A DNA stretch of 64,000 nucleotides from Candidatus Hodarchaeota archaeon (lineage in GTDB: Archaea > Asgardarchaeota > Heimdallarchaeia > Hodarchaeales > Hodarchaeaceae): assembly GCA_016840035.1 (NCBI GenBank), contig JAEOTC010000030.1:1-64000 (forward strand), given 5' to 3'. The first letter of the stretch is position 1. Each line of letters begins with the position of its first letter. This document shows, in pieces, positions 1 through 64,000 of this stretch. The translations under genes and the position numbers were made by a program. Under the pieces are notes generated by a model. The model was not told where the DNA came from. It did no database searches and saw nothing but the letters and a program-made list of their open reading frames with translations.

Positions 1-145
1 GAAAGTTAAGTCAGGCTCCGTTCTGATCTGTACTGTTGTGCTCGCGCCTACGGGAAAATCAGAAAGCTGAAGGTTCTTCGGCCAAAGGGCCTGAGTCACA
101 CCCGGTCTCATTCCGAACCCGGAAACAGTATCCCCTGGTGAAATA
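1..145 (+). rRNA. rrf: 5S ribosomal RNA, apparently circularly permuted (3' half before 5' half; 5' boundary may lie upstream of the window)
   Basis: nt 1-65 match the 5S 3' half (GUUAAG...GUACUG...ACGGGAA). nt 76-125 match the 5S 5' half (GGCCAAAG...UCACACCCGGUCUCAUUCCGAACCCGGAA). Helices found: I 66-72/76-82, II 87-94/11-18, III 102-105/119-122, V 21-27/58-64. T-rich tract at 167-183. Confidence 0.8.
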
Positions 146-386
146 AGCGCTTTGAGATTCAAACACTTTTTGCTCCTTTTTTTACTATTCTCCCTTCTTC
201 ATTGAATTGTTTACTTTTTCGATACCGATTCTGAATTTATCCTCGAAAAACAGCTCAAAACCCTTACTATTACTTCCAAAGGTGTGCTTAGTAATCAATC
301 CTAAAATTAATTAATTTCGCAGTAAATCGTATTTTGTTATTCACAAGTTAACAATTTGAAGCTTGCAATAATTTAGGGGCACATCG

Positions 387-1298
387 ATGGTTTTTTCAAA
401 TGTAGCAAAAAGTTTTTTTGATGAATTTCCCTTTCGTCATAGAAAGAAGCTTGCTATGTCATCAGATTACTTCTTTTTGTCTCATGCGCACAGTGATCAC
501 ACAGGTGGGATTAAATCAATACTTTCCTCCCCAGATGCAACAATTGTATGTTCAAAAGAAACAGCAGCTGCACTAAAGGTTCTTCACAGAATCCCTAAAG
601 AAAAATGTTTGATAATGGAGACAAATCAATCTTTAGACTTTGATAACTTCATAGTACACGCGATTGATGCGAATCATTGCTTAGGTAGTTTAATGTTCGT
701 TGTAGAATCATCTGAAAACGAGAAAGAGGTATATACAGGAGACTTTCGTTTAGGTGCGCCTATTTTAAACGAATTGGAGCTTTTAAGCAATCCAGATCAT
801 TTATGGGTTGATTACACATATGGTAAGAATCCAAAATACATTTTCCCCTCGAGGAAGGAGCTTATCTCTGAGATCTTATCCTTAATGCTAACCGAAGGGA
901 ATTATCCACAGAAGGAAATATGGATAGCTGCCTATCAAATAGGGAAGGAAAAATTATTGAAAACAATAAGTGACGCATTAAAAGTAAAAATATATGCTCC
1001 TGAAAAGAAAGTACAAATCTATAGTGAAATAGGAGGGGATTGGGATATCTTTACTAATGATCCTGATTCAGGGATCTGTGTTGAGAGTAGAAGACGAGTT
1101 GAAAATCTTTCTGGTCTTGATCAAAGAACTGAAGAGCGTTTAATGAACTCCCTACGAATTTCCCCTACAGGATGGGCAATCGAGTTGATTACAAAAAGAT
1201 TGGACGTGCATTATTTCCCATATTCTGACCATTGCTCATATAATGAAGTTCATGAGTTTATTGAACTTGTTAATCCGCAGGAAATCACAAAAATTTAA
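387..1298 (+). CDS. Metallo-beta-lactamase fold nuclease, Artemis/SNM1/Pso2-like
   Basis: SHAHSDHTGG motif, YTGDFR, DYTYGKNPKY. Confidence 0.7.
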   Translation: MVFSNVAKSFFDEFPFRHRKKLAMSSDYFFLSHAHSDHTGGIKSILSSPDATIVCSKETAAALKVLHRIPKEKCLIMETNQSLDFDNFIVHAIDANHCLGSLMFVVESSENEKEVYTGDFRLGAPILNELELLSNPDHLWVDYTYGKNPKYIFPSRKELISEILSLMLTEGNYPQKEIWIAAYQIGKEKLLKTISDALKVKIYAPEKKVQIYSEIGGDWDIFTNDPDSGICVESRRRVENLSGLDQRTEERLMNSLRISPTGWAIELITKRLDVHYFPYSDHCSYNEVHEFIELVNPQEITKI

Positions 1299-1370
1299 GA
1301 GAAAATCGTAGTCTAAATTATGATCTTATATTAGTTTTCTCCTTATGGCGTTAGATGAGCGGTAACAGAT

Positions 1371-3566
1371 TTGAATCAAATAAAACTTCGTGATATCAGG
1401 GGTATTGGGCCTTCCATTGAGAAGAGACTCGTTTCTCATTTTGGGAGCGAAAAACTAGTTCTTAATGCCTTAAGAGGATCTCGAATTGCTGAAATCTCTT
1501 CTATTGATGGAATAGGAGAGCGATTTGCACTTAGTTTATGCAGGAATTTACATTACCAGGAAACAGATGAACAAATACAAGATTTTCTGAGAACAGAGGA
1601 TACGATTCTAATTTATAACCGAATAATGGATATAATCTCGAAGTTCGGAAATACTTTCTATTCTCGCTCTAAGCTATTCTTGTACTTCCCATTACCCATT
1701 ACTGCACTAAACAAGATAAAAGAACGCCAAAAAACCACTCAACTCGGACAAGAGTTGTTCAGAACAATTGGAAATACTGTAGATTCGATTGATGAATTTG
1801 ATTCATTGTTAAAACAATTACTTCCACTAAAAGAGCACTCTGGATCAATCGATACAGCTTCACGGACTATTGCTACCACTGATAAAGGAATCTACAACGA
1901 GCTTCTCATGAGTATTGTCAGTCAGTATTGTGAAATTCAGTTCATTGAAGATTATGAAAAAATCAATGAAACCCTTGCTGGATCTGATGAGGTTATTTGG
2001 GTTGGAAGTGATTATATCATGGGTGATGAGCTTCCAAATATAATATCTATTCCAGAGTCACAAAGACATGATATGAATCGAATTCTCCCCGAAAAATCCT
2101 TGACATTTTTCGCTCAGAATAAAAATACCCTTGTAACTATAGCTAAACTCGCATCTTTACTCCGTAAAATTTCATCTGAGAAATTGACGAGTTTTATCGG
2201 GGATTTAGACTTAGGTATGTTAATTAACCTAGGAGAAGAGGTTAAGAATTTAGAAGAAACTGGGGAACCGAGTTCTAGTCTCAACTCAGAGTTTTCACGA
2301 GTTTTAACTGCAGAAAGATCGTTCGAAATGGTGTTAGAAGAAGTTCTACTCTCAGTGAATGAAGAATTAGAACAAAAACTTCAGGACACTACTATTCATT
2401 TAGAAGGTGAAAAAATCCTTGCTCTCCTAAAAGGTCTTTCTAATGAAGATCAGGGGTATTCTGCTAATTCCAGTCGTGAGGATTTACGTGAATATTTAGA
2501 TGATGAATTGTTTTTAGCTGTAGAAGAGATAATAAGTAATGCTGAAACTAAACTTGCCTCAAAACTTAATTTATCGAGCGAGGAAATCGATTATTTAACT
2601 GGAATCTTTCCCCGCGAGCTAAAGTTTCCTATTGATCCATTAGACGATATTAAGAATAGATTCACTGACTTCATTCGTAGGAAACGTTCTAGTAGAGCAT
2701 TTGAACTCAAAGTTGAGTTAGCTCAAAAACTTCAAGAATATGAACGCGTAGCTGTTGATGGTCTCCATTTTATGTTGGAATTAGATTATCTATTAATGAT
2801 CGGGAAGTTCGCTGGGAGTTATAATCTCTCTTTACCAACATTTGTTGAAGGTCAAGGAACTGGAGTATACTTTCGTAATGGTAAAAATCTTTTTTTAGCC
2901 CATCAAGAGCTGAGAGGTCAGTTGAGAGTCGAACCAGTCTCTTATGCTCTTGGTGAACTTGGGAGAGTTGAAGGTGGAGCTAGTGGAGAACGTATTGTAC
3001 TCTTATCAGGAGCGAATAGCGGTGGTAAAACAACCCTACTTGTAGCTATTGCTGTTATTGTTATTCTTAGCCAAATGGGATTACCAGTTCCATGTCAAGA
3101 CGCAAGAATTGGTGGTTTCAAGGAGTTACATTACTATCGGAAGTCTTCTGGGCATATGAACGCCGGAGCATTCGAATCCACACTTCGTATTCTCTCTAAA
3201 ATGATTATGAGTCCGAATTCACGACTAGTCCTTGCAGATGAGATGGAGAGCATTTCAGAACCTGGAGCCTCTGCAAGGGTAATAGCAGCATTTTTAGATT
3301 TACTGGGAAGATCGACTGATTCTGTTGGAATATTTGTAACCCATCTTGCCCAAGAGATAAGTAAATATACAAAAGAGAATCTACGAATTGACGGGATAGA
3401 AGCGAGGGGCCTTTCAGAAAATTTGGAGCTTATTGTTGACAGAACTCCCAAATATCACAAATATGCGAAGTCTACTCCTGAATTAATAGTACAACGATTA
3501 CAGCGTATCTCAAAAGGCTCTGAAAAAGATATCTATTCTTATATATTGGAGGCCTTTGATTCTTAA
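1371..3566 (+). CDS. MutS-family ATPase with N-terminal helix-hairpin-helix region
   Basis: N-term 'LRDIRGIGPSIEKRL...IDGIGERFA' HhH; Walker A GANSGGKTTLL; 'LVLADEMESISEPGASARV'; TTG start. Confidence 0.8.
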   Translation: MNQIKLRDIRGIGPSIEKRLVSHFGSEKLVLNALRGSRIAEISSIDGIGERFALSLCRNLHYQETDEQIQDFLRTEDTILIYNRIMDIISKFGNTFYSRSKLFLYFPLPITALNKIKERQKTTQLGQELFRTIGNTVDSIDEFDSLLKQLLPLKEHSGSIDTASRTIATTDKGIYNELLMSIVSQYCEIQFIEDYEKINETLAGSDEVIWVGSDYIMGDELPNIISIPESQRHDMNRILPEKSLTFFAQNKNTLVTIAKLASLLRKISSEKLTSFIGDLDLGMLINLGEEVKNLEETGEPSSSLNSEFSRVLTAERSFEMVLEEVLLSVNEELEQKLQDTTIHLEGEKILALLKGLSNEDQGYSANSSREDLREYLDDELFLAVEEIISNAETKLASKLNLSSEEIDYLTGIFPRELKFPIDPLDDIKNRFTDFIRRKRSSRAFELKVELAQKLQEYERVAVDGLHFMLELDYLLMIGKFAGSYNLSLPTFVEGQGTGVYFRNGKNLFLAHQELRGQLRVEPVSYALGELGRVEGGASGERIVLLSGANSGGKTTLLVAIAVIVILSQMGLPVPCQDARIGGFKELHYYRKSSGHMNAGAFESTLRILSKMIMSPNSRLVLADEMESISEPGASARVIAAFLDLLGRSTDSVGIFVTHLAQEISKYTKENLRIDGIEARGLSENLELIVDRTPKYHKYAKSTPELIVQRLQRISKGSEKDIYSYILEAFDS

Positions 3567-3615
3567 TTGATAAATTAACATTGAAACAATTTTCCCATGA
3601 ATTGAGGTTCAAATT

Positions 3616-4365
3616 ATGATTATCCGGGAATTTCTCTGTATTCATGAATCAGGAACGGTTCTATTTCACAGGAAATATCAAACCGGAAACTCAACTGACA
3701 TTATTCTAAGATCAGGGCTGATCAGTGCTTTATACAATTACGCTACTGCCGTGGAAAATGATGCGATTGATATCTTGCAGATGTCCAAAGTGTCACTTTT
3801 CTTTAAAAAAAGGGAACAACCACTTCTATTTGTTTTTTTTATAGAATCGACAATTAATCCCCAATGGTGTGAGAAAGAAATCGATCATCTTCTAGAACGC
3901 TTTTTCAATAGATTTCCTGAAGTGATGTGGCAGAGGGAAGTTGTTGATCTCTCAAAATTTGACTCATTTATTTCCGATGCTGATGAAATCTTGATCCCAT
4001 TGGGGAAAAAAATTGCATTGCTTCTCTTTTTAATTGAGGATGGACTGATTACTGAAGAAGAATACCTGCAAGAGAGTCTTGATATGCTAGGACGAAAGAT
4101 TGGAAATAGATTTTTAGAAAAAAATCTTGATTCTTTCAAACAAGCTTTATCTAAAGGCCAAAATTTTGTTTTAGCACGAATCGATCAATTGATCATGCAG
4201 CTAGATGGTGAACATGTCAAAAGGGAAGATTTAATGTATTTTATTTATTGTAGGGAGTGTTACTTTTGTCGAATTGAAAGGAGTGGATGTTTTTTTGAAG
4301 AATTTCTCTCCTTCCTTCTCTCATCCCTTGGGTTTGATAACGTCGAAATAAGATTAATCGAATAA
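3616..4365 (+). CDS. Hypothetical protein with longin-like N-terminal domain
   Basis: N-terminal beta-beta-alpha-beta-beta-beta-alpha pattern (REFLCIHESGTVLFHRKY...ISALYNYATAV...KVSLFFKK...LLFVFFIES...IDHLLERFFNRF). Confidence 0.45.
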   Translation: MIIREFLCIHESGTVLFHRKYQTGNSTDIILRSGLISALYNYATAVENDAIDILQMSKVSLFFKKREQPLLFVFFIESTINPQWCEKEIDHLLERFFNRFPEVMWQREVVDLSKFDSFISDADEILIPLGKKIALLLFLIEDGLITEEEYLQESLDMLGRKIGNRFLEKNLDSFKQALSKGQNFVLARIDQLIMQLDGEHVKREDLMYFIYCRECYFCRIERSGCFFEEFLSFLLSSLGFDNVEIRLIE

Positions 4366-4366
4366 T

Positions 4367-5452
4367 TCAATGTTTTTTTGCTAAATTTCGCAACAAATTT
4401 ACTCTAAAACCTAAAAACGAGGATTGGTCGTAAACGAGAGGAGATGGAATTAATTGTGGGAGCTTTCGAAGTATTTTTGCAACTTCTGTTGCACCAACTC
4501 CTCTCGCAGAATATTCATCTGCCCAAATTTCAGCAAGAAAGATCCGATATCTGTGAACGAAATTTAAAAATGCTGATGAGAGGAATGCATTGAAGATCAA
4601 TCCGAGGAAGAGAATGGAATAAAGATCAAATTTAAGTGTCTCTAGGTGGCCTGAGATTACCAAAAGCATGATAATTATGATAAAAATACGTAGTGATCTT
4701 AAAATCACTTCTGTACCGATTATAAGATAGGCTTTCCTAATGTGATGGTTCTTAATATGGCCTACTTCATGTAATAGGACAGCTATTAACTCCTCATCAG
4801 TTAATTTCCAGTTAAAATATCTGGAAACTAAACATATATAATTATTTTTACCAAATGTTGTTACTCCTGCGGATAGGAATAGTGTTGGTATTTGGATATC
4901 AGCAAATCGATATTCGCTTATTGTTCTACTTTCTGGAAAATTTTCATAAAGTTCTTGAATAATAGTATCCTTAACAGGTTCTTGAGCTGTCTGAATTAGG
5001 GCTATTTTTCTTCGCATCCGAATGACAACCAAAATTCCTTCAAATAGAAGGGAAATAACAATAGAAACTCCAAGATAACCTGTCAGGGTGGTTGTTGGAA
5101 GATTGGTCAGAAAATTCTGAACAAAAGTAAACAGAAATCCTAGAAAAACAACGTAATATACCTGTTTAATCAAATGAATAAGTAAATCGGCTAAAGAAGG
5201 AGTGAAATGGTAGAAATCAACTTTTTTGGCATATTCATTGAGCTTACGAAAGACTATTTGATATAAAAATAGATTTATAATCAAGAATATTATCATAATG
5301 GCGTTTAATCCAATAAGCTGTGAAGTTTTATCATTAAAAGTGAAGAGAAAGAGTACTAATGTTGTACAAAAAGCTAGCGGGTAAATTATAACATAAAAAC
5401 TTATAAGTATCCAATCTGAGATTGGAACTCTTAATTTTTCTTGGTTTTCCAT
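4367..5452 (-). CDS. M48-family (HtpX-like) membrane metallopeptidase
   Basis: HEVGHIKNHH motif, several TM segments. Confidence 0.8.
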   Translation of the reverse strand: MENQEKLRVPISDWILISFYVIIYPLAFCTTLVLFLFTFNDKTSQLIGLNAIMIIFLIINLFLYQIVFRKLNEYAKKVDFYHFTPSLADLLIHLIKQVYYVVFLGFLFTFVQNFLTNLPTTTLTGYLGVSIVISLLFEGILVVIRMRRKIALIQTAQEPVKDTIIQELYENFPESRTISEYRFADIQIPTLFLSAGVTTFGKNNYICLVSRYFNWKLTDEELIAVLLHEVGHIKNHHIRKAYLIIGTEVILRSLRIFIIIIMLLVISGHLETLKFDLYSILFLGLIFNAFLSSAFLNFVHRYRIFLAEIWADEYSARGVGATEVAKILRKLPQLIPSPLVYDQSSFLGFRVNLLRNLAKKH

Positions 5453-5593
5453 CTAAGTTTTTAACTGCGAACTAAATAATAAGAATTTGTCTACTTTTAT
5501 CAAAAATCTAAAGAACGCGAAGAATAACCTAGTAGAGGATTAATTTATTTGTCCTCTTAATAATTTTAAGAATGTTGAGAGAATAGGAGTAGT

Positions 5594-5666
5594 GGGCCGG
5601 GGCAGATTTGAACTACCGACTTCTAGTGTGTGAGACTAGTGTCATACCGGGCTAGACCACCGGCCC
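5594..5666 (-). tRNA. tRNA-Val(CAC)
   Basis: Cloverleaf: acceptor GGGCCGG/CCGGCCC, anticodon stem CTAGT/ACTAG, loop CTCACAC, T-loop TTCAAAT. Confidence 0.85.
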
Positions 5667-5806
5667 GACATTTTCAAAACACGAAGACATACTATTTAGT
5701 GTGTAGTACTTTTTTGCAGCGTTATATGGATCGCAACAATCTATAGAGAGTTGGCTGTATCTCTTTCAAAAGAATTCTTGCATCAGTCAAACAATTTTTA
5801 TTTGTC

Positions 5807-6520
5807 CTAGGATTTTTCACTTCGAACCTTTAATATGAGACTCTTGTCTCCGGTTCCTATAATACGAACAGGGTCTCCTTCATTAATTATTGAGTCACTG
5901 GTTGCTCTCCAAATTGTTGTGCCGATTTTAACCTTACCATCATTCGTAGGTGAGATATCAGTAGTTGCTATACCACTTTCTCCTAAAATTGTTGATAATT
6001 CACCAGTTACTGGTGGTTTTTGTTGAGATTTCCTTACATTTATCCATAATACTAGGATAGCAATTCCAAGTAACCCCATACTATATACAATACCTCTAAA
6101 TGCATCTTCCCAGACGATCTGACCAAACACTAAACCAAGTAGGCTTAAACCGATAATAACAGGTAAAAATTGCATAATAAAGGTTAGATCTCCCCCTTGA
6201 AAGAGTATAAAAAAGAGTATAATTGCTAAAATGATACCTACTGTTGGCCAGGTGAGAATCTGTGTTGAACTAGATTGAGATACGAAATCACTACTTAAAG
6301 ATATGATTATAGTAAATATCAGGATAATAGGCAACCAATTTAATAATTCTATTCCCCCTCCGCTGACAATCCACTGTGCAATAATTAATACAAACCCCAT
6401 TGCGAATATTAGGAATCCAATATTATAGAGTTCTGGAATATCAAACAGAGATCCCAAGAAGAGAATTATAATACCCAAGACAATTGCAGATATCGAAATC
6501 TCCTGTAACTCTGAAATCAT
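5807..6520 (-). CDS. NfeD-like membrane protein
   Basis: N-terminal TM segments plus C-terminal OB-like domain 'GELSTILGESGIATTDISPTNDGKVKIGTTIWRATS...GDPVRIIG'. Confidence 0.7.
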   Translation of the reverse strand: MISELQEISISAIVLGIIILFLGSLFDIPELYNIGFLIFAMGFVLIIAQWIVSGGGIELLNWLPIILIFTIIISLSSDFVSQSSSTQILTWPTVGIILAIILFFILFQGGDLTFIMQFLPVIIGLSLLGLVFGQIVWEDAFRGIVYSMGLLGIAILVLWINVRKSQQKPPVTGELSTILGESGIATTDISPTNDGKVKIGTTIWRATSDSIINEGDPVRIIGTGDKSLILKVRSEKS

Positions 6521-6700
6521 TGTTTTTCATAAAATGAGATCCATTTTTTATCTTAAAGTGTTTTACCTCTCGGAAGAGTTCTTTTAGCATTTTTCAACCA
6601 GTGCATAAATAATCAGTTTGAAAATAATGAAAAGATTAGATGACTGTAAGGTAATAAACAGGATATCTTGTAACAACGAATTAATTATAATTGATGAAAA

Positions 6701-8074
6701 ATGTTAGAAATTAGTGTACTCGGTGCTTCTGACTCGGTTGGGAAATCTTGTGTCATGATATCCGATAATGATCAACGACGAGTGGTACTTGATGTAGGTA
6801 TCCAATTACATCCCCGAAGAACAGGTAAGGTTTCTACACCCCCTAATATTGATAAATATGCAGAGGATACTGAGGCCGTTCTTATCTCTCATGCTCATAT
6901 CGACCATTCTGGATATACACCAGCTCTTTATAGAGCTGGATATCATGGAGATATCCATATGACAACTCCAACTAAGGATATTGTTAACATTTTATGGAAA
7001 GATCATTTAAAGATAGAAGGTCCTCATCATTACGGGGTTTCTCACCTTCAGACCGCTTTGATGAAAGTTAAAACTCACAACTACTACAGAAAATTCAAAA
7101 TTGCGGATGGGATAACGGCTGAATTCTTGGATGCAAGTCATATTCTTGGGAGTGCATTAATTCTGCTTGAATGGGATGGTACACGAATACTGTATACAGG
7201 AGATTTTAACAATGCAAAGACACCCTATCATGATCCTATTCAATATCCAGACCCAGATGATCCAATTGATATCTTGATTACAGAAACAACAAATGCCAAT
7301 AGGCGTATTGAAGGTCGTAAAACGGTCACATCCAATCTAACGAAATCCTTGTTGAAATGTTACTCTCGGGGAGGAAAAGCAATAATCCCTTCATTTGCCC
7401 TTGGACGTTCTCAAGAGATTCAAGCATATCTGGCAAGTGATTTTGATTCGTTCTTGAATAAGTTCCCCCTTTATGTTGATGGTATGATTTTGGATATGAA
7501 TGCTATCTATGAACGTTATATGAACGAGAAGTGGGTCTCTCCTCGAATTTTAATTGAGCTGAAAGATAATGGATATCGAACACCATTCGACCATGATGGG
7601 ATTCGAGTCATAGACGATGTTGCAATGAAAATGAAACGATTTAAGAAGCGAGAGCTCTTGATTGGTCGTGAGAAGCAAAGCATCATATTGACCACATCAG
7701 GAATGATGGAAGGAGGCCCTGTTTATGATTATCTTAGAATGGGGGGGAACGATAAGAGAAATGGTCTCTATATCGTTGGTTATCAAGTCGAAGGTACGAT
7801 GGGATCAGATATTGCCAATGGCCAGAAAAAAGTTGCCTTGGATAATGGATTTGGACAGGTATTTGATGTATCCTTAGACTTAGAAGTTAAAAGTTTTGAA
7901 TTTTCGGGGCATTCAACCCTTGAGGGTCTTGTTCAGATGGTCCAATATAGCTCTCCTAGAAAGATATACGCAATTCATGGAGAACCAAGCGCGCAAGAAC
8001 GATATGCTACTGAAGTAAAAAATCTTGGGTTTGATGTTAAGACACTAACAAGTCATGATGTCGTACATACGTAA
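6701..8074 (+). CDS. Beta-CASP metallo-beta-lactamase RNase (archaeal CPSF-like)
   Basis: SHAHIDHSG, YTGDFN, 'IIPSFALGRSQE', 'TTSGMMEGGPV', 'FSGHSTLEGL'. Confidence 0.85.
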   Translation: MLEISVLGASDSVGKSCVMISDNDQRRVVLDVGIQLHPRRTGKVSTPPNIDKYAEDTEAVLISHAHIDHSGYTPALYRAGYHGDIHMTTPTKDIVNILWKDHLKIEGPHHYGVSHLQTALMKVKTHNYYRKFKIADGITAEFLDASHILGSALILLEWDGTRILYTGDFNNAKTPYHDPIQYPDPDDPIDILITETTNANRRIEGRKTVTSNLTKSLLKCYSRGGKAIIPSFALGRSQEIQAYLASDFDSFLNKFPLYVDGMILDMNAIYERYMNEKWVSPRILIELKDNGYRTPFDHDGIRVIDDVAMKMKRFKKRELLIGREKQSIILTTSGMMEGGPVYDYLRMGGNDKRNGLYIVGYQVEGTMGSDIANGQKKVALDNGFGQVFDVSLDLEVKSFEFSGHSTLEGLVQMVQYSSPRKIYAIHGEPSAQERYATEVKNLGFDVKTLTSHDVVHT

Positions 8075-8108
8075 TCCATTAATAGTTTATCAACGGATAT
8101 CATGAAAT

Positions 8109-8543
8109 ATGAGATCAGATCTCAAATTGAAACTAGTAAATTCAGTATACGATGAAATATTAAACTTATTAAAAGTTGAAAGCAGATTTGAACGAGTAGG
8201 AATTTTATTTGGAGCATCAACGGGAGGAAGAATTCGGATTGAATCTTTTGTTGAGATGGAAAATTTGGATTCCTCAGCACGTAGTTTTTCAATTGATTAT
8301 GGAAAACTAGTAAAAGAAATTAACAGATTTCAAGAAAAAAATAAGAAACTTGTAGGTTTTTTTCATTCACATCCTTTAGGAGAGTCTACCTATCCTTCAG
8401 AGATTGATATAAACTATATGAAATTTTGGCCTTCTCCCTATGTTTGGCTTATTGGAGCATCGCCAAATAAACTTGATGCTTATACCATTGTAGATGATAG
8501 AGTAAACCATTTGAAGGTTGAGATTAAGACCAACGAATGTTAG
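8109..8543 (+). CDS. JAMM/MPN (Mov34) domain metalloprotease-like protein
   Basis: HSHPLGESTYPSEIDINYM matches the HxHP...PSxxD JAMM signature. Confidence 0.8.
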   Translation: MRSDLKLKLVNSVYDEILNLLKVESRFERVGILFGASTGGRIRIESFVEMENLDSSARSFSIDYGKLVKEINRFQEKNKKLVGFFHSHPLGESTYPSEIDINYMKFWPSPYVWLIGASPNKLDAYTIVDDRVNHLKVEIKTNEC

Positions 8544-8544
8544 A

Positions 8545-9564
8545 TTAAGTATTCCGCAGAATAATTGGAATTTTAGTTCCACAAGAGGAACAATTATTAC
8601 CGTTTAACCCTAATGCTGTTGTAAAAAATCTTTCCCTTTTGATGACAAGATTTCCACAATTATGGCAGTATGTGTGATTTCCTTTATGTCCTGAAACATT
8701 TCCAATGTATACATATCTTAATCCAACTTCGGTTGCTATTTTCATTGCATTTTCTAATGTTTTTACAGGAGTGTATGGTAGGTGATCTAGTTTATAGTCA
8801 GGTCGAAACGCAGAGAAGTGAAGAGGGACTAATGGGCTGAGTTTATCACGAATCCATTCACACATCTCCCGAATCATTGGTTCTGAGTCATTTTTTGTCG
8901 GAATTATAAGGTTAGTTAGTTCCAAATGGACTCCCTTTGTATAGAAAATCTCACAAGTGCGTAAAATTGGTTTCCAAGAGGGTGATGCACAAATTTCCTT
9001 ATAGAATTCAGAAGAAAATCCCTTGATATCAATATTAGCTGCATCAATGTATGGAGTAAGCGATTCAGCTAATCTTCTAGTAATATAACCGTTATCTACT
9101 ACTGCCATTTTAATATTATGCTCACGAGCTAGCTTAGCAATATCTCGAACAAACTCAAAGGCAATCATTGGCTCATTGTATGTGGAGGCTATTAATTTCA
9201 TGTTCCTTGTTAGACATTCTTGAACTATTTCAGCTGGAGTTACTTTCCTTAGCCTTGATATGTCACTGTTTGCTTTCTGCATCGAGATATGATGATTCTG
9301 ACAATGTAAACATCCCAAGTTACACCCGTATGATCCAAAAGAAAGTATTTTCTTCCCAGGATAGAAATGATAAAGCGGTTTTTTTTCAATTGGATCCTCG
9401 GCTAGTCGACCATGGATTAGGCCATAAGTTCTAGGTTCAATTTTAGTCCCCCTACGTACTCGTGCTCCACACCAACCGACTTCATTTTCAGTAAGTTGAC
9501 ATAAGCGCGGACAAGCTGTGCATTGAAGCGCTCCTGATTTTAATTCCCGATGGAAATCCCACAA
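8545..9564 (-). CDS. amrS: AmmeMemoRadiSam-system radical SAM enzyme (AmrS-like)
   Basis: CxxxCxxC radical SAM motif 'SYGCNLGCLHCQNH'; N-terminal CTACPRLCQL; C-terminal zinc ribbon CHNCGN...CSSC. Confidence 0.8.
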   Translation of the reverse strand: MWDFHRELKSGALQCTACPRLCQLTENEVGWCGARVRRGTKIEPRTYGLIHGRLAEDPIEKKPLYHFYPGKKILSFGSYGCNLGCLHCQNHHISMQKANSDISRLRKVTPAEIVQECLTRNMKLIASTYNEPMIAFEFVRDIAKLAREHNIKMAVVDNGYITRRLAESLTPYIDAANIDIKGFSSEFYKEICASPSWKPILRTCEIFYTKGVHLELTNLIIPTKNDSEPMIREMCEWIRDKLSPLVPLHFSAFRPDYKLDHLPYTPVKTLENAMKIATEVGLRYVYIGNVSGHKGNHTYCHNCGNLVIKRERFFTTALGLNGNNCSSCGTKIPIILRNT

Positions 9565-9668
9565 TTTACGGTCAAAACTCCGATCTTATTTGTGAATGAA
9601 AGATGTGAGCTCTGATTTTATTTGAGGAGATAATTGAATAAAAATTTACCGAAATTTCTTGATTTTGA

Positions 9669-10403
9669 TTAGTTTGCACTATAAGTTTCATTAGTTTGGT
9701 GGAAAGTAATTAATCCCTTTTCCATCATGCGTCCTACTGTTCTAGTAATAATAACCGGAGAAGTACTTCCCTCTAAAGACGTTTTCAGCTGATCCAACGT
9801 AATTCTGCCTTTTCTCATTAATTCTGCTAATATATCGACCTCAGGAATATCTTCTGCTGATTCTTCAAGGAGGAAGGATAAAATTCCATTTTCACTCTGA
9901 ATTTGTTTTATATCTTGACTTAGTTTCGTCCATTCTTCCTCTTTTTGCTCCACTTCTTGAGTTAATTTAGTCTCGATAGTTTGAATTTTCATCCCGTAAT
10001 CAGTAATAGCGATTTTTGTGTTATCTACATCTAATTTAATCTTTTCTATCTCCTTTTTGATAGTTCCTGTACTCATTTCAACAGTTTTTAACTCTCTATC
10101 AATGTCACGAACTCGCATCTCTTTATTCTTTTCTTCATCTATGACTTGTGATTGTTTCTGTTTTAGATTCTGAATTAAATTTTTATTACTAGCAATATCG
10201 TCCTTGAATGCTGCAATTTTAGCTCCTTGCTCTGTTATATCTGTATCAACAGCCTCTTTTTCTTTTATGAGAGTCTCAAGATACTCTTGTGTAGTTTTAA
10301 ATTCCTGTATCCGTGTGTGAAGGAGCTGAGAAATATCCTCTCTTAATCGATTTAGCGCTTCATCACTTCGAATGTACTTTTCTCGTATTGTATCAGTATC
10401 CAT
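9669..10403 (-). CDS. Coiled-coil protein with predicted C-terminal winged helix
   Basis: Long heptad-rich helix, then 'DILAELMRKGRITLDQLKTSL...VIITRTVGRMMEKGLITF'. Confidence 0.6.
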   Translation of the reverse strand: MDTDTIREKYIRSDEALNRLREDISQLLHTRIQEFKTTQEYLETLIKEKEAVDTDITEQGAKIAAFKDDIASNKNLIQNLKQKQSQVIDEEKNKEMRVRDIDRELKTVEMSTGTIKKEIEKIKLDVDNTKIAITDYGMKIQTIETKLTQEVEQKEEEWTKLSQDIKQIQSENGILSFLLEESAEDIPEVDILAELMRKGRITLDQLKTSLEGSTSPVIITRTVGRMMEKGLITFHQTNETYSAN

Positions 10404-10406
10404 CGC

Positions 10407-11174
10407 TTATACTTCCATTTCAAATAAATCTATTTTATCCTTAACTTCAATAGATTCTAAAACTGGATCAAATGTAAGAACGTTCCTTTCAGCTAGCTTC
10501 GATAAAATCGTTTTCAGAGATTCGAGATCAGTTCCCAACGCTGATCGAATTTCGATGATTGTTGACTTGGGACTAGGTTTATTGGCTAAAAATCGGATCA
10601 GATTCACTTCAGGAGTTTGTAAATATGTCTGACTTAGGATTCTTATGGCTTTAAATCTATAAGTAAGCATGTCCTTGTCATTCTGTAACCGTTCACACCT
10701 ATCTTGGATTTTTTGAATTTTTGAATCATATTCAGGTTGTAATTCATCATATTTCTTTCTTAAGTCAAGAAGTTCGTCCTTATCCTTCTGCAATATTGTC
10801 GATAAAGAATCTTTTTCGGATTCTAATCCTGTAAGATGGTTTTGGTCAGTCGATAACCTTGATTGGAACTCGGAGAGTTTCTCATTCTGTAAATTTAGGT
10901 TAGATTCATGTGAGGAGATTTCTTTCTCAATTTCTTTTATTTCATTTAATAGGGCTTGCTGATCGTTTGTTAAATCGGAAATTTCACGAGTTTGTTCATT
11001 TGATGCCCTTCTTAAATCTCCAATATGGGTTTTAAGTGATTCGAGTTCATTGATTAGGGAATTTAAGTCATCCCGTATTAATTGAACCCTACTTTGGAAT
11101 TTTGTAACCAATTCCTCCAACGTGAGATGAATCTTGCGTATTTCTTCTGCGGATCTTGGAGTTTCTATTGTCAT
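10407..11174 (-). CDS. Coiled-coil protein with predicted C-terminal winged helix
   Basis: Extended coiled coil, then 'EVNLIRFLANKPSPKSTIIEIRSALGTDLESLKTILSKLAERNVLTF'. Confidence 0.6.
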   Translation of the reverse strand: MTIETPRSAEEIRKIHLTLEELVTKFQSRVQLIRDDLNSLINELESLKTHIGDLRRASNEQTREISDLTNDQQALLNEIKEIEKEISSHESNLNLQNEKLSEFQSRLSTDQNHLTGLESEKDSLSTILQKDKDELLDLRKKYDELQPEYDSKIQKIQDRCERLQNDKDMLTYRFKAIRILSQTYLQTPEVNLIRFLANKPSPKSTIIEIRSALGTDLESLKTILSKLAERNVLTFDPVLESIEVKDKIDLFEMEV

Positions 11175-11407
11175 AACCTCTGATTCTTTTTCTGTGCAAG
11201 GAGCTTAATTCTAGGTTCACGGACAGACGGGAGGTATAAAAAATATTCTTAACCATCTTTGGACGAATAAAATTTCTTCACTAGTTGTGAATAAAAATCG
11301 AAAAAATAAAATTATGTGAATAAATTTATAAATTCAAATTTCCAAGGATTACATAAGCATATATGATAAATAACAACTGATAAAAATCAAATAGGAAGAA
11401 ATATAAA

Positions 11408-12040
11408 ATGCCAAATTCAACAGGAGATAATTATGATGATGACCGCTTCCCAAGACGGAGACGAGGCTCTGAAAACCCATTCGATGAACTCATGAAGCAT
11501 TTTCTGAGCCAGTTCGGACAGGGTTTTGATTTTGAGAATTTATTTGACTCTATGGATTTTTTTATTGAAGATTTGCTTCGAAAATTTAATCGAAACTTCA
11601 TGCCTTCGACTGGTGACATTGAAGACAATCCTCCAGGTTTTGTATGGGGCTTTAGGATGACCAGTGGGCCTGATGGCCGTCCTAGAATTGAACGTTTTGG
11701 CAATACCCCCCAAAAAGTGGATTCTGGGAAAAGTCAATATCGACCATCTCCAGAACGAGAACCACTTGTTGATGTGATTGAAGATATTGAGGTATTACGT
11801 GTTATTGCCGAAATTCCAGGCGTTAGAAAGGAGAACATTGATTTATCCTCCACCGATAAAAGTCTCCTAATCCAAGCTGAATCTGATGATCATCGTCGTA
11901 AGTACTATAAAGAAGTGGACTTACCTTGTGAGATTGTACCTGAATCTGCAAGTGCTAAGTTTAAAAACGGAGTACTTGAGGTCGAACTGACAAAAGAAAA
12001 ATGTTTAGAAGAATCAGGTACTAGAATTAATGTATCTTAG
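11408..12040 (+). CDS. Hsp20/alpha-crystallin small heat shock protein
   Basis: C-terminal alpha-crystallin domain 'VDVIEDIEVLRVIAEIPGVRKENIDLSS...ASAKFKNGVLEVELTK'. Confidence 0.85.
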   Translation: MPNSTGDNYDDDRFPRRRRGSENPFDELMKHFLSQFGQGFDFENLFDSMDFFIEDLLRKFNRNFMPSTGDIEDNPPGFVWGFRMTSGPDGRPRIERFGNTPQKVDSGKSQYRPSPEREPLVDVIEDIEVLRVIAEIPGVRKENIDLSSTDKSLLIQAESDDHRRKYYKEVDLPCEIVPESASAKFKNGVLEVELTKEKCLEESGTRINVS

Positions 12041-12076
12041 GAGCACGGATGCAGCTTTAACAAGGGACTGAATATA

Positions 12077-14263
12077 TTGAATTTAAGTGAATACCAGCTT
12101 AAGGTTGCTGAAGCAAAATATCGTGATGTGGGGAAGGGTATCGCTCGTATCCCCAAAAGGATTATGAAACAACTTGAGTTACGATCTGGAGATGTAATCG
12201 AATTAGAAGGTAAATCATCGTTAAAAACCTCCGCGATTGTATGGCCAGCATATTCAGAAGATGAATCTGTTGATATAATACTCGTTGATCGTATCACAAG
12301 ACAAAATGCAGGAGTCCATTTAGATGATAGCATTACACTTAGGAGAGCAATTACGCTAAATGCAACATCGGTTACTCTTCACGCTACTTCTACAAATACT
12401 TTAGGTAATGCAAAAGTCTTTTTCCACCAAAAACTGCAGGGAAGAGCGTTATCAGTTGGGGATCGAATGCGATTTGGTTCTATGGACAACATCTTTGAGT
12501 ACAGAGTAGTTGATGTACAACCTGATAACGAATCAGTCATGGTGAATAAAGAAACGAAAATTATAATCGAGTCTGAGGCTACATCCCTTCATGAAGATCA
12601 AGTGGAGAGTAAAGCGATCCCGAAGGTTTCCTACGAAGATATTGGAGGATTAGATGAAACCATTAAAAATTTAAGAGAAATGGTTGAACTCCCCATGCGT
12701 TATCCCGAATTATTCCAGCGTTTGGGGGTGAATCCTCCAAAAGGAGTATTGCTTCATGGACCTCCAGGAACAGGTAAAACATTGTTAGCGAAGGCAGTTG
12801 CCAGTGAGTCAGCTTCTCATTTTATACATGTTTCGGGACCAGAAATAATGTCAAAGTTCTATGGAGAGAGTGAACAGAAAATTCGAGAAATATTTGAAGA
12901 AGCTGCTCAGAACGAACCCAGTATTATATTTATTGATGAGATTGATAGTATTGCTCCAAAAAGAGATGATCAAGGATCCGGGGAAGTAGAGAGACGAATC
13001 GTATCACAAATGTTATCTCTGATGGATGGTTTGAGTGGAAGAGGAGAAATTATTGTTATTGGAGCAACTAATCGACCTAATTCAATAGATCCTGCATTAA
13101 GACGCCCTGGACGATTTGATAGAGAGATAGAAATTCCCGTTCCGACCTCGGAAGCAAGAAAAGTCATTCTTGAAATTCAAACTCGGTATATGCCATTGTC
13201 TGAAGATGTCAATTTAGATGACATTGTAGAACAAACCAAAGGATTTGTTGGAGCTGATCTTACCTCGTTGACAAAGGAATCAGGAATGAAAGCCATTAGA
13301 AGATTGTTTCCTCAGATTGTTTGGGGTGAGACTCTACCAATGGAATTACTTAATCAGATTTCAGTAACCTCTGATGATTTTGAAAAGGCCTTAAGGGGAG
13401 TAAAACCGAGCGCATTACGAGAAGTGCTGGTAGATGTTCCTAAAGTATCTTGGAATGATATAGGAGGACTTGATGAGGTTAAACGCAGACTTCGTGAAGC
13501 AATTGAATGGCCCACTATATTTCCTTCATTATATGAGTATATGGGCACAGATCCTCCTCGAGGAATACTCTTAACAGGTTCACCCGGCACAGGAAAAACT
13601 TTGTTAGTTAAAGCACTAGCTAATCAGTCTTCACGTAATTTTATTTCAATTAAAGGTTCGGAAATTCATTCAAAGTGGATTGGAGAAAGTGAGCGTACAG
13701 TACAAGAAATCTTTCGAAAAGCAAAACTGACAACTCCCTGTATAATATTTTTTGATGAAATAGAAACTATTTTCCCCATTCGTAAGGAATCTAATCCCAG
13801 TTCTGAGAGGCTGGTCACTACTCTACTCACCGAAATGGATGGATTAGTAGAGATGGATGACATTATTGTCATTGGTGCCACAAATCGACCTGATATGATA
13901 GATCCAGCAATTCTACGGCCGGGCAGATTTGATTATATCATCGATTTACCCCTTCCTGACATGACAGCCCGTGAAAAAATTTTAGAGATTCACATAAGGA
14001 ATAAGCCCTTAAATCCTAAAGTGTCAATAACATCACTAGCTAAACTTACAGATGGGTTTAGTGGAGCGGAATTAAAAGGAATCGTGAATTTAGCATCTTC
14101 ATATGCCACTTCGAGATTTTTATCTGGTATTAAGAAGAACTCCCCGGCCCCCACTGATTTAGAGATCCAATCAAGGCTCGAATCTAAAAAACCAACAATA
14201 GAAATTCATGATTTTGAGAAAGCGATAAACACTATTCGTACAACGTCGAAAAATCGTCTTTAA
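12077..14263 (+). CDS. cdc48: CDC48/VAT-type AAA+ ATPase
   Basis: Double-psi barrel N domain plus two AAA modules (GPPGTGKT, GSPGTGKT, FIDEIDSIAPKR). Confidence 0.95.
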   Translation: MNLSEYQLKVAEAKYRDVGKGIARIPKRIMKQLELRSGDVIELEGKSSLKTSAIVWPAYSEDESVDIILVDRITRQNAGVHLDDSITLRRAITLNATSVTLHATSTNTLGNAKVFFHQKLQGRALSVGDRMRFGSMDNIFEYRVVDVQPDNESVMVNKETKIIIESEATSLHEDQVESKAIPKVSYEDIGGLDETIKNLREMVELPMRYPELFQRLGVNPPKGVLLHGPPGTGKTLLAKAVASESASHFIHVSGPEIMSKFYGESEQKIREIFEEAAQNEPSIIFIDEIDSIAPKRDDQGSGEVERRIVSQMLSLMDGLSGRGEIIVIGATNRPNSIDPALRRPGRFDREIEIPVPTSEARKVILEIQTRYMPLSEDVNLDDIVEQTKGFVGADLTSLTKESGMKAIRRLFPQIVWGETLPMELLNQISVTSDDFEKALRGVKPSALREVLVDVPKVSWNDIGGLDEVKRRLREAIEWPTIFPSLYEYMGTDPPRGILLTGSPGTGKTLLVKALANQSSRNFISIKGSEIHSKWIGESERTVQEIFRKAKLTTPCIIFFDEIETIFPIRKESNPSSERLVTTLLTEMDGLVEMDDIIVIGATNRPDMIDPAILRPGRFDYIIDLPLPDMTAREKILEIHIRNKPLNPKVSITSLAKLTDGFSGAELKGIVNLASSYATSRFLSGIKKNSPAPTDLEIQSRLESKKPTIEIHDFEKAINTIRTTSKNRL

Positions 14264-14296
14264 GATTATATGTGAAATAAAAAGTGACGTGATCTA

Positions 14297-15094
14297 TTGT
14301 ATCTGGAAAAATTAACAGAAGAAATTGAAGAATGGTTAGAAAAGGCTGATGAGGAGGAGACTCTTCGTTTTCTAGGGAGACCAGTACCTGGAGATACAGA
14401 TGGAATCATCATATTAGAATTATTGGGCTATTATGGAGCAGTAGCTCAATCTATAACAAAGGAACTGCAACAACTAAGTGAAAAAAGTATAAAACTAGCT
14501 GGAGTTTTTTCTAGTTACTTCAATGAGATGATTCAATTCATAGCTGGAGATATACTACTTCCTGTCTCATTGGTTCAAGTTCAAATTGGATCAAATCGTT
14601 TTATTCTCACAACAAGCAGCTTTGCTATTCCAGATGTAATTAGTTATCAGCTCTCTGAGGAATTATGGAAATATTATAAAAAGCTCAATCCTTCTAAAGT
14701 CATTATCATTGATGGTGTTCATAATTATCGTCGAGATACTACTTCGATTCCCGAAGTTCATAAACTAAATTCATCAAATTCTGGAGTGGAGTTCCATAAG
14801 AGGAATATTTCCGATTTCACAATGATGGGTCAGGCCGCCAGTTCTTTTCTAACATATTATTCCAATAATGAAAATATTCCCATTGAATTACTTACTGTCG
14901 ATTCATTTGCCGATTACGACCCAATATCTGCTTTAGAGTTATTAAAAGTAATTACAAATGATTATAACATAAAACATGATTTTTCCAATCTTCTAAAGGA
15001 AATCAAGATTTTTCAAAAGTCATTTCAAACCTCCAAAGGAAGTATTACTGATGAAAACAAAAATTCCCTACCTGATACTCAATTCTTTTTATAA
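14297..15094 (+). CDS. PAC2-family (proteasome assembly chaperone-like) protein
   Basis: Overall PAC2-like layout 'IIILELLGYYGAVAQSITKEL...VIIIDGVHNYRRDTTS'. Confidence 0.5.
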   Translation: MYLEKLTEEIEEWLEKADEEETLRFLGRPVPGDTDGIIILELLGYYGAVAQSITKELQQLSEKSIKLAGVFSSYFNEMIQFIAGDILLPVSLVQVQIGSNRFILTTSSFAIPDVISYQLSEELWKYYKKLNPSKVIIIDGVHNYRRDTTSIPEVHKLNSSNSGVEFHKRNISDFTMMGQAASSFLTYYSNNENIPIELLTVDSFADYDPISALELLKVITNDYNIKHDFSNLLKEIKIFQKSFQTSKGSITDENKNSLPDTQFFL

Positions 15095-15106
15095 CTGGTG
15101 AAGTAA

Positions 15107-15670
15107 ATGAACAATAATCCAAATGAAGAAATAGAAATAATTCTAAAGATCCTTTCCTATCAGATTGAAAGTAATAAATCTATAAATTTTCAAGAAATTG
15201 ATAAAATCCTTCATTTACTCTCAAATCGTACAAGAAGAAGAATGCTAGTTGAGTTGGCTCAGGAAGAAGGGTTCGTTAATGATCTTGTTAAACGCCTGAA
15301 TGATCACCCACAATCCATAATAAGACATTTAGATGTTCTTAAAAAACAAAATCTGGTCATTGGGAAAGAAAGGCAGGGAGAAGGTCCTGGACGGCCTCGT
15401 CTTTATTACACCCTCTTTCCAGGAGTAGCAAAGTTTATTCAGAAATCTGAAACGAAAAACAGTAGAGAGAATCAATCACATATTTGTAGCAGCTTTCCTC
15501 TGTTAAATACCATTAAACAACAGCTTAATAAGCGCATATCACATACTGAACAGAGAAAGATCGTCTCTGAAGTAGAATCAATTAAGAAAGAGCACGAAAT
15601 GGCACTTGAGGTGTGTAATGAAATCCTTGCTACAATGAAGAAAAAAGTAACAAAAATTCAAGTCGATTAA
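15107..15670 (+). CDS. ArsR-like winged-helix transcriptional regulator
   Basis: 'LHLLSNRTRRRMLVELAQEEGFVNDLVKRLNDHPQSIIRHLDVLKKQNLV...GPGRPRLYYTL'. Confidence 0.8.
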   Translation: MNNNPNEEIEIILKILSYQIESNKSINFQEIDKILHLLSNRTRRRMLVELAQEEGFVNDLVKRLNDHPQSIIRHLDVLKKQNLVIGKERQGEGPGRPRLYYTLFPGVAKFIQKSETKNSRENQSHICSSFPLLNTIKQQLNKRISHTEQRKIVSEVESIKKEHEMALEVCNEILATMKKKVTKIQVD

Positions 15671-15683
15671 GAGAAGAAGCAGT

Positions 15684-17936
15684 ATGCCGAGTAGCTCTCT
15701 GAGTCAAGATCAAATAATCAGCCATTCTCGGACAATTATTCTCTTTGAGAGTCTTGAGAGTGGAGTTAACTCTTTCTCTAACTTCTTCAAATCGCTTTAT
15801 GATTCAAAACGTTTTAGCATCAACGGTGCAATCATCGGGGAAGAGAATATACTTCATAACGGTTTCTTCAGCGCTATTGAGAGTCTCCTCCCATATTTTC
15901 CGAATGTACATAAGTATTCGCAAAATGAGACACATTTATTATTAGGTTCGACAAATGATTTCATTTTTCTTGATCTAACCCAGAATTTTAATCCTAATAA
16001 GTTAATAATTGCTATCGAAACCGTAATTGCTGGTGGAGTCATTGTACTCCTTGGTAAAGACTATGAAACTTGGCTTAAGACTGTAAATAAACACCGTTTC
16101 ACTTTTTCTCAGAAATCTAATTTGTTAAATCACTTTCTGAAAGAATTTCAACGTAATTCAGGTTGTATTAATGCAAACGATAAGGAATTCGATATTACAC
16201 CTTATTTCAAACCAGTATCATTGAAAAATATACTTTCAGAAGAATTCTTGGGAATTCCCATTTCCAATGATCAAAATACTTTGATCAAGTATCTTTCTGA
16301 AGCCCTTGAAGACAACAAAGGTAGTAATTTTATCAATGTTATTGTTGCGGATCGTGGAAGAGGAAAATCAGCTGCTACAGGTTTAGCCTTAGTCAATTTA
16401 ATTACATCCAATTCTTCACGAATATATCGAATTGTCATTTCTGCTCTGAGTATTTCTTCCACACAGAGAATTTTTTCATTTATTCAACAAGGGCTAGAAC
16501 GTAAAGAATTAAAATTTCATATCCAGATGAAAGATGGTAAAATTGCCGGAATATACATCTCAAAGGGAAGTAAAATAGAATTTCGCGTTTCAGGAGAGAT
16601 TTCACGAGATATAAAATGCGATATCTTAATTATTGACGAAGCAGCCGCTTTTCCACAAGAGAAATTAACAGAAATCCTTTCTAATACATCACAAAAGGTA
16701 TTTATTACTACAATTCATGGTTATGAAGGAACTGGTAGAAGTTTTCAATACAAGATCTTACAGATGATAGAACAGAGTTCCAAGTTCGATTACAGAAGAT
16801 TTACTCTCAGTGAACCAATACGGTATAGAGATGGGGATTTGATTGAAAAACTACTCAATGATACTTTCTTGTTAGATGTGGAACCTTCATCTCTTGATTT
16901 CACTGAAATTAGTAGTTTAAATAAGGATATAAACTTAATACACCTTAAACAACCTTCTGATCTATTTAATGCTGAAAATTTTGAGTTATTGAAAGAAATA
17001 ATGGGACTCCTCGTTTATTCTCATTATAGAAACCAACCAAACGATTTTCTACTAATTGCGGACTCTTATAGGCATTCTCTTGCTTATCTGAGTCATCCAA
17101 CAGGTGATAATAATGGAAGCAACATTCTCCTCGCATGTCAGCTAGCTGAAGAGGGGGGTTTGGCAAATGATATCATCAACAAAGGAAGGGAAGGGCAGTT
17201 TATTGAGGGTGAGATTATTCCAACGGTGGCAATAAGACATTTTTCGTCTGATTTTGCAAAGTTAAAAGGGCTAAGGATAGTAAGAATTGCAACACATCCA
17301 CGTTTTCGGAACATGGGTTTAGGACGAATTGCTGTAGAAGATTTGATAAGAAGTAACCAGACACTAGATTGGATCGGGGTGAGTTTTGGAGCAACAACCA
17401 AATTAGTTAAATTTTGGAAGAAGTTTGGATTTAGAGCAATCCATATTAGACCAATAAAAACTCCAGAGACCTCTGAATGGAATATAGTATTTGTAAAACC
17501 CTTTTCCCCACATGCACAGAAGTACATTCAAGATGCTTCGAGTGATTTTTTGTACCAATTTTTCCATTTGTTACGACAATCATTGTTTGAAATGAAACCT
17601 GAATTGGTACTTCAAATCATACGTTCTTGTGTTTCTCTACCAAATTACAAAGTAAGAACAACTGAAAGTGGACGATATCGCTTAAATAAATTCAATGAAG
17701 GAAATATCAATTTTTTGCTAGCTGTGGATGTAATTTACGAATTGACCGTTGCGTATTTTGTAAGGCCTCTCAAAATCACTCTGAGTCCTTCTCAGGAGTT
17801 ACTTTTGATTACTAGAATTCTTCAGGGAAGGACTTGGGGACAAACTTTAGGAAAAATAGGTCTATCATGGAATGAAGCGAACGCTTTGCTACTTAAAGCT
17901 GTGAAAAAAATAACACGAAGCATTTCAACAGAATAA
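15684..17936 (+). CDS. tmcA: tRNA/RNA cytidine acetyltransferase TmcA (NAT10/Kre33 family)
   Basis: Walker A ADRGRGKSAATG; IIDEAAAFP; GNAT motif 'RIVRIATHPRFRNMGLGRIAVEDL'. Confidence 0.9.
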   Translation: MPSSSLSQDQIISHSRTIILFESLESGVNSFSNFFKSLYDSKRFSINGAIIGEENILHNGFFSAIESLLPYFPNVHKYSQNETHLLLGSTNDFIFLDLTQNFNPNKLIIAIETVIAGGVIVLLGKDYETWLKTVNKHRFTFSQKSNLLNHFLKEFQRNSGCINANDKEFDITPYFKPVSLKNILSEEFLGIPISNDQNTLIKYLSEALEDNKGSNFINVIVADRGRGKSAATGLALVNLITSNSSRIYRIVISALSISSTQRIFSFIQQGLERKELKFHIQMKDGKIAGIYISKGSKIEFRVSGEISRDIKCDILIIDEAAAFPQEKLTEILSNTSQKVFITTIHGYEGTGRSFQYKILQMIEQSSKFDYRRFTLSEPIRYRDGDLIEKLLNDTFLLDVEPSSLDFTEISSLNKDINLIHLKQPSDLFNAENFELLKEIMGLLVYSHYRNQPNDFLLIADSYRHSLAYLSHPTGDNNGSNILLACQLAEEGGLANDIINKGREGQFIEGEIIPTVAIRHFSSDFAKLKGLRIVRIATHPRFRNMGLGRIAVEDLIRSNQTLDWIGVSFGATTKLVKFWKKFGFRAIHIRPIKTPETSEWNIVFVKPFSPHAQKYIQDASSDFLYQFFHLLRQSLFEMKPELVLQIIRSCVSLPNYKVRTTESGRYRLNKFNEGNINFLLAVDVIYELTVAYFVRPLKITLSPSQELLLITRILQGRTWGQTLGKIGLSWNEANALLLKAVKKITRSISTE

Positions 17937-17954
17937 ATGATTTCTTGATACCAT

Positions 17955-18251
17955 TTACATGTTTTCGAGTAAATCATCCAATGGTGAGGTCGTTTTATGG
18001 GAAATCTTTTCTTGAATTGCCGTGTTTGAAAATATGGGCATTCCGTTATTAAATGTTTTAGCTTTATACTTATCTATCTGAATTATATTACAAAATAAAT
18101 TCATTGAGCAATTCATAAATGTTTTAAATTCTGAATTATCAATAACAGCTAATTTTCCTTTGTCACATTCACAAATAATATCGGAGGAGCCCTCTATTCT
18201 TTGTTTCGGAGTTTTTGTTAACTGGTTGAAAAATGATTGCCAAGAAGACAT
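17955..18251 (-). CDS. Hypothetical protein
   Basis: 98 aa ORF between genes, no recognised domain. Confidence 0.35.
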   Translation of the reverse strand: MSSWQSFFNQLTKTPKQRIEGSSDIICECDKGKLAVIDNSEFKTFMNCSMNLFCNIIQIDKYKAKTFNNGMPIFSNTAIQEKISHKTTSPLDDLLENM

Positions 18252-18652
18252 TTAAATTTCCTTCTATTCCTTGATGAATGGAAATTCACTTAATTAGAAT
18301 TAATAGAGGCATGTTTTCCAGATATTATGACAAAAATTCTAATCTCAGAACCTTGGGTGTAAAATAGATTTTGTAAAAGGAGAAAGTACTGTTTCCAGAA
18401 AAAGTTCAATCATGGAGATTTTTCTGATTTAGGAGTGCAGACATCAAAGATTTTTACTCAATAAGATAGTAATTTGGAGTACATATTCCGAAACAGAAAA
18501 ATCTTAAATAAATAAGGACAAAATATTATCCAAAGTCGCTAATCTAGCGTGTTGTATCTTTCAGTTGACTCTTAACTGTAAGTATTGCCCAAAAGTTCCA
18601 AAAACTGGTATTCGGATATAATAATCGAAATTTTGGCTGGTAATTTGTGTAA

Positions 18653-19954
18653 ATGGATACTATAACAATTTTAGTAATAATTGGGGTATTATTAATAATC
18701 ATTCGAAAGCTTTGGAGTTCTAAAGGCAGAAGAGTGCAGGATGCAAGAGAATTTGAAACTCAAGGAAGATATTTGGACGCATTAGATATCTACTCTAAAA
18801 TATCAATTAATGAAGCCATAGATATGGTAATGCGAACGCCGGAAGCATCACAAATTTTAGCACTGAGAAGCTTAGAAAGAAAATTTCCTCCGCGAGCCTT
18901 AGAGAGAGCTTTTCTTAATTTAGCTAGAACTTACGCTTCTAAGAACGACCCACATAAAGCATCAAAAGCATATGTATTCGCTCGAAAACCTTTTGCTGCT
19001 GCAAAAGCATATATTGATGTAGGGGGTTTGGATTTCGTTCCAGCAGCCATTCAAGTTTTAGATCAGAACTCACAATTTATCCATGATCGAGATCAAGCAA
19101 TTAGAAACTTAGCTAGACATGCCTATTCCAATCAAAAATTCATAGAAGCTGCCGAACTCCTTCGTGCAATAGGTGCTGAGGAAGAAGCTAACACTGTATT
19201 AATAGCAGCTGCTTCTGAATTAAAAAAGCAAGGTTTTGACTCCTTAGCTAAGCAATATTTGTCTACAACAAGCCACCCTAGGAAAGCTATTGTACGTTAC
19301 CTTCAAGATATACAAAAAAGTTTCACTAAGGGAGATATTGAACAGGTTAGGCGATCTTTAAGTATAACTAATGAATTATTAGGAAATTTAAATCAGACTG
19401 CCGAAAAAGGACAAGAAAATGAAAGTAGAAAAATAAAAGAACAGGTACAAGAATTTGATAGACGATTGAAGGTATTAGATTCCGCAAGAGACCTTTTGAG
19501 AAAGAAAAAATTCAATCAATCTGTGGCTCTCTATGAGGAGCTCGTTGAGAGCTTCGGAGAGGAAGTTCCAGGATTTATTTATGCAGAAGCAGCACTAGCG
19601 AACGAAGAACATAATCCTACCTATTCTGCTTCCCTATATCAACAAGCTGCAGAACTAGTAAAATCGAAGGAAGCAGCAAAAACATTTAGATTTCGGGCAA
19701 AGAATATCGAAACAATTGCAGCAGGAGGATCTTCATCCTTTTCAACGATAACCGATTATCCTTCCGACCAAGATGTGGAAGAGAATTGCTCAGTTTGTCG
19801 AACAAAAGTTACTGATATAACAACCTTAGTACGGTGTCCAGAGTGTGGATCGCCTGCACATTATGCGCATTTAGCTGAATGGCTAAAGATTCGTGGGTTC
19901 TGTCCAATTTGCAAAAAGAAAATAAAAGTGAAGAATCCAAAAAGAAGGCAATAG
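18653..19954 (+). CDS. Membrane-anchored helical-repeat protein with C-terminal RING-like zinc finger
   Basis: N-terminal TM 'ITILVIIGVLLIII'; TPR/HEAT-like helices; C-terminal CSVC-x11-CPEC-x4-H-x2-H-x9-CPIC. Confidence 0.75.
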   Translation: MDTITILVIIGVLLIIIRKLWSSKGRRVQDAREFETQGRYLDALDIYSKISINEAIDMVMRTPEASQILALRSLERKFPPRALERAFLNLARTYASKNDPHKASKAYVFARKPFAAAKAYIDVGGLDFVPAAIQVLDQNSQFIHDRDQAIRNLARHAYSNQKFIEAAELLRAIGAEEEANTVLIAAASELKKQGFDSLAKQYLSTTSHPRKAIVRYLQDIQKSFTKGDIEQVRRSLSITNELLGNLNQTAEKGQENESRKIKEQVQEFDRRLKVLDSARDLLRKKKFNQSVALYEELVESFGEEVPGFIYAEAALANEEHNPTYSASLYQQAAELVKSKEAAKTFRFRAKNIETIAAGGSSSFSTITDYPSDQDVEENCSVCRTKVTDITTLVRCPECGSPAHYAHLAEWLKIRGFCPICKKKIKVKNPKRRQ

Positions 19955-19962
19955 CTTAAGGA

Positions 19963-20643
19963 TCAATTTTGCATTTCAGATTGTTGTTCTTTATGATATC
20001 TCTTTGCAAATAATAATCTCTGAAAGGCTGAAATATTCGAAGCAACCCCGATTATTAATACGATGACTGAAAGAATACCAAAATCAACAATAGGCCAGAG
20101 GTCTGTCATTATATTCTCAATGAGTAGAATTTCTAAAAGACAACCAATTGACAACAATGTTAGTTTTTCTTTTCTCTCAAAAATACCTTGAGTAGATGTC
20201 ATATTAAGGCCACCTCGTAGCTCTGCAGTTGAACGAACATAACTGGCCAGGATCATACCTTCAAAGCAAAAGAAAACTAATTCTGGATTTACATATCCTC
20301 CAATCATTATACCAAGTAGGAAGAAAAACTCTGAAACTCGGTCTAGGGTACGGTCTAACAAAGCTCCAAAATGGCCTGCGATACCTCTTGCTCTTGCTAA
20401 ACTCCCATCCATCATATCTAATAATGAGGAAACACCGAGTAGAAATGTCCCCAATAGCAATCCTAAGCTAGCTCCCACTAAAGGTCCAGCAGCATAGGCT
20501 ATACAACTACATATACTAGCACCAACACTTAACATGGAAATCATGTTTGGAGTAATTCGTGTACTTGCTAAGAATTTTCCAAAAGGAGCAAAAATTTCTT
20601 CATATCTCTTTCGTAAACCTTTTTTAGGATTGGCGTCTGTCAC
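19963..20643 (-). CDS. CDP-alcohol phosphatidyltransferase family protein
   Basis: DMMDGSLARARGIAGHFGALLDRTLDRVSE matches the CDP-OH-P motif. Confidence 0.85.
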   Translation of the reverse strand: MTDANPKKGLRKRYEEIFAPFGKFLASTRITPNMISMLSVGASICSCIAYAAGPLVGASLGLLLGTFLLGVSSLLDMMDGSLARARGIAGHFGALLDRTLDRVSEFFFLLGIMIGGYVNPELVFFCFEGMILASYVRSTAELRGGLNMTSTQGIFERKEKLTLLSIGCLLEILLIENIMTDLWPIVDFGILSVIVLIIGVASNISAFQRLLFAKRYHKEQQSEMQN

Positions 20644-20805
20644 GATAGTTTCCCACTTATCTGAGGTATCTTCTATTCAAATCTCTTGGATTTTTAGTAA
20701 ATGATAAATTTTTTGCGCTAATCATTTATAATGAGCGATTTTCTCACTTAACTTAAGGTAATAGTTTCAAAATACCATCGCTATTAGTTTAGAAGGAATC
20801 CTTAC

Positions 20806-21618
20806 TTGAGATTATTGAAAGATCATTTAACGGCTATTATACTTCAAAATCTAAATTCTGAAAATGTTGGAATTCTATATAGTGGGGGAATTGACTCCTC
20901 GATTTTATTGAAGATTTTAATCGAAGAAATTGGAATAGATAGAATAATCCCAGTAACTGTTGGAGAAAAAGGCAGTTATGATCTTAATAATGCCCTAAGT
21001 GGAGCAAAAGAGTTAGGAATAAATCTAAAAACTTGTTTCTTAGAAAAATCATTAATCGAAATTACATTGGATAAAATTTTGGATCTTAATGTGATTTCAG
21101 AGGTAAATAAACTAGCCATTGCAATCCCGTTGTTTATAGGTATGAATTTTCTGAGCGAAAATAAGATAAAATGTGTTTTTCTAGGTCAAGGTGCAGATGA
21201 ACTCTTTGGTGGATACAAAAAGTATGCAGAGCTATACAAAAACTCTGGGAAGGATTCTATTCGGACATTGATGGATTCCGACTTAGCTTCTCTAATGACT
21301 AATCAATTAGTTATGGAAAAAAAGATTGCTAAATATCTGGGATTACGATCTATCTACCCTTTCCTTTCTCCAGATGTAATCAAGTATGCACAATCAACTC
21401 CAATAGACCATCATATTATCTACAAAGAGGATGATCCCATAAGAAAGGCACTTCTTAGAAAATTGGCTGTTGATATAGGTTTACCTACAAGAATTGCAGA
21501 TCAACCTAAGAAAGCTCTTCAATATGGATCTGGAACAGTGAAACTCCTACGGAAAATTACCAAGGATGCTGGTTTTCCGAATTTACGAATGTGGTTTGAG
21601 GAAACCTTCCACACTTGA
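20806..21618 (+). CDS. Asparagine synthetase-like PP-loop ATPase
   Basis: 'GILYSGGIDSSILLKIL', 'VFLGQGADELFGGYKKY'; TTG start. Confidence 0.8.
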   Translation: MRLLKDHLTAIILQNLNSENVGILYSGGIDSSILLKILIEEIGIDRIIPVTVGEKGSYDLNNALSGAKELGINLKTCFLEKSLIEITLDKILDLNVISEVNKLAIAIPLFIGMNFLSENKIKCVFLGQGADELFGGYKKYAELYKNSGKDSIRTLMDSDLASLMTNQLVMEKKIAKYLGLRSIYPFLSPDVIKYAQSTPIDHHIIYKEDDPIRKALLRKLAVDIGLPTRIADQPKKALQYGSGTVKLLRKITKDAGFPNLRMWFEETFHT

Positions 21619-21621
21619 AGA

Positions 21622-22716
21622 TTAATGATGTTCTGGTCTCTCATAGGAAGCAATAATTGAATTCTGATCCGCTTGAATTATGAAAGTTGTGGATGTATCA
21701 CGAATCTGGAATTGTGTATTTTTTATATTGTTAATTACATGTTTGATTTCTTTAGAACTATGACGAATCGAGAAATGAATAGGAAGTAATAGAAATAATT
21801 TTTTAAAACCATTCAAAGCATCAATTAAGGATAGAAGGTCAGTATGAAGATCAAGATGATAGCTATCGTTTTTACTCAAATATGTTGTCTCATGAATGAT
21901 AATATTACAATCAGAAAAGAAACTTAGAACTTTAGGATTAAGTGTAGTATCACCAGAATACCCCAGGACAACTTCTAAATCACGAAAGATATCTGATCTC
22001 TTGATTGATTTACCTTTAATTATAATAGGCTTTGTATTTGTTTCAATTTGTCTGAGAGTAGAATTGAAAGGTATTTTCAATTTACGAGCTTTATCTACAT
22101 CAAGTTTTACTTTCTTAAAAGTGAATTTATAGGCGACAGATCCTTGGGGTAGATGAGAATTATTTTCACACCTCAATTTGTAACCTGCTTCTGGGATAAA
22201 TATATCTCCTACATCTATCACTTCAATGTTTACAACTAGGTTAATAATTGTGCCAACTTCAATTGCTAGGTATTTATAAAGAAATTCAGCATCAGATATG
22301 GGAAAATTCGAATCCTTTAGTGAAAAGACTTCTTTCATCCGCAACTGTAGCGGAATCGTTGATCCTTTCGGTATTACAATATTGAGCGGTTCTTGCTCTC
22401 GTTTTTCTCTTTCGAGTAAGATTATTCGATGTAATATGTGAGGAAGGCCTCCCCAATGGTCAAAGTGCATATGTGAAAGAATGATGTGTGATATTTTCCC
22501 GAATGTGGGTTTTCCTAACGCTTTGAGTTCTGTATTTTCTGAGCTTCCTACCACTTGAATCCAGTTATTCTGAAATTTTTGAAAAGCCTGAATGATCTCT
22601 GAAGGACACTCGAATAAAAATCGATTATCAACCAAAAACGAGGTTGTGGCATCATCAGCGGTCGGTACTGTTCCCCGTGACCCTATCACACCAATGATCA
22701 TTATTTGTGGACACAC
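21622..22716 (-). CDS. Metallo-beta-lactamase fold hydrolase (RNase Z-like)
   Basis: 'ILSHMHFDHWGGLPH', 'GYSGDTTLNPKVL', 'IHETTY'. Confidence 0.75.
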   Translation of the reverse strand: MCPQIMIIGVIGSRGTVPTADDATTSFLVDNRFLFECPSEIIQAFQKFQNNWIQVVGSSENTELKALGKPTFGKISHIILSHMHFDHWGGLPHILHRIILLEREKREQEPLNIVIPKGSTIPLQLRMKEVFSLKDSNFPISDAEFLYKYLAIEVGTIINLVVNIEVIDVGDIFIPEAGYKLRCENNSHLPQGSVAYKFTFKKVKLDVDKARKLKIPFNSTLRQIETNTKPIIIKGKSIKRSDIFRDLEVVLGYSGDTTLNPKVLSFFSDCNIIIHETTYLSKNDSYHLDLHTDLLSLIDALNGFKKLFLLLPIHFSIRHSSKEIKHVINNIKNTQFQIRDTSTTFIIQADQNSIIASYERPEHH

Positions 22717-22914
22717 CTAATGGTTTAAAGGAAGTAATCATGGCAAGAATATTTTTTGTCTTTAGGAGACAATTTTCTACCAAAATTAAAAAACTTAAAA
22801 TTAACCTTTTCTTCTTCGTTCTTTTCTTTTCCTTCTTCTTAGCCGTTTTTTCTTCCATTTTTCTCGCAAAATACTTCACACTACTTAGGAATTTGTTATA
22901 CGTGAATTTAAGTT

Positions 22915-23355
22915 TTATGCACTTTTTGATAGAGTTTCTTCAATCCATTCTTTAAATTTAGCTCTTGGAGCCGCACCTGCTCTTTGTGCTAATCTGTTAC
23001 CTGCTTTAAATAGTATAAAAGTCGGTACAGAAAATATACGATATTTGCCAGATGCTTGGGGGTTATGATCAGTGTTAATTTTAAGAAAAACAACCTTATT
23101 GGAGTATTCTTTACTTAACTCTTCATAAACAGGAGCCATCACTTGACATGGTCTACACCATGCATCTGCAGAAAAATCTACTAAGACAGGTAAGGGAGAA
23201 GATTGAATTAATCTATCAATGTTTGAATCGTCAACATGAGTGACACCCATTTGATTTACTTCATTAAAGAAAGATACGTTCTTTTTTAGCGATGAAGCCT
23301 TCTTTTTCAAAATCTCTTGAAGTTCAGGATCAAGGTCGGTCAATTTATCTACCAT
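22915..23355 (-). CDS. Thioredoxin-family protein
   Basis: 'VLVDFSADAWCRPCQVMAPVYEEL...FSVPTFILFKAG' with CRPC active site. Confidence 0.9.
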   Translation of the reverse strand: MVDKLTDLDPELQEILKKKASSLKKNVSFFNEVNQMGVTHVDDSNIDRLIQSSPLPVLVDFSADAWCRPCQVMAPVYEELSKEYSNKVVFLKINTDHNPQASGKYRIFSVPTFILFKAGNRLAQRAGAAPRAKFKEWIEETLSKSA

Positions 23356-23724
23356 TCTCCTATCTGGTTGACGTATTTGTCACCATGTTCTTGGAACACT
23401 CTAAGCTACCCGAGAAAAAGAGGTTTTAAAAGGATTTCAGAGAACATTAGATTGAAATAAGTGATTCTGTTAAAGGATGATTCAAAGGAAATTCGATTTC
23501 TTGAACTCAAAGCATTCATCCAATAAAATGGATAAAATATGAGGAACCCCTACAATATATTTATCAGTCAGAGTAGGAAGGAAAACTGTATTCAGGAAAT
23601 ATCAGAAAATTATGAGACATCAACGAATTTACCAATGTAAAATGATTGATAAACAAACCCCAGGTCTCCTAAAACTAATACGATTTTAGCTCTCAACACC
23701 TCTATTTGCGCTGGAGGAGTCTCT

Positions 23725-24600
23725 ATTAAAATTCTGATTGGCATTCCACTACATAATGAACAAGCATATCTCCGTGAATGTCTTGTCTCTCTTTACGAGT
23801 ATCTACAATCAGAATGTCCAGATTACGACATTATTGTCCTTTTAGCTGACGATGGAAGCACAGACCAATCTCGTGAAATATATGAAGAACTCTCGTTGAG
23901 TTATAATCTAAAAACAATACGTCATGAGCAAGGGCCATTAGGGTATGGAAATACAATCCTCACTCTGTTCAAAGAAGCACGAAAAGGATATGATGTATTA
24001 ATTACGTTCGATGCCGATTTACAGCATGCTCCGTTTTCCATCAAAGAAATAATTGACAGAATGAAGGAGGATCCTCTTCTAGATTTGGTTTCTACTAGTA
24101 GGTATTTATCATACAGGTTCTGGAAAAATAATACAAAAGTTCCAGTCGATAGGTATGTTACAAATATGTTCCTTACGAGAACGATCAACGAAATTTTTGA
24201 TCTTAAAATTACAGATGCCTTTTGTGGATTAAAGGGGTACCGAGTAAAAATTCTTCCTTCTCAAATGGATCATGCAGGGTATTCTTTTCCATTGGTATTT
24301 TGGCATTACGTATATCAAAATAAATTATCTGTAGAGGAAGTAGAAACACCTATTATCTATAGAATAGATAGAAGATCTAGAGGTGAATGGAAAACAAGAA
24401 CCAATGATTATTTTCAGAAACTTGAATCTTTAATCGACACTGACACTTTGAAGAAAATAGTATCAGAATTTCAAAAGAGGACTATAACACAGATAACAGA
24501 AATAATTGACCATTATTCTGATTTTCCTATTTACACATATACTGACTTCTTTAAGATAAAATGGTTAGATGAAGAATCTAATAATCAAATAGAGGAGTGA
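23725..24600 (+). CDS. GT2-family glycosyltransferase (proposed AUU start; the track ORF begins internally at 23896)
   Basis: The open frame upstream of 23896 encodes IKILIGIPLHNEQAYLRECL...LLADDGSTD, the GT-A N-terminus. GGAGG lies 7 nt before ATT at 23725. In-frame stop at 23650-23652 with no ATG/GTG/TTG between it and 23896. Confidence 0.75.
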   Translation: MKILIGIPLHNEQAYLRECLVSLYEYLQSECPDYDIIVLLADDGSTDQSREIYEELSLSYNLKTIRHEQGPLGYGNTILTLFKEARKGYDVLITFDADLQHAPFSIKEIIDRMKEDPLLDLVSTSRYLSYRFWKNNTKVPVDRYVTNMFLTRTINEIFDLKITDAFCGLKGYRVKILPSQMDHAGYSFPLVFWHYVYQNKLSVEEVETPIIYRIDRRSRGEWKTRTNDYFQKLESLIDTDTLKKIVSEFQKRTITQITEIIDHYSDFPIYTYTDFFKIKWLDEESNNQIEE

Positions 24601-24705
24601 AGCTGCTGGTGGGACTTGAACCCACGGCCAACAGATAACTCGGAAAAATCATAATTGAAGAGGAATCTTACGAGTCTGTCGCTCTACCAACTAAGCCACA
24701 GCAGC
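24601..24705 (-). tRNA. tRNA-Thr(CGT), intron-containing
   Basis: Acceptor GCTGCTG/CAGCAGC, anticodon stem ACAGA/TCTGT, loop CTCGTA|~32 nt intron|A, T-loop GGTTCAAGT. Confidence 0.85.
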
Positions 24706-25245
24706 TTATTTTCCTAATCTAAGCGTAAAGATTTATGATAAATACTATTTCTATCTATTTTGTATAATCTTAATAAATAGTCATTCATTTAGAAAAGAGG
24801 TATAGAGGAATCAAATATCTTGGAGATATATTGAGACATTCAAAAGTGAGAAAAATAAAGCGAATTTATGCTGTTCAGGTGAAGTTTGACCTCATAATAA
24901 TGAATTCGGGTTGCAGAATTCAAGCAATGATATTTCGAATTCAAAAACATTTAAGATTAGTTAAAAGATGAAAATATAAATAATTCTAATGTTGTTGCGT
25001 ATATGAAACTGATTTTCTTATTCTATTGTCATATTGAATTGTACCTACCCTCTGAAATCCATTCAAACACTTCTTAGCCTATTTAGTAAATTTGTCAGTT
25101 AGAAAGTTATATGAATTATATATAAAAAAGGTTAAACTTGAATTTAAGCAGAATTTAAGGCACCATTCCGTTCATGCAAAGATTTGTGTATATCTTCTGC
25201 TTTTATCTCATTAGATGTATTATCTAATTAAAGGAATGAATATAG

Positions 25246-25524
25246 ATGGCTGCGATTGAAGTTGGTAGAGTTATTGTAAAGACCGCCGGACGCGAGGCGT
25301 TAATGAAAGCAGTGATCGTTGATTTAGTTGATCAAAACTTTGTTTTGATTTCCGGTGGTGGTGTATCCGCTGTAAAGAGACGTCGCTGTAATATTAAACA
25401 TATTCGCCCGTTAGATACCATTATTAGTATCAAACGGGGTGCTAAAGACGATGATATTCAGAAAGCGATAGATAAGGCGGGTCTTATTGACCAGATCAAA
25501 GAATCTTTACAAATTACTATCTAA
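25246..25524 (+). CDS. rpl14e: Ribosomal protein L14e
   Basis: MAAIEVGRVIVKTAGREALMKAVIVDLVDQNFVLISG...KRRRCNIKHIRPL. Confidence 0.9.
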   Translation: MAAIEVGRVIVKTAGREALMKAVIVDLVDQNFVLISGGGVSAVKRRRCNIKHIRPLDTIISIKRGAKDDDIQKAIDKAGLIDQIKESLQITI

Positions 25525-25553
25525 AATCACTTTTTCTTTTTTGGGGTCTTTTT

Positions 25554-26528
25554 ATGACTTCCCCTTTTTTTGAGAAGGTATCGAATTACCAGACAAATCC
25601 TGAGTTTGGACTGTCCCCTGAGAAACGTGACATTTCAGATTTATTAAATCGAGGAATCATTAATTTAGATAAACCTGCAAATCCTACCTCCCATGAGGTC
25701 ACTGCGTGGATTAAACATATTTTAAGTATTAATAAAGCAGGCCACGGTGGTACATTAGATCCCGCTGTTACGGGATGTCTACCAGTAGCTCTCGGTCGTG
25801 CAACCAAATCGTTACAAGTATTATTACCTGCAGGAAAAGAGTATATTTGCGTAATGAAACTCCACGAGCCGAAAACCCAAGATGAAGTAGAAGAAGTACT
25901 CAAAATCTTTCGTGGGAAAATTTATCAAACTCCTCCAGTAAGGAGTAATGTAAAAAGACAATTACGTGTAAGAAAAATATATTCCCTTGATCTCCTTGAA
26001 CATCTTGATTCACAGTTTACATTGTTACGAATTAAATGCGAAGCTGGAACGTACATTCGAAAATTGTGTCATGATATAGGATTAATATTGGGGACGGGTG
26101 CACACATGCATGAATTAAGACGTACACAGACTGGACCATTCAATGTTGAGAATAGTGTTACACTTCAGGATCTTGCTGATGCATGGTATTATTATAATCA
26201 GGAGGGTGAAGATCAATATATCCGTGAAATAATTAAACCCATTGAAGCGATATGTGTTCATTTACCTAAAATTTACATTCGTGACTCTGCGGTCGATGCT
26301 ATATGTCATGGTGCCCAGCTTACCCTTCCAGGAGTAATTAAATTTTCTAGAAATATCGATAAAAATACCCTGGTAGCTATTCTTACAATGAAGGGTGAAT
26401 TAGTAGCCTTTGGACGTAGTACCTTGACAAGTAGAAAGATTGCAGAGCTAAAAAACGGTATTTGTACGAAACCAATTGCTGTATTCATGGAAAAGAATAC
26501 ATATCCACCATCGTGGAAAGAAATTTGA
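25554..26528 (+). CDS. cbf5: tRNA/rRNA pseudouridine synthase Cbf5 (dyskerin homolog)
   Basis: 'GIINLDKPANPTSHEVTAWIK...GHGGTLDPAVTGCLPVALGRATK' plus C-terminal PUA-like region. Confidence 0.95.
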   Translation: MTSPFFEKVSNYQTNPEFGLSPEKRDISDLLNRGIINLDKPANPTSHEVTAWIKHILSINKAGHGGTLDPAVTGCLPVALGRATKSLQVLLPAGKEYICVMKLHEPKTQDEVEEVLKIFRGKIYQTPPVRSNVKRQLRVRKIYSLDLLEHLDSQFTLLRIKCEAGTYIRKLCHDIGLILGTGAHMHELRRTQTGPFNVENSVTLQDLADAWYYYNQEGEDQYIREIIKPIEAICVHLPKIYIRDSAVDAICHGAQLTLPGVIKFSRNIDKNTLVAILTMKGELVAFGRSTLTSRKIAELKNGICTKPIAVFMEKNTYPPSWKEI

Positions 26529-26622
26529 TATCTGATTCTTCTCCTTCTAGAAACGGGTTGTAAACCTAAAAATGCATTTGTAACTGGTAAAAGAGTCCTT
26601 TAATCAATGTATTATTGAATTC

Positions 26623-27024
26623 CTATACCCTACGTCCTCTTCTTCCACCACGTTGTCTTGTACTATCGTGAGGAATAGGTGTTACTTCTTCAATTCTGGT
26701 AATCTGTAATCCTGAACGTGCTATTGCTCTGATTGCTGCTTGAGCTCCTGGACCGGGATTTCTTGCGCCAGAACCTCCTGGGGCTCGAACTTTTACTACA
26801 ATCTTCCTTATACCTTTTTCTTTGGCAGCTCTAGCAATCTCATGCCCAACTTTCATTGCGGCATAAGGAGACGATTGATTTCGATCTGCACGAACTACTT
26901 GTCCACCTGAAGACTTTGCAATCGTTTCAGCGCCAGTCATATCGGTTAAAGTAATAATTGTATTATTATACGAACTTAAGATGTGAGCGATACCAGTGGA
27001 AGGATTTTTACTTGCTTTAGACAT
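26623..27024 (-). CDS. rps11: Ribosomal protein S11
   Basis: '[31 protein letters not shown]...[18 protein letters not shown]'. Confidence 0.95.
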
Positions 27025-27046
27025 TTCTTATAACCAACGTGATAAA

Positions 27047-27619
27047 TTAATTTTCTCTGTCCTCGGTAGGAGGAGGACCTACAGCTCTTGAAGTTGGAAC
27101 ACTCAATGCTGGATGTGTGGAATCATTGTATGGAGAGCTGGGAGAATAAGTAATAAGTTCTTCTTCTCCACGTTTGACGTGATAACTAGGAGCAGTAACT
27201 TTACGGCCTTCAAGAGCAATGTGTCCATGACAGATCATTTGTCGAGCTTGCCACGGAGTATTTGCGAGTCCAAGTTCATGAACAATCGATTGTAATCTTC
27301 GTTTTAAGAATTGTTCAACATTTAGCGAGAGAACATCATCAGTTAATCCCTCTTCGTTCGCCATGATTCCCATTCGGAATAATTTCCTTACGAGAATATT
27401 CCTTTCAACTTCTCTTTGTGATTCGGGCATGGCGAGGGAAGCACGAGCTCTTGATCGATATTTTCGGAGGACAGTTTGTGCTTTCCATATTTCTTTCTTG
27501 TTTCTGAGACCAAATCGTCCCATATATTGCATTTCCTCTTCAATTCGAGTTTTGTTGAATGGATGGCGAGGACCTTCAAGCTTTTTCCGTAATTTTCTTG
27601 GATCTCCCATAATTTTCAC
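27047..27619 (-). CDS. rps4: Ribosomal protein S4
   Basis: 'MGDPRKLRKKLEGPRHPFNKTRIEEE...RRLQSIVHELGLANTPWQARQMICHGHIALEGRKVTAPSYHV'. Confidence 0.95.
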   Translation of the reverse strand: MKIMGDPRKLRKKLEGPRHPFNKTRIEEEMQYMGRFGLRNKKEIWKAQTVLRKYRSRARASLAMPESQREVERNILVRKLFRMGIMANEEGLTDDVLSLNVEQFLKRRLQSIVHELGLANTPWQARQMICHGHIALEGRKVTAPSYHVKRGEEELITYSPSSPYNDSTHPALSVPTSRAVGPPPTEDREN

Positions 27620-27620
27620 T

Positions 27621-28070
27621 TCATTGTTTTTGCTTCTTCTTGGATACTCCTATTGTGGTTCCTCCACGTCCAGAAGTTTTTGTTCTCTGCCCTCGGACTG
27701 GGAGTCCCAAATAATGCCGAATTCCTCTGTAAGAACGCGTCTTTTTCTCACGTTCAATATCAAGACGGATAGTATCAATCAAATCATTACTAATAATATG
27801 TAAGTCTTCACCCGAGACAATGTCTTTCTGCCGATTTAACATCCATGTAGGAATATCGAAAGCGGAACAGTTAGTAATAATATCTTCAATTAATTGAACT
27901 TCCTCCTCAGTTAAGAATCCACATCTCATCTCAGAGTCGATCTCGGCTTTTTGACAAATTTGAGTAGCAAGACGGTAGCCTACTCCCCTTATTTTGGTTA
28001 TGGCATGAGCTACAAGCCAATTTCCTGGACAATCAGCTCCTGCAATCCTTAATTGGTGATTATACTCCAA
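27621..28070 (-). CDS. rps13: Ribosomal protein S13
   Basis: 'RIAGADCPGNWLVAHAITKIRGVGYRLA...RSYRGIRHYLGLPVRGQRTKTSGR'. Confidence 0.95.
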   Translation of the reverse strand: MEYNHQLRIAGADCPGNWLVAHAITKIRGVGYRLATQICQKAEIDSEMRCGFLTEEEVQLIEDIITNCSAFDIPTWMLNRQKDIVSGEDLHIISNDLIDTIRLDIEREKKTRSYRGIRHYLGLPVRGQRTKTSGRGGTTIGVSKKKQKQ

Positions 28071-28372
28071 AATTCATTCCAACTAATATTTGTTTAATAA
28101 TGAATAGTTTGAACGTTAAACACTTTTCGTGGTTATCCGTTTTGCTATTCTCCTCTGCTTAATAAGGAGTTTGACTACCCTATATTATGGTTACGAACCT
28201 AAAGCAGAAAATTCTGAAAATTAATTTCCTAAGAATTTGATTCTTAAATTCGTTCTAAATGCTCAAACTCGTGATGAATGCTTCTATCCTTGATATCACT
28301 TGTTTTAATTGTCACACTTACCTTTTTCGAAAAATACTGAGTGAGACTCTTACATGAGAAATTAGAATTGAG

Positions 28373-28489
28373 CGCCGGGGGAGAGATTTGAACTCTCGAG
28401 CTCAAAGAGCACATGCTTTGTGGTAAAAAGGATTCCTCCTGACCACAGTATTTCCAGGCATGCTTCCTGCCGGACTAGAATACCCCGGC
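28373..28489 (-). tRNA. tRNA-Ser(GGA), intron-containing
   Basis: Acceptor GCCGGGG/CCCCGGC, anticodon stem CATGC/GCATG, loop CTGGAA|intron|A, long variable arm GCTC-TTT-GAGC, T-arm GAGAG TTCAAAT CTCTC. Confidence 0.8.
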
Positions 28490-29003
28490 TGTCCGAATTG
28501 TTGTTTATTCGAAGTTTACGAATGTAAATAGGTCTTATTGGAACTTCTGTAACTAAACTTTAACTTATTCTCAATTACTGTAATGAGATCGCTTAATTAA
28601 GCAGCTCTCCTTCATTTTTCAGGTTTTTAACAGTTGTTTTTTGATCTTTTCTTGAGACTTTTTAGAATTATGATTTCAACGAAATATTTAAGCAGGATTT
28701 TTTATTTAAGGCTGAAATTCAAGGTAAATTGTATTTTACCTAAATTAAATCACCTTAGGAATTATAAAATTGTACATGTGTTATGATACTGGGTGAATAA
28801 GAGAGAATATTTAGCCATTACAACTGATAAGCGAAATTAGTCGTAAATAATCATTTTAGTGATGGAATTTATGGACTTGCCTTGAATATTCTTTTTTTGT
28901 CGGCATTGGGAAAATATTTGAAATAAGACTAGACTTATATTAGTAGGTATTAGACCTATTCCTAAACAGATTTATCTGAACTTGCGATAAGGAGATTTAT
29001 TTT

Positions 29004-30689
29004 TTGAGAGAAACATTTGTAAAAACTTCAAGAGGACTTCTCACATTAACAGCGGTTGGCATTTTCAGCATTGTACTTGGTTTTCTCTATTATTCTGGCG
29101 TGGCTTCGGCAGATAGGTTACTATTAGGACTAGATTACAAAATCCTGTTTGCTTTCGGCTTTTACCTTACAGTTATGACTTTACTACCTTCTTTGTCAGT
29201 GATGGATGCCAGAGGGAAAACAAATGTAAAGAAGATATATCCTCATTTAATACTCTTTTTCTGTATCAGTATTTTAGTCATTATTTATTCATTATTAGTT
29301 TACGGAGAATTTATCACTTCAGTTGACACAGAGATAACTACCTGGTTTGATTTCTTTTCAATTGCTGGCATTATCTATTGTATAAGTTTATTACCATTAC
29401 TGTTTGGTGTTCGTGATCGTGATCGATTGTGGAATCTCAAACTTGTTTACTTACTCCTAATTATTGTTGGATTGGTTTTAGAGATACTCTCTATGCTAGT
29501 TTATGGCCATTATATTGACGAAATTCTTGAAGGACTCCCACTAATAGGAGGTACATCTTGGGATGTCTTATTCTTTGGTGGAGGGCTTTTTCTAATCCTT
29601 GGAATTTTTCCGTTACTGTTTTCTGCTAGCCATGGCTTTCGAAATTTTCTTGATAGCACTCGGATACTTTGGTTAATCGGAGTTATCAGTGGACTAGTAT
29701 TGGTATTCATATCGTTCTTAATTAGTATTGAGGTTCTTGAATCCAATTTCCTTCTGGATACTGAATGGCAGGTAATTTATTCTTTCAGTGGTTTATTGCT
29801 ATTTTCAACAGCAGCTTTTCTCTCAAGTTCAAGAAAATTTAGTGGTATTTTAGGAAAATTAAAGATTCTATGGTTTTTAACACTGCTTATCGGCGTTCTT
29901 ATGGTGATAATTTCTTTCTTCCTTCTGGTAGCGTCTTCTTCTGAAATACAAGATCTGTTAGGCATAACAAGTCAAATATATACATTTATGGGTTATTCTT
30001 GGGATATAATGTTTATGTTTGGAGGTGTATTTTCCTTCCTCTCCATGATTTTCATTACTTCAATTTTATATTTTGAGACTGAAGAGGTTAGTGGAGATTT
30101 TCAGACTTCAGATGTTTCTACCGACTCTTTCCTTGATTTGAAGACCACTCCAACAGAAATGGTTACTTATCTTGAAATCTTGAGTAATAATGAGAGTAAT
30201 CTGATTAATCAATTCAAAGAAGCTGTTCGGGATGATAAATTCCGTCCACGTGTTTACGAATCTCTTGTGAAACATTACGAAGGACGTATTAAATCTTATA
30301 AAACAAAGATTGGCAGTCTTAGAAAAGCTAAACCCGGGACTGCAGAAGCTGACAAGGTTGGTGCACTTTTCGACTCCGTACTTGGTGAATCTCCTTCAGC
30401 AAAGCCAGCAACGAAACCTCCTGTAATAGAATCGAAACCCGTCGGTCTCCCATCATCACCACCACCCCCCCCCTCTACACCACCTGTTGCCCCTCCTACG
30501 ATACCAACAGCAGCTCCCGTTCCCCCAACTTCAGCTCCAGCGATACCTGAACCTGCAATGCCAACTGGACAACCGAGTGATTCTCCCTTAGATTTAATTG
30601 CTGATGCAAGATCAACGAGTATTGCAGAATTACGAGGAGAAATGCTTAAAGAACTTCGTCGGTTAAGAGAAATATTCAAAGAGGAATAA
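29004..30689 (+). CDS. Multi-pass membrane protein with Pro-rich cytosolic linker and C-terminal helix
   Basis: Repeated TM modules, then a soluble region, Pro-rich segment (PPPPPSTPPVAPP) and 'ELRGEMLKELRRLREIFKEE'. Confidence 0.6.
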   Translation: MRETFVKTSRGLLTLTAVGIFSIVLGFLYYSGVASADRLLLGLDYKILFAFGFYLTVMTLLPSLSVMDARGKTNVKKIYPHLILFFCISILVIIYSLLVYGEFITSVDTEITTWFDFFSIAGIIYCISLLPLLFGVRDRDRLWNLKLVYLLLIIVGLVLEILSMLVYGHYIDEILEGLPLIGGTSWDVLFFGGGLFLILGIFPLLFSASHGFRNFLDSTRILWLIGVISGLVLVFISFLISIEVLESNFLLDTEWQVIYSFSGLLLFSTAAFLSSSRKFSGILGKLKILWFLTLLIGVLMVIISFFLLVASSSEIQDLLGITSQIYTFMGYSWDIMFMFGGVFSFLSMIFITSILYFETEEVSGDFQTSDVSTDSFLDLKTTPTEMVTYLEILSNNESNLINQFKEAVRDDKFRPRVYESLVKHYEGRIKSYKTKIGSLRKAKPGTAEADKVGALFDSVLGESPSAKPATKPPVIESKPVGLPSSPPPPPSTPPVAPPTIPTAAPVPPTSAPAIPEPAMPTGQPSDSPLDLIADARSTSIAELRGEMLKELRRLREIFKEE

Positions 30690-30740
30690 AGAGTAATACT
30701 TGGGTAGGAAGGGAGATCTAAAGATTTTTCATTTTCTTTT

Positions 30741-32612
30741 CTATTGCCATAGAATAGCTAAATTATCATCTTGGAATGCTCGTTGAAAGATTTTAGCACT
30801 TTCACTATTAGTTCCTAACTTAATTTTTCCAGATTTTGATGTGGTTGCGGTGAAAAACTCGACTGGGAAGGAATCTTGAGACTCCTGGTAGAAAAAGCTG
30901 ATATCTTTATTTTTTAATCGTTTAGGAAAATTGATTGTAATCGTCCGTTTTTGAAAAGCAATATTTTGTCGTTTAAGATGGCTCAATCTTGAATTGCTAA
31001 GTTTGGTAGGAGATTTATTTACATCAAGTTTGATTCTCAAAATTCTCTCAAGCATCTTTATAGTTGTCCCTTTCTGGCCAATAATAAGAGGTATATCTTC
31101 TTCATGGGCATGTATTACAAATCGATGCCCAAACTTATCTTTGGGAACAATTTCAACTGATTGGGTTGTGTATTGTTCAACTACCTCCTTTATCTCGGAA
31201 ATCTGTTCGTAATTTACTTTTTTCGTGCTTTTATGTGATTCTTCTAATGGAATCACTACGGTTTGTTCCCCAAATGTGTACATCTCATAAACAATGTTGT
31301 CAGTCAAAAAATCACGCACTTCAACAACTGGTCGTGCAAGATCACTTTCAACTAACCCTGATGGAACCTTCACAGTCATCTTGACTTCGAGAATTGTTTG
31401 TATTTGGCCAGAATCAATATATAATATTGTATCAAGGACACTAGGAATTACTCCTAATTCAAGTTTGCCGATGAATCTTTGTATGGCATCTATAGCGGTA
31501 CTCGAATGAATAACTCCAATTAGACCAATTCCAGCTAAACGCAGATCTGTGTATAGTCGAAAGTCATCGTGATCTCTGATTTCATCAAATATAGTATAAT
31601 CGGGTCTTGATAATAAGAGAATATCGTGAATTTCTGAATGCGTACCAAAATTCTTCGAATATTGTGTAATCTCTGCCTTTAAATCAAGATCTCTGGGGGA
31701 TTCAATTGTTTTGATGATTTTGCCCTTTTCATAATAGAATAGTGCTAATGCTCTTGTAAAGGTAGTTTTTCCTGCACCAGGACTCCCTGCGACCAAGATC
31801 CCCTCAGCTTTTTCTTCAAGGCGCTGTATTAAACGTGATTCTAGTTCATATTCCTCTAATGCCATCCTTTTCAATGGACGAACCGCAGTAATTTCCCACC
31901 CATCTGAAAACGGAGGACGGATTATCACAATGCGTCTATCCTCAAACTGAACAATTGTCGAATTTTCTCTGGCTATTTCGATAAATGTATCAGGAAAGAA
32001 ATTCGCTTTTTCGATGATATCCTCAGCAAACTCAACTATCGTACTTTTGGAAATAATTTCAGAAGAAAATTGTGTAAATCGAATACTACCCGGTTTTCCT
32101 TTTTTTACGAACACATTTGTACCTTGTTTGATGTGAATGCTCATTGTTTCATTATCAAAAAATTTATCAATTTTCAATTGTTTATCAAGTTGTTTTATCA
32201 GTCTTGGTTCGACATATATGGTTTCTACTCCCATTGATTGAGCACTCATATCTTGAATCTTATCCGAAGTAACAAGAATGCCTCCTTCTTTCCATGCTAA
32301 TTCACGAATTAATGCATCGATCTCTCCCAGTTCAAATTGGCGTGGTTTTCTTCCTGCTACAGAAAATATAACATCGTTTTCTTCACAGATGGATTTTATT
32401 AGTTTAAGCTCTTGGAAACCTTCAGTTCCCTTTTTTTTTTCTTGGTTTGCCTGATTTTCGAGCTCTAAAATAAGTGCAAGATGGATAATCACAGATGATC
32501 CTGGAAGAATTTGATCATTTTCAATTAAATTCCTTAATCCTCCATTAATGACCGTAGAAGTGTCTGGAATGTAGCGATTCTGTTCTGAATCGATATTATA
32601 TCTTCCTACCAT
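30741..32612 (-). CDS. PIN domain-ATPase-KH fusion (archaeal PINc/VapC-type ATPase)
   Basis: N-terminal 'YIPDTSTVINGGL' PIN; Walker A GSPGAGKTTF; 'HEEDIPLIIGQKGTTIKMLERIL' KH. Confidence 0.85.
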   Translation of the reverse strand: MVGRYNIDSEQNRYIPDTSTVINGGLRNLIENDQILPGSSVIIHLALILELENQANQEKKKGTEGFQELKLIKSICEENDVIFSVAGRKPRQFELGEIDALIRELAWKEGGILVTSDKIQDMSAQSMGVETIYVEPRLIKQLDKQLKIDKFFDNETMSIHIKQGTNVFVKKGKPGSIRFTQFSSEIISKSTIVEFAEDIIEKANFFPDTFIEIARENSTIVQFEDRRIVIIRPPFSDGWEITAVRPLKRMALEEYELESRLIQRLEEKAEGILVAGSPGAGKTTFTRALALFYYEKGKIIKTIESPRDLDLKAEITQYSKNFGTHSEIHDILLLSRPDYTIFDEIRDHDDFRLYTDLRLAGIGLIGVIHSSTAIDAIQRFIGKLELGVIPSVLDTILYIDSGQIQTILEVKMTVKVPSGLVESDLARPVVEVRDFLTDNIVYEMYTFGEQTVVIPLEESHKSTKKVNYEQISEIKEVVEQYTTQSVEIVPKDKFGHRFVIHAHEEDIPLIIGQKGTTIKMLERILRIKLDVNKSPTKLSNSRLSHLKRQNIAFQKRTITINFPKRLKNKDISFFYQESQDSFPVEFFTATTSKSGKIKLGTNSESAKIFQRAFQDDNLAILWQ

Positions 32613-33244
32613 CAGATTTCCTCCTCCTCAATGTTATTAGACGGAGAAAACTCATCTTTAAATTCATATTCTAGGTTATTATACTCTAGCTCTAATTGAG
32701 AAGCTTGGTAGTATGTGACATCTCCCAACCTATCAATAACAGATAAAAGTAACTTTTTTCTATCAATCTTTGCCTGTTTTACAATTTGATCAAGCAAATC
32801 GAGATCAACGTCCTCACCTTCAGGAAGCGGATAAATCACGGTTTTACTTACAGATTCTCCAGGTTTACCCCCTCTTGAGTATATTCTGAACGGAGCAGTT
32901 ATTCGAGTGCCAATACTTACCACATATCCTCGATTGCGTAAATCTTTGTAAACTAAATATCGACTCCAAAATTTAGGGTTGAGTTTTGTGAAATGAACCA
33001 CTAGTTCATCTGTGGAAAGAGTTTCTCCCGTTTTTTCTGTTTCTAATACAATCCTCCCTCTATCTAAAAGTAATAATATTTCCTCAGGTTCTAAATATAA
33101 TGTCTCCTCTGAACTCCAACGGCCAAAATACCCATTTTCAAAAATTTCAGTAGCTAGTGGTTTGTTTAATTGTAGCTGAGACATGGACAGACTAAAAGGT
33201 ATAGATGGTGGAGATTCATCTTTGGATGATGGTTCTATTGTCAT
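32612..33244 (-). CDS. endA: tRNA-intron endonuclease family subunit (catalytic His apparently absent)
   Basis: 'YLVYKDLRNRGYVVSIGTRITAPFRIYSRGGKPGESVSKTVIYPLPE...DRKKLLLSVIDRLGDVTYYQ'. Confidence 0.85.
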   Translation of the reverse strand: MTIEPSSKDESPPSIPFSLSMSQLQLNKPLATEIFENGYFGRWSSEETLYLEPEEILLLLDRGRIVLETEKTGETLSTDELVVHFTKLNPKFWSRYLVYKDLRNRGYVVSIGTRITAPFRIYSRGGKPGESVSKTVIYPLPEGEDVDLDLLDQIVKQAKIDRKKLLLSVIDRLGDVTYYQASQLELEYNNLEYEFKDEFSPSNNIEEEEI

Positions 33245-33687
33245 TTCTCTTAATTCCAGTGATTGATTTGGGTGACATCGTGAGAAATGTGAAATCAGAT
33301 AATTTTTCTGTTCCGTTACTAATTTCTCCTCATTTAAGACAATGTAAAGATCATTTTTTAAAATAAATACAATATTAGGTCAAACGATCCTTGACTCTTA
33401 AATGAATGAATAGTGTGATTTTTATCAGAAATAACGACCCTCTAATTTCTATCAATAATATTGTATTCTAATCAGCTGTCTCTCTGTAATTCTTGACTTT
33501 ATATCTCCGAATAGATTTTTCCTCCTTAAAATCATGGAAGAAAAACAAAGAATACCAATAGAGAAAAACAAAAACAAAAAAACCCCAAAGAAAAAGCAAG
33601 AGATAGACGTGTATTAGATTCTACAAAGATATACGGTTCTCAATTGAAGAAATTTTCAAATTATAAAGAGATAGGAGAGCGTAAACG

Positions 33688-34686
33688 TTGGGTCACAGAA
33701 AAAAACATGCACCACATCGAGGATCTCTAGGATATCGAAGAAAGAAAACAAGACGTCATACTTCTCGAATAAGAACTTGGTCTTCATCTACTGAGTCAAG
33801 GTTACTTGGTTTTGCTGGTTATAAGGCTGGAATGACGCATATTGCTTTGATCAATACTGATCGTAGATCCCCCTATTACAAACAAGAACAATTTGTACCA
33901 GTAACTGTAATTGAAACACCTCCTATTGTCATATTTAGCATTAGAACATATATTAAAGATCCAGTGACAAACCAGATCAAAGTTCGTAGCCAAATTTGGG
34001 GTGAGAAAGTTGAAAAAGACCTTGGTTTACGATTACAAGTCCCTAAGAGCAAGCAGAAATTAAAACAAGCTCTTGCATTGGAGAAGGAGACCCTTAATAA
34101 GGTTGTTGAAGTAAGAGTATTAGCTCATACTCATCCAAGAGAAGCTGGACTTTCACAGAAAAAACCCGATATCATTGAAATTAAGGTCGGGGGTAAGGTT
34201 TCAGAAGCATTTGATTATGCTGTCGAAATATTGGATAAAAAAATATCTTTAGATGACGTTTACAAAGCTAGTGATTTTGTAGATGTAAATGCAGTAACTA
34301 AAGGAAAAGGATTTGCTGGGCCTGTCAAGAGACATGGAATTAAAATATTACCTAGAAAAACTCGTAAAGGAAGACGAGTTGTTGGATGTATAGGTCCTTG
34401 GCATCCAGCCAGAGTTATGTGGACTGTACCTAGGGCTGGGCAGCTAGGAAATTTCAACAGAACCGAGTACAACAAGCAGATATTAAAGATTGGAGAGGAT
34501 GGAGAAGAAGTCACGCCTTCTAATGGGTTTAAACGATATGGTAGAGTTTCTCGACATTGTCTAATCCGTGGAAGCGTTCCCGGTTCAACAAAAAGATTAA
34601 TCCGATTACGGGACCCAATTAGACCAAAACCTGTTGATATCGAGGATTTACAAATAACATATATCAGCACTGCTGCGAAGAATTAG
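33688..34686 (+). CDS. rpl3: Ribosomal protein L3
   Basis: 'MGHRKKHAPHRGSLGYRRKKT...GFAGYKAGMTHI...TKGKGFAGPVKRHGIKILPRKTRKGRR'; TTG start. Confidence 0.95.
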   Translation: MGHRKKHAPHRGSLGYRRKKTRRHTSRIRTWSSSTESRLLGFAGYKAGMTHIALINTDRRSPYYKQEQFVPVTVIETPPIVIFSIRTYIKDPVTNQIKVRSQIWGEKVEKDLGLRLQVPKSKQKLKQALALEKETLNKVVEVRVLAHTHPREAGLSQKKPDIIEIKVGGKVSEAFDYAVEILDKKISLDDVYKASDFVDVNAVTKGKGFAGPVKRHGIKILPRKTRKGRRVVGCIGPWHPARVMWTVPRAGQLGNFNRTEYNKQILKIGEDGEEVTPSNGFKRYGRVSRHCLIRGSVPGSTKRLIRLRDPIRPKPVDIEDLQITYISTAAKN

Positions 34687-34699
34687 CAAGTTTGAAGAG

Positions 34700-35506
34700 A
34701 TGTGGAAAGAAATGAAATCTACAAAGGTACCAGTTTTCGATACTGAAGGAAAAGAAGTTGAAAAAATACAGATTGCAGAAATATTTCAAACTCCTTTTCG
34801 GCCAGATTTAATAAAAAGAGCGGTTCTCGCTAGTCGTCGTAACAGACAGATTCCCTATGGAGTCGATCCAAGAGCAGGAAAGCGAACATCTGCAGAAAGC
34901 TGGGGAACTGGTCGTGGTGCAGCCAGAGTACCACGTGTAAAAGGATCCAGAACTCATTCGGCAAGTCGCGCGGCGTTAATCCCATTTGCAGTCGGTGGTC
35001 GAAGAACTCATCCACCAGAAGCTGATCAGAATTTCACTGAAAAGATTAATAAAAAAGAAAGGCTCATAGCTAGAAGCTCGGCAATTGCAGCTACATCCGA
35101 TCCAGTGCTGGTGGAATCACGAGGACACATAATTGAAGAAGTTAATTTCTTACCTTTAGTTGTATCTGATGACCTTGAATCTTTGAAGAAAACTAAAGAA
35201 GTTCACTTAGCATTTAAAAATTTAGGATTATCTTATGATTTGGCCAAAGCAAAACGTAGAAATTCTCATGTGCGTGCAGGAAAAGGTAAACGACGAGGAA
35301 GAAAATATAAAACTGGAAAATCCGTTTTACTTGTAGTAGCTAATGATATGGGGATACTTAAAGCTGCTAAAAACATTTCTGGTGTTGATGTTGTATTTAT
35401 CGATCAATTAAATACTGAACATCTTGCTCCAGGGACACACGCTGGACGCTTAACAATATGGACCAAATCTGCAATTAATTATCTTAAAGAATTAGAAAAG
35501 AATTAA
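34700..35506 (+). CDS. rpl4: Ribosomal protein L4
   Basis: 'IFQTPFRPDLIKRAVLASRRNRQIPYGVDPRAGKRTSAESWGTGRGAARVPRVKG'. Confidence 0.95.
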   Translation: MWKEMKSTKVPVFDTEGKEVEKIQIAEIFQTPFRPDLIKRAVLASRRNRQIPYGVDPRAGKRTSAESWGTGRGAARVPRVKGSRTHSASRAALIPFAVGGRRTHPPEADQNFTEKINKKERLIARSSAIAATSDPVLVESRGHIIEEVNFLPLVVSDDLESLKKTKEVHLAFKNLGLSYDLAKAKRRNSHVRAGKGKRRGRKYKTGKSVLLVVANDMGILKAAKNISGVDVVFIDQLNTEHLAPGTHAGRLTIWTKSAINYLKELEKN

Positions 35507-35540
35507 ATCTAAGAAATTGAAATACCTAGGTTGGAGTTAA

Positions 35541-35816
35541 ATGAAATTCGACCATCCTCAAGACATAATTAAATACCCTCTAATCACAGAATCGGCGTTC
35601 AACAAGATGGACGACATAAATGAAAATGCCTTAGTTTTCATTGTCGATCGTCACGCTACAAAACACCAGATCAAACAGGCTTTCGAGTCACTATACAAAG
35701 TCAGTGTGGTGAAAGTAAACACACTTATCACTCCACAAGGTAAAAAGAAGGCCTTTATCAAGCTTGTTCCTGAAAATAGTGCTTTAGATCTAGCAACAGA
35801 AGTAGGAATAATATAA
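35541..35816 (+). CDS. rpl23: Ribosomal protein L23
   Basis: 'IIKYPLITESAFNKMDDINENALVFIVDRHATKHQIKQAFESLYKVSVVKVNTL'. Confidence 0.95.
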   Translation: MKFDHPQDIIKYPLITESAFNKMDDINENALVFIVDRHATKHQIKQAFESLYKVSVVKVNTLITPQGKKKAFIKLVPENSALDLATEVGII

Positions 35817-35829
35817 AAAGGTGATTTAA

Positions 35830-36576
35830 ATGGGAAAAAGAATTTTAGTACAAAGGCGAGGACGTGGATCCCCAGTTTTCCGTGCATTATCGCATCGAAG
35901 AAGAGGAAAAGCACGTTATCTACCTATTAAAGAACCAGAACTCACAGGTAAAATCGGATTTACGATAATCGATTTCATTCATGAAATGGGTCGTGGACTT
36001 CCCTTAATGCTTGTACGGTATGATGATGGGGATGAGTGTCTTTTACCTGCTCCTGAAGGAGTTCATGTAGGTCAAAAATGCGAACAAGGAGAATCAGCAG
36101 AATTAGAGGTTGGAAATGTTGTCCCAGTACACAAAATCCCTGAAGGAGTTTGGATCTGTAACATTGAGATGCGACCCGGAGATGGTGGAGCACTTTGTCG
36201 CGCATCAGGGACACATGGTCAAGTTCGTGGTCAATCTAAATCTGGACCTTCAATTCAACTCCCCTCAAAATATACGCGACAAGTTCACAAAAATTCCCGA
36301 GCGATGGTTGGTGTAATTTCTGCTGGTGGTCGCCCTGATCGTCCGTTTCTGAAAGCCGGATTAAAAAGAGCATTTATGAGAGCAAAAGGTCATAAGGCAT
36401 TCCCTGTCGTCCGAGGCGTCGCAATGAATATTGTATCACACCCATTTGGTGGTGGGGCACATCAGGGGCCAGGACAACCTACTACAGTTTCGCGAAATGC
36501 TCCTCCAGGTCGAAAAGTAGGCTTGATTGCTGCACGAAGAACTGGTCCGAAAAGAGGACGAATAAGAAGAGAATGA
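35830..36576 (+). CDS. rpl2: Ribosomal protein L2
   Basis: 'MGKRILVQRRGRGSPVFRALSHRRRGKARY...RGVAMNIVSHPFGGGAHQGPGQPTTVSRNAPPGRKVGLIAARRTG'. Confidence 0.97.
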   Translation: MGKRILVQRRGRGSPVFRALSHRRRGKARYLPIKEPELTGKIGFTIIDFIHEMGRGLPLMLVRYDDGDECLLPAPEGVHVGQKCEQGESAELEVGNVVPVHKIPEGVWICNIEMRPGDGGALCRASGTHGQVRGQSKSGPSIQLPSKYTRQVHKNSRAMVGVISAGGRPDRPFLKAGLKRAFMRAKGHKAFPVVRGVAMNIVSHPFGGGAHQGPGQPTTVSRNAPPGRKVGLIAARRTGPKRGRIRRE

Positions 36577-36584
36577 GGGTAAAA

Positions 36585-37229
36585 TTACCCAGATATTTTC
36601 TTTTTCACTTTTTTTAACCTTACGAAAGATTCTCTCTCACGTTCGGCTAAAGTTAGGCGTATCCACTTTACAGTTGCTACAATTCTTGGAATGATTATGT
36701 AGTTTAATGCATTAACTCGTCTTTTTGTCTCAATTATCTCTTTAGATAATCGAGAAATAGCAGACTGGACTTCTGCTAACTGAATAATTGCTTGTAAGCA
36801 TTCTTTAAATAAAAATAGATTTTTATCAAATTTGGCTGTTGTTCGTTTCAATGAATATGAAATATTCTTTTGATTATCTTCCTCCGTATCAATTAGATTA
36901 AACATTGGAACTGAAATACCCATTAGACTTCGTTTTTTACTTTCTAGTTGATATGCCTGTTTGAAGTTAGATACAACTCCTCTTAATTCTGTAATACCCA
37001 ATTGAAGCTCTAATTTCCTATATTCATCTTGGGCAAGTCTAGTTTTTTCCAGAGCTTTCTCTCGTTTTTCCTTGTAGGTATTCACAGAGGTAAGAAGTTC
37101 TCCAGTCAGCGCTTCAAGTTTTTCGCTAAGTAATTCATATCCTTTTGTAGCTAACTCCAATCGTTGATTGAGCTCCAATAGCTGCATACGAGTTGGGGTA
37201 ATTCCTGGAATAATCTCTTCCGTACTCAT
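36585..37229 (-). CDS. atpD: A/V-type ATP synthase subunit D
   Basis: 'GITPTRMQLLELNQRLELATKGYELLSEKLEAL...RRVNALNYIIIPRIVATVKWIRLTLAERERESFVRLKKVKKK'. Confidence 0.9.
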   Translation of the reverse strand: MSTEEIIPGITPTRMQLLELNQRLELATKGYELLSEKLEALTGELLTSVNTYKEKREKALEKTRLAQDEYRKLELQLGITELRGVVSNFKQAYQLESKKRSLMGISVPMFNLIDTEEDNQKNISYSLKRTTAKFDKNLFLFKECLQAIIQLAEVQSAISRLSKEIIETKRRVNALNYIIIPRIVATVKWIRLTLAERERESFVRLKKVKKKISG

Positions 37230-37377
37230 CTTGGAACCTCTAAATTCATTTGGTTAATCTTTATAAACAGAATCAGTAAAAGTCTGTTATTTCTGACTTC
37301 TATTGGGTTTTAATGGGTTTATTTCTTACAAGCTTTGATTTTATTACTGATCTTTATCACTTTGCATATTTTATTAA

Positions 37378-37492
37378 TGCGGGGGGTGAGATTTGAACTC
37401 ACGAAAGTCTACACTAACAGATCTCTTCATCTATCTCTTGATGAGAACAAATCTTGAGTCTGTCCCCGTTGACCTGGCTAGGGAACCCCCGC
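37378..37492 (-). tRNA. tRNA-Leu(CAA), intron-containing
   Basis: Acceptor GCGGGGG/CCCCCGC, anticodon stem ACAGA/TCTGT, loop CTCAAG|~30 nt intron|A, long variable arm, T-arm GTGAG TTCAAAT CTCAC. Confidence 0.85.
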
Positions 37493-37592
37493 TATCAGTA
37501 CCATATCATCTACATAATTTTTATGTGAGTATCAATCAAATAAGAAGGAAATTTAAAGATTTCGGGAATGAAAATCGCTGATTTCTTACCCT

Positions 37593-38465
37593 TCATATAT
37601 CCTCAAGTCGACTAAACGTAATCATCATTGCCTCTTCTAATCTCAATGATCGTGTACCATATTTTTCCAAAATATTTACACATGTATCAAAGATATCCGT
37701 TATTTTTTTTCCTTCAGCTTTCAGTAATTTGGGAATTCCACTATATGGCCCTCCAAATACAATTATCATATCTTTTTTCATATCTATCTTCTGATTTAAG
37801 GTAGAAAAGGGTTCACAGGTTCTGGAGGTTGCTATTTTGTATTCAGATCTGTTTGCTAATACTTTACTCAGTGTTTGCTGATAAGCATTTACAGAATAAC
37901 CCCAATATTCTTTTTTGGGAGGACTGGCTAAGACCTGTGCCTTGAATCTTCCATTAGCCTTGATTATCTGCACTGTGACACGGATAGTCTTATCTTTTAG
38001 TGATTTTTTCCATCCCACGACCTCAAGAAGTTCTTTTCCTCCTACATCAGCAACTACACGATTTTGATTTAGAAAAATCACGCCCTCTCGTATTTCATTT
38101 CGTTTTAAATCACGAGTTTTCATGTGATGAGGAATGGCAAGCGGGGATAATATTCCAACAGCTGCAGTATCTCGTGAGAGAGGAAAAAGTCGTTTTCGTA
38201 AGTACTGAGGGCATTCAATATATTTTAAGATTCTAGTAATGATTCTTCGCTCTCGATTTGCACGAGCAGGTTTTAATAGAGGATCATGATATATTATAAT
38301 GTTACTAATCTGAAATATGGCTGCTATCCTGCTTAATTGAAAGAGCTTTTCAGTTTTTGACCGTAGATCGCTGTTATCGCTTACAGCGGAATCAGGTATA
38401 GCTATGGAGCGATGTAGAGGCATAATTCTCATCAACCTTCTGGTGATGTAATAAAGTAATAACAA
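37593..38465 (-). CDS. SPOUT-fold RNA methyltransferase (C9orf114/SPOUT1-like family)
   Basis: N-term 'RSIAIPDSAVSDNSDLRSKTEKLFQLSRIAAIFQISNIIIYHD' and C-term 'IIVFGGPYSGIPKLLKAEG'. Confidence 0.7.
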   Translation of the reverse strand: MLLLYYITRRLMRIMPLHRSIAIPDSAVSDNSDLRSKTEKLFQLSRIAAIFQISNIIIYHDPLLKPARANRERRIITRILKYIECPQYLRKRLFPLSRDTAAVGILSPLAIPHHMKTRDLKRNEIREGVIFLNQNRVVADVGGKELLEVVGWKKSLKDKTIRVTVQIIKANGRFKAQVLASPPKKEYWGYSVNAYQQTLSKVLANRSEYKIATSRTCEPFSTLNQKIDMKKDMIIVFGGPYSGIPKLLKAEGKKITDIFDTCVNILEKYGTRSLRLEEAMMITFSRLEDI

Positions 38466-38506
38466 TCAAATTAATTTGAATTTAGTCTAATTCTTCCTAT
38501 GACGTG

Positions 38507-39409
38507 TTATGATTCTCTCTCCTTGTCATATTCAAATATATATGCGCGGATAATATCTCTTGTGTTGATAATCCCCAAGATATCACCACTGACACTAACT
38601 ACAGGCATTTGATCCAGATTTTTCTGAACCATTTTTTTAGTAACTTCATGAATTGTCGTTCCAGTGTAGCAGAGTTCGACATTTCTTTCCATAATATCAA
38701 TTACTTTCATATTGCTAGGAAGAGTAAGCGTCTTTGATCCAATAATTAGTACCGATTCACTATCCCAAGAAGAACTATCATTTTCCGCACCATGCCCAGT
38801 ACGGCTGGTACTTTGAGAATCCAAAATCTCTGCCACCTTTAAGAAGTCATTCTGAGTAATAATCCCAATCATCCCAGACTCATTAAGAACTGGTAATCCT
38901 TTTTGGTGACTAACTCGAAGTATCTTAGCCGCGATATTTACCGGTGTTTCTTCCCATATCGTTGTTACATTAGGATTAAAATAACTCTTGACATCTAATT
39001 GAATTTTTGCTTTAAGAATAACTTTTTTGATGATATCATTCCTAGCCACTAATCCAAGGAGAGTTTTATCATCCTCATCAACAATAGGAATTCTTTGGAA
39101 TACATTGTCTCTATATATTCTAGCGGCATCGATTACAAGATCAGTAGGTTTTAGAGTAATAACATCTCTTTTCATCAATAATGATAGTTGAGTTTCATCA
39201 GGATTTCTGAATAGATCGGATCTAGATAGGATTCCGACAAATTCATCAGAATCTTTTCTTAATACAGGGTAAACACTCAAACCTGTTTTACGAATAGCTT
39301 CAATCAATACATCTCTATTACCAGGGATTCTCATCGTAACGAGATCTTCTTTTTGAGTCATTATTTCAGAAATAGGAATATTTTCCATTATCATACTCAG
39401 CCTATTCAT
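38507..39409 (-). CDS. Four-CBS-domain protein
   Basis: Repeated CBS motifs ('VYPVLRKDSDEFVGILSRSDL', 'RIPIVDEDDKTLLGLVARNDII', 'GLPVLNESGMIGIITQNDFL', 'QMPVVSVSGDILGIINTRDII'). Confidence 0.9.
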   Translation of the reverse strand: MNRLSMIMENIPISEIMTQKEDLVTMRIPGNRDVLIEAIRKTGLSVYPVLRKDSDEFVGILSRSDLFRNPDETQLSLLMKRDVITLKPTDLVIDAARIYRDNVFQRIPIVDEDDKTLLGLVARNDIIKKVILKAKIQLDVKSYFNPNVTTIWEETPVNIAAKILRVSHQKGLPVLNESGMIGIITQNDFLKVAEILDSQSTSRTGHGAENDSSSWDSESVLIIGSKTLTLPSNMKVIDIMERNVELCYTGTTIHEVTKKMVQKNLDQMPVVSVSGDILGIINTRDIIRAYIFEYDKERES

Positions 39410-39474
39410 ATTGTATTTATTTAACTTCTAGAAGCATGCAGAAAAAAATTCTGCTAAAAATGTTAGATCTGATG

Positions 39475-39651
39475 TTATTGAAGCAGATTTAAGATGAGAA
39501 TAAGTCCTACAAATGCGATCGCTAGTCCAACTGTCCAATAAGGGCCAATTTTTAACCCTGGTGAATCCGATTCGGAATAAAACCTAATTAATCCTGCACC
39601 TGTGGCAGGCATCGGAGAATCATCACGTTTTTTCGTTTTTCTGACACTCAT
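39475..39651 (-). CDS. secG: Preprotein translocase subunit Sec61-beta (58 aa, absent from the ORF track)
   Basis: Translated by hand: MSVRKTKKRDDSPMPATGAGLIRFYSESDSPGLKIGPYWTVGLAIAFVGLILILNLLQ*. Confidence 0.92.
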   Translation of the reverse strand: MSVRKTKKRDDSPMPATGAGLIRFYSESDSPGLKIGPYWTVGLAIAFVGLILILNLLQ

Positions 39652-39872
39652 ATTCTAAGCTCCTGTCTTAAATGCCTAGATCGATGTGAACATCGTTTCA
39701 AGTAGTCTGATTCCTGATTTACTTAAGAAGTTTTACATCCAGATAAACATTTGGTTGAGACTGCAGTTAGTTATTGAGTCTTAATATCCGAAATTCTTCT
39801 TAGCATTCGAATTGTCGATTGTTTATCAATTAAGAATATTTTGTAGAGTTCAATTTCGAAGGGTTATCTACC

Positions 39873-40676
39873 TCATTCTGACCAAATCAATCCAGAAATA
39901 AAGGCGACTCCTTTATCTAATCGCCACCATATCCAGTCTAACCAATCTGCGAACTGGTCAATTATTGGAACGCCCATTCGCTCAATGATTAGGGCAAACA
40001 AGATCGTTCCGAAGAATCCAATTATTTTAGATGAAACATCATGTGCCCAGTAAAAGGCTGTTTCGGAATCCATTCCAAATTGTGTAACTAAGAAAGATAC
40101 ACACCAAAGATGGAATGTAATTCTTAATGTATTTCCAATGAATAAGGCAAAGAAAAACACAGCGCTTGCTTGAATCTTAGCCTTCCAAGTTGCTTCGGCA
40201 ATCATTATAATAGCAATGAGTAATCCTCCAGCTTGCATGCCAGTACATGCCTTTACAATCCAATAATCACCATTTGTAGATGGAATATGAATTCCTGGAG
40301 TTTGTGATGTTGCTTCAAGAAATGGAAATTCCCCTCCTTTCAAAAAATCAGGAATAACAGAAGTTGGATCAAGAGTTGGGATAGGTGAGTTTTCAATGTT
40401 TAGAAAAGTAAGTATTTCGTGAATAATGTTTCGTGTAGGGATTTCTAAAAAGACCCAATCAGGAACAGTATAAATCAAAAATGTTATTAAAGTGGCTATT
40501 AGCAAAGATGATACCATTAATTTGTCGTTATGGAATCGTTTAAGTTTGGTGGAAGGAGTTATTTCTTCAATTAAATGACCTTTTCCTTCTTCTGGTTGAT
40601 TTCCCACAAATTCATTGTTTGATTCACTGCTACTAGTCATCACATTACACTTCGAGTACCCTTTTCGATAGGCCAT
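39873..40676 (-). CDS. Archaeosortase/exosortase-family membrane transpeptidase
   Basis: 'IVKACTGMQAGGLLIAIIMI', 'GNTLRITFHLWCVSF', 'AHDVSSKIIGFFGTILFA': Cys/Arg/His motifs in TM context. Confidence 0.8.
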   Translation of the reverse strand: MAYRKGYSKCNVMTSSSESNNEFVGNQPEEGKGHLIEEITPSTKLKRFHNDKLMVSSLLIATLITFLIYTVPDWVFLEIPTRNIIHEILTFLNIENSPIPTLDPTSVIPDFLKGGEFPFLEATSQTPGIHIPSTNGDYWIVKACTGMQAGGLLIAIIMIAEATWKAKIQASAVFFFALFIGNTLRITFHLWCVSFLVTQFGMDSETAFYWAHDVSSKIIGFFGTILFALIIERMGVPIIDQFADWLDWIWWRLDKGVAFISGLIWSE

Positions 40677-40866
40677 TTTGTTGTTTAGATTAATACTTTA
40701 TTTCGAATGCAAAATTCGATAATTAATCCACTAATATGAGAAGTTCGATTAGTCCTTAAAATTGTTTATTTTCGTTTCTCAAATTAAATTAACTTCAGTA
40801 GACTACGAGATTACTCGAGAATTAGTATTTAAACAATTCTTTCTTCTGATCTGAAGTTCTTTCGGT

Positions 40867-42513
40867 TTAGGAAATGAAATGGTCTGGATTTTTAAGTGTA
40901 TACCAGCCATAAGTAACCTTACAGATATCTTTATCAACAAGCTCTCGTAATACCTGTTTAATCTGATCTTTTGACAATTTTACTTCTGAAGTTAGAAGAT
41001 TAGACTGCGCTTTGTATTGTGGACGTTGTAATAATGCTTGAATAACTTGGATTTCGGAGTTTGAAAGATCTACTCCCTTTGGGACTTTTAAATCAGGTCT
41101 AGTAGAAGTCGTAGAATCTGGACTTTGGGTACCTCTTCTCTGCTCCAAAATATGCTTATCTTTCAAAATATACCAACCATAAGACACCCTTAAAATACCT
41201 TTATCAACTAGATTTCTTAATACTTCCTTTAGAATACTTTGTTTTAGGCCTGTTGGGCGTGTTAATAAATTTGATTGGGCCTTTAAGTTTGGTCTTGATT
41301 TTATTGCTTTAATTGTAGCAATTTCTTCTGATGTAAGACCTTCTCCTGTCCGAGAAATTCGTGGGGATTTTTTCTTCTTCTTTTTCCGATTAGAGTCCGA
41401 AAATGTTTTTTTGAAGAACGGTAAATGACTTTTCTTTATTATAAACCATCCAACTTGCGTCCTAAGAAGGCCCTTTGATATCAAATTCCGTAAATGTTTT
41501 TCTGCTTCTTCTATCGGAACGTCCATATCTTTCGCTAGTATTTCAGGTTTCGTGCGATGTTTTATTCGGGCGAAAGTTCTATCTAGAATTTCCATTTCCA
41601 TTTCTGTAGGTAAATCTTCCTCCCAGTTATCCTTTCGGAATAATCCTGTTGTTTGTTTTAAATATGGGGCAACATCATCAGAATAGGATTTTTCAGGGGG
41701 TTCCATTTTAAATAAATCTGCTTCTGGATCTTGATCTTTGGATGTAGTTTCAGATACATCAGAGGGGGGTTGTTTAAACAAACTTTGCTCATCAAAATCG
41801 TCTGTATCTTTTTCGAATTCAGACATGTCATCAGAAGAAGTGTTGTTATCCTTCAATGGTGGTTTTTCCGAGATTTCGGGAGTAATGGGTTTGTCAATTT
41901 TCTTAATTTGTGGAGTTTGTGTTTCTAGAGTGCTTTTACTTGTTTTAGTCTCCGTTGACGATTTTGGTTTCGCTTTAGTCATTACTGGAGAAATAGTTGG
42001 CCGTTTTTGTCTTTCTCCCAGCTTTGATGCATTAGATATCTGTGATGGCCGTTTTTGTTTCGGAACAGGTTCTTGTGTTGGTTCTGAACCGAAAATTAAA
42101 GTCTTCTGTGTTTTATCAAGGTTGACCTGTGCAACATTGAATAATGCCTCGATTTTTTCCAAAAATGAATCGAATGAGGATCCCATCCCTGTGACTTCGC
42201 ATATAATTTCCTCATTAGTTTCAGTGATTAAGTGAAACTTTGATCGAACTTTTTGTGTATTTAATTTATTTAGGCTGAAAAACTCCCTAATTTCTCTGTT
42301 CATTACACTTGATTCATTACCATGAATCTCTAGAACATATTGTAGAAGTTTTGGTTCAGTACGAGTCTCTTCGATATAGAAAATAATCGAAGGGAAATCA
42401 GGTATACGAGGAGTAGCATGAACGCTATTATCGATAAATTCTATCTCCCGAAATCTTCCACGCGCTTTTAGAAAGTTCACAAAATCATTTAAAACAGAGT
42501 TTTGCCGGAACAT
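40867..42513 (-). CDS. Protein with charged linker and three C-terminal winged-helix-like repeats
   Basis: Three related segments: 'EAEKHLRNLISKGLLRTQVGWFIIKKSH', 'SILKEVLRNLVDKGILRVSYGWYILKDKH', 'DQIKQVLRELVDKDICKVTYGWYTLKNPDH'. Confidence 0.6.
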   Translation of the reverse strand: MFRQNSVLNDFVNFLKARGRFREIEFIDNSVHATPRIPDFPSIIFYIEETRTEPKLLQYVLEIHGNESSVMNREIREFFSLNKLNTQKVRSKFHLITETNEEIICEVTGMGSSFDSFLEKIEALFNVAQVNLDKTQKTLIFGSEPTQEPVPKQKRPSQISNASKLGERQKRPTISPVMTKAKPKSSTETKTSKSTLETQTPQIKKIDKPITPEISEKPPLKDNNTSSDDMSEFEKDTDDFDEQSLFKQPPSDVSETTSKDQDPEADLFKMEPPEKSYSDDVAPYLKQTTGLFRKDNWEEDLPTEMEMEILDRTFARIKHRTKPEILAKDMDVPIEEAEKHLRNLISKGLLRTQVGWFIIKKSHLPFFKKTFSDSNRKKKKKKSPRISRTGEGLTSEEIATIKAIKSRPNLKAQSNLLTRPTGLKQSILKEVLRNLVDKGILRVSYGWYILKDKHILEQRRGTQSPDSTTSTRPDLKVPKGVDLSNSEIQVIQALLQRPQYKAQSNLLTSEVKLSKDQIKQVLRELVDKDICKVTYGWYTLKNPDHFIS

Positions 42514-42679
42514 TTTTGGTTATTTCCTTTTTTATTTCAGAATGAACCCCAAGATGAATAAAGTAATACTTTAATGCCGTTAGAAGCTAAATTAACTTAT
42601 AATGAAAAACTTTTCTTAAATTCCTTCGTTAAGAGATGATTTTTGGCCTTTATTTAATGTAATAGAGAGAGAATATAGA

Positions 42680-43123
42680 TTATTCTTCAAGTTCACCTTC
42701 ATTTTCTTTTCTGAAAAGAGGTTTCAAAGGTCCAGGAACCGTGAAAGTGGTGTTTTCTAGCTCTCGAATGTTAATTTGATCATTCTCTCTTGAAATATCC
42801 TCCCATAGTTGATTATATTTATTTAAAGGAAGTCCTAGGGGCGGAAATTGAGCTGGATTCAGGTTGGTTAAATCATGTTCAAGTAATTTTCCAGATTTAG
42901 GATTTTTTTCATTATTTGCATGTTTTGATGATGTATCAGATAACTCAATTAGGCCAAACCTCTGTAGTTCAGCTATAAATGCAATAAGTGTTTGCGGATT
43001 TACACCTTGTATTTTTTCTATCATTTGAGAGATGGAGAGATCATTATCAACGAGATGTTGTAAGACTTCTTTTACCAATGGTTTCTCTAGCAACCTTTGA
43101 ATCATAGAGTCAATTTCATTCAT
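42680..43123 (-). CDS. Hypothetical protein, possible winged helix
   Basis: 'LEKPLVKEVLQHLVDNDLSISQMIEKIQGVNPQTLIAFIAELQRFGLIEL'. Confidence 0.45.
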   Translation of the reverse strand: MNEIDSMIQRLLEKPLVKEVLQHLVDNDLSISQMIEKIQGVNPQTLIAFIAELQRFGLIELSDTSSKHANNEKNPKSGKLLEHDLTNLNPAQFPPLGLPLNKYNQLWEDISRENDQINIRELENTTFTVPGPLKPLFRKENEGELEE

Positions 43124-43371
43124 AATTTAATTTCCATTTGTGTTTATCACAAATAACTTGCACCCTGATTATTCTTTATATATTTCCGAAGGTATCAATT
43201 CAGATTCTTATCAGAATTTAGGTGTGATCTTACTAAGCTTTGAACGCTATGAAATAACAGATTTTTTTCATGAATAAAAATGTTAATAACTCCAAAGTGA
43301 ATCGCTCCTTTGACCTAGTAATCAACTAAATTGTAATATTCAATCATATAGAGTTGTTGAAGGCGGTTTAA

Positions 43372-44073
43372 ATGGCATCAGGACAAGAAATTGTTGTAGA
43401 ATGTAAAAATTTAAGGAAATCCTACATCTTAGGAGAAGTGAGGGTAGATGCTTTGAGAGGGATAAATATGCAAATTAATAGAGGCGAAATGATTTCAATA
43501 ATGGGCCCAAGCGGATGTGGAAAAACAACTCTTCTAAATATTGTTGGTTCATTAGATAATCCCTCTTCTGGACAAGTTTTACTTGAAGGGAGCGATATTT
43601 CACGCGCGAGTGAGCAACAACTTACAGAAATTCGACGAAAAAGTGTCGGCTTTATTTTTCAATTTTATAATCTCCTACCGGTTCTTACCGCATTAGAAAA
43701 TGTTGAACTGCCTATGCTAATTGCAGGAATTCCAAAAGATAAACGTGTGAAAAGAGCAACAGAACTACTAGAGAAAGTAGACTTGCTGAGACGAAAGGAT
43801 CATAAACCTGATGAGCTAAGTGGTGGAGAACGTCAGAGAGTTGCAATTGCACGGGCTCTCGCCAACAAACCAACAATATTGCTAGCGGATGAACCTACAG
43901 GCGATTTAGATACTGAATCTGGGCAAGCAGTTTTGAGTTTGTTGAAAGAAGTAAACAAAACAGAGAACCAAACATTGATTCTAGTAACTCATGATTCCAA
44001 CATCGCTAGAGAAGCGAATAGGATCTTCCATATTAAGGACGGAATCGTAGCTTCTGTTGAAAATGTATCATAA
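43372..44073 (+). CDS. ABC transporter ATP-binding protein (LolD/MacB-like)
   Basis: Walker A GPSGCGKTT, signature LSGGERQRVAIARAL, Walker B ILLADEPTGDLD. Confidence 0.92.
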   Translation: MASGQEIVVECKNLRKSYILGEVRVDALRGINMQINRGEMISIMGPSGCGKTTLLNIVGSLDNPSSGQVLLEGSDISRASEQQLTEIRRKSVGFIFQFYNLLPVLTALENVELPMLIAGIPKDKRVKRATELLEKVDLLRRKDHKPDELSGGERQRVAIARALANKPTILLADEPTGDLDTESGQAVLSLLKEVNKTENQTLILVTHDSNIAREANRIFHIKDGIVASVENVS

Positions 44074-44088
44074 AACAAAATTAATGCT

Positions 44089-45030
44089 CTAAACAAGCAA
44101 AGATTGGAGCGGATCGTGACCATCTTTTGACGATTCGGCATCAATAATTCTTACTAATTCCTTAAAGCGGTTTCTGATTGTTACTGGGGTTATTTTGGCT
44201 GCAGTAGCGATTTCTTGTTGTGTACGGCGTTCTCCAGTCTGTATGGTTGCAATGTATAATGAGGCTGCGGCAAGACTCATTGGGTTTTTGCCAACTGTAG
44301 CTCCCCGTAATCTAGCAATGTTTAAAATTTTCACTGCTTGACGACGTGCTCTCATGGTAACACGGAGATTTATCCCGAGACGGTGAACTAAGGCAGAATA
44401 ATCACTTGGACTAACTTTCAAGTCTAATTTTTGTAAAATAATTCTTATACACCGGCCTAGTTCTTTGGATGATATATTCGATACGGAGGCTATGTCTTTT
44501 AAGGTTTGAGGAAGTTTTTTCTTTCGACAGGCAAGATAAAGACTTGCTGCGATCATCCCGTCAATAGAGCGTCCACGAATTAAGTTTTTTTTCAAGGCCT
44601 TCCTGTAAATCATGGCACCCATTTCAGCAACATCTTCAGGTAATTCAAGCTGGCTTTTAATCCGTTTGAGCTCCTTTAGAGCGAAGCGTAGATTTCTGAT
44701 TTCCGACTTTCTAGTTCTATTATCAATCCGAGAAAGTCTTCGGTATTTTGTTTGTGAAGAAAAAGGAAGAGTCCTTCCCGAAATATCTTTCCTAATATTT
44801 CCTATCTGAGTTCGCAGTCCCATTTCTGCTTTAAGCGGAGTTATGGGACCTCCAGCTCGAGCCCGTTCTTGAAGTTCAGTTGAATTATAAGCACGCCACT
44901 CTGGTCCCATATCAATTTGTAAGTCAATAACAAGTCCACAAGAGGCACAAATTGAAGTGCCTTTTGTCATATCCATGACTATATCGTTACTACCGCATTC
45001 GGGACATTTTTGTTCAGGTGGTGACAGGAT
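44089..45030 (-). CDS. tfb: Transcription initiation factor TFB (proposed AUC start at 45030; the track ORF begins at 44976)
   Basis: Cyclin-like repeats. The open frame upstream of 44976 encodes the first half of the zinc ribbon (EQKCPECGSNDIV), pairing with CASC inside the ORF. No in-frame ATG/GTG/TTG back to a TAG. GGAGG lies 6 nt before ATC. Confidence 0.85.
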   Translation of the reverse strand: MLSPPEQKCPECGSNDIVMDMTKGTSICASCGLVIDLQIDMGPEWRAYNSTELQERARAGGPITPLKAEMGLRTQIGNIRKDISGRTLPFSSQTKYRRLSRIDNRTRKSEIRNLRFALKELKRIKSQLELPEDVAEMGAMIYRKALKKNLIRGRSIDGMIAASLYLACRKKKLPQTLKDIASVSNISSKELGRCIRIILQKLDLKVSPSDYSALVHRLGINLRVTMRARRQAVKILNIARLRGATVGKNPMSLAAASLYIATIQTGERRTQQEIATAAKITPVTIRNRFKELVRIIDAESSKDGHDPLQSLLV

Positions 45031-45060
45031 ACTTGCCCTCCAGTTGAGACCTCCGATGGG

Positions 45061-45070
45061 ATTTATATAC
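45061..45070 (-). promoter_or_regulatory. TATA-box-like element upstream of tfb
   Basis: Minus strand AGTATATAAATCCC, 25-35 nt upstream of the GGAGG/ATC region. Confidence 0.5.
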
Positions 45071-45368
45071 TAGATAGGCTTTTAAATAAGTATTGGAAAA
45101 GAACCCCACTTTTCATATCAGATGTAAAGCACTGTTCTAGATTAGGAAATTCAAAAGTCATTAATCCAGTATTTATACATTTTACTTGGAAATTTTACAT
45201 AATTCAGCCACTTACAGAGCAAAAACCTTGATATTAGGGTTTTGCTGGAATTTTCAGTTGTCTTATTAGTAATTCTTCTTATTCCAAAGAGGAGGAAATT
45301 TTCTAACCTTCGGGAACTGGCTGTATTAAGTTTCATTTGAATTAATGGTAAATAAAATCCTAGCTCAG

Positions 45369-45412
45369 CTTATAAACCTTATAAATGCTTATAAGTTTGG
45401 TTTTTAAATAAG
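45369..45412 (+). promoter_or_regulatory. Cluster of TATA-like elements upstream of tbp
   Basis: TTATAAA, TTATAAA, TTATAAG at 45370, 45379 and 45389, followed by TTTTTAAATAAG. Confidence 0.5.
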
Positions 45413-45494
45413 TAGAAGGGTCTGTATATATTCTCAGAAGAATAGAATTTCCCTTAATTTTTCTTCATATTGTATTCTGGCTCTTAATCTTGTT

Positions 45495-46103
45495 GTGATT
45501 GTGATTATTATGTCAAATGAGTCAAATAAAGATGATTTGTTTGCTGAGGTACAGAATGTTGTAGCTTCAGTAGATTTACGTTGTAAAATTAAACTTGAAA
45601 GAGCTGCGAGTCGTCTTCCCGGGGATGTTCAAGTATCGTATATTCCAGAGCAGTTTCCTGGAGTCGTAGTCAAAATAAAAAAGCCTAAAGTGTCCATATT
45701 AGTGTTTTCTTCAGGAAAGCTAGTTGTAACCGGTGCTAAGTCAGTAGAAATGATTGAAGAAGCAGTTGAAGTTATTTCAGAACTCTTACGCCAAGCAGGG
45801 CATAATGTAAAGCATGAAGCTACAATTACTGTACAAAACATTGTTGCTTCTGGAACTTTAGGAAAACGAATTAATCTTGAATTGGCAGCGTTATTATTAG
45901 AACATTCTATGTATGAACCAGAACAATTTCCTGGTTTAATCTACCGAATGCAAGAACCTAAAGTTGTTCTTCTCCTTTTCCAATCAGGAAAGCTAGTTTG
46001 TACAGGTGCGAAGAAAGAAGAATATGTTTATCAATCCATTCACAAAATATATTCAATTCTTGAAGAAATAGATGCATTTGAAGCAGATAGTTTGCAGTTT
46101 TAA
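45495..46103 (+). CDS. tbp: TATA-box-binding protein (start may be 45510)
   Basis: Two direct repeats: 'VQNVVASVDLRCKIKLERAA...FPGVVVKIKKPKVSILVFSSGKLVVTGAK', 'VQNIVASGTLGKRINLELAA...FPGLIYRMQEPKVVLLLFQSGKLVCTGAK'. Confidence 0.97.
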   Translation: MIVIIMSNESNKDDLFAEVQNVVASVDLRCKIKLERAASRLPGDVQVSYIPEQFPGVVVKIKKPKVSILVFSSGKLVVTGAKSVEMIEEAVEVISELLRQAGHNVKHEATITVQNIVASGTLGKRINLELAALLLEHSMYEPEQFPGLIYRMQEPKVVLLLFQSGKLVCTGAKKEEYVYQSIHKIYSILEEIDAFEADSLQF

Positions 46104-46105
46104 GA

Positions 46106-47617
46106 TTAATCTTCGTTAATAAAATCCCAACTCAATTGAATTGCTTCAGGAATCTTCGATACTAAGTTCATTGTCGAAAATTCTCTAAAAGCAAGCTCAC
46201 CAGCTTTTCCGTTAATAAAGGCTGCAATCGATGCGGCGTAGAAAAGTTCGCTAGTTTTGTTTGCATAACAAGCAGCTAAACCTGCCAGTATATCCCCTGT
46301 GCCTCCCCGTGACATTTCAGGTATACCTGTCTTATTGATTTTGTATCTTTTAGAGTCAGATATAATATCCCAAGGACCTTTTACTAACCAGACAGCCTTA
46401 GAATTTTGGGTGATACTTCTTACTTCTTCAATTCTTCTAGCAAATGAAGAAAAGCCAGAGGGTAAAGTTTTTCCAGAAAGAACAGCAAATTCACCAGCAT
46501 GGGGTGTAAGAATAACCCCTGAATATAATTGTTTTTGATTGATCATATGTAATGCATCGGCGTCGATTACAATAGGAATTTTTTTTGTTTTCGAGAATTT
46601 GAGAATTTCTTTAACAGCTATCTTTGAATCGGAATGACGACCTAATCCTGGTCCAAGAACTATTGAATCTGTATTTTCTATCAAGTGATAGGGTATGGAA
46701 TCAGATGTTAAATGTGGATGTGGGTAATCTACAACGATAAATTCTGGTGTGTAAGACCGAATCGCTTGTGTAACTTGTTCTGGAGCAAAAATTGTTACCA
46801 AATCCGAACCCGCATTTAGTGCTCCCATTGCGGATAAAGCGGGAGCTCCAGAATATTTTTCATTCCCTCCGATTATCAATACCTTCCCTTGATCTCCTTT
46901 TCTCTGCCATTTAGATTTATCGGAAATCGCTAGTAAATCTCCAGGACCGGCAATAAATTCTGCTTCTGGGGGAATACCGATTGGAACAATTTTAATTTTT
47001 CCTGAATTTCTTACATTCAACCCCTTTTTTTGTTTGTGGAAGACTACTGTATGGTGAGCGTTTATAGATAAATTTGCTCTTTTCCCCGTATTTGGATCGA
47101 CTCCTGAAGGGGTATCTACAGAGATGATAATTCCACCTTGAGCATAGTGTGAATTTAGCTTTTCAATCACCTTTGCATAAAGCCCTCTGACATTCCCATG
47201 GACCCCGGTACCAAAAATTGCATCAATAATGATTGAATCTTCATGAATTTTAATATTATCAAGTTCTGTTGAATCTTTCACCTCATCTAGACAAAGAGAA
47301 TGACTCATATTTTCCAGAATTTGCCAATTTTTTCGAGTTGATTCTTTTTTGATATCTCTTTTCTCTCCTATTAAGTAAAGGGATACTTTGGCCTTTTTGG
47401 CTAAATGTCGTGCAGCTACCATCCCATCACCCCCGTTCCCTCCTTTTCCAGCGATGATTACAATGCCTAACCTATTAGTTTCCTGACTAACCTCCCAAAT
47501 AAAATCAGCAAGTCCTTTACCTGCATTTTCCATTAGAAGAAGTCTTTTAACACCTAGAAAATCTGCGTTGACATCTACAATAGACATTTCAAGAGTGGAA
47601 ATTGTATTATTTCTCAA
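46106..47617 (-). CDS. nnr: Bifunctional NAD(P)H-hydrate epimerase/dehydratase
   Basis: N-terminal YjeF 'AGKGGNGGDGMVAARHL' plus C-terminal kinase-like 'VLIIGGNEKYSGAPALSAMGAL...MSRGGTGDILAGL'. Confidence 0.9.
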   Translation of the reverse strand: MRNNTISTLEMSIVDVNADFLGVKRLLLMENAGKGLADFIWEVSQETNRLGIVIIAGKGGNGGDGMVAARHLAKKAKVSLYLIGEKRDIKKESTRKNWQILENMSHSLCLDEVKDSTELDNIKIHEDSIIIDAIFGTGVHGNVRGLYAKVIEKLNSHYAQGGIIISVDTPSGVDPNTGKRANLSINAHHTVVFHKQKKGLNVRNSGKIKIVPIGIPPEAEFIAGPGDLLAISDKSKWQRKGDQGKVLIIGGNEKYSGAPALSAMGALNAGSDLVTIFAPEQVTQAIRSYTPEFIVVDYPHPHLTSDSIPYHLIENTDSIVLGPGLGRHSDSKIAVKEILKFSKTKKIPIVIDADALHMINQKQLYSGVILTPHAGEFAVLSGKTLPSGFSSFARRIEEVRSITQNSKAVWLVKGPWDIISDSKRYKINKTGIPEMSRGGTGDILAGLAACYANKTSELFYAASIAAFINGKAGELAFREFSTMNLVSKIPEAIQLSWDFINED

Positions 47618-47773
47618 ATCGTCACATCAGGAGAATGATTGAGGTTTAATAGTTCTGTACTTCATTTTAGTTTTACTTAAACTGAGAAATAGAAATCTCG
47701 TGTTGAATCAGAAACAACCACAAATTAAATATTTCTTTTTCTTGTCTAAATATGTAAGGTGGATGACAAGTAG

Positions 47774-49234
47774 ATGGATCTCTTTCTTTTTCTAATTCTA
47801 TGGTTAAATCTAATTTCTGCTCTGATCATTATCCCTTATCCGATAAATTTACTCTTTCTAACCATCTGTTCAACAAATTGGAAAGATCCAGTGCCTGTAG
47901 AAAATTATAGCGAATTAGAGCTTCCTTCTGTTACTATTCAAATACCTATATTTAACGAGGAGAAAATAATCCAAAAAACACTTGGGCATCTCGAAAATAT
48001 CAATTACCCATTAAGTAGTTTAAAGATTCAAATTTTAGATGATTCTACCGATGATACTTCGCAAATAATTGATAAATTTACCACCAAAATCAAAAAAAAG
48101 GGAATTTTAATTGATGTAATTCGAAGATCATCGCGAGAAGGATTCAAAGCAGGGGCGTTGGGAAATGGATTGACGCAGGACGATTCTGAGTTCGTAGCAG
48201 TATTTGATTCGGATTTTGAAATTAGCTCCGATTTTCTTGTGGATTGTATCCATTATTTTAAAGGCAATGCTGAAATAGGAGCCGTTCAGACAAAGTGGGG
48301 ATATTCAAATCTGGACTTCTCATTATTCACACGTTCCATGTCTATTGGTTTGGATGGCCATTTTCTTGTTGAGAAATTAGGACGTAAGAGTTTAAATGCT
48401 AATATTACATTTAATGGAACAGGAGGAATCTGGAGACGGGCTACAATTGAAACTAGTGGAGGATGGTCTTCAGAAACTTTAGCTGAGGATTTAGATCTTG
48501 CTTATAGATCTCAAATGAAGGGATATAAAATAATTTATCTTTCTGATGTGGTTAACAGGCAGGAAATCCCTCCCACTCTACGATCATGGATCATACAACA
48601 GAGTAGATGGTCCAAAGGTTTTTCACAGAATTTAAGGAAGAATTTTAGGACATTCTTAGCTTCTGATTGCTCTATAATGTGTAAGATTCAAGGAACTTTT
48701 CACTTAGGTCAGTATCTAATCCCCTTGATGATACTTCTTAATATAATATCGGGAACTCTTCTCATTCTTCATCCATCGATAGACAAAGGTATTTTTTCCT
48801 TTTTTGGATTTCTCTTTGCAGTATCAGCTACATGCGGGATACTCGCCTATTCAGTAGCTGTAGTTCGTGCAGGTAGATCGAAAACAGACCTACTTCTCAT
48901 TCCATTATTTCTCTTCTGGGGAGGAGCATTGATCGTACGTATGACCCTGGGTACCCTTGTAGGTTTCATCAAAGAGGGAGGAGAATTTGAACGAACCCCC
49001 AAATATAATCTATCCAAGAATCTTCCTCAATCAAAACCAAAAATTCATGATCATATTCCTTTAGACAAAATCACAATAGTTGAAATAATATTTTTGTTTT
49101 TCCTTATTTTTGGAGCCTTCCAGTATATATCTCTAGGAAGTTTTTTTCTATTCAATGCAGTTTACTTATTGTTTCTTAGTCTAGGGCTAATTAATCTAAT
49201 TATATCAGAAATTGTACACGCACTGGCTTCATAA
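47774..49234 (+). CDS. GT2-family membrane glycosyltransferase
   Basis: 'VTIQIPIFNEEKIIQKTL', 'ILDDSTDDT', 'VAVFDSDFEI', 'QQSRWSKGF', multiple TM. Confidence 0.85.
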   Translation: MDLFLFLILWLNLISALIIIPYPINLLFLTICSTNWKDPVPVENYSELELPSVTIQIPIFNEEKIIQKTLGHLENINYPLSSLKIQILDDSTDDTSQIIDKFTTKIKKKGILIDVIRRSSREGFKAGALGNGLTQDDSEFVAVFDSDFEISSDFLVDCIHYFKGNAEIGAVQTKWGYSNLDFSLFTRSMSIGLDGHFLVEKLGRKSLNANITFNGTGGIWRRATIETSGGWSSETLAEDLDLAYRSQMKGYKIIYLSDVVNRQEIPPTLRSWIIQQSRWSKGFSQNLRKNFRTFLASDCSIMCKIQGTFHLGQYLIPLMILLNIISGTLLILHPSIDKGIFSFFGFLFAVSATCGILAYSVAVVRAGRSKTDLLLIPLFLFWGGALIVRMTLGTLVGFIKEGGEFERTPKYNLSKNLPQSKPKIHDHIPLDKITIVEIIFLFFLIFGAFQYISLGSFFLFNAVYLLFLSLGLINLIISEIVHALAS

Positions 49235-49241
49235 ATGGAAT

Positions 49242-49697
49242 TTACTTGTATAAACCTGTGCACTCATGTTTTTCCGGGAGACGATGATCAGTACAAAAAT
49301 AATTTCCACAATAGGAACACGTGAAACCCATAAGAGTTGTCGCACTACAATACTTACATCGACCCTCCATTTGCGTTTTCTTCTTCATTTTAGATGGTGG
49401 GATAATATTTGGTCGAAAAGAGTCACCTCTTAAGAAATTGCGATGTGATTTAGGATGAGTATCTCTCAAATTCTCCGCTTGAAAAATAAATACATAGGCA
49501 ATTAGAATAGAGAAGAAGATTGAAGTTAGACCCCATATTACAAATAATATTGAAGTATCTGTTCCTGAAAAGATAAGATATGAAAGGATTAAACATAGAA
49601 TAAGTCCAGTGGCAAATACAAGTGAGCTTCGTTCCTTTGGTGTAAATGAATTCATATTTAAAAAACCCCCAATATACCTCGAGGATGAAAAAGCCAA
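49242..49697 (-). CDS. Membrane protein with C-terminal AN1-type zinc finger
   Basis: Two TM segments, then CKYC-x8-CSYC-x4-C-x2-H-x5-H-x-C. Confidence 0.75.
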   Translation of the reverse strand: MAFSSSRYIGGFLNMNSFTPKERSSLVFATGLILCLILSYLIFSGTDTSILFVIWGLTSIFFSILIAYVFIFQAENLRDTHPKSHRNFLRGDSFRPNIIPPSKMKKKTQMEGRCKYCSATTLMGFTCSYCGNYFCTDHRLPEKHECTGLYK

Positions 49698-50239
49698 ATT
49701 ATAGCAGTAAAGCTAAAAACAATGAAGAAAAATACCTGATTCCAATTGTAGACCTTTGCTCCATCTAAAATCGAAAAAGGCAGAAGGTTGAATATCGCAA
49801 TATCAAACGAAGCTTTACTGATAAATAGAATGATTCTGGACCACGAAGGAGGAAGGAAGGTTGAGATGATTAGTAAAGCACCTCCCATAAATATATTTAC
49901 TAAAGGACCCATAACAGCAACATTGGCCCGAATCCGAGAACTAGGAGTTCCAAACCATATTACTGCACCAGGTGCAATTATTTTAATCGGTAAAAGTGCG
50001 GAAAATAGTGACATGAGAGCCATGTTTTGGTCTAAGTAGAATTTTGCGGGATACCCGTATCTAATTGCTGTGTATTTATGAGCTAATTCATGTAATGCAA
50101 ATAGTGGCAGAATCAAGAGACCAGCGATGAATAATTCAAAGAAATCTGAGTCAAAAATTAGTAATGATAGTTCTACTATTACAAAGATCATAGATGCGAT
50201 CAATAGTTGTTGTTTTTCTTCATCAGAAAATGAGTACAT
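49658..50239 (-). CDS. Site-2 protease-like (M50) membrane metallopeptidase
   Basis: 'FALHELAHKYTAIRYG' HExxH in TM context; C-terminal 'FNLLPFSILDGAKV'. Confidence 0.8.
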   Translation of the reverse strand: MYSFSDEEKQQLLIASMIFVIVELSLLIFDSDFFELFIAGLLILPLFALHELAHKYTAIRYGYPAKFYLDQNMALMSLFSALLPIKIIAPGAVIWFGTPSSRIRANVAVMGPLVNIFMGGALLIISTFLPPSWSRIILFISKASFDIAIFNLLPFSILDGAKVYNWNQVFFFIVFSFTAIIWLFHPRGILGVF

Positions 50240-50251
50240 AAAACATCAAGA

Positions 50252-50437
50252 TTATTCTTTCTGGGAAATCTGATCTACTAATTTATCCCATGTCTCTCTT
50301 TCCTGCTTCAGCAATTCCTCAATAGCTATTCGCAAGAAATGAGATCTTGATTCATATTGCCCCAAACGGACAAAATTATCAATGAGGATAAGAATTTGAT
50401 CAGGAATTTTGATACTTATTGGCTTCTGACGCATCAT
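50252..50437 (-). CDS. Ribbon-helix-helix (CopG-like) DNA-binding protein
   Basis: 'KPISIKIPDQILILIDNFVRLGQYESRSHFLRIAIEELL'. Confidence 0.75.
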   Translation of the reverse strand: MMRQKPISIKIPDQILILIDNFVRLGQYESRSHFLRIAIEELLKQERETWDKLVDQISQKE

Positions 50438-50640
50438 TTTCTATCCATCACTTATTTCAGATTATTCAATATAGGTTTTACTCTTGAAAATATTAAAAGT
50501 GTGTAAACTCGCGGTACTATTATCATAAAGCGAGAGATACTATTTTATTTCTAGAAAAATTTTCTGTTCCAGATGATCTTTAAAGAAAGAATTTTATCTA
50601 AGTGCAGATTCGCATAGAATAATTAATCGGGTGAGTAAAA

Positions 50641-51927
50641 TTGAAAAGTGTATTAGTTTCAGCAGCAGGAGTAATCTTTGGAGAAATTACTTCCGATTCG
50701 GCAAATATATTAGATTCCCTCATGTTCAAAGATAATGACACAATATTAACTGATGAATTTCTAGTTTTCCTTAAAGAACATGAGGAAGAATTACGAAGGA
50801 TATTGCCAGATATAAAAGAAGAGATTGCTTCCGATAATGCAGTGATTATCGAACACTTACGTCAAATAGGGTACGAAGAAGTCCGTTTTGCTAGCACTGG
50901 AGAATTTTCCACATTTAGATCAGAAGTAAATGATTATCTTATAAGAAAATTAGATTTAGCAAGCCCCGCAGAACTTATTTCTATACTAAGAGGTAAATCA
51001 TTAGCTCACACTCAATCACTTTTACGGGAGGACGTTGAGGCAAGGGATAAATATCTCGCTCAGGCAATTAATAGTATTGATGATATTAACTCAATACTTA
51101 ACTTAATTTATGCACGATTATCAGAATGGTATGGAATTCATTTTCCAGAGTTAGTAGATTTAGTGAGAGATAATAATCAATATATACGCCTTGTGTCAAA
51201 AATGAGGGGGAAAGTAAGATCAGAAATAGTCACCGAAGAAATTTCATCACTATCTGAGAGAAGACAAGAGCTGATTCACCATGCAGCTGAAAACTCCTTA
51301 GGAGCTAATATTTCCTCGTATGATATGAACCCGATATCAAATTTGGCCTCATTTGGAGTAGAGATTTTAAAAACAAAGGAAAGCCTAGAAAGCTACATTG
51401 AAGAAAGTATGAAAGAGGTAGCACCGAATTTACAACATCTTGTAGGAAGTTTGCTAGGTGCACGCCTTATTTCTTTAGCTGGAAGTTTAGAGAATCTTGC
51501 AAAACGATCATCGGGAACAATTCAAGTTCTAGGGGCAGAAAAAGCTTTATTTAGGCACCTACGATCAGGAGAAGATCCACCCAAGCATGGGGTTATATTC
51601 CAATCACAATTGATACATTCAGCAAAAAAACATCAGAGAGGAAAGATTGCTAGAGCTTTAGCAGGAAAATTAAGCATTGCTTCGCGTGTTGATTTCTTTA
51701 GTGGTGAATTTATTGCTCCAACTCTCTTGGAAGATGTAGAAAAAAGAGTAAATGAGATAAAAGAATCCTTTCCAGAACCTTCGGAAAAGCAAAGGGCCAG
51801 AAAACAGAAAAAGAAAGAAAAGAAACCAAAAGGAAGACGTGGCAAATATCAGAAAAAAGGTCCAAAGTGGTCTGGATCAAAAAAGGATTTTAAAAAGAAA
51901 AAACACCGCAAAAATAAGAAAGAATAA
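50641..51927 (+). CDS. nop5: C/D-box RNP protein Nop5 (Nop56/58)
   Basis: NOP domain 'VGSLLGARLISLAGSLENLAKRSSGTIQVLGAEKALFRHL', Lys-rich C-tail; TTG start. Confidence 0.95.
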   Translation: MKSVLVSAAGVIFGEITSDSANILDSLMFKDNDTILTDEFLVFLKEHEEELRRILPDIKEEIASDNAVIIEHLRQIGYEEVRFASTGEFSTFRSEVNDYLIRKLDLASPAELISILRGKSLAHTQSLLREDVEARDKYLAQAINSIDDINSILNLIYARLSEWYGIHFPELVDLVRDNNQYIRLVSKMRGKVRSEIVTEEISSLSERRQELIHHAAENSLGANISSYDMNPISNLASFGVEILKTKESLESYIEESMKEVAPNLQHLVGSLLGARLISLAGSLENLAKRSSGTIQVLGAEKALFRHLRSGEDPPKHGVIFQSQLIHSAKKHQRGKIARALAGKLSIASRVDFFSGEFIAPTLLEDVEKRVNEIKESFPEPSEKQRARKQKKKEKKPKGRRGKYQKKGPKWSGSKKDFKKKKHRKNKKE

Positions 51928-51954
51928 GTATTTTCCTCATTCCTTGGTGTAAAA

Positions 51955-52635
51955 ATGAAAATAAAGGAAACAATAATAGAGGGTATGTATCAAATAAAAA
52001 TTGATCAAAAAAATCGCCTTGCAACACGAAATAAAGTCCCAGGTACAAATGTTTATGGTGAGCGATTAGTCAAGATAAATGATGAGGAATACAGACTTTG
52101 GGACCCATTTCGATCGAAATATGCAGCAGCCTTTTTATCTGGAATGAAATTCCTCCCTCAATTAAAGAAAAAGAACATCCTATATCTGGGAGTATCAACA
52201 GGGACAACCCCATCACATTTCTCCGATATTTTAGATAATGGATATATATATGGAGTTGAATTTTCTCCAAAAATCATGAGGAAGTTTTATCGTCTTGCTG
52301 AACAGCGACCCAATTTGATACCGATTCTTGCTGATGTAAGAAGGCCAGAAGAATATTCTTCATATGTTTTTGATGTTGATTTGCTGTATCAAGATGTTTC
52401 TCAACCAGAACAAGCAACCATCTTTGGGAGAAATGCTCAAGAGTATCTTAAGCCAGGAGGAGATGGTGTTATCGCTATCAAATCTCAGAGTATTGATGTT
52501 TCACTCGAACCAGAAGAGATTTTCTCCAAGCAGATGAGTATTTTAGAGGATAAATTCGACCTAAAAGTGATCGAGCATTCCTCAATTGATGCATTTGAGA
52601 AAAAACACGCAGTAATTGTAATAAGAAAAGAGTAG
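51955..52635 (+). CDS. flpA: Fibrillarin (C/D-box rRNA 2'-O-methyltransferase)
   Basis: 'YLGVSTGTTPSHFSDIL...VYGVEFSPKIMRKFYRLAEQRPNLIPILADVRRPEEY'-like motifs directly after Nop5. Confidence 0.95.
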   Translation: MKIKETIIEGMYQIKIDQKNRLATRNKVPGTNVYGERLVKINDEEYRLWDPFRSKYAAAFLSGMKFLPQLKKKNILYLGVSTGTTPSHFSDILDNGYIYGVEFSPKIMRKFYRLAEQRPNLIPILADVRRPEEYSSYVFDVDLLYQDVSQPEQATIFGRNAQEYLKPGGDGVIAIKSQSIDVSLEPEEIFSKQMSILEDKFDLKVIEHSSIDAFEKKHAVIVIRKE

Positions 52636-52649
52636 TTTCTCCACAATTC

Positions 52650-52994
52650 CTATCCATAATCACGCCATGTGAACTTGCACTTCTTGCAACGATAGAAGGT
52701 TGTCGTTGCTTCGTCTGCACTCCTAGTTTGAAGTTGCCAATATACTGCCTCATGATGTCCACATTTTTCGCAACTCGCAGTAGCCGTTGGCATTGTTTCT
52801 ACGGCGTTTTCATCTTCAATTATGACCGTTTTTTCTAGCTCGGAGTGTCGTATGGTTTGTTTTATTTCAAAAGCTTTAGAATTTGTTTGTGAATTAGCCC
52901 CAATTTTCTTCCCACAGGCATTGCATTTCATTACAACAGATCCATCTGGCTGTTTATCAGGGACAAGAAGGGCTCCGCACTCACAAAAATCCAT
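52650..52994 (-). CDS. tfs: Transcription factor S (TFIIS/RPB9-like)
   Basis: N-ribbon CECG...CNAC; C-ribbon 'CEKCGHHEAVYWQLQTRSADEATTTFYRCKKC'. Confidence 0.93.
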   Translation of the reverse strand: MDFCECGALLVPDKQPDGSVVMKCNACGKKIGANSQTNSKAFEIKQTIRHSELEKTVIIEDENAVETMPTATASCEKCGHHEAVYWQLQTRSADEATTTFYRCKKCKFTWRDYG

Positions 52995-53111
52995 TAAAAT
53001 TGTCTCCAGTCAATTTGTGCTCAGTACAAGCAGAAATCTCCCGATGTTTTAAAGAAGCTGTGATTTTTATGTAAAACACCCGATATTTCCAAAAGCTAGA
53101 TATTCAAAAAA

Positions 53112-53480
53112 ATGAGAAATATTAATTATTTCAATGATCAATTTGGAATAAGAGTACTAGAGAGGAGTATGTTGCACAGAACTTCTATTAGACCCTATGA
53201 GGAAATTACTATTTTATCTCTCGATAGTCTTGCTTCAGAAACGAAATTTCAACTCTTTTGCAAGATAAAAGAGAAGGAAGATGCACATATAATATTATCA
53301 GATGAGAAGGCTGAATATAAATTTGCTTCTAAAGATTTAGATCTAGAAGATATTGATGTAGGGGATACAATTCTAGTTTTTGGCCAAAAGGAAGAAGATA
53401 ATATAAATTTGGAGAAACTCATTAAACTTAATCTTGATTGGTCTCTTCTTGTTAAAGCTAGAACTATTGAACAGTTGTAA
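53112..53480 (+). CDS. Hypothetical protein, beta-rich
   Basis: 122 aa ORF in intergenic space, no recognised motif. Confidence 0.4.
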   Translation: MRNINYFNDQFGIRVLERSMLHRTSIRPYEEITILSLDSLASETKFQLFCKIKEKEDAHIILSDEKAEYKFASKDLDLEDIDVGDTILVFGQKEEDNINLEKLIKLNLDWSLLVKARTIEQL

Positions 53481-53734
53481 AATCCATTCATATATTCAGA
53501 TACATCAGTTCAAGTGGATTCAGATTTAAAAAGCGACCATCTATCTCAATTATCGTTTTTCGCTAAAATAAGTTCTCTTCCTCCATAGATGCGGAAATAA
53601 ACTTCAGAAAAAATATATATACAAGATAATTGCACATTTAACGAACCAGATTACCGTTACGAAGCAAATTTAGGTTGAAAATCTAAAGGTTTTATTAATA
53701 ACGAAATCTGCTTGTTCTGTAAGGAGGCTTATAC

Positions 53735-54178
53735 ATGTCCATGGTCGGTCAAGCCAAAAGAACTTTTCAAAAAGAAATCTCTGCATTTAACAACAAAAGA
53801 GTAGCAGTTATTCTCAAGAATGGTACAAAATTCGTTGGGGAACTTAAGGGATTATCTCCTGAAACTCTTACGTGTGTACTAATAAAAGCCAAGCGTGATG
53901 ATGATACTAACGAAATTCATCGTATTTGTCTTAATGGCGATCAAATTGCAGAGATCTACTTAGAAGAAGCCCCATTTGATCTTCTAGGTTTAAAAGATGA
54001 ACTTGAACAGATCTTTCGGCGTCCTGGAGACGTGAAAGTCTATGATGAGGCTGGATTGATCGTCGTACTTGAAAGAGTGAAAGTCTCTGAAACAGGTGTG
54101 GAAGGAACAGGCCCCGTCGCAGATAGAGTTAGAGCCATATTTAACCGATATGCAAGTGATCAAGCTTCAGAAGAGTAG
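53735..54178 (+). CDS. LSm-domain protein with C-terminal extension (SmAP3-like)
   Basis: Sm1/Sm2-like 'FNNKRVAVILKNGTKFVGELKGLSPETLTCVL...RICLNGDQIAEIYL' plus ~70 aa C-domain; GGAGG before ATG. Confidence 0.75.
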   Translation: MSMVGQAKRTFQKEISAFNNKRVAVILKNGTKFVGELKGLSPETLTCVLIKAKRDDDTNEIHRICLNGDQIAEIYLEEAPFDLLGLKDELEQIFRRPGDVKVYDEAGLIVVLERVKVSETGVEGTGPVADRVRAIFNRYASDQASEE

Positions 54179-54186
54179 GAATTTAT

Positions 54187-54543
54187 ATGCTAATAAATGC
54201 AGAAGTATTTCAACTAGAGGAAGATATTGATAATAATCTCTGGTTAATTGACTTTAGAGATGAGAAGTTAGGTCTCAGAGGAAGAATGGAAATACCCTCA
54301 AAATTAGTTGATCTACACGATGCAAAGAATCTTCAAATTGAAGTTGTTGCCGTTAAAAAAAAGACCCCATCGTTTAAAGATGCTAAAGTAGCCTTGAATG
54401 CTATTAACTATAGAACCAAACCCGTTGGAAAAGAGAAAATCTACTCATTTTCCTCAGGTGGATTAACATTCCGGCTATTCTCTGGAAAAGTCATTCCAGA
54501 GTTTAAACTACCACTTAAAGAGTATTTGATTATAGTGCGCTAA
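54187..54543 (+). CDS. rpo8: Probable RNA polymerase subunit Rpo8/RpoG (Rpb8-like)
   Basis: N-term 'AEVFQLEEDID' and C-term 'YSFSSGGLTFRLFSGK...EYLIIVR' resemble the Rpb8 pattern IFQVSEVD...YSFGGLLMRLEG...YLLIRR. Confidence 0.55.
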   Translation: MLINAEVFQLEEDIDNNLWLIDFRDEKLGLRGRMEIPSKLVDLHDAKNLQIEVVAVKKKTPSFKDAKVALNAINYRTKPVGKEKIYSFSSGGLTFRLFSGKVIPEFKLPLKEYLIIVR

Positions 54544-54555
54544 AAATTTTAGTGT

Positions 54556-54639
54556 GCGGGGGTTTCCCAGCCAGGTCAAAGGAGCTAGGTTGAGGTCCTA
54601 GTCGTGTAGGCGTTCGTGAGTTCAAATCTCACCCCCCGC
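54556..54639 (+). tRNA. tRNA-Leu(GAG), no intron
   Basis: Acceptor GCGGGGG/CCCCCGC, anticodon stem CTAGG/CCTAG, loop TTGAGGT, long variable arm, T-arm GTGAG TTCAAAT CTCAC. Confidence 0.88.
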
Positions 54640-54800
54640 ATTAGCATGTATCACTCTTCTTTTGTTCACAAACCCAGAAACTAATAAGGGGTTGTTGATC
54701 ATTATTTTTATTGCGGAATATTGAATCCAAGAAATTTTTATTATGGTTTGAATTTCTTTGGAAATGAAATCCTCTTAATTGAAATGGCTGGATTTTAATT

Positions 54801-55592
54801 TTGAAAATAAATTTACGGTTTGATTCACTAATCTATAAACTTTATGAACGTAGATTATGGAATCAAATAAAGGGTGGCATTGAGGAGGGTATTCATCCAA
54901 CTCACGTCGCTCTAATTATGGATGGAAATCGACGATATGCTCGTGCGAAACGTCTTCCGAGCACATATGGCCATCGATTAGGACGTGAGAAATTAAAGGA
55001 TATTTTACAATGGTTTTGGGATCTCGAGATTGATTATGTTACACTCTATGCTTTCTCAACAGAAAACTTCGAGAGGTCCAATGGGGAGGTAAATGAGTTA
55101 ATGAATCTATTTGAATCAACCTTTCAGGAACTTATCGACCATCCAGAGTTTAAAAAAAGAAATGTGAAAATTAAAGTCATTGGCCGAACTCATTTATTAC
55201 CGATGAGAGTCCAAGAAGCAATTAAGAGGGCAGTAAATAGTACTGATACAGAAAAACAAGGCCCGACATTAATCATCGCAATCGGGTATGGAGGTCGAGC
55301 CGAAATGATTGATGCAATGAAATCAATTGCTAGAAAGGTTGTTAACAATGAAATTGATGTTGAGGAGATAGATGAGCTAGTAGTTGAGCGACATCTTTAC
55401 ACCAATGGAATTCCTGATCCTGATTTAATTATACGTACATCAGGTGAAGAACGATTATCAGGGTTCCTTACTTGGCAATCTGTCTATAGTGAACTCTATT
55501 TTGCTGATGTTTTCTTCCCTGGATTTAGAAAGATTGATTTGTGGAGAGCTATTCGTACCTATCAATCACGAAAGCGACGTCATGGACGGTAA
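54801..55592 (+). CDS. uppS: Cis-prenyltransferase (undecaprenyl/polyprenyl diphosphate synthase)
   Basis: 'HVALIMDGNRRYARAKRLPSTYGHRLGREKL', 'PDPDLIIRTSGEERLSGFLTWQSVYSELYF'; TTG start. Confidence 0.95.
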   Translation: MKINLRFDSLIYKLYERRLWNQIKGGIEEGIHPTHVALIMDGNRRYARAKRLPSTYGHRLGREKLKDILQWFWDLEIDYVTLYAFSTENFERSNGEVNELMNLFESTFQELIDHPEFKKRNVKIKVIGRTHLLPMRVQEAIKRAVNSTDTEKQGPTLIIAIGYGGRAEMIDAMKSIARKVVNNEIDVEEIDELVVERHLYTNGIPDPDLIIRTSGEERLSGFLTWQSVYSELYFADVFFPGFRKIDLWRAIRTYQSRKRRHGR

Positions 55593-55608
55593 ATTCTTAG
55601 AGTTTAGA

Positions 55609-56364
55609 TCAAGTATACATACGCTTATTTGCTAAATTTTCACCTTGACTTTCCTCAATTGGAGCAAGTTGACGTTTAATTTCCTCTTCTATTGTCTGAG
55701 CATTTTGAACTAATTCGTTCGTATTGATGCTGATATTTAGGACTTCGTTGAGTTTCTCAATTGTTGAAACGGCCCCAAGTGGATCAGGACGCTCCCTTTG
55801 TGCATATGCTAGAAGGCCGATAGCTGGAAACATACTCATATCAAGATAGCCTAACATTATTGCTAGAGGGCCAGCCACAAATAGACCTGGATCAAGTAAA
55901 TTCATCTTGACTTCACTTAGGAAATCAGAATTAAGGGATGTCGATTGTAAAAATGCTCTTGTTGGAATATATTGGATATTATTCTCAGAAGCTTTCAACC
56001 GTGCATCAACTCCTCCAATAAAATAAGCCTCGGAGAATGTGTTCTGTTTTAGGATCCATTCAGACATTTTTTCGGAAAATTCGATTTGTACGTGACGATA
56101 TGGTTGAAGGTGAGGGATGAAGACCGCAAAATCGTATTCATCTTTTCCGTATATCTCAAAAGGTAATCTCAATTGACTATTTTGTACAGAAATGAAGGGA
56201 GGAGCTCCACTTGACATGATAGTTGCTATTCTTTTTAATTTGAGGTCCTCAATCATGTGAGATACTGTTATATATCCAATCTCCCCTAATCCATGCCATC
56301 CCGCTATAAATCTGTTACACTGATTTAATATTTCTTGATCTTCATGAAAAATTTTGAATTTCAT
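55609..56364 (-). CDS. PAC2-family (proteasome assembly chaperone-like) protein
   Basis: 'FIAGWHGLGEIGYITVSHMIEDL...ISGPLAIMLGYLD'-type PAC2 organisation. Confidence 0.75.
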   Translation of the reverse strand: MKFKIFHEDQEILNQCNRFIAGWHGLGEIGYITVSHMIEDLKLKRIATIMSSGAPPFISVQNSQLRLPFEIYGKDEYDFAVFIPHLQPYRHVQIEFSEKMSEWILKQNTFSEAYFIGGVDARLKASENNIQYIPTRAFLQSTSLNSDFLSEVKMNLLDPGLFVAGPLAIMLGYLDMSMFPAIGLLAYAQRERPDPLGAVSTIEKLNEVLNISINTNELVQNAQTIEEEIKRQLAPIEESQGENLANKRMYT

Positions 56365-56387
56365 TCGTTTTCAACCATCAATTCTGT

Positions 56388-57050
56388 TCATTCAAGTCGA
56401 TCTTCTCGTGCTATATATCGTGCACGACTTTGGATTTTTTTCATCTGTTCATAAGTATTCTTCCCCTCAGGATACACACTTAGATACCCATCTAAAAATG
56501 TGCTGAAGAGAATTTTTGACGCTGGCTGAATAGCTTTCAATGTTGAATAGAAAGTGAGTATATCATCAGCCTTTGACTCTATTTCATTAGATATCCTCCC
56601 CAGTCCAAAATCAATTATTATTGGTTTATCCTCTAGTTGAATAATTACGTTAAAAACCGTTAAATCTCCGTGAATTATGTCATTACAATGTAAAAGACCA
56701 ATTTGTGATCCTAGACTGGAAAAAATCGGTTTTAGTCTCTGAATAGGGAGTAAATCCATTGTTTCATAGAGTAATTTTCCATCAATCTCCTCTATAAGCA
56801 AATAACTCTCTTGAATATTAATACCAATAAGACTTGGAACAGAAGCTCCAATTTTTCTTGCAATAGACATGACTTTAGCTTCTGATCTTAATCGGTGTAA
56901 TCTTATCCGATGGTCAATTTCTGGGTGTCGGTATGTTTTTGGTAACCGTTGTTTGATTATTACTGGATTTTGAAGGTAAGTGCCTTGATAGATTATTGCC
57001 TCTGCACCTTTGGCAATTCTAGCAGCTTTATCTAATCTCATTCTATCCAC
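56388..57050 (-). CDS. bud32: KEOPS kinase Bud32
   Basis: 'GAEAIIYQGTYLQNPVIIKQRLPKTYRHPEID', 'HGDLTVFNVIIQ', 'IDFGLG'. Confidence 0.93.
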   Translation of the reverse strand: MDRMRLDKAARIAKGAEAIIYQGTYLQNPVIIKQRLPKTYRHPEIDHRIRLHRLRSEAKVMSIARKIGASVPSLIGINIQESYLLIEEIDGKLLYETMDLLPIQRLKPIFSSLGSQIGLLHCNDIIHGDLTVFNVIIQLEDKPIIIDFGLGRISNEIESKADDILTFYSTLKAIQPASKILFSTFLDGYLSVYPEGKNTYEQMKKIQSRARYIAREDRLE

Positions 57051-58030
57051 CCGACCTGAACTTGATCAGTTCTCCATCTAGGTTTCACCTGACTGTCCTC
57101 AACAGAGAGAATTTTCCCAGTGTTAAATAGATGAGTTCCTGCGAAAGCAATCATAACACCATTATCCCCTGCTAGGTTTCTTGGAACAGCCTGAAATGAA
57201 GTGTCTTGCTCTTGAGCGACTTTCTGGATAATAGTCTGTAAATGAGCATTAGCTGCTACTCCTCCTGTTAATAATACTGAAGGCTTCTTAGTGCAGGATA
57301 AAGCGCGTTCAGTAGCTTCAGCAAGTATTGCAAAAGTATACTCTTGAAAAGAATAACACACATCTGGAATTGAATGATCATGAAGGAGCTTCTTTGCTGC
57401 AGTCACCATTCCCGAGAATGAAAATGACATTCCCTTTATCGTATAAGGAAGCGTGAGGAGTTTATTGCCCGATTGTGCTTGTTTCTCGATGTGAGGACCT
57501 CCAGGATGAGGTAAATTCATTTCTCTTCCAAGTGTGTCTAGTGCATTTCCGATTGCGATATCCAAAGTTTCTCCTAATACTCTGTACCGCCCATTTAAGA
57601 ATGTAATAAGTTGAGTATTTCCTCCGCTCACATACAGAACCAATGGGTCATCTACAGGAGTCACCGTTCTTCCTAGTTCAACATGAGCAATACAATGATT
57701 AACTCCTAGAAGTGGAATGTTCAATCTTAATGAAATTGCTCGCGCGACCGTTGCTGTTGTTCTTAAGCACGGTCCTAATCCAGGGCCTTGAGAAAAAGCG
57801 ATTCCATCAATCTTATCGATTTTAAAAGGTAATCGTTTGAATACTTTATCTATAAGAATCGGGAATTCTTTTGCTAGAAAGATTGCAGCTTCTCGTGGAT
57901 GAATGCCCCCTTGAGGAGGGAAATAAGTTGCTGATTCATTGACAATAACTTCCCTTCCTTTTATCACAGCGACCCCTGCAGTATGTGCTGTACCTTCTAA
58001 TCCTAGTATAATTGGTTCGATAGATGCCAT
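57038..58030 (-). CDS. kae1: KEOPS subunit Kae1 (OSGEP/TsaD family; start trimmed to MASIEP)
   Basis: 'ILGLEGTAHTAGVAVI', 'GVNHCIAHVELGR', 'VLYVSGGNTQL', 'LLTGGVAANAHL', 'GDNGVMIAFAG'. Confidence 0.95.
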   Translation of the reverse strand: MASIEPIILGLEGTAHTAGVAVIKGREVIVNESATYFPPQGGIHPREAAIFLAKEFPILIDKVFKRLPFKIDKIDGIAFSQGPGLGPCLRTTATVARAISLRLNIPLLGVNHCIAHVELGRTVTPVDDPLVLYVSGGNTQLITFLNGRYRVLGETLDIAIGNALDTLGREMNLPHPGGPHIEKQAQSGNKLLTLPYTIKGMSFSFSGMVTAAKKLLHDHSIPDVCYSFQEYTFAILAEATERALSCTKKPSVLLTGGVAANAHLQTIIQKVAQEQDTSFQAVPRNLAGDNGVMIAFAGTHLFNTGKILSVEDSQVKPRWRTDQVQVGWIE

Positions 58031-58050
58031 ACTGATTTCATGATTCAAAA

Positions 58051-58236
58051 TTAGAATTCTGTATATCCACATAAGCCACAAGATGCTCTTCCTTTGTGTT
58101 TAGCTAAAAAAGACCCCTTACATCTTGGACAAAATTTATTTGTTCTTTTTATGGTTCCTTTTTTATAATCAACCTTATAATATGATTGAACTGGATTTCT
58201 ACGAACTGGCATTGTTTTAGTCCTCTTTTTGCTCAT
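58051..58236 (-). CDS. rps27ae: Ribosomal protein S27ae
   Basis: '[43 protein letters not shown]'. Confidence 0.93.
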
Positions 58237-58519
58237 TTTCTATAATTTTATTTCTCTTAAGAAGGAATTTAGGTTCGTAAACAGACACATCCTCCACTTT
58301 GTCATAGCAGTGTACAGTTAATTGTGATTTTGGTTCACCAAAATGGCCTTCTATTTTTTGGATTACAACACGTTCAAGATCAAAATTCATTTGTGCTGCT
58401 ACCTTGGACCTTACAGCTTCTCTAGTGGGTGTGATTTCCCCTAGATGCGTAATAAGGGCTTTAATTTCGTTTCGGCCAATAAGTGGATTGTGTTTTTCTT
58501 CAGTAATCGTAATCTCCAT
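58217..58519 (-). CDS. rps24e: Ribosomal protein S24e
   Basis: '[46 protein letters not shown]'. Confidence 0.93.
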
Positions 58520-59099
58520 TTCTATATTCCTCGTGAAATTCGAATTTATCTAATAAGCCTTGTACTTGTTCCTTCAGGGAAGTAGTAATCACTGCTACAA
58601 CAAGGCCTTCTTCAGTGGTAATGGGAGGTTGTCCGTAAATGACAATGCTTCCAAGAGGTAGGGAAATTATCACAGGGATAATTAATAAATCCTCTTCACC
58701 GTCAATCCTTACTGCTATGCGGCAATTGTTGGAGGTAGAAAAAGCTATTGCATTTTCGATTTCCTGAATCGCACTCTTAAGGATCCACTCTTTAGGATTA
58801 GATGTACGATATATTGAATATTTTTCAAGATTCATTGAAACTGGGCCAGTTCGTTGAGTTTTTCCATCAAAAATAATAACATTAGGATAATATTCTTGAT
58901 CAAGGAAAGATTTTGCACATACGTCTCCAATAGCTACAACTAAACCTTCATTCGACTTTCTAATGTAATTTATTGCGTTCCTAGCTGATGCAGAATGCTC
59001 TCCAGTAAATAATTTACCAATAGGCGTTCTTAATGATTTTCGAAGAGAAATGGGGAGCTTATATCCCACCAGAAATCCCTCAACGAACTTTAATAGCAT
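58500..59099 (-). CDS. GTP-dependent dephospho-CoA kinase (DUF359)
   Basis: 'VVAIGDVCAKSFLDQEYYPNVIIFDGKTQRTG...VRIDGEEDLLIIPVIISLPLGSIVIYGQP'. Confidence 0.88.
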   Translation of the reverse strand: MLLKFVEGFLVGYKLPISLRKSLRTPIGKLFTGEHSASARNAINYIRKSNEGLVVAIGDVCAKSFLDQEYYPNVIIFDGKTQRTGPVSMNLEKYSIYRTSNPKEWILKSAIQEIENAIAFSTSNNCRIAVRIDGEEDLLIIPVIISLPLGSIVIYGQPPITTEEGLVVAVITTSLKEQVQGLLDKFEFHEEYRNGDYDY

Positions 59100-59274
59100 A
59101 TTTTCCGGGACGGTTAATATTCAGCCTCTTTGCAATCTTACTATCTTTAGGCTCACGAATGATTACCATCCCAACAAAGCTCTTGGATAGGTGATTGTGT
59201 GTTTTACAGATAGGACATACTTCCTCTCCATGGACGATGCTATTACATTTTTTGCAGGCTTTGATTTTTACCAA
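59080..59274 (-). CDS. spt4: Transcription elongation factor Spt4 (RpoE'')
   Basis: 'KACKKCNSIVHGEEVCPICKTHNHLSKSFVGMVIIREPKDSKIAKRLNINRPGKYAIKV'. Confidence 0.93.
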   Translation of the reverse strand: MVKIKACKKCNSIVHGEEVCPICKTHNHLSKSFVGMVIIREPKDSKIAKRLNINRPGKYAIKVR

Positions 59275-59820
59275 CTAGGCTGCCTCCTTTTGTTCATCAA
59301 TCCAACTTTTCAGACCTAATCCCTCACCTTTCATGGTGACAGCAATTTTCATGCTTACGTGATCAACGGTTGCAGTAATTATTTTTCCACGGACTAAATC
59401 CCCTGGTCTAATAGTTCTACCTGATTCTCTTCCTACTAAAACTCCTGAAGATCTAGAAGACATTTGAAAATATTCATCAGCAATTTGACTTATATGTGCT
59501 AAAGCATCGGTACAACCGATTCGCATAAAAAATCCAAATTTCGTTGTTTCAACAACTTCTCCTTCTGTTACTTCATCATCCAAAGGACGAAAAGTGATCG
59601 CTTCATATTCCACATCATGAAAAGTTGCTCCGTCCCCAGGAACAATTCTTCCTGGAGAAATTTCTTTAACTGCCAAGATAGCAACAATCATTCCTACATC
59701 TCCTCCAATTGTGGTTTCATTCTTTGATCTTGAGATATCAAGAATAACCTCTTCTAAAGGCTGTCCGAATCTGTTTGGGGGAATGCGGATTGTTTCACGG
59801 ATTTGAGTCATGTAATACAT
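59275..59820 (-). CDS. rpo7: RNA polymerase subunit Rpo7 (RpoE', Rpb7-like)
   Basis: 'IRIPPNRFGQPLEEVILD...GDGATFHDVEYEAITFRPLDDEVTEGEVVETTKFGFFMRIG' S1-like domain. Confidence 0.93.
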   Translation of the reverse strand: MYYMTQIRETIRIPPNRFGQPLEEVILDISRSKNETTIGGDVGMIVAILAVKEISPGRIVPGDGATFHDVEYEAITFRPLDDEVTEGEVVETTKFGFFMRIGCTDALAHISQIADEYFQMSSRSSGVLVGRESGRTIRPGDLVRGKIITATVDHVSMKIAVTMKGEGLGLKSWIDEQKEAA

Positions 59821-59996
59821 TTATCCAGTGCCTCTTTACGCTGACCTCAGTCAAGCTATACTGAAAATAGAATCATTAAAGGCTTTCTTTATTGGACTAT
59901 TGAGTCTTTCCAAGTGAGTTTATGATTCGAGAGGTATCCAAAGTAATAAAAAAAGGAAAAAAAGGGGAGGATGAATATTTCAGGGTTGTTAGAAGT

Positions 59997-62429
59997 TTAT
60001 TCATCTTCAGTGTTGAAGGATATTGCTGACTTTCTGGAACTTTTTCTATAAGCCCATACGAAAGCGACAAAAAGTAATGCACCAACTATTGCTAAAATGA
60101 AAGTTAGCGTAGAATCCTGTGTTGATTGAACTAGCAGCGGAGCTAGTATAAGACTAATCAAATTAATCACTTTTATCATGGGATTCAATGCTGGGCCAGC
60201 TGTGTCTTTTAATGGATCTCCGACTGTATCTCCAACAACACCAGCTTTGTGACGCTCCGATCCTTTTCCTGTATTCTTTTCTAGATCTCTTGGCTCATCT
60301 TCAATAGCCTTTTTGGCATTATCCCATGCTCCACCGGCATTAGACATGTATACAGCGAGTAATTGTCCACTAACAATAATTCCTGCTTGAAAACCACCCA
60401 GTACTTCAACACCAGATCCAATTAATTGTGCATTGTCTACCTGCCCAAGAGCAATGGTAAAGAATATCGCCATAAAAATTGGTACACTAACAGCGATAAT
60501 TGTCAGGCTAATTAGTTCTCTTTGAGCAGCAGCTGTTACAATTTTGACAACATTCCCATAGTCTGGCTTCTTGGTACCCTCCATGATTCCTGGAATTCGG
60601 AATTGCCTTCTAACTTCATTAATTGTTTGACCAGCGGCTCGATTTACTGCTCTGATATTAAAAGCGGAAAAAAGCCACGGCAGTGCTGCTCCAATAAGTA
60701 ATCCAATAAAGACTGCAGGAACATTGATTCGTAAACCATAAGCAAGTGGACTTGTGATTTCCAGGTTTTCAGCAACAATTCCCACGTCTATTACAAACGA
60801 GGCGAATAAGCTAACTGATGCTATCACAGCAGATGCAATTGCAACTCCCTTGGTAATTGCTTTTGTAGTATTACCTACAGCATCTAATTCTTCTAAGACG
60901 TGTCTAGATTCTTTGTCCATACCTGTCATTTCTGCAATACCTTGTGCGTTATCACTGATTGGACCGAACGAATCCATTGCAACATTATTACCTGTGTGAG
61001 AAAGCATTCCTATTCCTATCAATGCAATTCCATATAGTATTGCTGTTCCTAGATCCTCCTGTGAAACTATCAGATTATGCTCCAATCCATTGACAAATGG
61101 TAATCCAGTATTATCGGGGAAAATTGCATATGTTACAATTGCGAAAATAAATGAAATACAAATTGCTACAACAGCCCATACACTACTTTCATATCCCAAG
61201 GCAATACCACTCAATATTGTAGTTGCTGGACCTCCTTCGGTGGATTCAAATACTTCAACGACTGGGCCACCAGCTTTTGCAGTAAACCGAGCCGTAATGG
61301 GATTAAATGATACTGCTAACAATACTCCGACTGCGATTAGGAAACCAAGTCTCCAATCACCAGCGTAAAATGTGGCAAGAATTAATGATGTAATTATTGT
61401 GATAGCACTAGAAATTTCATAGGATTGAAACATAGCTTTTTCTGCATCAGGAGTTTTCCATAATGCAACCGCATAAGTACCTACAATCGAACTGATTACA
61501 CCCACAGCTCTGACAATTAGGGGAAACATAATCCAAACGATTCTTCCATCGATTCCAAAAAGAACCAGTCCTAATATTAAAGAGGAGACAATAGTAACTT
61601 CATATGACTCGAAGATATCTGCGGCCATACCTGCACAATCCCCAACATTATCCCCAACAAGATCCGCAATAACACCAGCATTCCTTGGATCGTCCTCTGG
61701 AACGTCTTTTTCTACTTTACCAACAAGGTCTGCACCGACATCGGCTGCCTTGGTGTAAATACCTCCTCCAACTCTCATAAATAGAGCTAGAATCGTACCA
61801 CCAAAACCAAAACCAAGCAAAGCATCAGGAGCGGCTTTTCCAAAGATAATGAAAATAAGAGTACCACCTAGTAATCCAAATCCATCAGTTAGCATTCCTG
61901 TGACAGTACCAGCATGATATGCCACAGATAGTGCTTTGTTGTATCTCTGTCCAACATCTAATGGGTTACCAGATTCATCAGTGGCTTGAGATGCAGTAGC
62001 AGCTACTCTCAAGTTACCTTGAACTGCAATCCGCATACCAAATTGGCCAACCATCATTGAAAATGAGGCACCCATTATGAATGCAAGTGTACGCCCGAAT
62101 GCTATGATAAGTACTGGATCCAGTCCTTCAAATTCATCTACCGCTGCGTGAGTTGGTTCAACAAGATATACACTAAAAAATAATGCTACCGTGAGAATAA
62201 GTACAATAGGTAGAATCGTTTTGAGTTGACGCATCAGATAGGCATTTGCGCCTTCATTGATAGCTTCCCATACCTCTTGCATCTCCTCCGAACCTGTATC
62301 ATGGCTGAGGACATCTTTACGAAGCCACCATGAATAGATAAAGGAAATAATTGCAACAACGATTACAACACCAAGGGTTAACTGTTCAATGGGGGCTAAT
62401 TCCAAAAAAGTTTTAAGCACTGTTTTCAC
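59997..62429 (-). CDS. hppA: Membrane-bound ion-translocating pyrophosphatase
   Basis: 'GGGIYTKAADVGADLVGKVEKDVPEDDPRNAGVIADLVGDNVGDCAGMAADIFESYEV', 'GVVGDTVGDPLKDTAGPALNPMIKV'. Confidence 0.97.
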   Translation of the reverse strand: MKTVLKTFLELAPIEQLTLGVVIVVAIISFIYSWWLRKDVLSHDTGSEEMQEVWEAINEGANAYLMRQLKTILPIVLILTVALFFSVYLVEPTHAAVDEFEGLDPVLIIAFGRTLAFIMGASFSMMVGQFGMRIAVQGNLRVAATASQATDESGNPLDVGQRYNKALSVAYHAGTVTGMLTDGFGLLGGTLIFIIFGKAAPDALLGFGFGGTILALFMRVGGGIYTKAADVGADLVGKVEKDVPEDDPRNAGVIADLVGDNVGDCAGMAADIFESYEVTIVSSLILGLVLFGIDGRIVWIMFPLIVRAVGVISSIVGTYAVALWKTPDAEKAMFQSYEISSAITIITSLILATFYAGDWRLGFLIAVGVLLAVSFNPITARFTAKAGGPVVEVFESTEGGPATTILSGIALGYESSVWAVVAICISFIFAIVTYAIFPDNTGLPFVNGLEHNLIVSQEDLGTAILYGIALIGIGMLSHTGNNVAMDSFGPISDNAQGIAEMTGMDKESRHVLEELDAVGNTTKAITKGVAIASAVIASVSLFASFVIDVGIVAENLEITSPLAYGLRINVPAVFIGLLIGAALPWLFSAFNIRAVNRAAGQTINEVRRQFRIPGIMEGTKKPDYGNVVKIVTAAAQRELISLTIIAVSVPIFMAIFFTIALGQVDNAQLIGSGVEVLGGFQAGIIVSGQLLAVYMSNAGGAWDNAKKAIEDEPRDLEKNTGKGSERHKAGVVGDTVGDPLKDTAGPALNPMIKVINLISLILAPLLVQSTQDSTLTFILAIVGALLFVAFVWAYRKSSRKSAISFNTEDE

Positions 62430-62837
62430 CTTATATTTTAACTAAGAAGAATTCATATAGTATAAATTCTATGGACCTATAATGAGAATTAGGTCATAAC
62501 TAAGTAAGTTGCATTTTTTGCCTATGGTTAATAAAAAATATCAATGAAAATTACTAGTTAGAAATGTACTAAAATATTTGTAAAGTAATTAAAATCAATA
62601 AATCTTCATTTACAGATGAATTTTAACCCAAAAATTATTGAATAATTCTCAGTGAATCGTAGAATCAAAAATAATCTAAATTTTTTTACAGTTCGAGATT
62701 TGAGTATTTTTAAGGTAATGAGATACAAAAACTTAACATCTTCTCCTTTACAGTAGTTTCTTAAGCCCACTTTCAATTCCTATTATTTAATAAGATATCA
62801 CATGATTAATGAATTTATATTGGAATCGTGGAATAAA

Positions 62838-63287
62838 ATGGCTGAAAGGACTTTATTAGTAATTAAACCAGATGCAGTGCAAAGAGGTCTCATAGGAAAT
62901 ATTATTTCCCGAATTGAAAGAAAAGGGTTAAAGATAATTGCTCTTAAAATAATGATGTTAACAGACGATGAAGTAGATAAGTTATATGACATCCATATGG
63001 ATAAAGTATTCTATCCTCTTTTAAATTCCTTCATAATATCTGGACCATTGGTAGCTATCGCCATTCAAGGGAAAAATAGTGTTAAAATTGTACGAAAGCT
63101 AGCAGGTGTCACTAATTCACCTGAAGCTGAACCCGGGACCATTCGTGGAGATTTCGGAGTGGATCTTACGAAAAATATCATACACTCTTCGGATAAACCT
63201 GAAAGAGCAGAATATGAGCTCAGCGTACTATTTAAGGAAGAAGATTACGTGTCTTATAGCTTAATAAATGAATCATGGGTTGAATAA
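62838..63287 (+). CDS. ndk: Nucleoside diphosphate kinase (track ORF starts at 62802; 62838 is the likely start)
   Basis: 'MAERTLLVIKPDAVQRGLIGNIISRIERKGLKI...GTIRGDFGVDLTKNIIHSSD'. Confidence 0.92.
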   Translation: MAERTLLVIKPDAVQRGLIGNIISRIERKGLKIIALKIMMLTDDEVDKLYDIHMDKVFYPLLNSFIISGPLVAIAIQGKNSVKIVRKLAGVTNSPEAEPGTIRGDFGVDLTKNIIHSSDKPERAEYELSVLFKEEDYVSYSLINESWVE

Positions 63288-63310
63288 CTCCCACGTGCGA
63301 GACGGCATAG

Positions 63311-63967
63311 ATGAAAAGACGATCTCCTTATAAACGAATTAAGATTAGGAATATCACTGGTTCAGAGCTTTTAAAAGATAATGAAGAACGTTGGCGTCTA
63401 AGAAGTTCAAATGGATCCAGCTTATTTCGTATTTGGATTGTTGGGGTAATTACGGAAATTTACCAGGGGCAAAATAACTATATTGGATTGAAAGTAGAAG
63501 ATGGGAGTGGTGCAGCAATTGTTAAATCTTGGGATGGTAATCTAGAATCATTCTCTCAGTGGGATAAAGTAGAAATTCTTGGTCAAATTCAAATTTCTGA
63601 ACAAGATGAGAAAATTGACGTATTTATAACCCCAGATATCATAGAAAAGATTGTGGATGACAATTGGTTTATCTATCATCGATTGAAAATTGCTCAACAA
63701 AACGCTTTTCTTGACACAGAAATTACAGTAAAATCTGCCGTCGTTGAAGGAATCGATCTTGGAATAGCGTCCTTAGAAGATTTGAAAACTAAACTTAAGA
63801 AACTTGTTAAGCAATTAGATAAAGGTAGTGGAGTTACAATGGATGACATCATCGAAAAATTACCAAAAATAGATGAATCACAGATTTATGATGCAATTAC
63901 CGAATTATTGGAATCTGGAGAGTTTTTTGAACCTCAAGTCGGTATATATTCGATCGCATTTGAATAG
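63311..63967 (+). CDS. RPA32-like OB-fold single-stranded DNA-binding protein with C-terminal winged helix
   Basis: OB fold 'IWIVGVITEIYQGQNNYIGLKVEDGSGAAIVKSWDGN...WDKVEILGQI' plus C-terminal wHTH. Confidence 0.65.
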   Translation: MKRRSPYKRIKIRNITGSELLKDNEERWRLRSSNGSSLFRIWIVGVITEIYQGQNNYIGLKVEDGSGAAIVKSWDGNLESFSQWDKVEILGQIQISEQDEKIDVFITPDIIEKIVDDNWFIYHRLKIAQQNAFLDTEITVKSAVVEGIDLGIASLEDLKTKLKKLVKQLDKGSGVTMDDIIEKLPKIDESQIYDAITELLESGEFFEPQVGIYSIAFE

Positions 63968-64000
63968 GACCCGAATTTACGGCCTATTCCACTGGAACAC

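Follow-up and report, generated by a model that had tools for sequence, protein, structure and literature searches.

The 5S rRNA gene of the archaeon studied here is almost certainly circularly permuted. Within a 64,000-nucleotide stretch of Candidatus Hodarchaeota DNA (assembly GCA_016840035.1, contig JAEOTC010000030.1, positions 1 to 64,000; hereafter ‘the window’), the two halves of this RNA are encoded in swapped order, such that the 3' half is followed by a hairpin-capped helix I and then by the 5' half, and the gene is opened at the two-A bulge of helix III. We consider it probable that the transcript of this gene is cut at a bulge-helix-bulge (BHB) motif and ligated, and that the resulting circular 5S rRNA functions in the 50S ribosomal subunit.

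Layout and structure of the permuted gene

A preliminary description of the window had placed a permuted 5S rRNA gene with fused native ends at positions 1-145. The gene is indeed present, and structure, covariation and relatives agree that it is genuine, although its limits are better set at 5-124. The reversed order of the halves reads as had been proposed, each half being matched by Rfam, and the pairings of helices I, II and V and the GUU cap are seen in the sequence at the positions given here.

5-124, + strand: circularly permuted 5S rRNA unit (120 nt as a predicted circle), identified by a 126-bit match to model R1, covariation in six helices and the fold of the spliced order
5-72, + strand: 5S 3' half (RF00001 match to model positions 48-120, 23 bits), containing the helix III inner strand, the helix II 3' strand (11-18), helix V (21-27/58-64), helix IV (34-38 and 40-41 with 46-52) and the helix I 3' strand (66-72)
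73-75, + strand: GUU loop that caps helix I and joins the native 3' and 5' ends, from the sequence and from helix I pairing in homologues
76-124, + strand: 5S 5' half (RF00001 match to model positions 1-54, 27 bits, on contig C28), containing the helix I 5' strand (76-82), helix II (87-94), the outer part of helix III (102-105/119-122) and loop C (106-118)
167-183, + strand: T-rich tract, terminator-like in sequence

The inner strand of helix III is the GU at 5-6 (pairs 5-101 and 6-100), and the permutation opens the RNA in the AA bulge of this helix, between A124 and G5. The outer part of helix III is intact, as had been stated, but the new ends lie within the helix rather than just after it. 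When the unit is rotated at the GUU loop, it reads 5'-CUUCGGCCAAAGGGCCUGAGUCACACCCGGUCUCAUUCCGAACCCGGAA|GUUAAGUCAGGCUCC...GCUGAAGGUU-3', and the minimum-energy fold of positions 5-124 in rotated, spliced order is the textbook 5S structure with helices I to V. As a 5S structure demands, the loops are conserved in sequence and all six helix segments are kept in the permuted order.

A search of the genome with RF00001 recovered the two halves separately and produced no end-to-end match over the cut-off, as expected because the gene is permuted. Since this model detects halves only, the window gene is invisible at the RF00001 cut-off. A covariance model of the permuted order (R1) scores the unit at 126 bits with an E-value of 3.5e-31, which is a rough figure from a home-made model built from sequences that include the window unit itself. 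In an alignment of 19 permuted units (35 pairs in six helices, giving 658 pair cells), standard pairs occupy 94.5% of the cells, compared with 71% in shuffled and 31-52% in slid versions. Both sides have changed in 26 of the 35 pairs, and the covariation score is 0.683, whereas shuffles reach 0.234 and slid versions no more than 0.224. Helix I is 100% paired in the 19 homologues even though both sides have changed in four of its seven pairs, and covariation is seen in all variable helices. Because the R1 score is accompanied by a proportion of standard pairs well above that of the shuffled and slid controls, the permuted-order structure is not due to chance. Together, these features leave very little doubt that positions 5-124 constitute a functional permuted 5S gene.

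An apparent permutation could also be an artefact or relic, produced either by mis-assembly or by a truncated tandem copy lying beside a normal 5S gene. Two facts would suit such an origin: the window begins at a contig end, its position 1 being base 1 of contig C112 (genome G000), and the last 127 bases of contig C28 from the same genome are identical to window positions 1-127, an exact overlap as in de Bruijn assemblies at a branch. However, C28 supplies the sequence that precedes the window (...CCUGUGAGAUAUUGCC|GAAAGUUAAG), and no 5S 5' half was found 5' of the unit in this leader or in relatives. A tandem 5S cut by the contig end was rejected on these grounds, as C28 and relatives show a leader upstream and not a 5' half. 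Moreover, dozens of independent assemblies from many species share the layout, with the permuted gene internal to contigs and present in single-contig genomes (G005, G006, G010 and G025), and compensatory change preserves its helices. The preliminary description had raised an upstream 5' half, a canonical 5S elsewhere in the genome and a mis-assembly junction as possible objections, none of which was borne out, and we give an artefact practically no credence.

Contigs break at the permuted 5S in G032 (C77, C90, C106 and C132) as well as in G000 (C28 and C112), which suggests that several near-identical copies exist per genome. The complete Ca. Heimdallarchaeum endolithica PR6 genome (CP084167.1; G025; 3,326,783 bases) carries two permuted copies according to the R1 search. 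One locus (L012; G013:C510:3678-3949) is a tandem pair of permuted 5S genes in which helix II differs on both sides, and the leader/trailer stems, each longer than 10 bp, also differ between the copies.

Distribution among Asgard archaea

Model R1 was run on the class (60 genomes) and on the phylum (231 genomes). The same rotation is found in 57 of the 60 genomes of class Heimdallarchaeia, including representatives of 14/14 genera and 9/9 high-quality genomes, and thus relatives bear out the original proposal. Across the phylum R1 matches 145 of 231 genomes, or about 133 after 12 weak matches are dropped. These weak matches fall in families with a canonical 5S (f11, f18, f26 and f28), and in the two genomes compared (G219 and G226) the weak match overlaps the canonical gene. 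Canonical 5S genes occur in 61 genomes belonging only to families f11, f18, f26, f27 and f28, a count that leaves out contaminant contigs and pieces of permuted genes. Family f18 includes a single contig of 6,035,313 bases that is presumably Lokiarchaeum ossiferum, and the permuted family f25 includes a single contig of 1,418,269 bases that we take to be Odinarchaeum LCB_4. Absences in the phylum searches are soft, given that only the best candidates per genome were scored, and the three hit-less class members may be incomplete, as may other genomes that gave no match.

No canonical 5S was found in the window genome by the RF00001 search, and the permuted unit is the only 5S candidate in genomes that retain uL5 and uL18. 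The locus in the window is therefore, with hardly any reservation, the 5S rRNA gene of the host cell. Genome and phylum searches likewise led us to reject a canonical 5S elsewhere in the permuted families. Hits over the cut-off in G004, G056, G113 and G137 reside on contigs that look bacterial, plastid-like or other-archaeal from their encoded proteins, as judged by eye. RF00001 hits in G013, G025, G032, G045, G050, G081, G097, G174, G176 and G177 overlap or directly adjoin the permuted gene; the G085 and G102 hits correspond to other permuted kinds (described below). A pattern search over 85,462 species genomes for a 5S 5' half followed by GAAA (canonical GAAG) matched 24 stretches, all titled Heimdallarchaeota, Heimdallarchaeum, Hodarchaeota, Asgard or ‘archaeon’, and including the complete Ca. 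Heimdallarchaeum endolithica PR6 genome (CP084167.1).

A 5S rRNA could not be predicted in the complete Heimdallarchaeum genomes (Wu et al. 2022, PMC8813620). The permuted gene supplies this missing RNA and explains why standard models miss it, and permuted-order models would correct the annotation of more than 100 genomes.

A putative splicing motif in leader and trailer, and predicted maturation

The leader and trailer of the window unit pair as a BHB (GAUAUUG-CCGA-AAG with CCGG-AAA-CAGUAUC). Motifs of this type are substrates of the tRNA splicing endonuclease. The features that bear on processing are as follows.

On contig C28: leader stem GATATTG of the predicted BHB
1-5, + strand: 5' side of the predicted BHB, comprising the last two bases of central helix CCGA (its CC lies on C28) and bulge A3-A4-G5
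119-132, + strand: 3' side of the predicted BHB, comprising central helix CCGG (119-122), bulge A123-A124-A125 and trailer stem CAGTATC (126-132)
24601-24705, - strand: tRNA, probably Thr(CGU), with an apparent intron of ~32 nt after the anticodon (found with Rfam, missed by ARAGORN)
32711-32971, - strand: tRNA splicing endonuclease (EndA) subunit, PF01974
Contig position 64004-64258, - strand: second EndA paralogue, just outside the window on the same contig

The predicted cuts fall between positions 4 and 5 and between 124 and 125. Leader and trailer pair in relatives too, where the unit follows ...CCGGAA, CCGAAA, CGUGAAA, CGGGAAA or a similar sequence. Examples are GGUAGUAUCG-CGUG-AAA with CACG-GAA-CGAUACUACC (L148), ACCGCCGUGA-CCGU-AAG with GCGG-AAA-UCACGGCGGU (L024) and GCUCUUAGAA-CGAG-AAA with CUCG-AUU-UUCUAAGAGC (L098). 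A strict scan, which required three or more of the four central pairs, 3-nt bulges on both sides and an outer helix of five or more contiguous pairs, was passed by 52 of 73 units, or by 51 if the window leader is not completed from C28. Among controls, it was passed by 90 of 4760 between-family leader/trailer swaps and by 81 of 3650 shuffled leaders. The central helices are of 17 different kinds, with compensatory changes across families, and therefore the leader, which lies outside the mature RNA, tracks changes in the exon. The possibility that the leader CCGG is a mere copy of helix III was rejected, as exon ends that are not palindromic also have a complementary leader (CAGG:CCUG, CCGU:GCGG and CGUG:CACG).

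The 4-bp central helix, 3-nt bulges and outer helix that define a BHB are thus present, in relaxed form in f3 and a few others. The f3 units carry an extra conserved leader hairpin, with CCUAGUAAGGU:ACCUUACUAGG as an example of their outer stems. The strict scan fails in f6, f15 and one f20 unit. An A-C mismatch forms the fourth central pair in several f1 genomes, including that of the window, and helix III competes with part of the BHB central helix.

If each bulge is cut behind its second base and the products are joined, most families yield CGGAA|GUUAAG or CGGA|AGUUAAG, both of which match the canonical sequence. The predicted junctions are CATTCCGAACCCGGAA|GTTAAGTCAGGCTCCG in the window species, CATTCCGAACCTGAA|AGTTAAGCCTGCC in H. 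endolithica and TTTCGATCACGGA|AGTTAAGCTTCCG in the Odinarchaeum-like L148; in f5 the predicted joint is CGAU|AGUUAAG and not CGGAA|GUUAAG.

The proteins expected for a BHB-processed circular RNA are encoded as well. The two EndA paralogues are consistent with a two-subunit enzyme, and the window genome also encodes RtcB, uL18 and uL5. The apparent intron of the tRNA at 24601-24705 indicates that other splicing substrates lie in the same window. Many families have TATA-like boxes ~46-52 nt before the unit; in f1 they lie ~86-89 nt before it. On the downstream side, 66 of 73 homologues show a T-run. Both kinds of motif are AT-rich and were counted without controls. Because of these flanking elements, the permuted 5S gene looks like an independent transcription unit.

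In the maturation pathway that we infer, the permuted 5S would be transcribed alone as a precursor consisting of leader, 3' half, capped helix I, 5' half and trailer, and the leader and trailer would fold with the CCGG end of the 5' half into the BHB. The tRNA splicing endonuclease would very probably cut this precursor after the second base in each 3-nt bulge. RtcB would then, with somewhat less assurance, be expected to ligate ...CCCGGAA to GUUAAG..., thereby restoring canonical helix III and creating a covalently closed circular 5S. This circle would probably be retained as the mature RNA and enter the 50S subunit with uL5 and uL18, while the hairpin loop on helix I stands in for the native 5S ends.

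The preliminary description had favoured a mature 5S that remains opened near helix III. Such an RNA would stay linear, with the leader/trailer stem serving for processing only, and would be cut but left unligated, with a nick at the helix III bulge. This bulge is exposed and tolerates inserts on the ribosome (PMC7812874), and permuted mitochondrial 5S RNAs, similar in kind, are on record (cited in PMC11528492 and PMC10085705). However, two 3-nt bulges and a covarying 4-bp centre exceed the needs of a trimming stem, BHB splicing exactly restores the canonical junction, and RtcB is encoded in the genome. We therefore regard a nicked RNA as unlikely. A closed circle with intact helix III appears likelier than a 5S open at this helix, because the BHB products would join to the exact canonical sequence. 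Such a circle would lack the usual helix I ends, but its L5/L18 surface would be ordinary.

The RNA might also be circularized and then reopened in the helix I loop to yield a linear 5S with conventional ends, just as permuted tRNA transcripts circularize before cleavage recovers their standard form (PMC10085705). The cap loops argue against this route, as they are short, frequently resemble tetraloops on a long helix I, and differ in sequence, with no common cleavage signal visible. We judge reopening to be improbable, about as much so as a nicked RNA, and favour retention of the circle.

Other breakpoints and known systems

Two further kinds of permuted 5S were encountered. In G085 (f17, L154; G085:C63:7382-7821, - strand), the RNA is opened in the 5' strand of loop B. 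Pairing by eye gives a BHB that runs from ...CCGA-AAA|CACCCGAACCCGUCCCG... to ...GGCACAUCGG-AA|A, with a 10-bp outer stem CGCCGGGGAA:UUCUCUGGCG. In six f19 genomes (L179-L184, in G127, G125, G121, G128, G102 and G122), the opening is in loop C. Here the BHB, also paired by eye, runs from GCG-CUGG-AA|C-CAUCCGAACCCGG... to ...ACCCGG-UC|A-CGC, and splicing would restore canonical loop C (GGUCCCAUCC). A model of the loop-B order (R2) served only to find the loop-C genes, since it also matches the part shared with the first kind and is thus non-discriminating for genes of the second. The existence of three breakpoints, each with its own BHB, argues that the BHB is functional and that the permutation originated, or moved, at least twice. 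Loop C and the helix III bulge, which are natural breakpoints in Asgard 5S, also tolerate breaks or inserts in other settings (PMC7283268, PMC7812874).

With slightly less confidence than for the window itself, we propose that most Asgard archaea, including the order proposed to be closest to eukaryotes, carry a ribosomal circular 5S made by tRNA-type splicing, with at least three breakpoints that arose or shifted on more than one occasion. If so, these would to our knowledge be the first cytosolic ribosomes found to contain a natural circular 5S. The permuted layout shows that a universal RNA has had its ends moved, apparently repeatedly, with tRNA splicing as the likely enabling machinery. 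Eukaryotic 5S rRNA is linear, and the permutation offers a rare gene-order character for the lineages nearest eukaryotes. A literature search that lacked most subscription papers and bioRxiv preprints returned no earlier report of a permuted or circular archaeal 5S.

The closest known mechanism is that of the permuted SRP RNA of Thermoproteus tenax (Plagens et al. 2015, PMC4731332), another archaeal structural RNA with a leader/trailer BHB, whose ends are processed by the tRNA splicing endonuclease and whose ligation restores a functional loop at the cost of the native ends. That arrangement concerns SRP RNA rather than 5S and two Thermoproteus species rather than most of a phylum, and its circle was demonstrated by RNA-seq and northern blot, whereas the Asgard 5S circle is predicted. 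Permuted mitochondrial 5S RNAs (mtPerm-5S; Valach et al. 2014) also have their native ends fused at helix I while the new ends lie at another site, but they belong to organelle ribosomes and are cited for brown algae (PMC11528492). The mtPerm-5S model (RF02547) gave no match up to an E-value of 1 in seven permuted Asgard loci. Permuted tRNA genes likewise place the 3' half before the 5' half and produce a circularized transcript, although this circle is recut to the standard linear form (PMC10085705). Archaeal 16S and 23S rRNAs, and the permuted 23S of P. furiosus (PMC7758197), are cut by an EndA-type enzyme at a BHB and ligated, but the 16S and 23S genes are in normal order; a 2026 Genome Biology study reports circularization of archaeal 16S and 23S and not of 5S (PMC12918454). 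An engineered permuted E. coli 5S with joined ends works in the ribosome (PMC7283268), albeit as an artificial construct fused into 23S. Expansion segments at the helix III bulge (PMC7812874) differ from the Asgard permutation in that they are inserts in a linear 5S.

Several permuted units carry additional sequence. An added hairpin is inserted in loop C in L185-L194, L136 and L157 (f19); the hairpins of L185-L194 are BHB-like, and if removed as a second intron would leave a product that exceeds the canonical length by two A. Inserts also occur in the helix I cap (L133) and in helix IV (L134 and L135). An interruption of ~32 nt, possibly another intron, splits the helix III 5' strand in the 5' half of L138 (G163:C277). 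Finally, in L151 (8100-8560 of G056:C117), and also in L019, the helix III bulge of a normally ordered 5S holds a BHB-like insert of 23 nt (CGGAA[CAGUCUAUCGAGACUGCGUGAAA]GUUAAA in L151), whose removal leaves the canonical sequence. A fused gene for an RNA polymerase subunit lies on the L151 contig, which appears to be contamination from a different archaeon. Its insert is a possible 5S intron, and might serve as a model for how permutation began.
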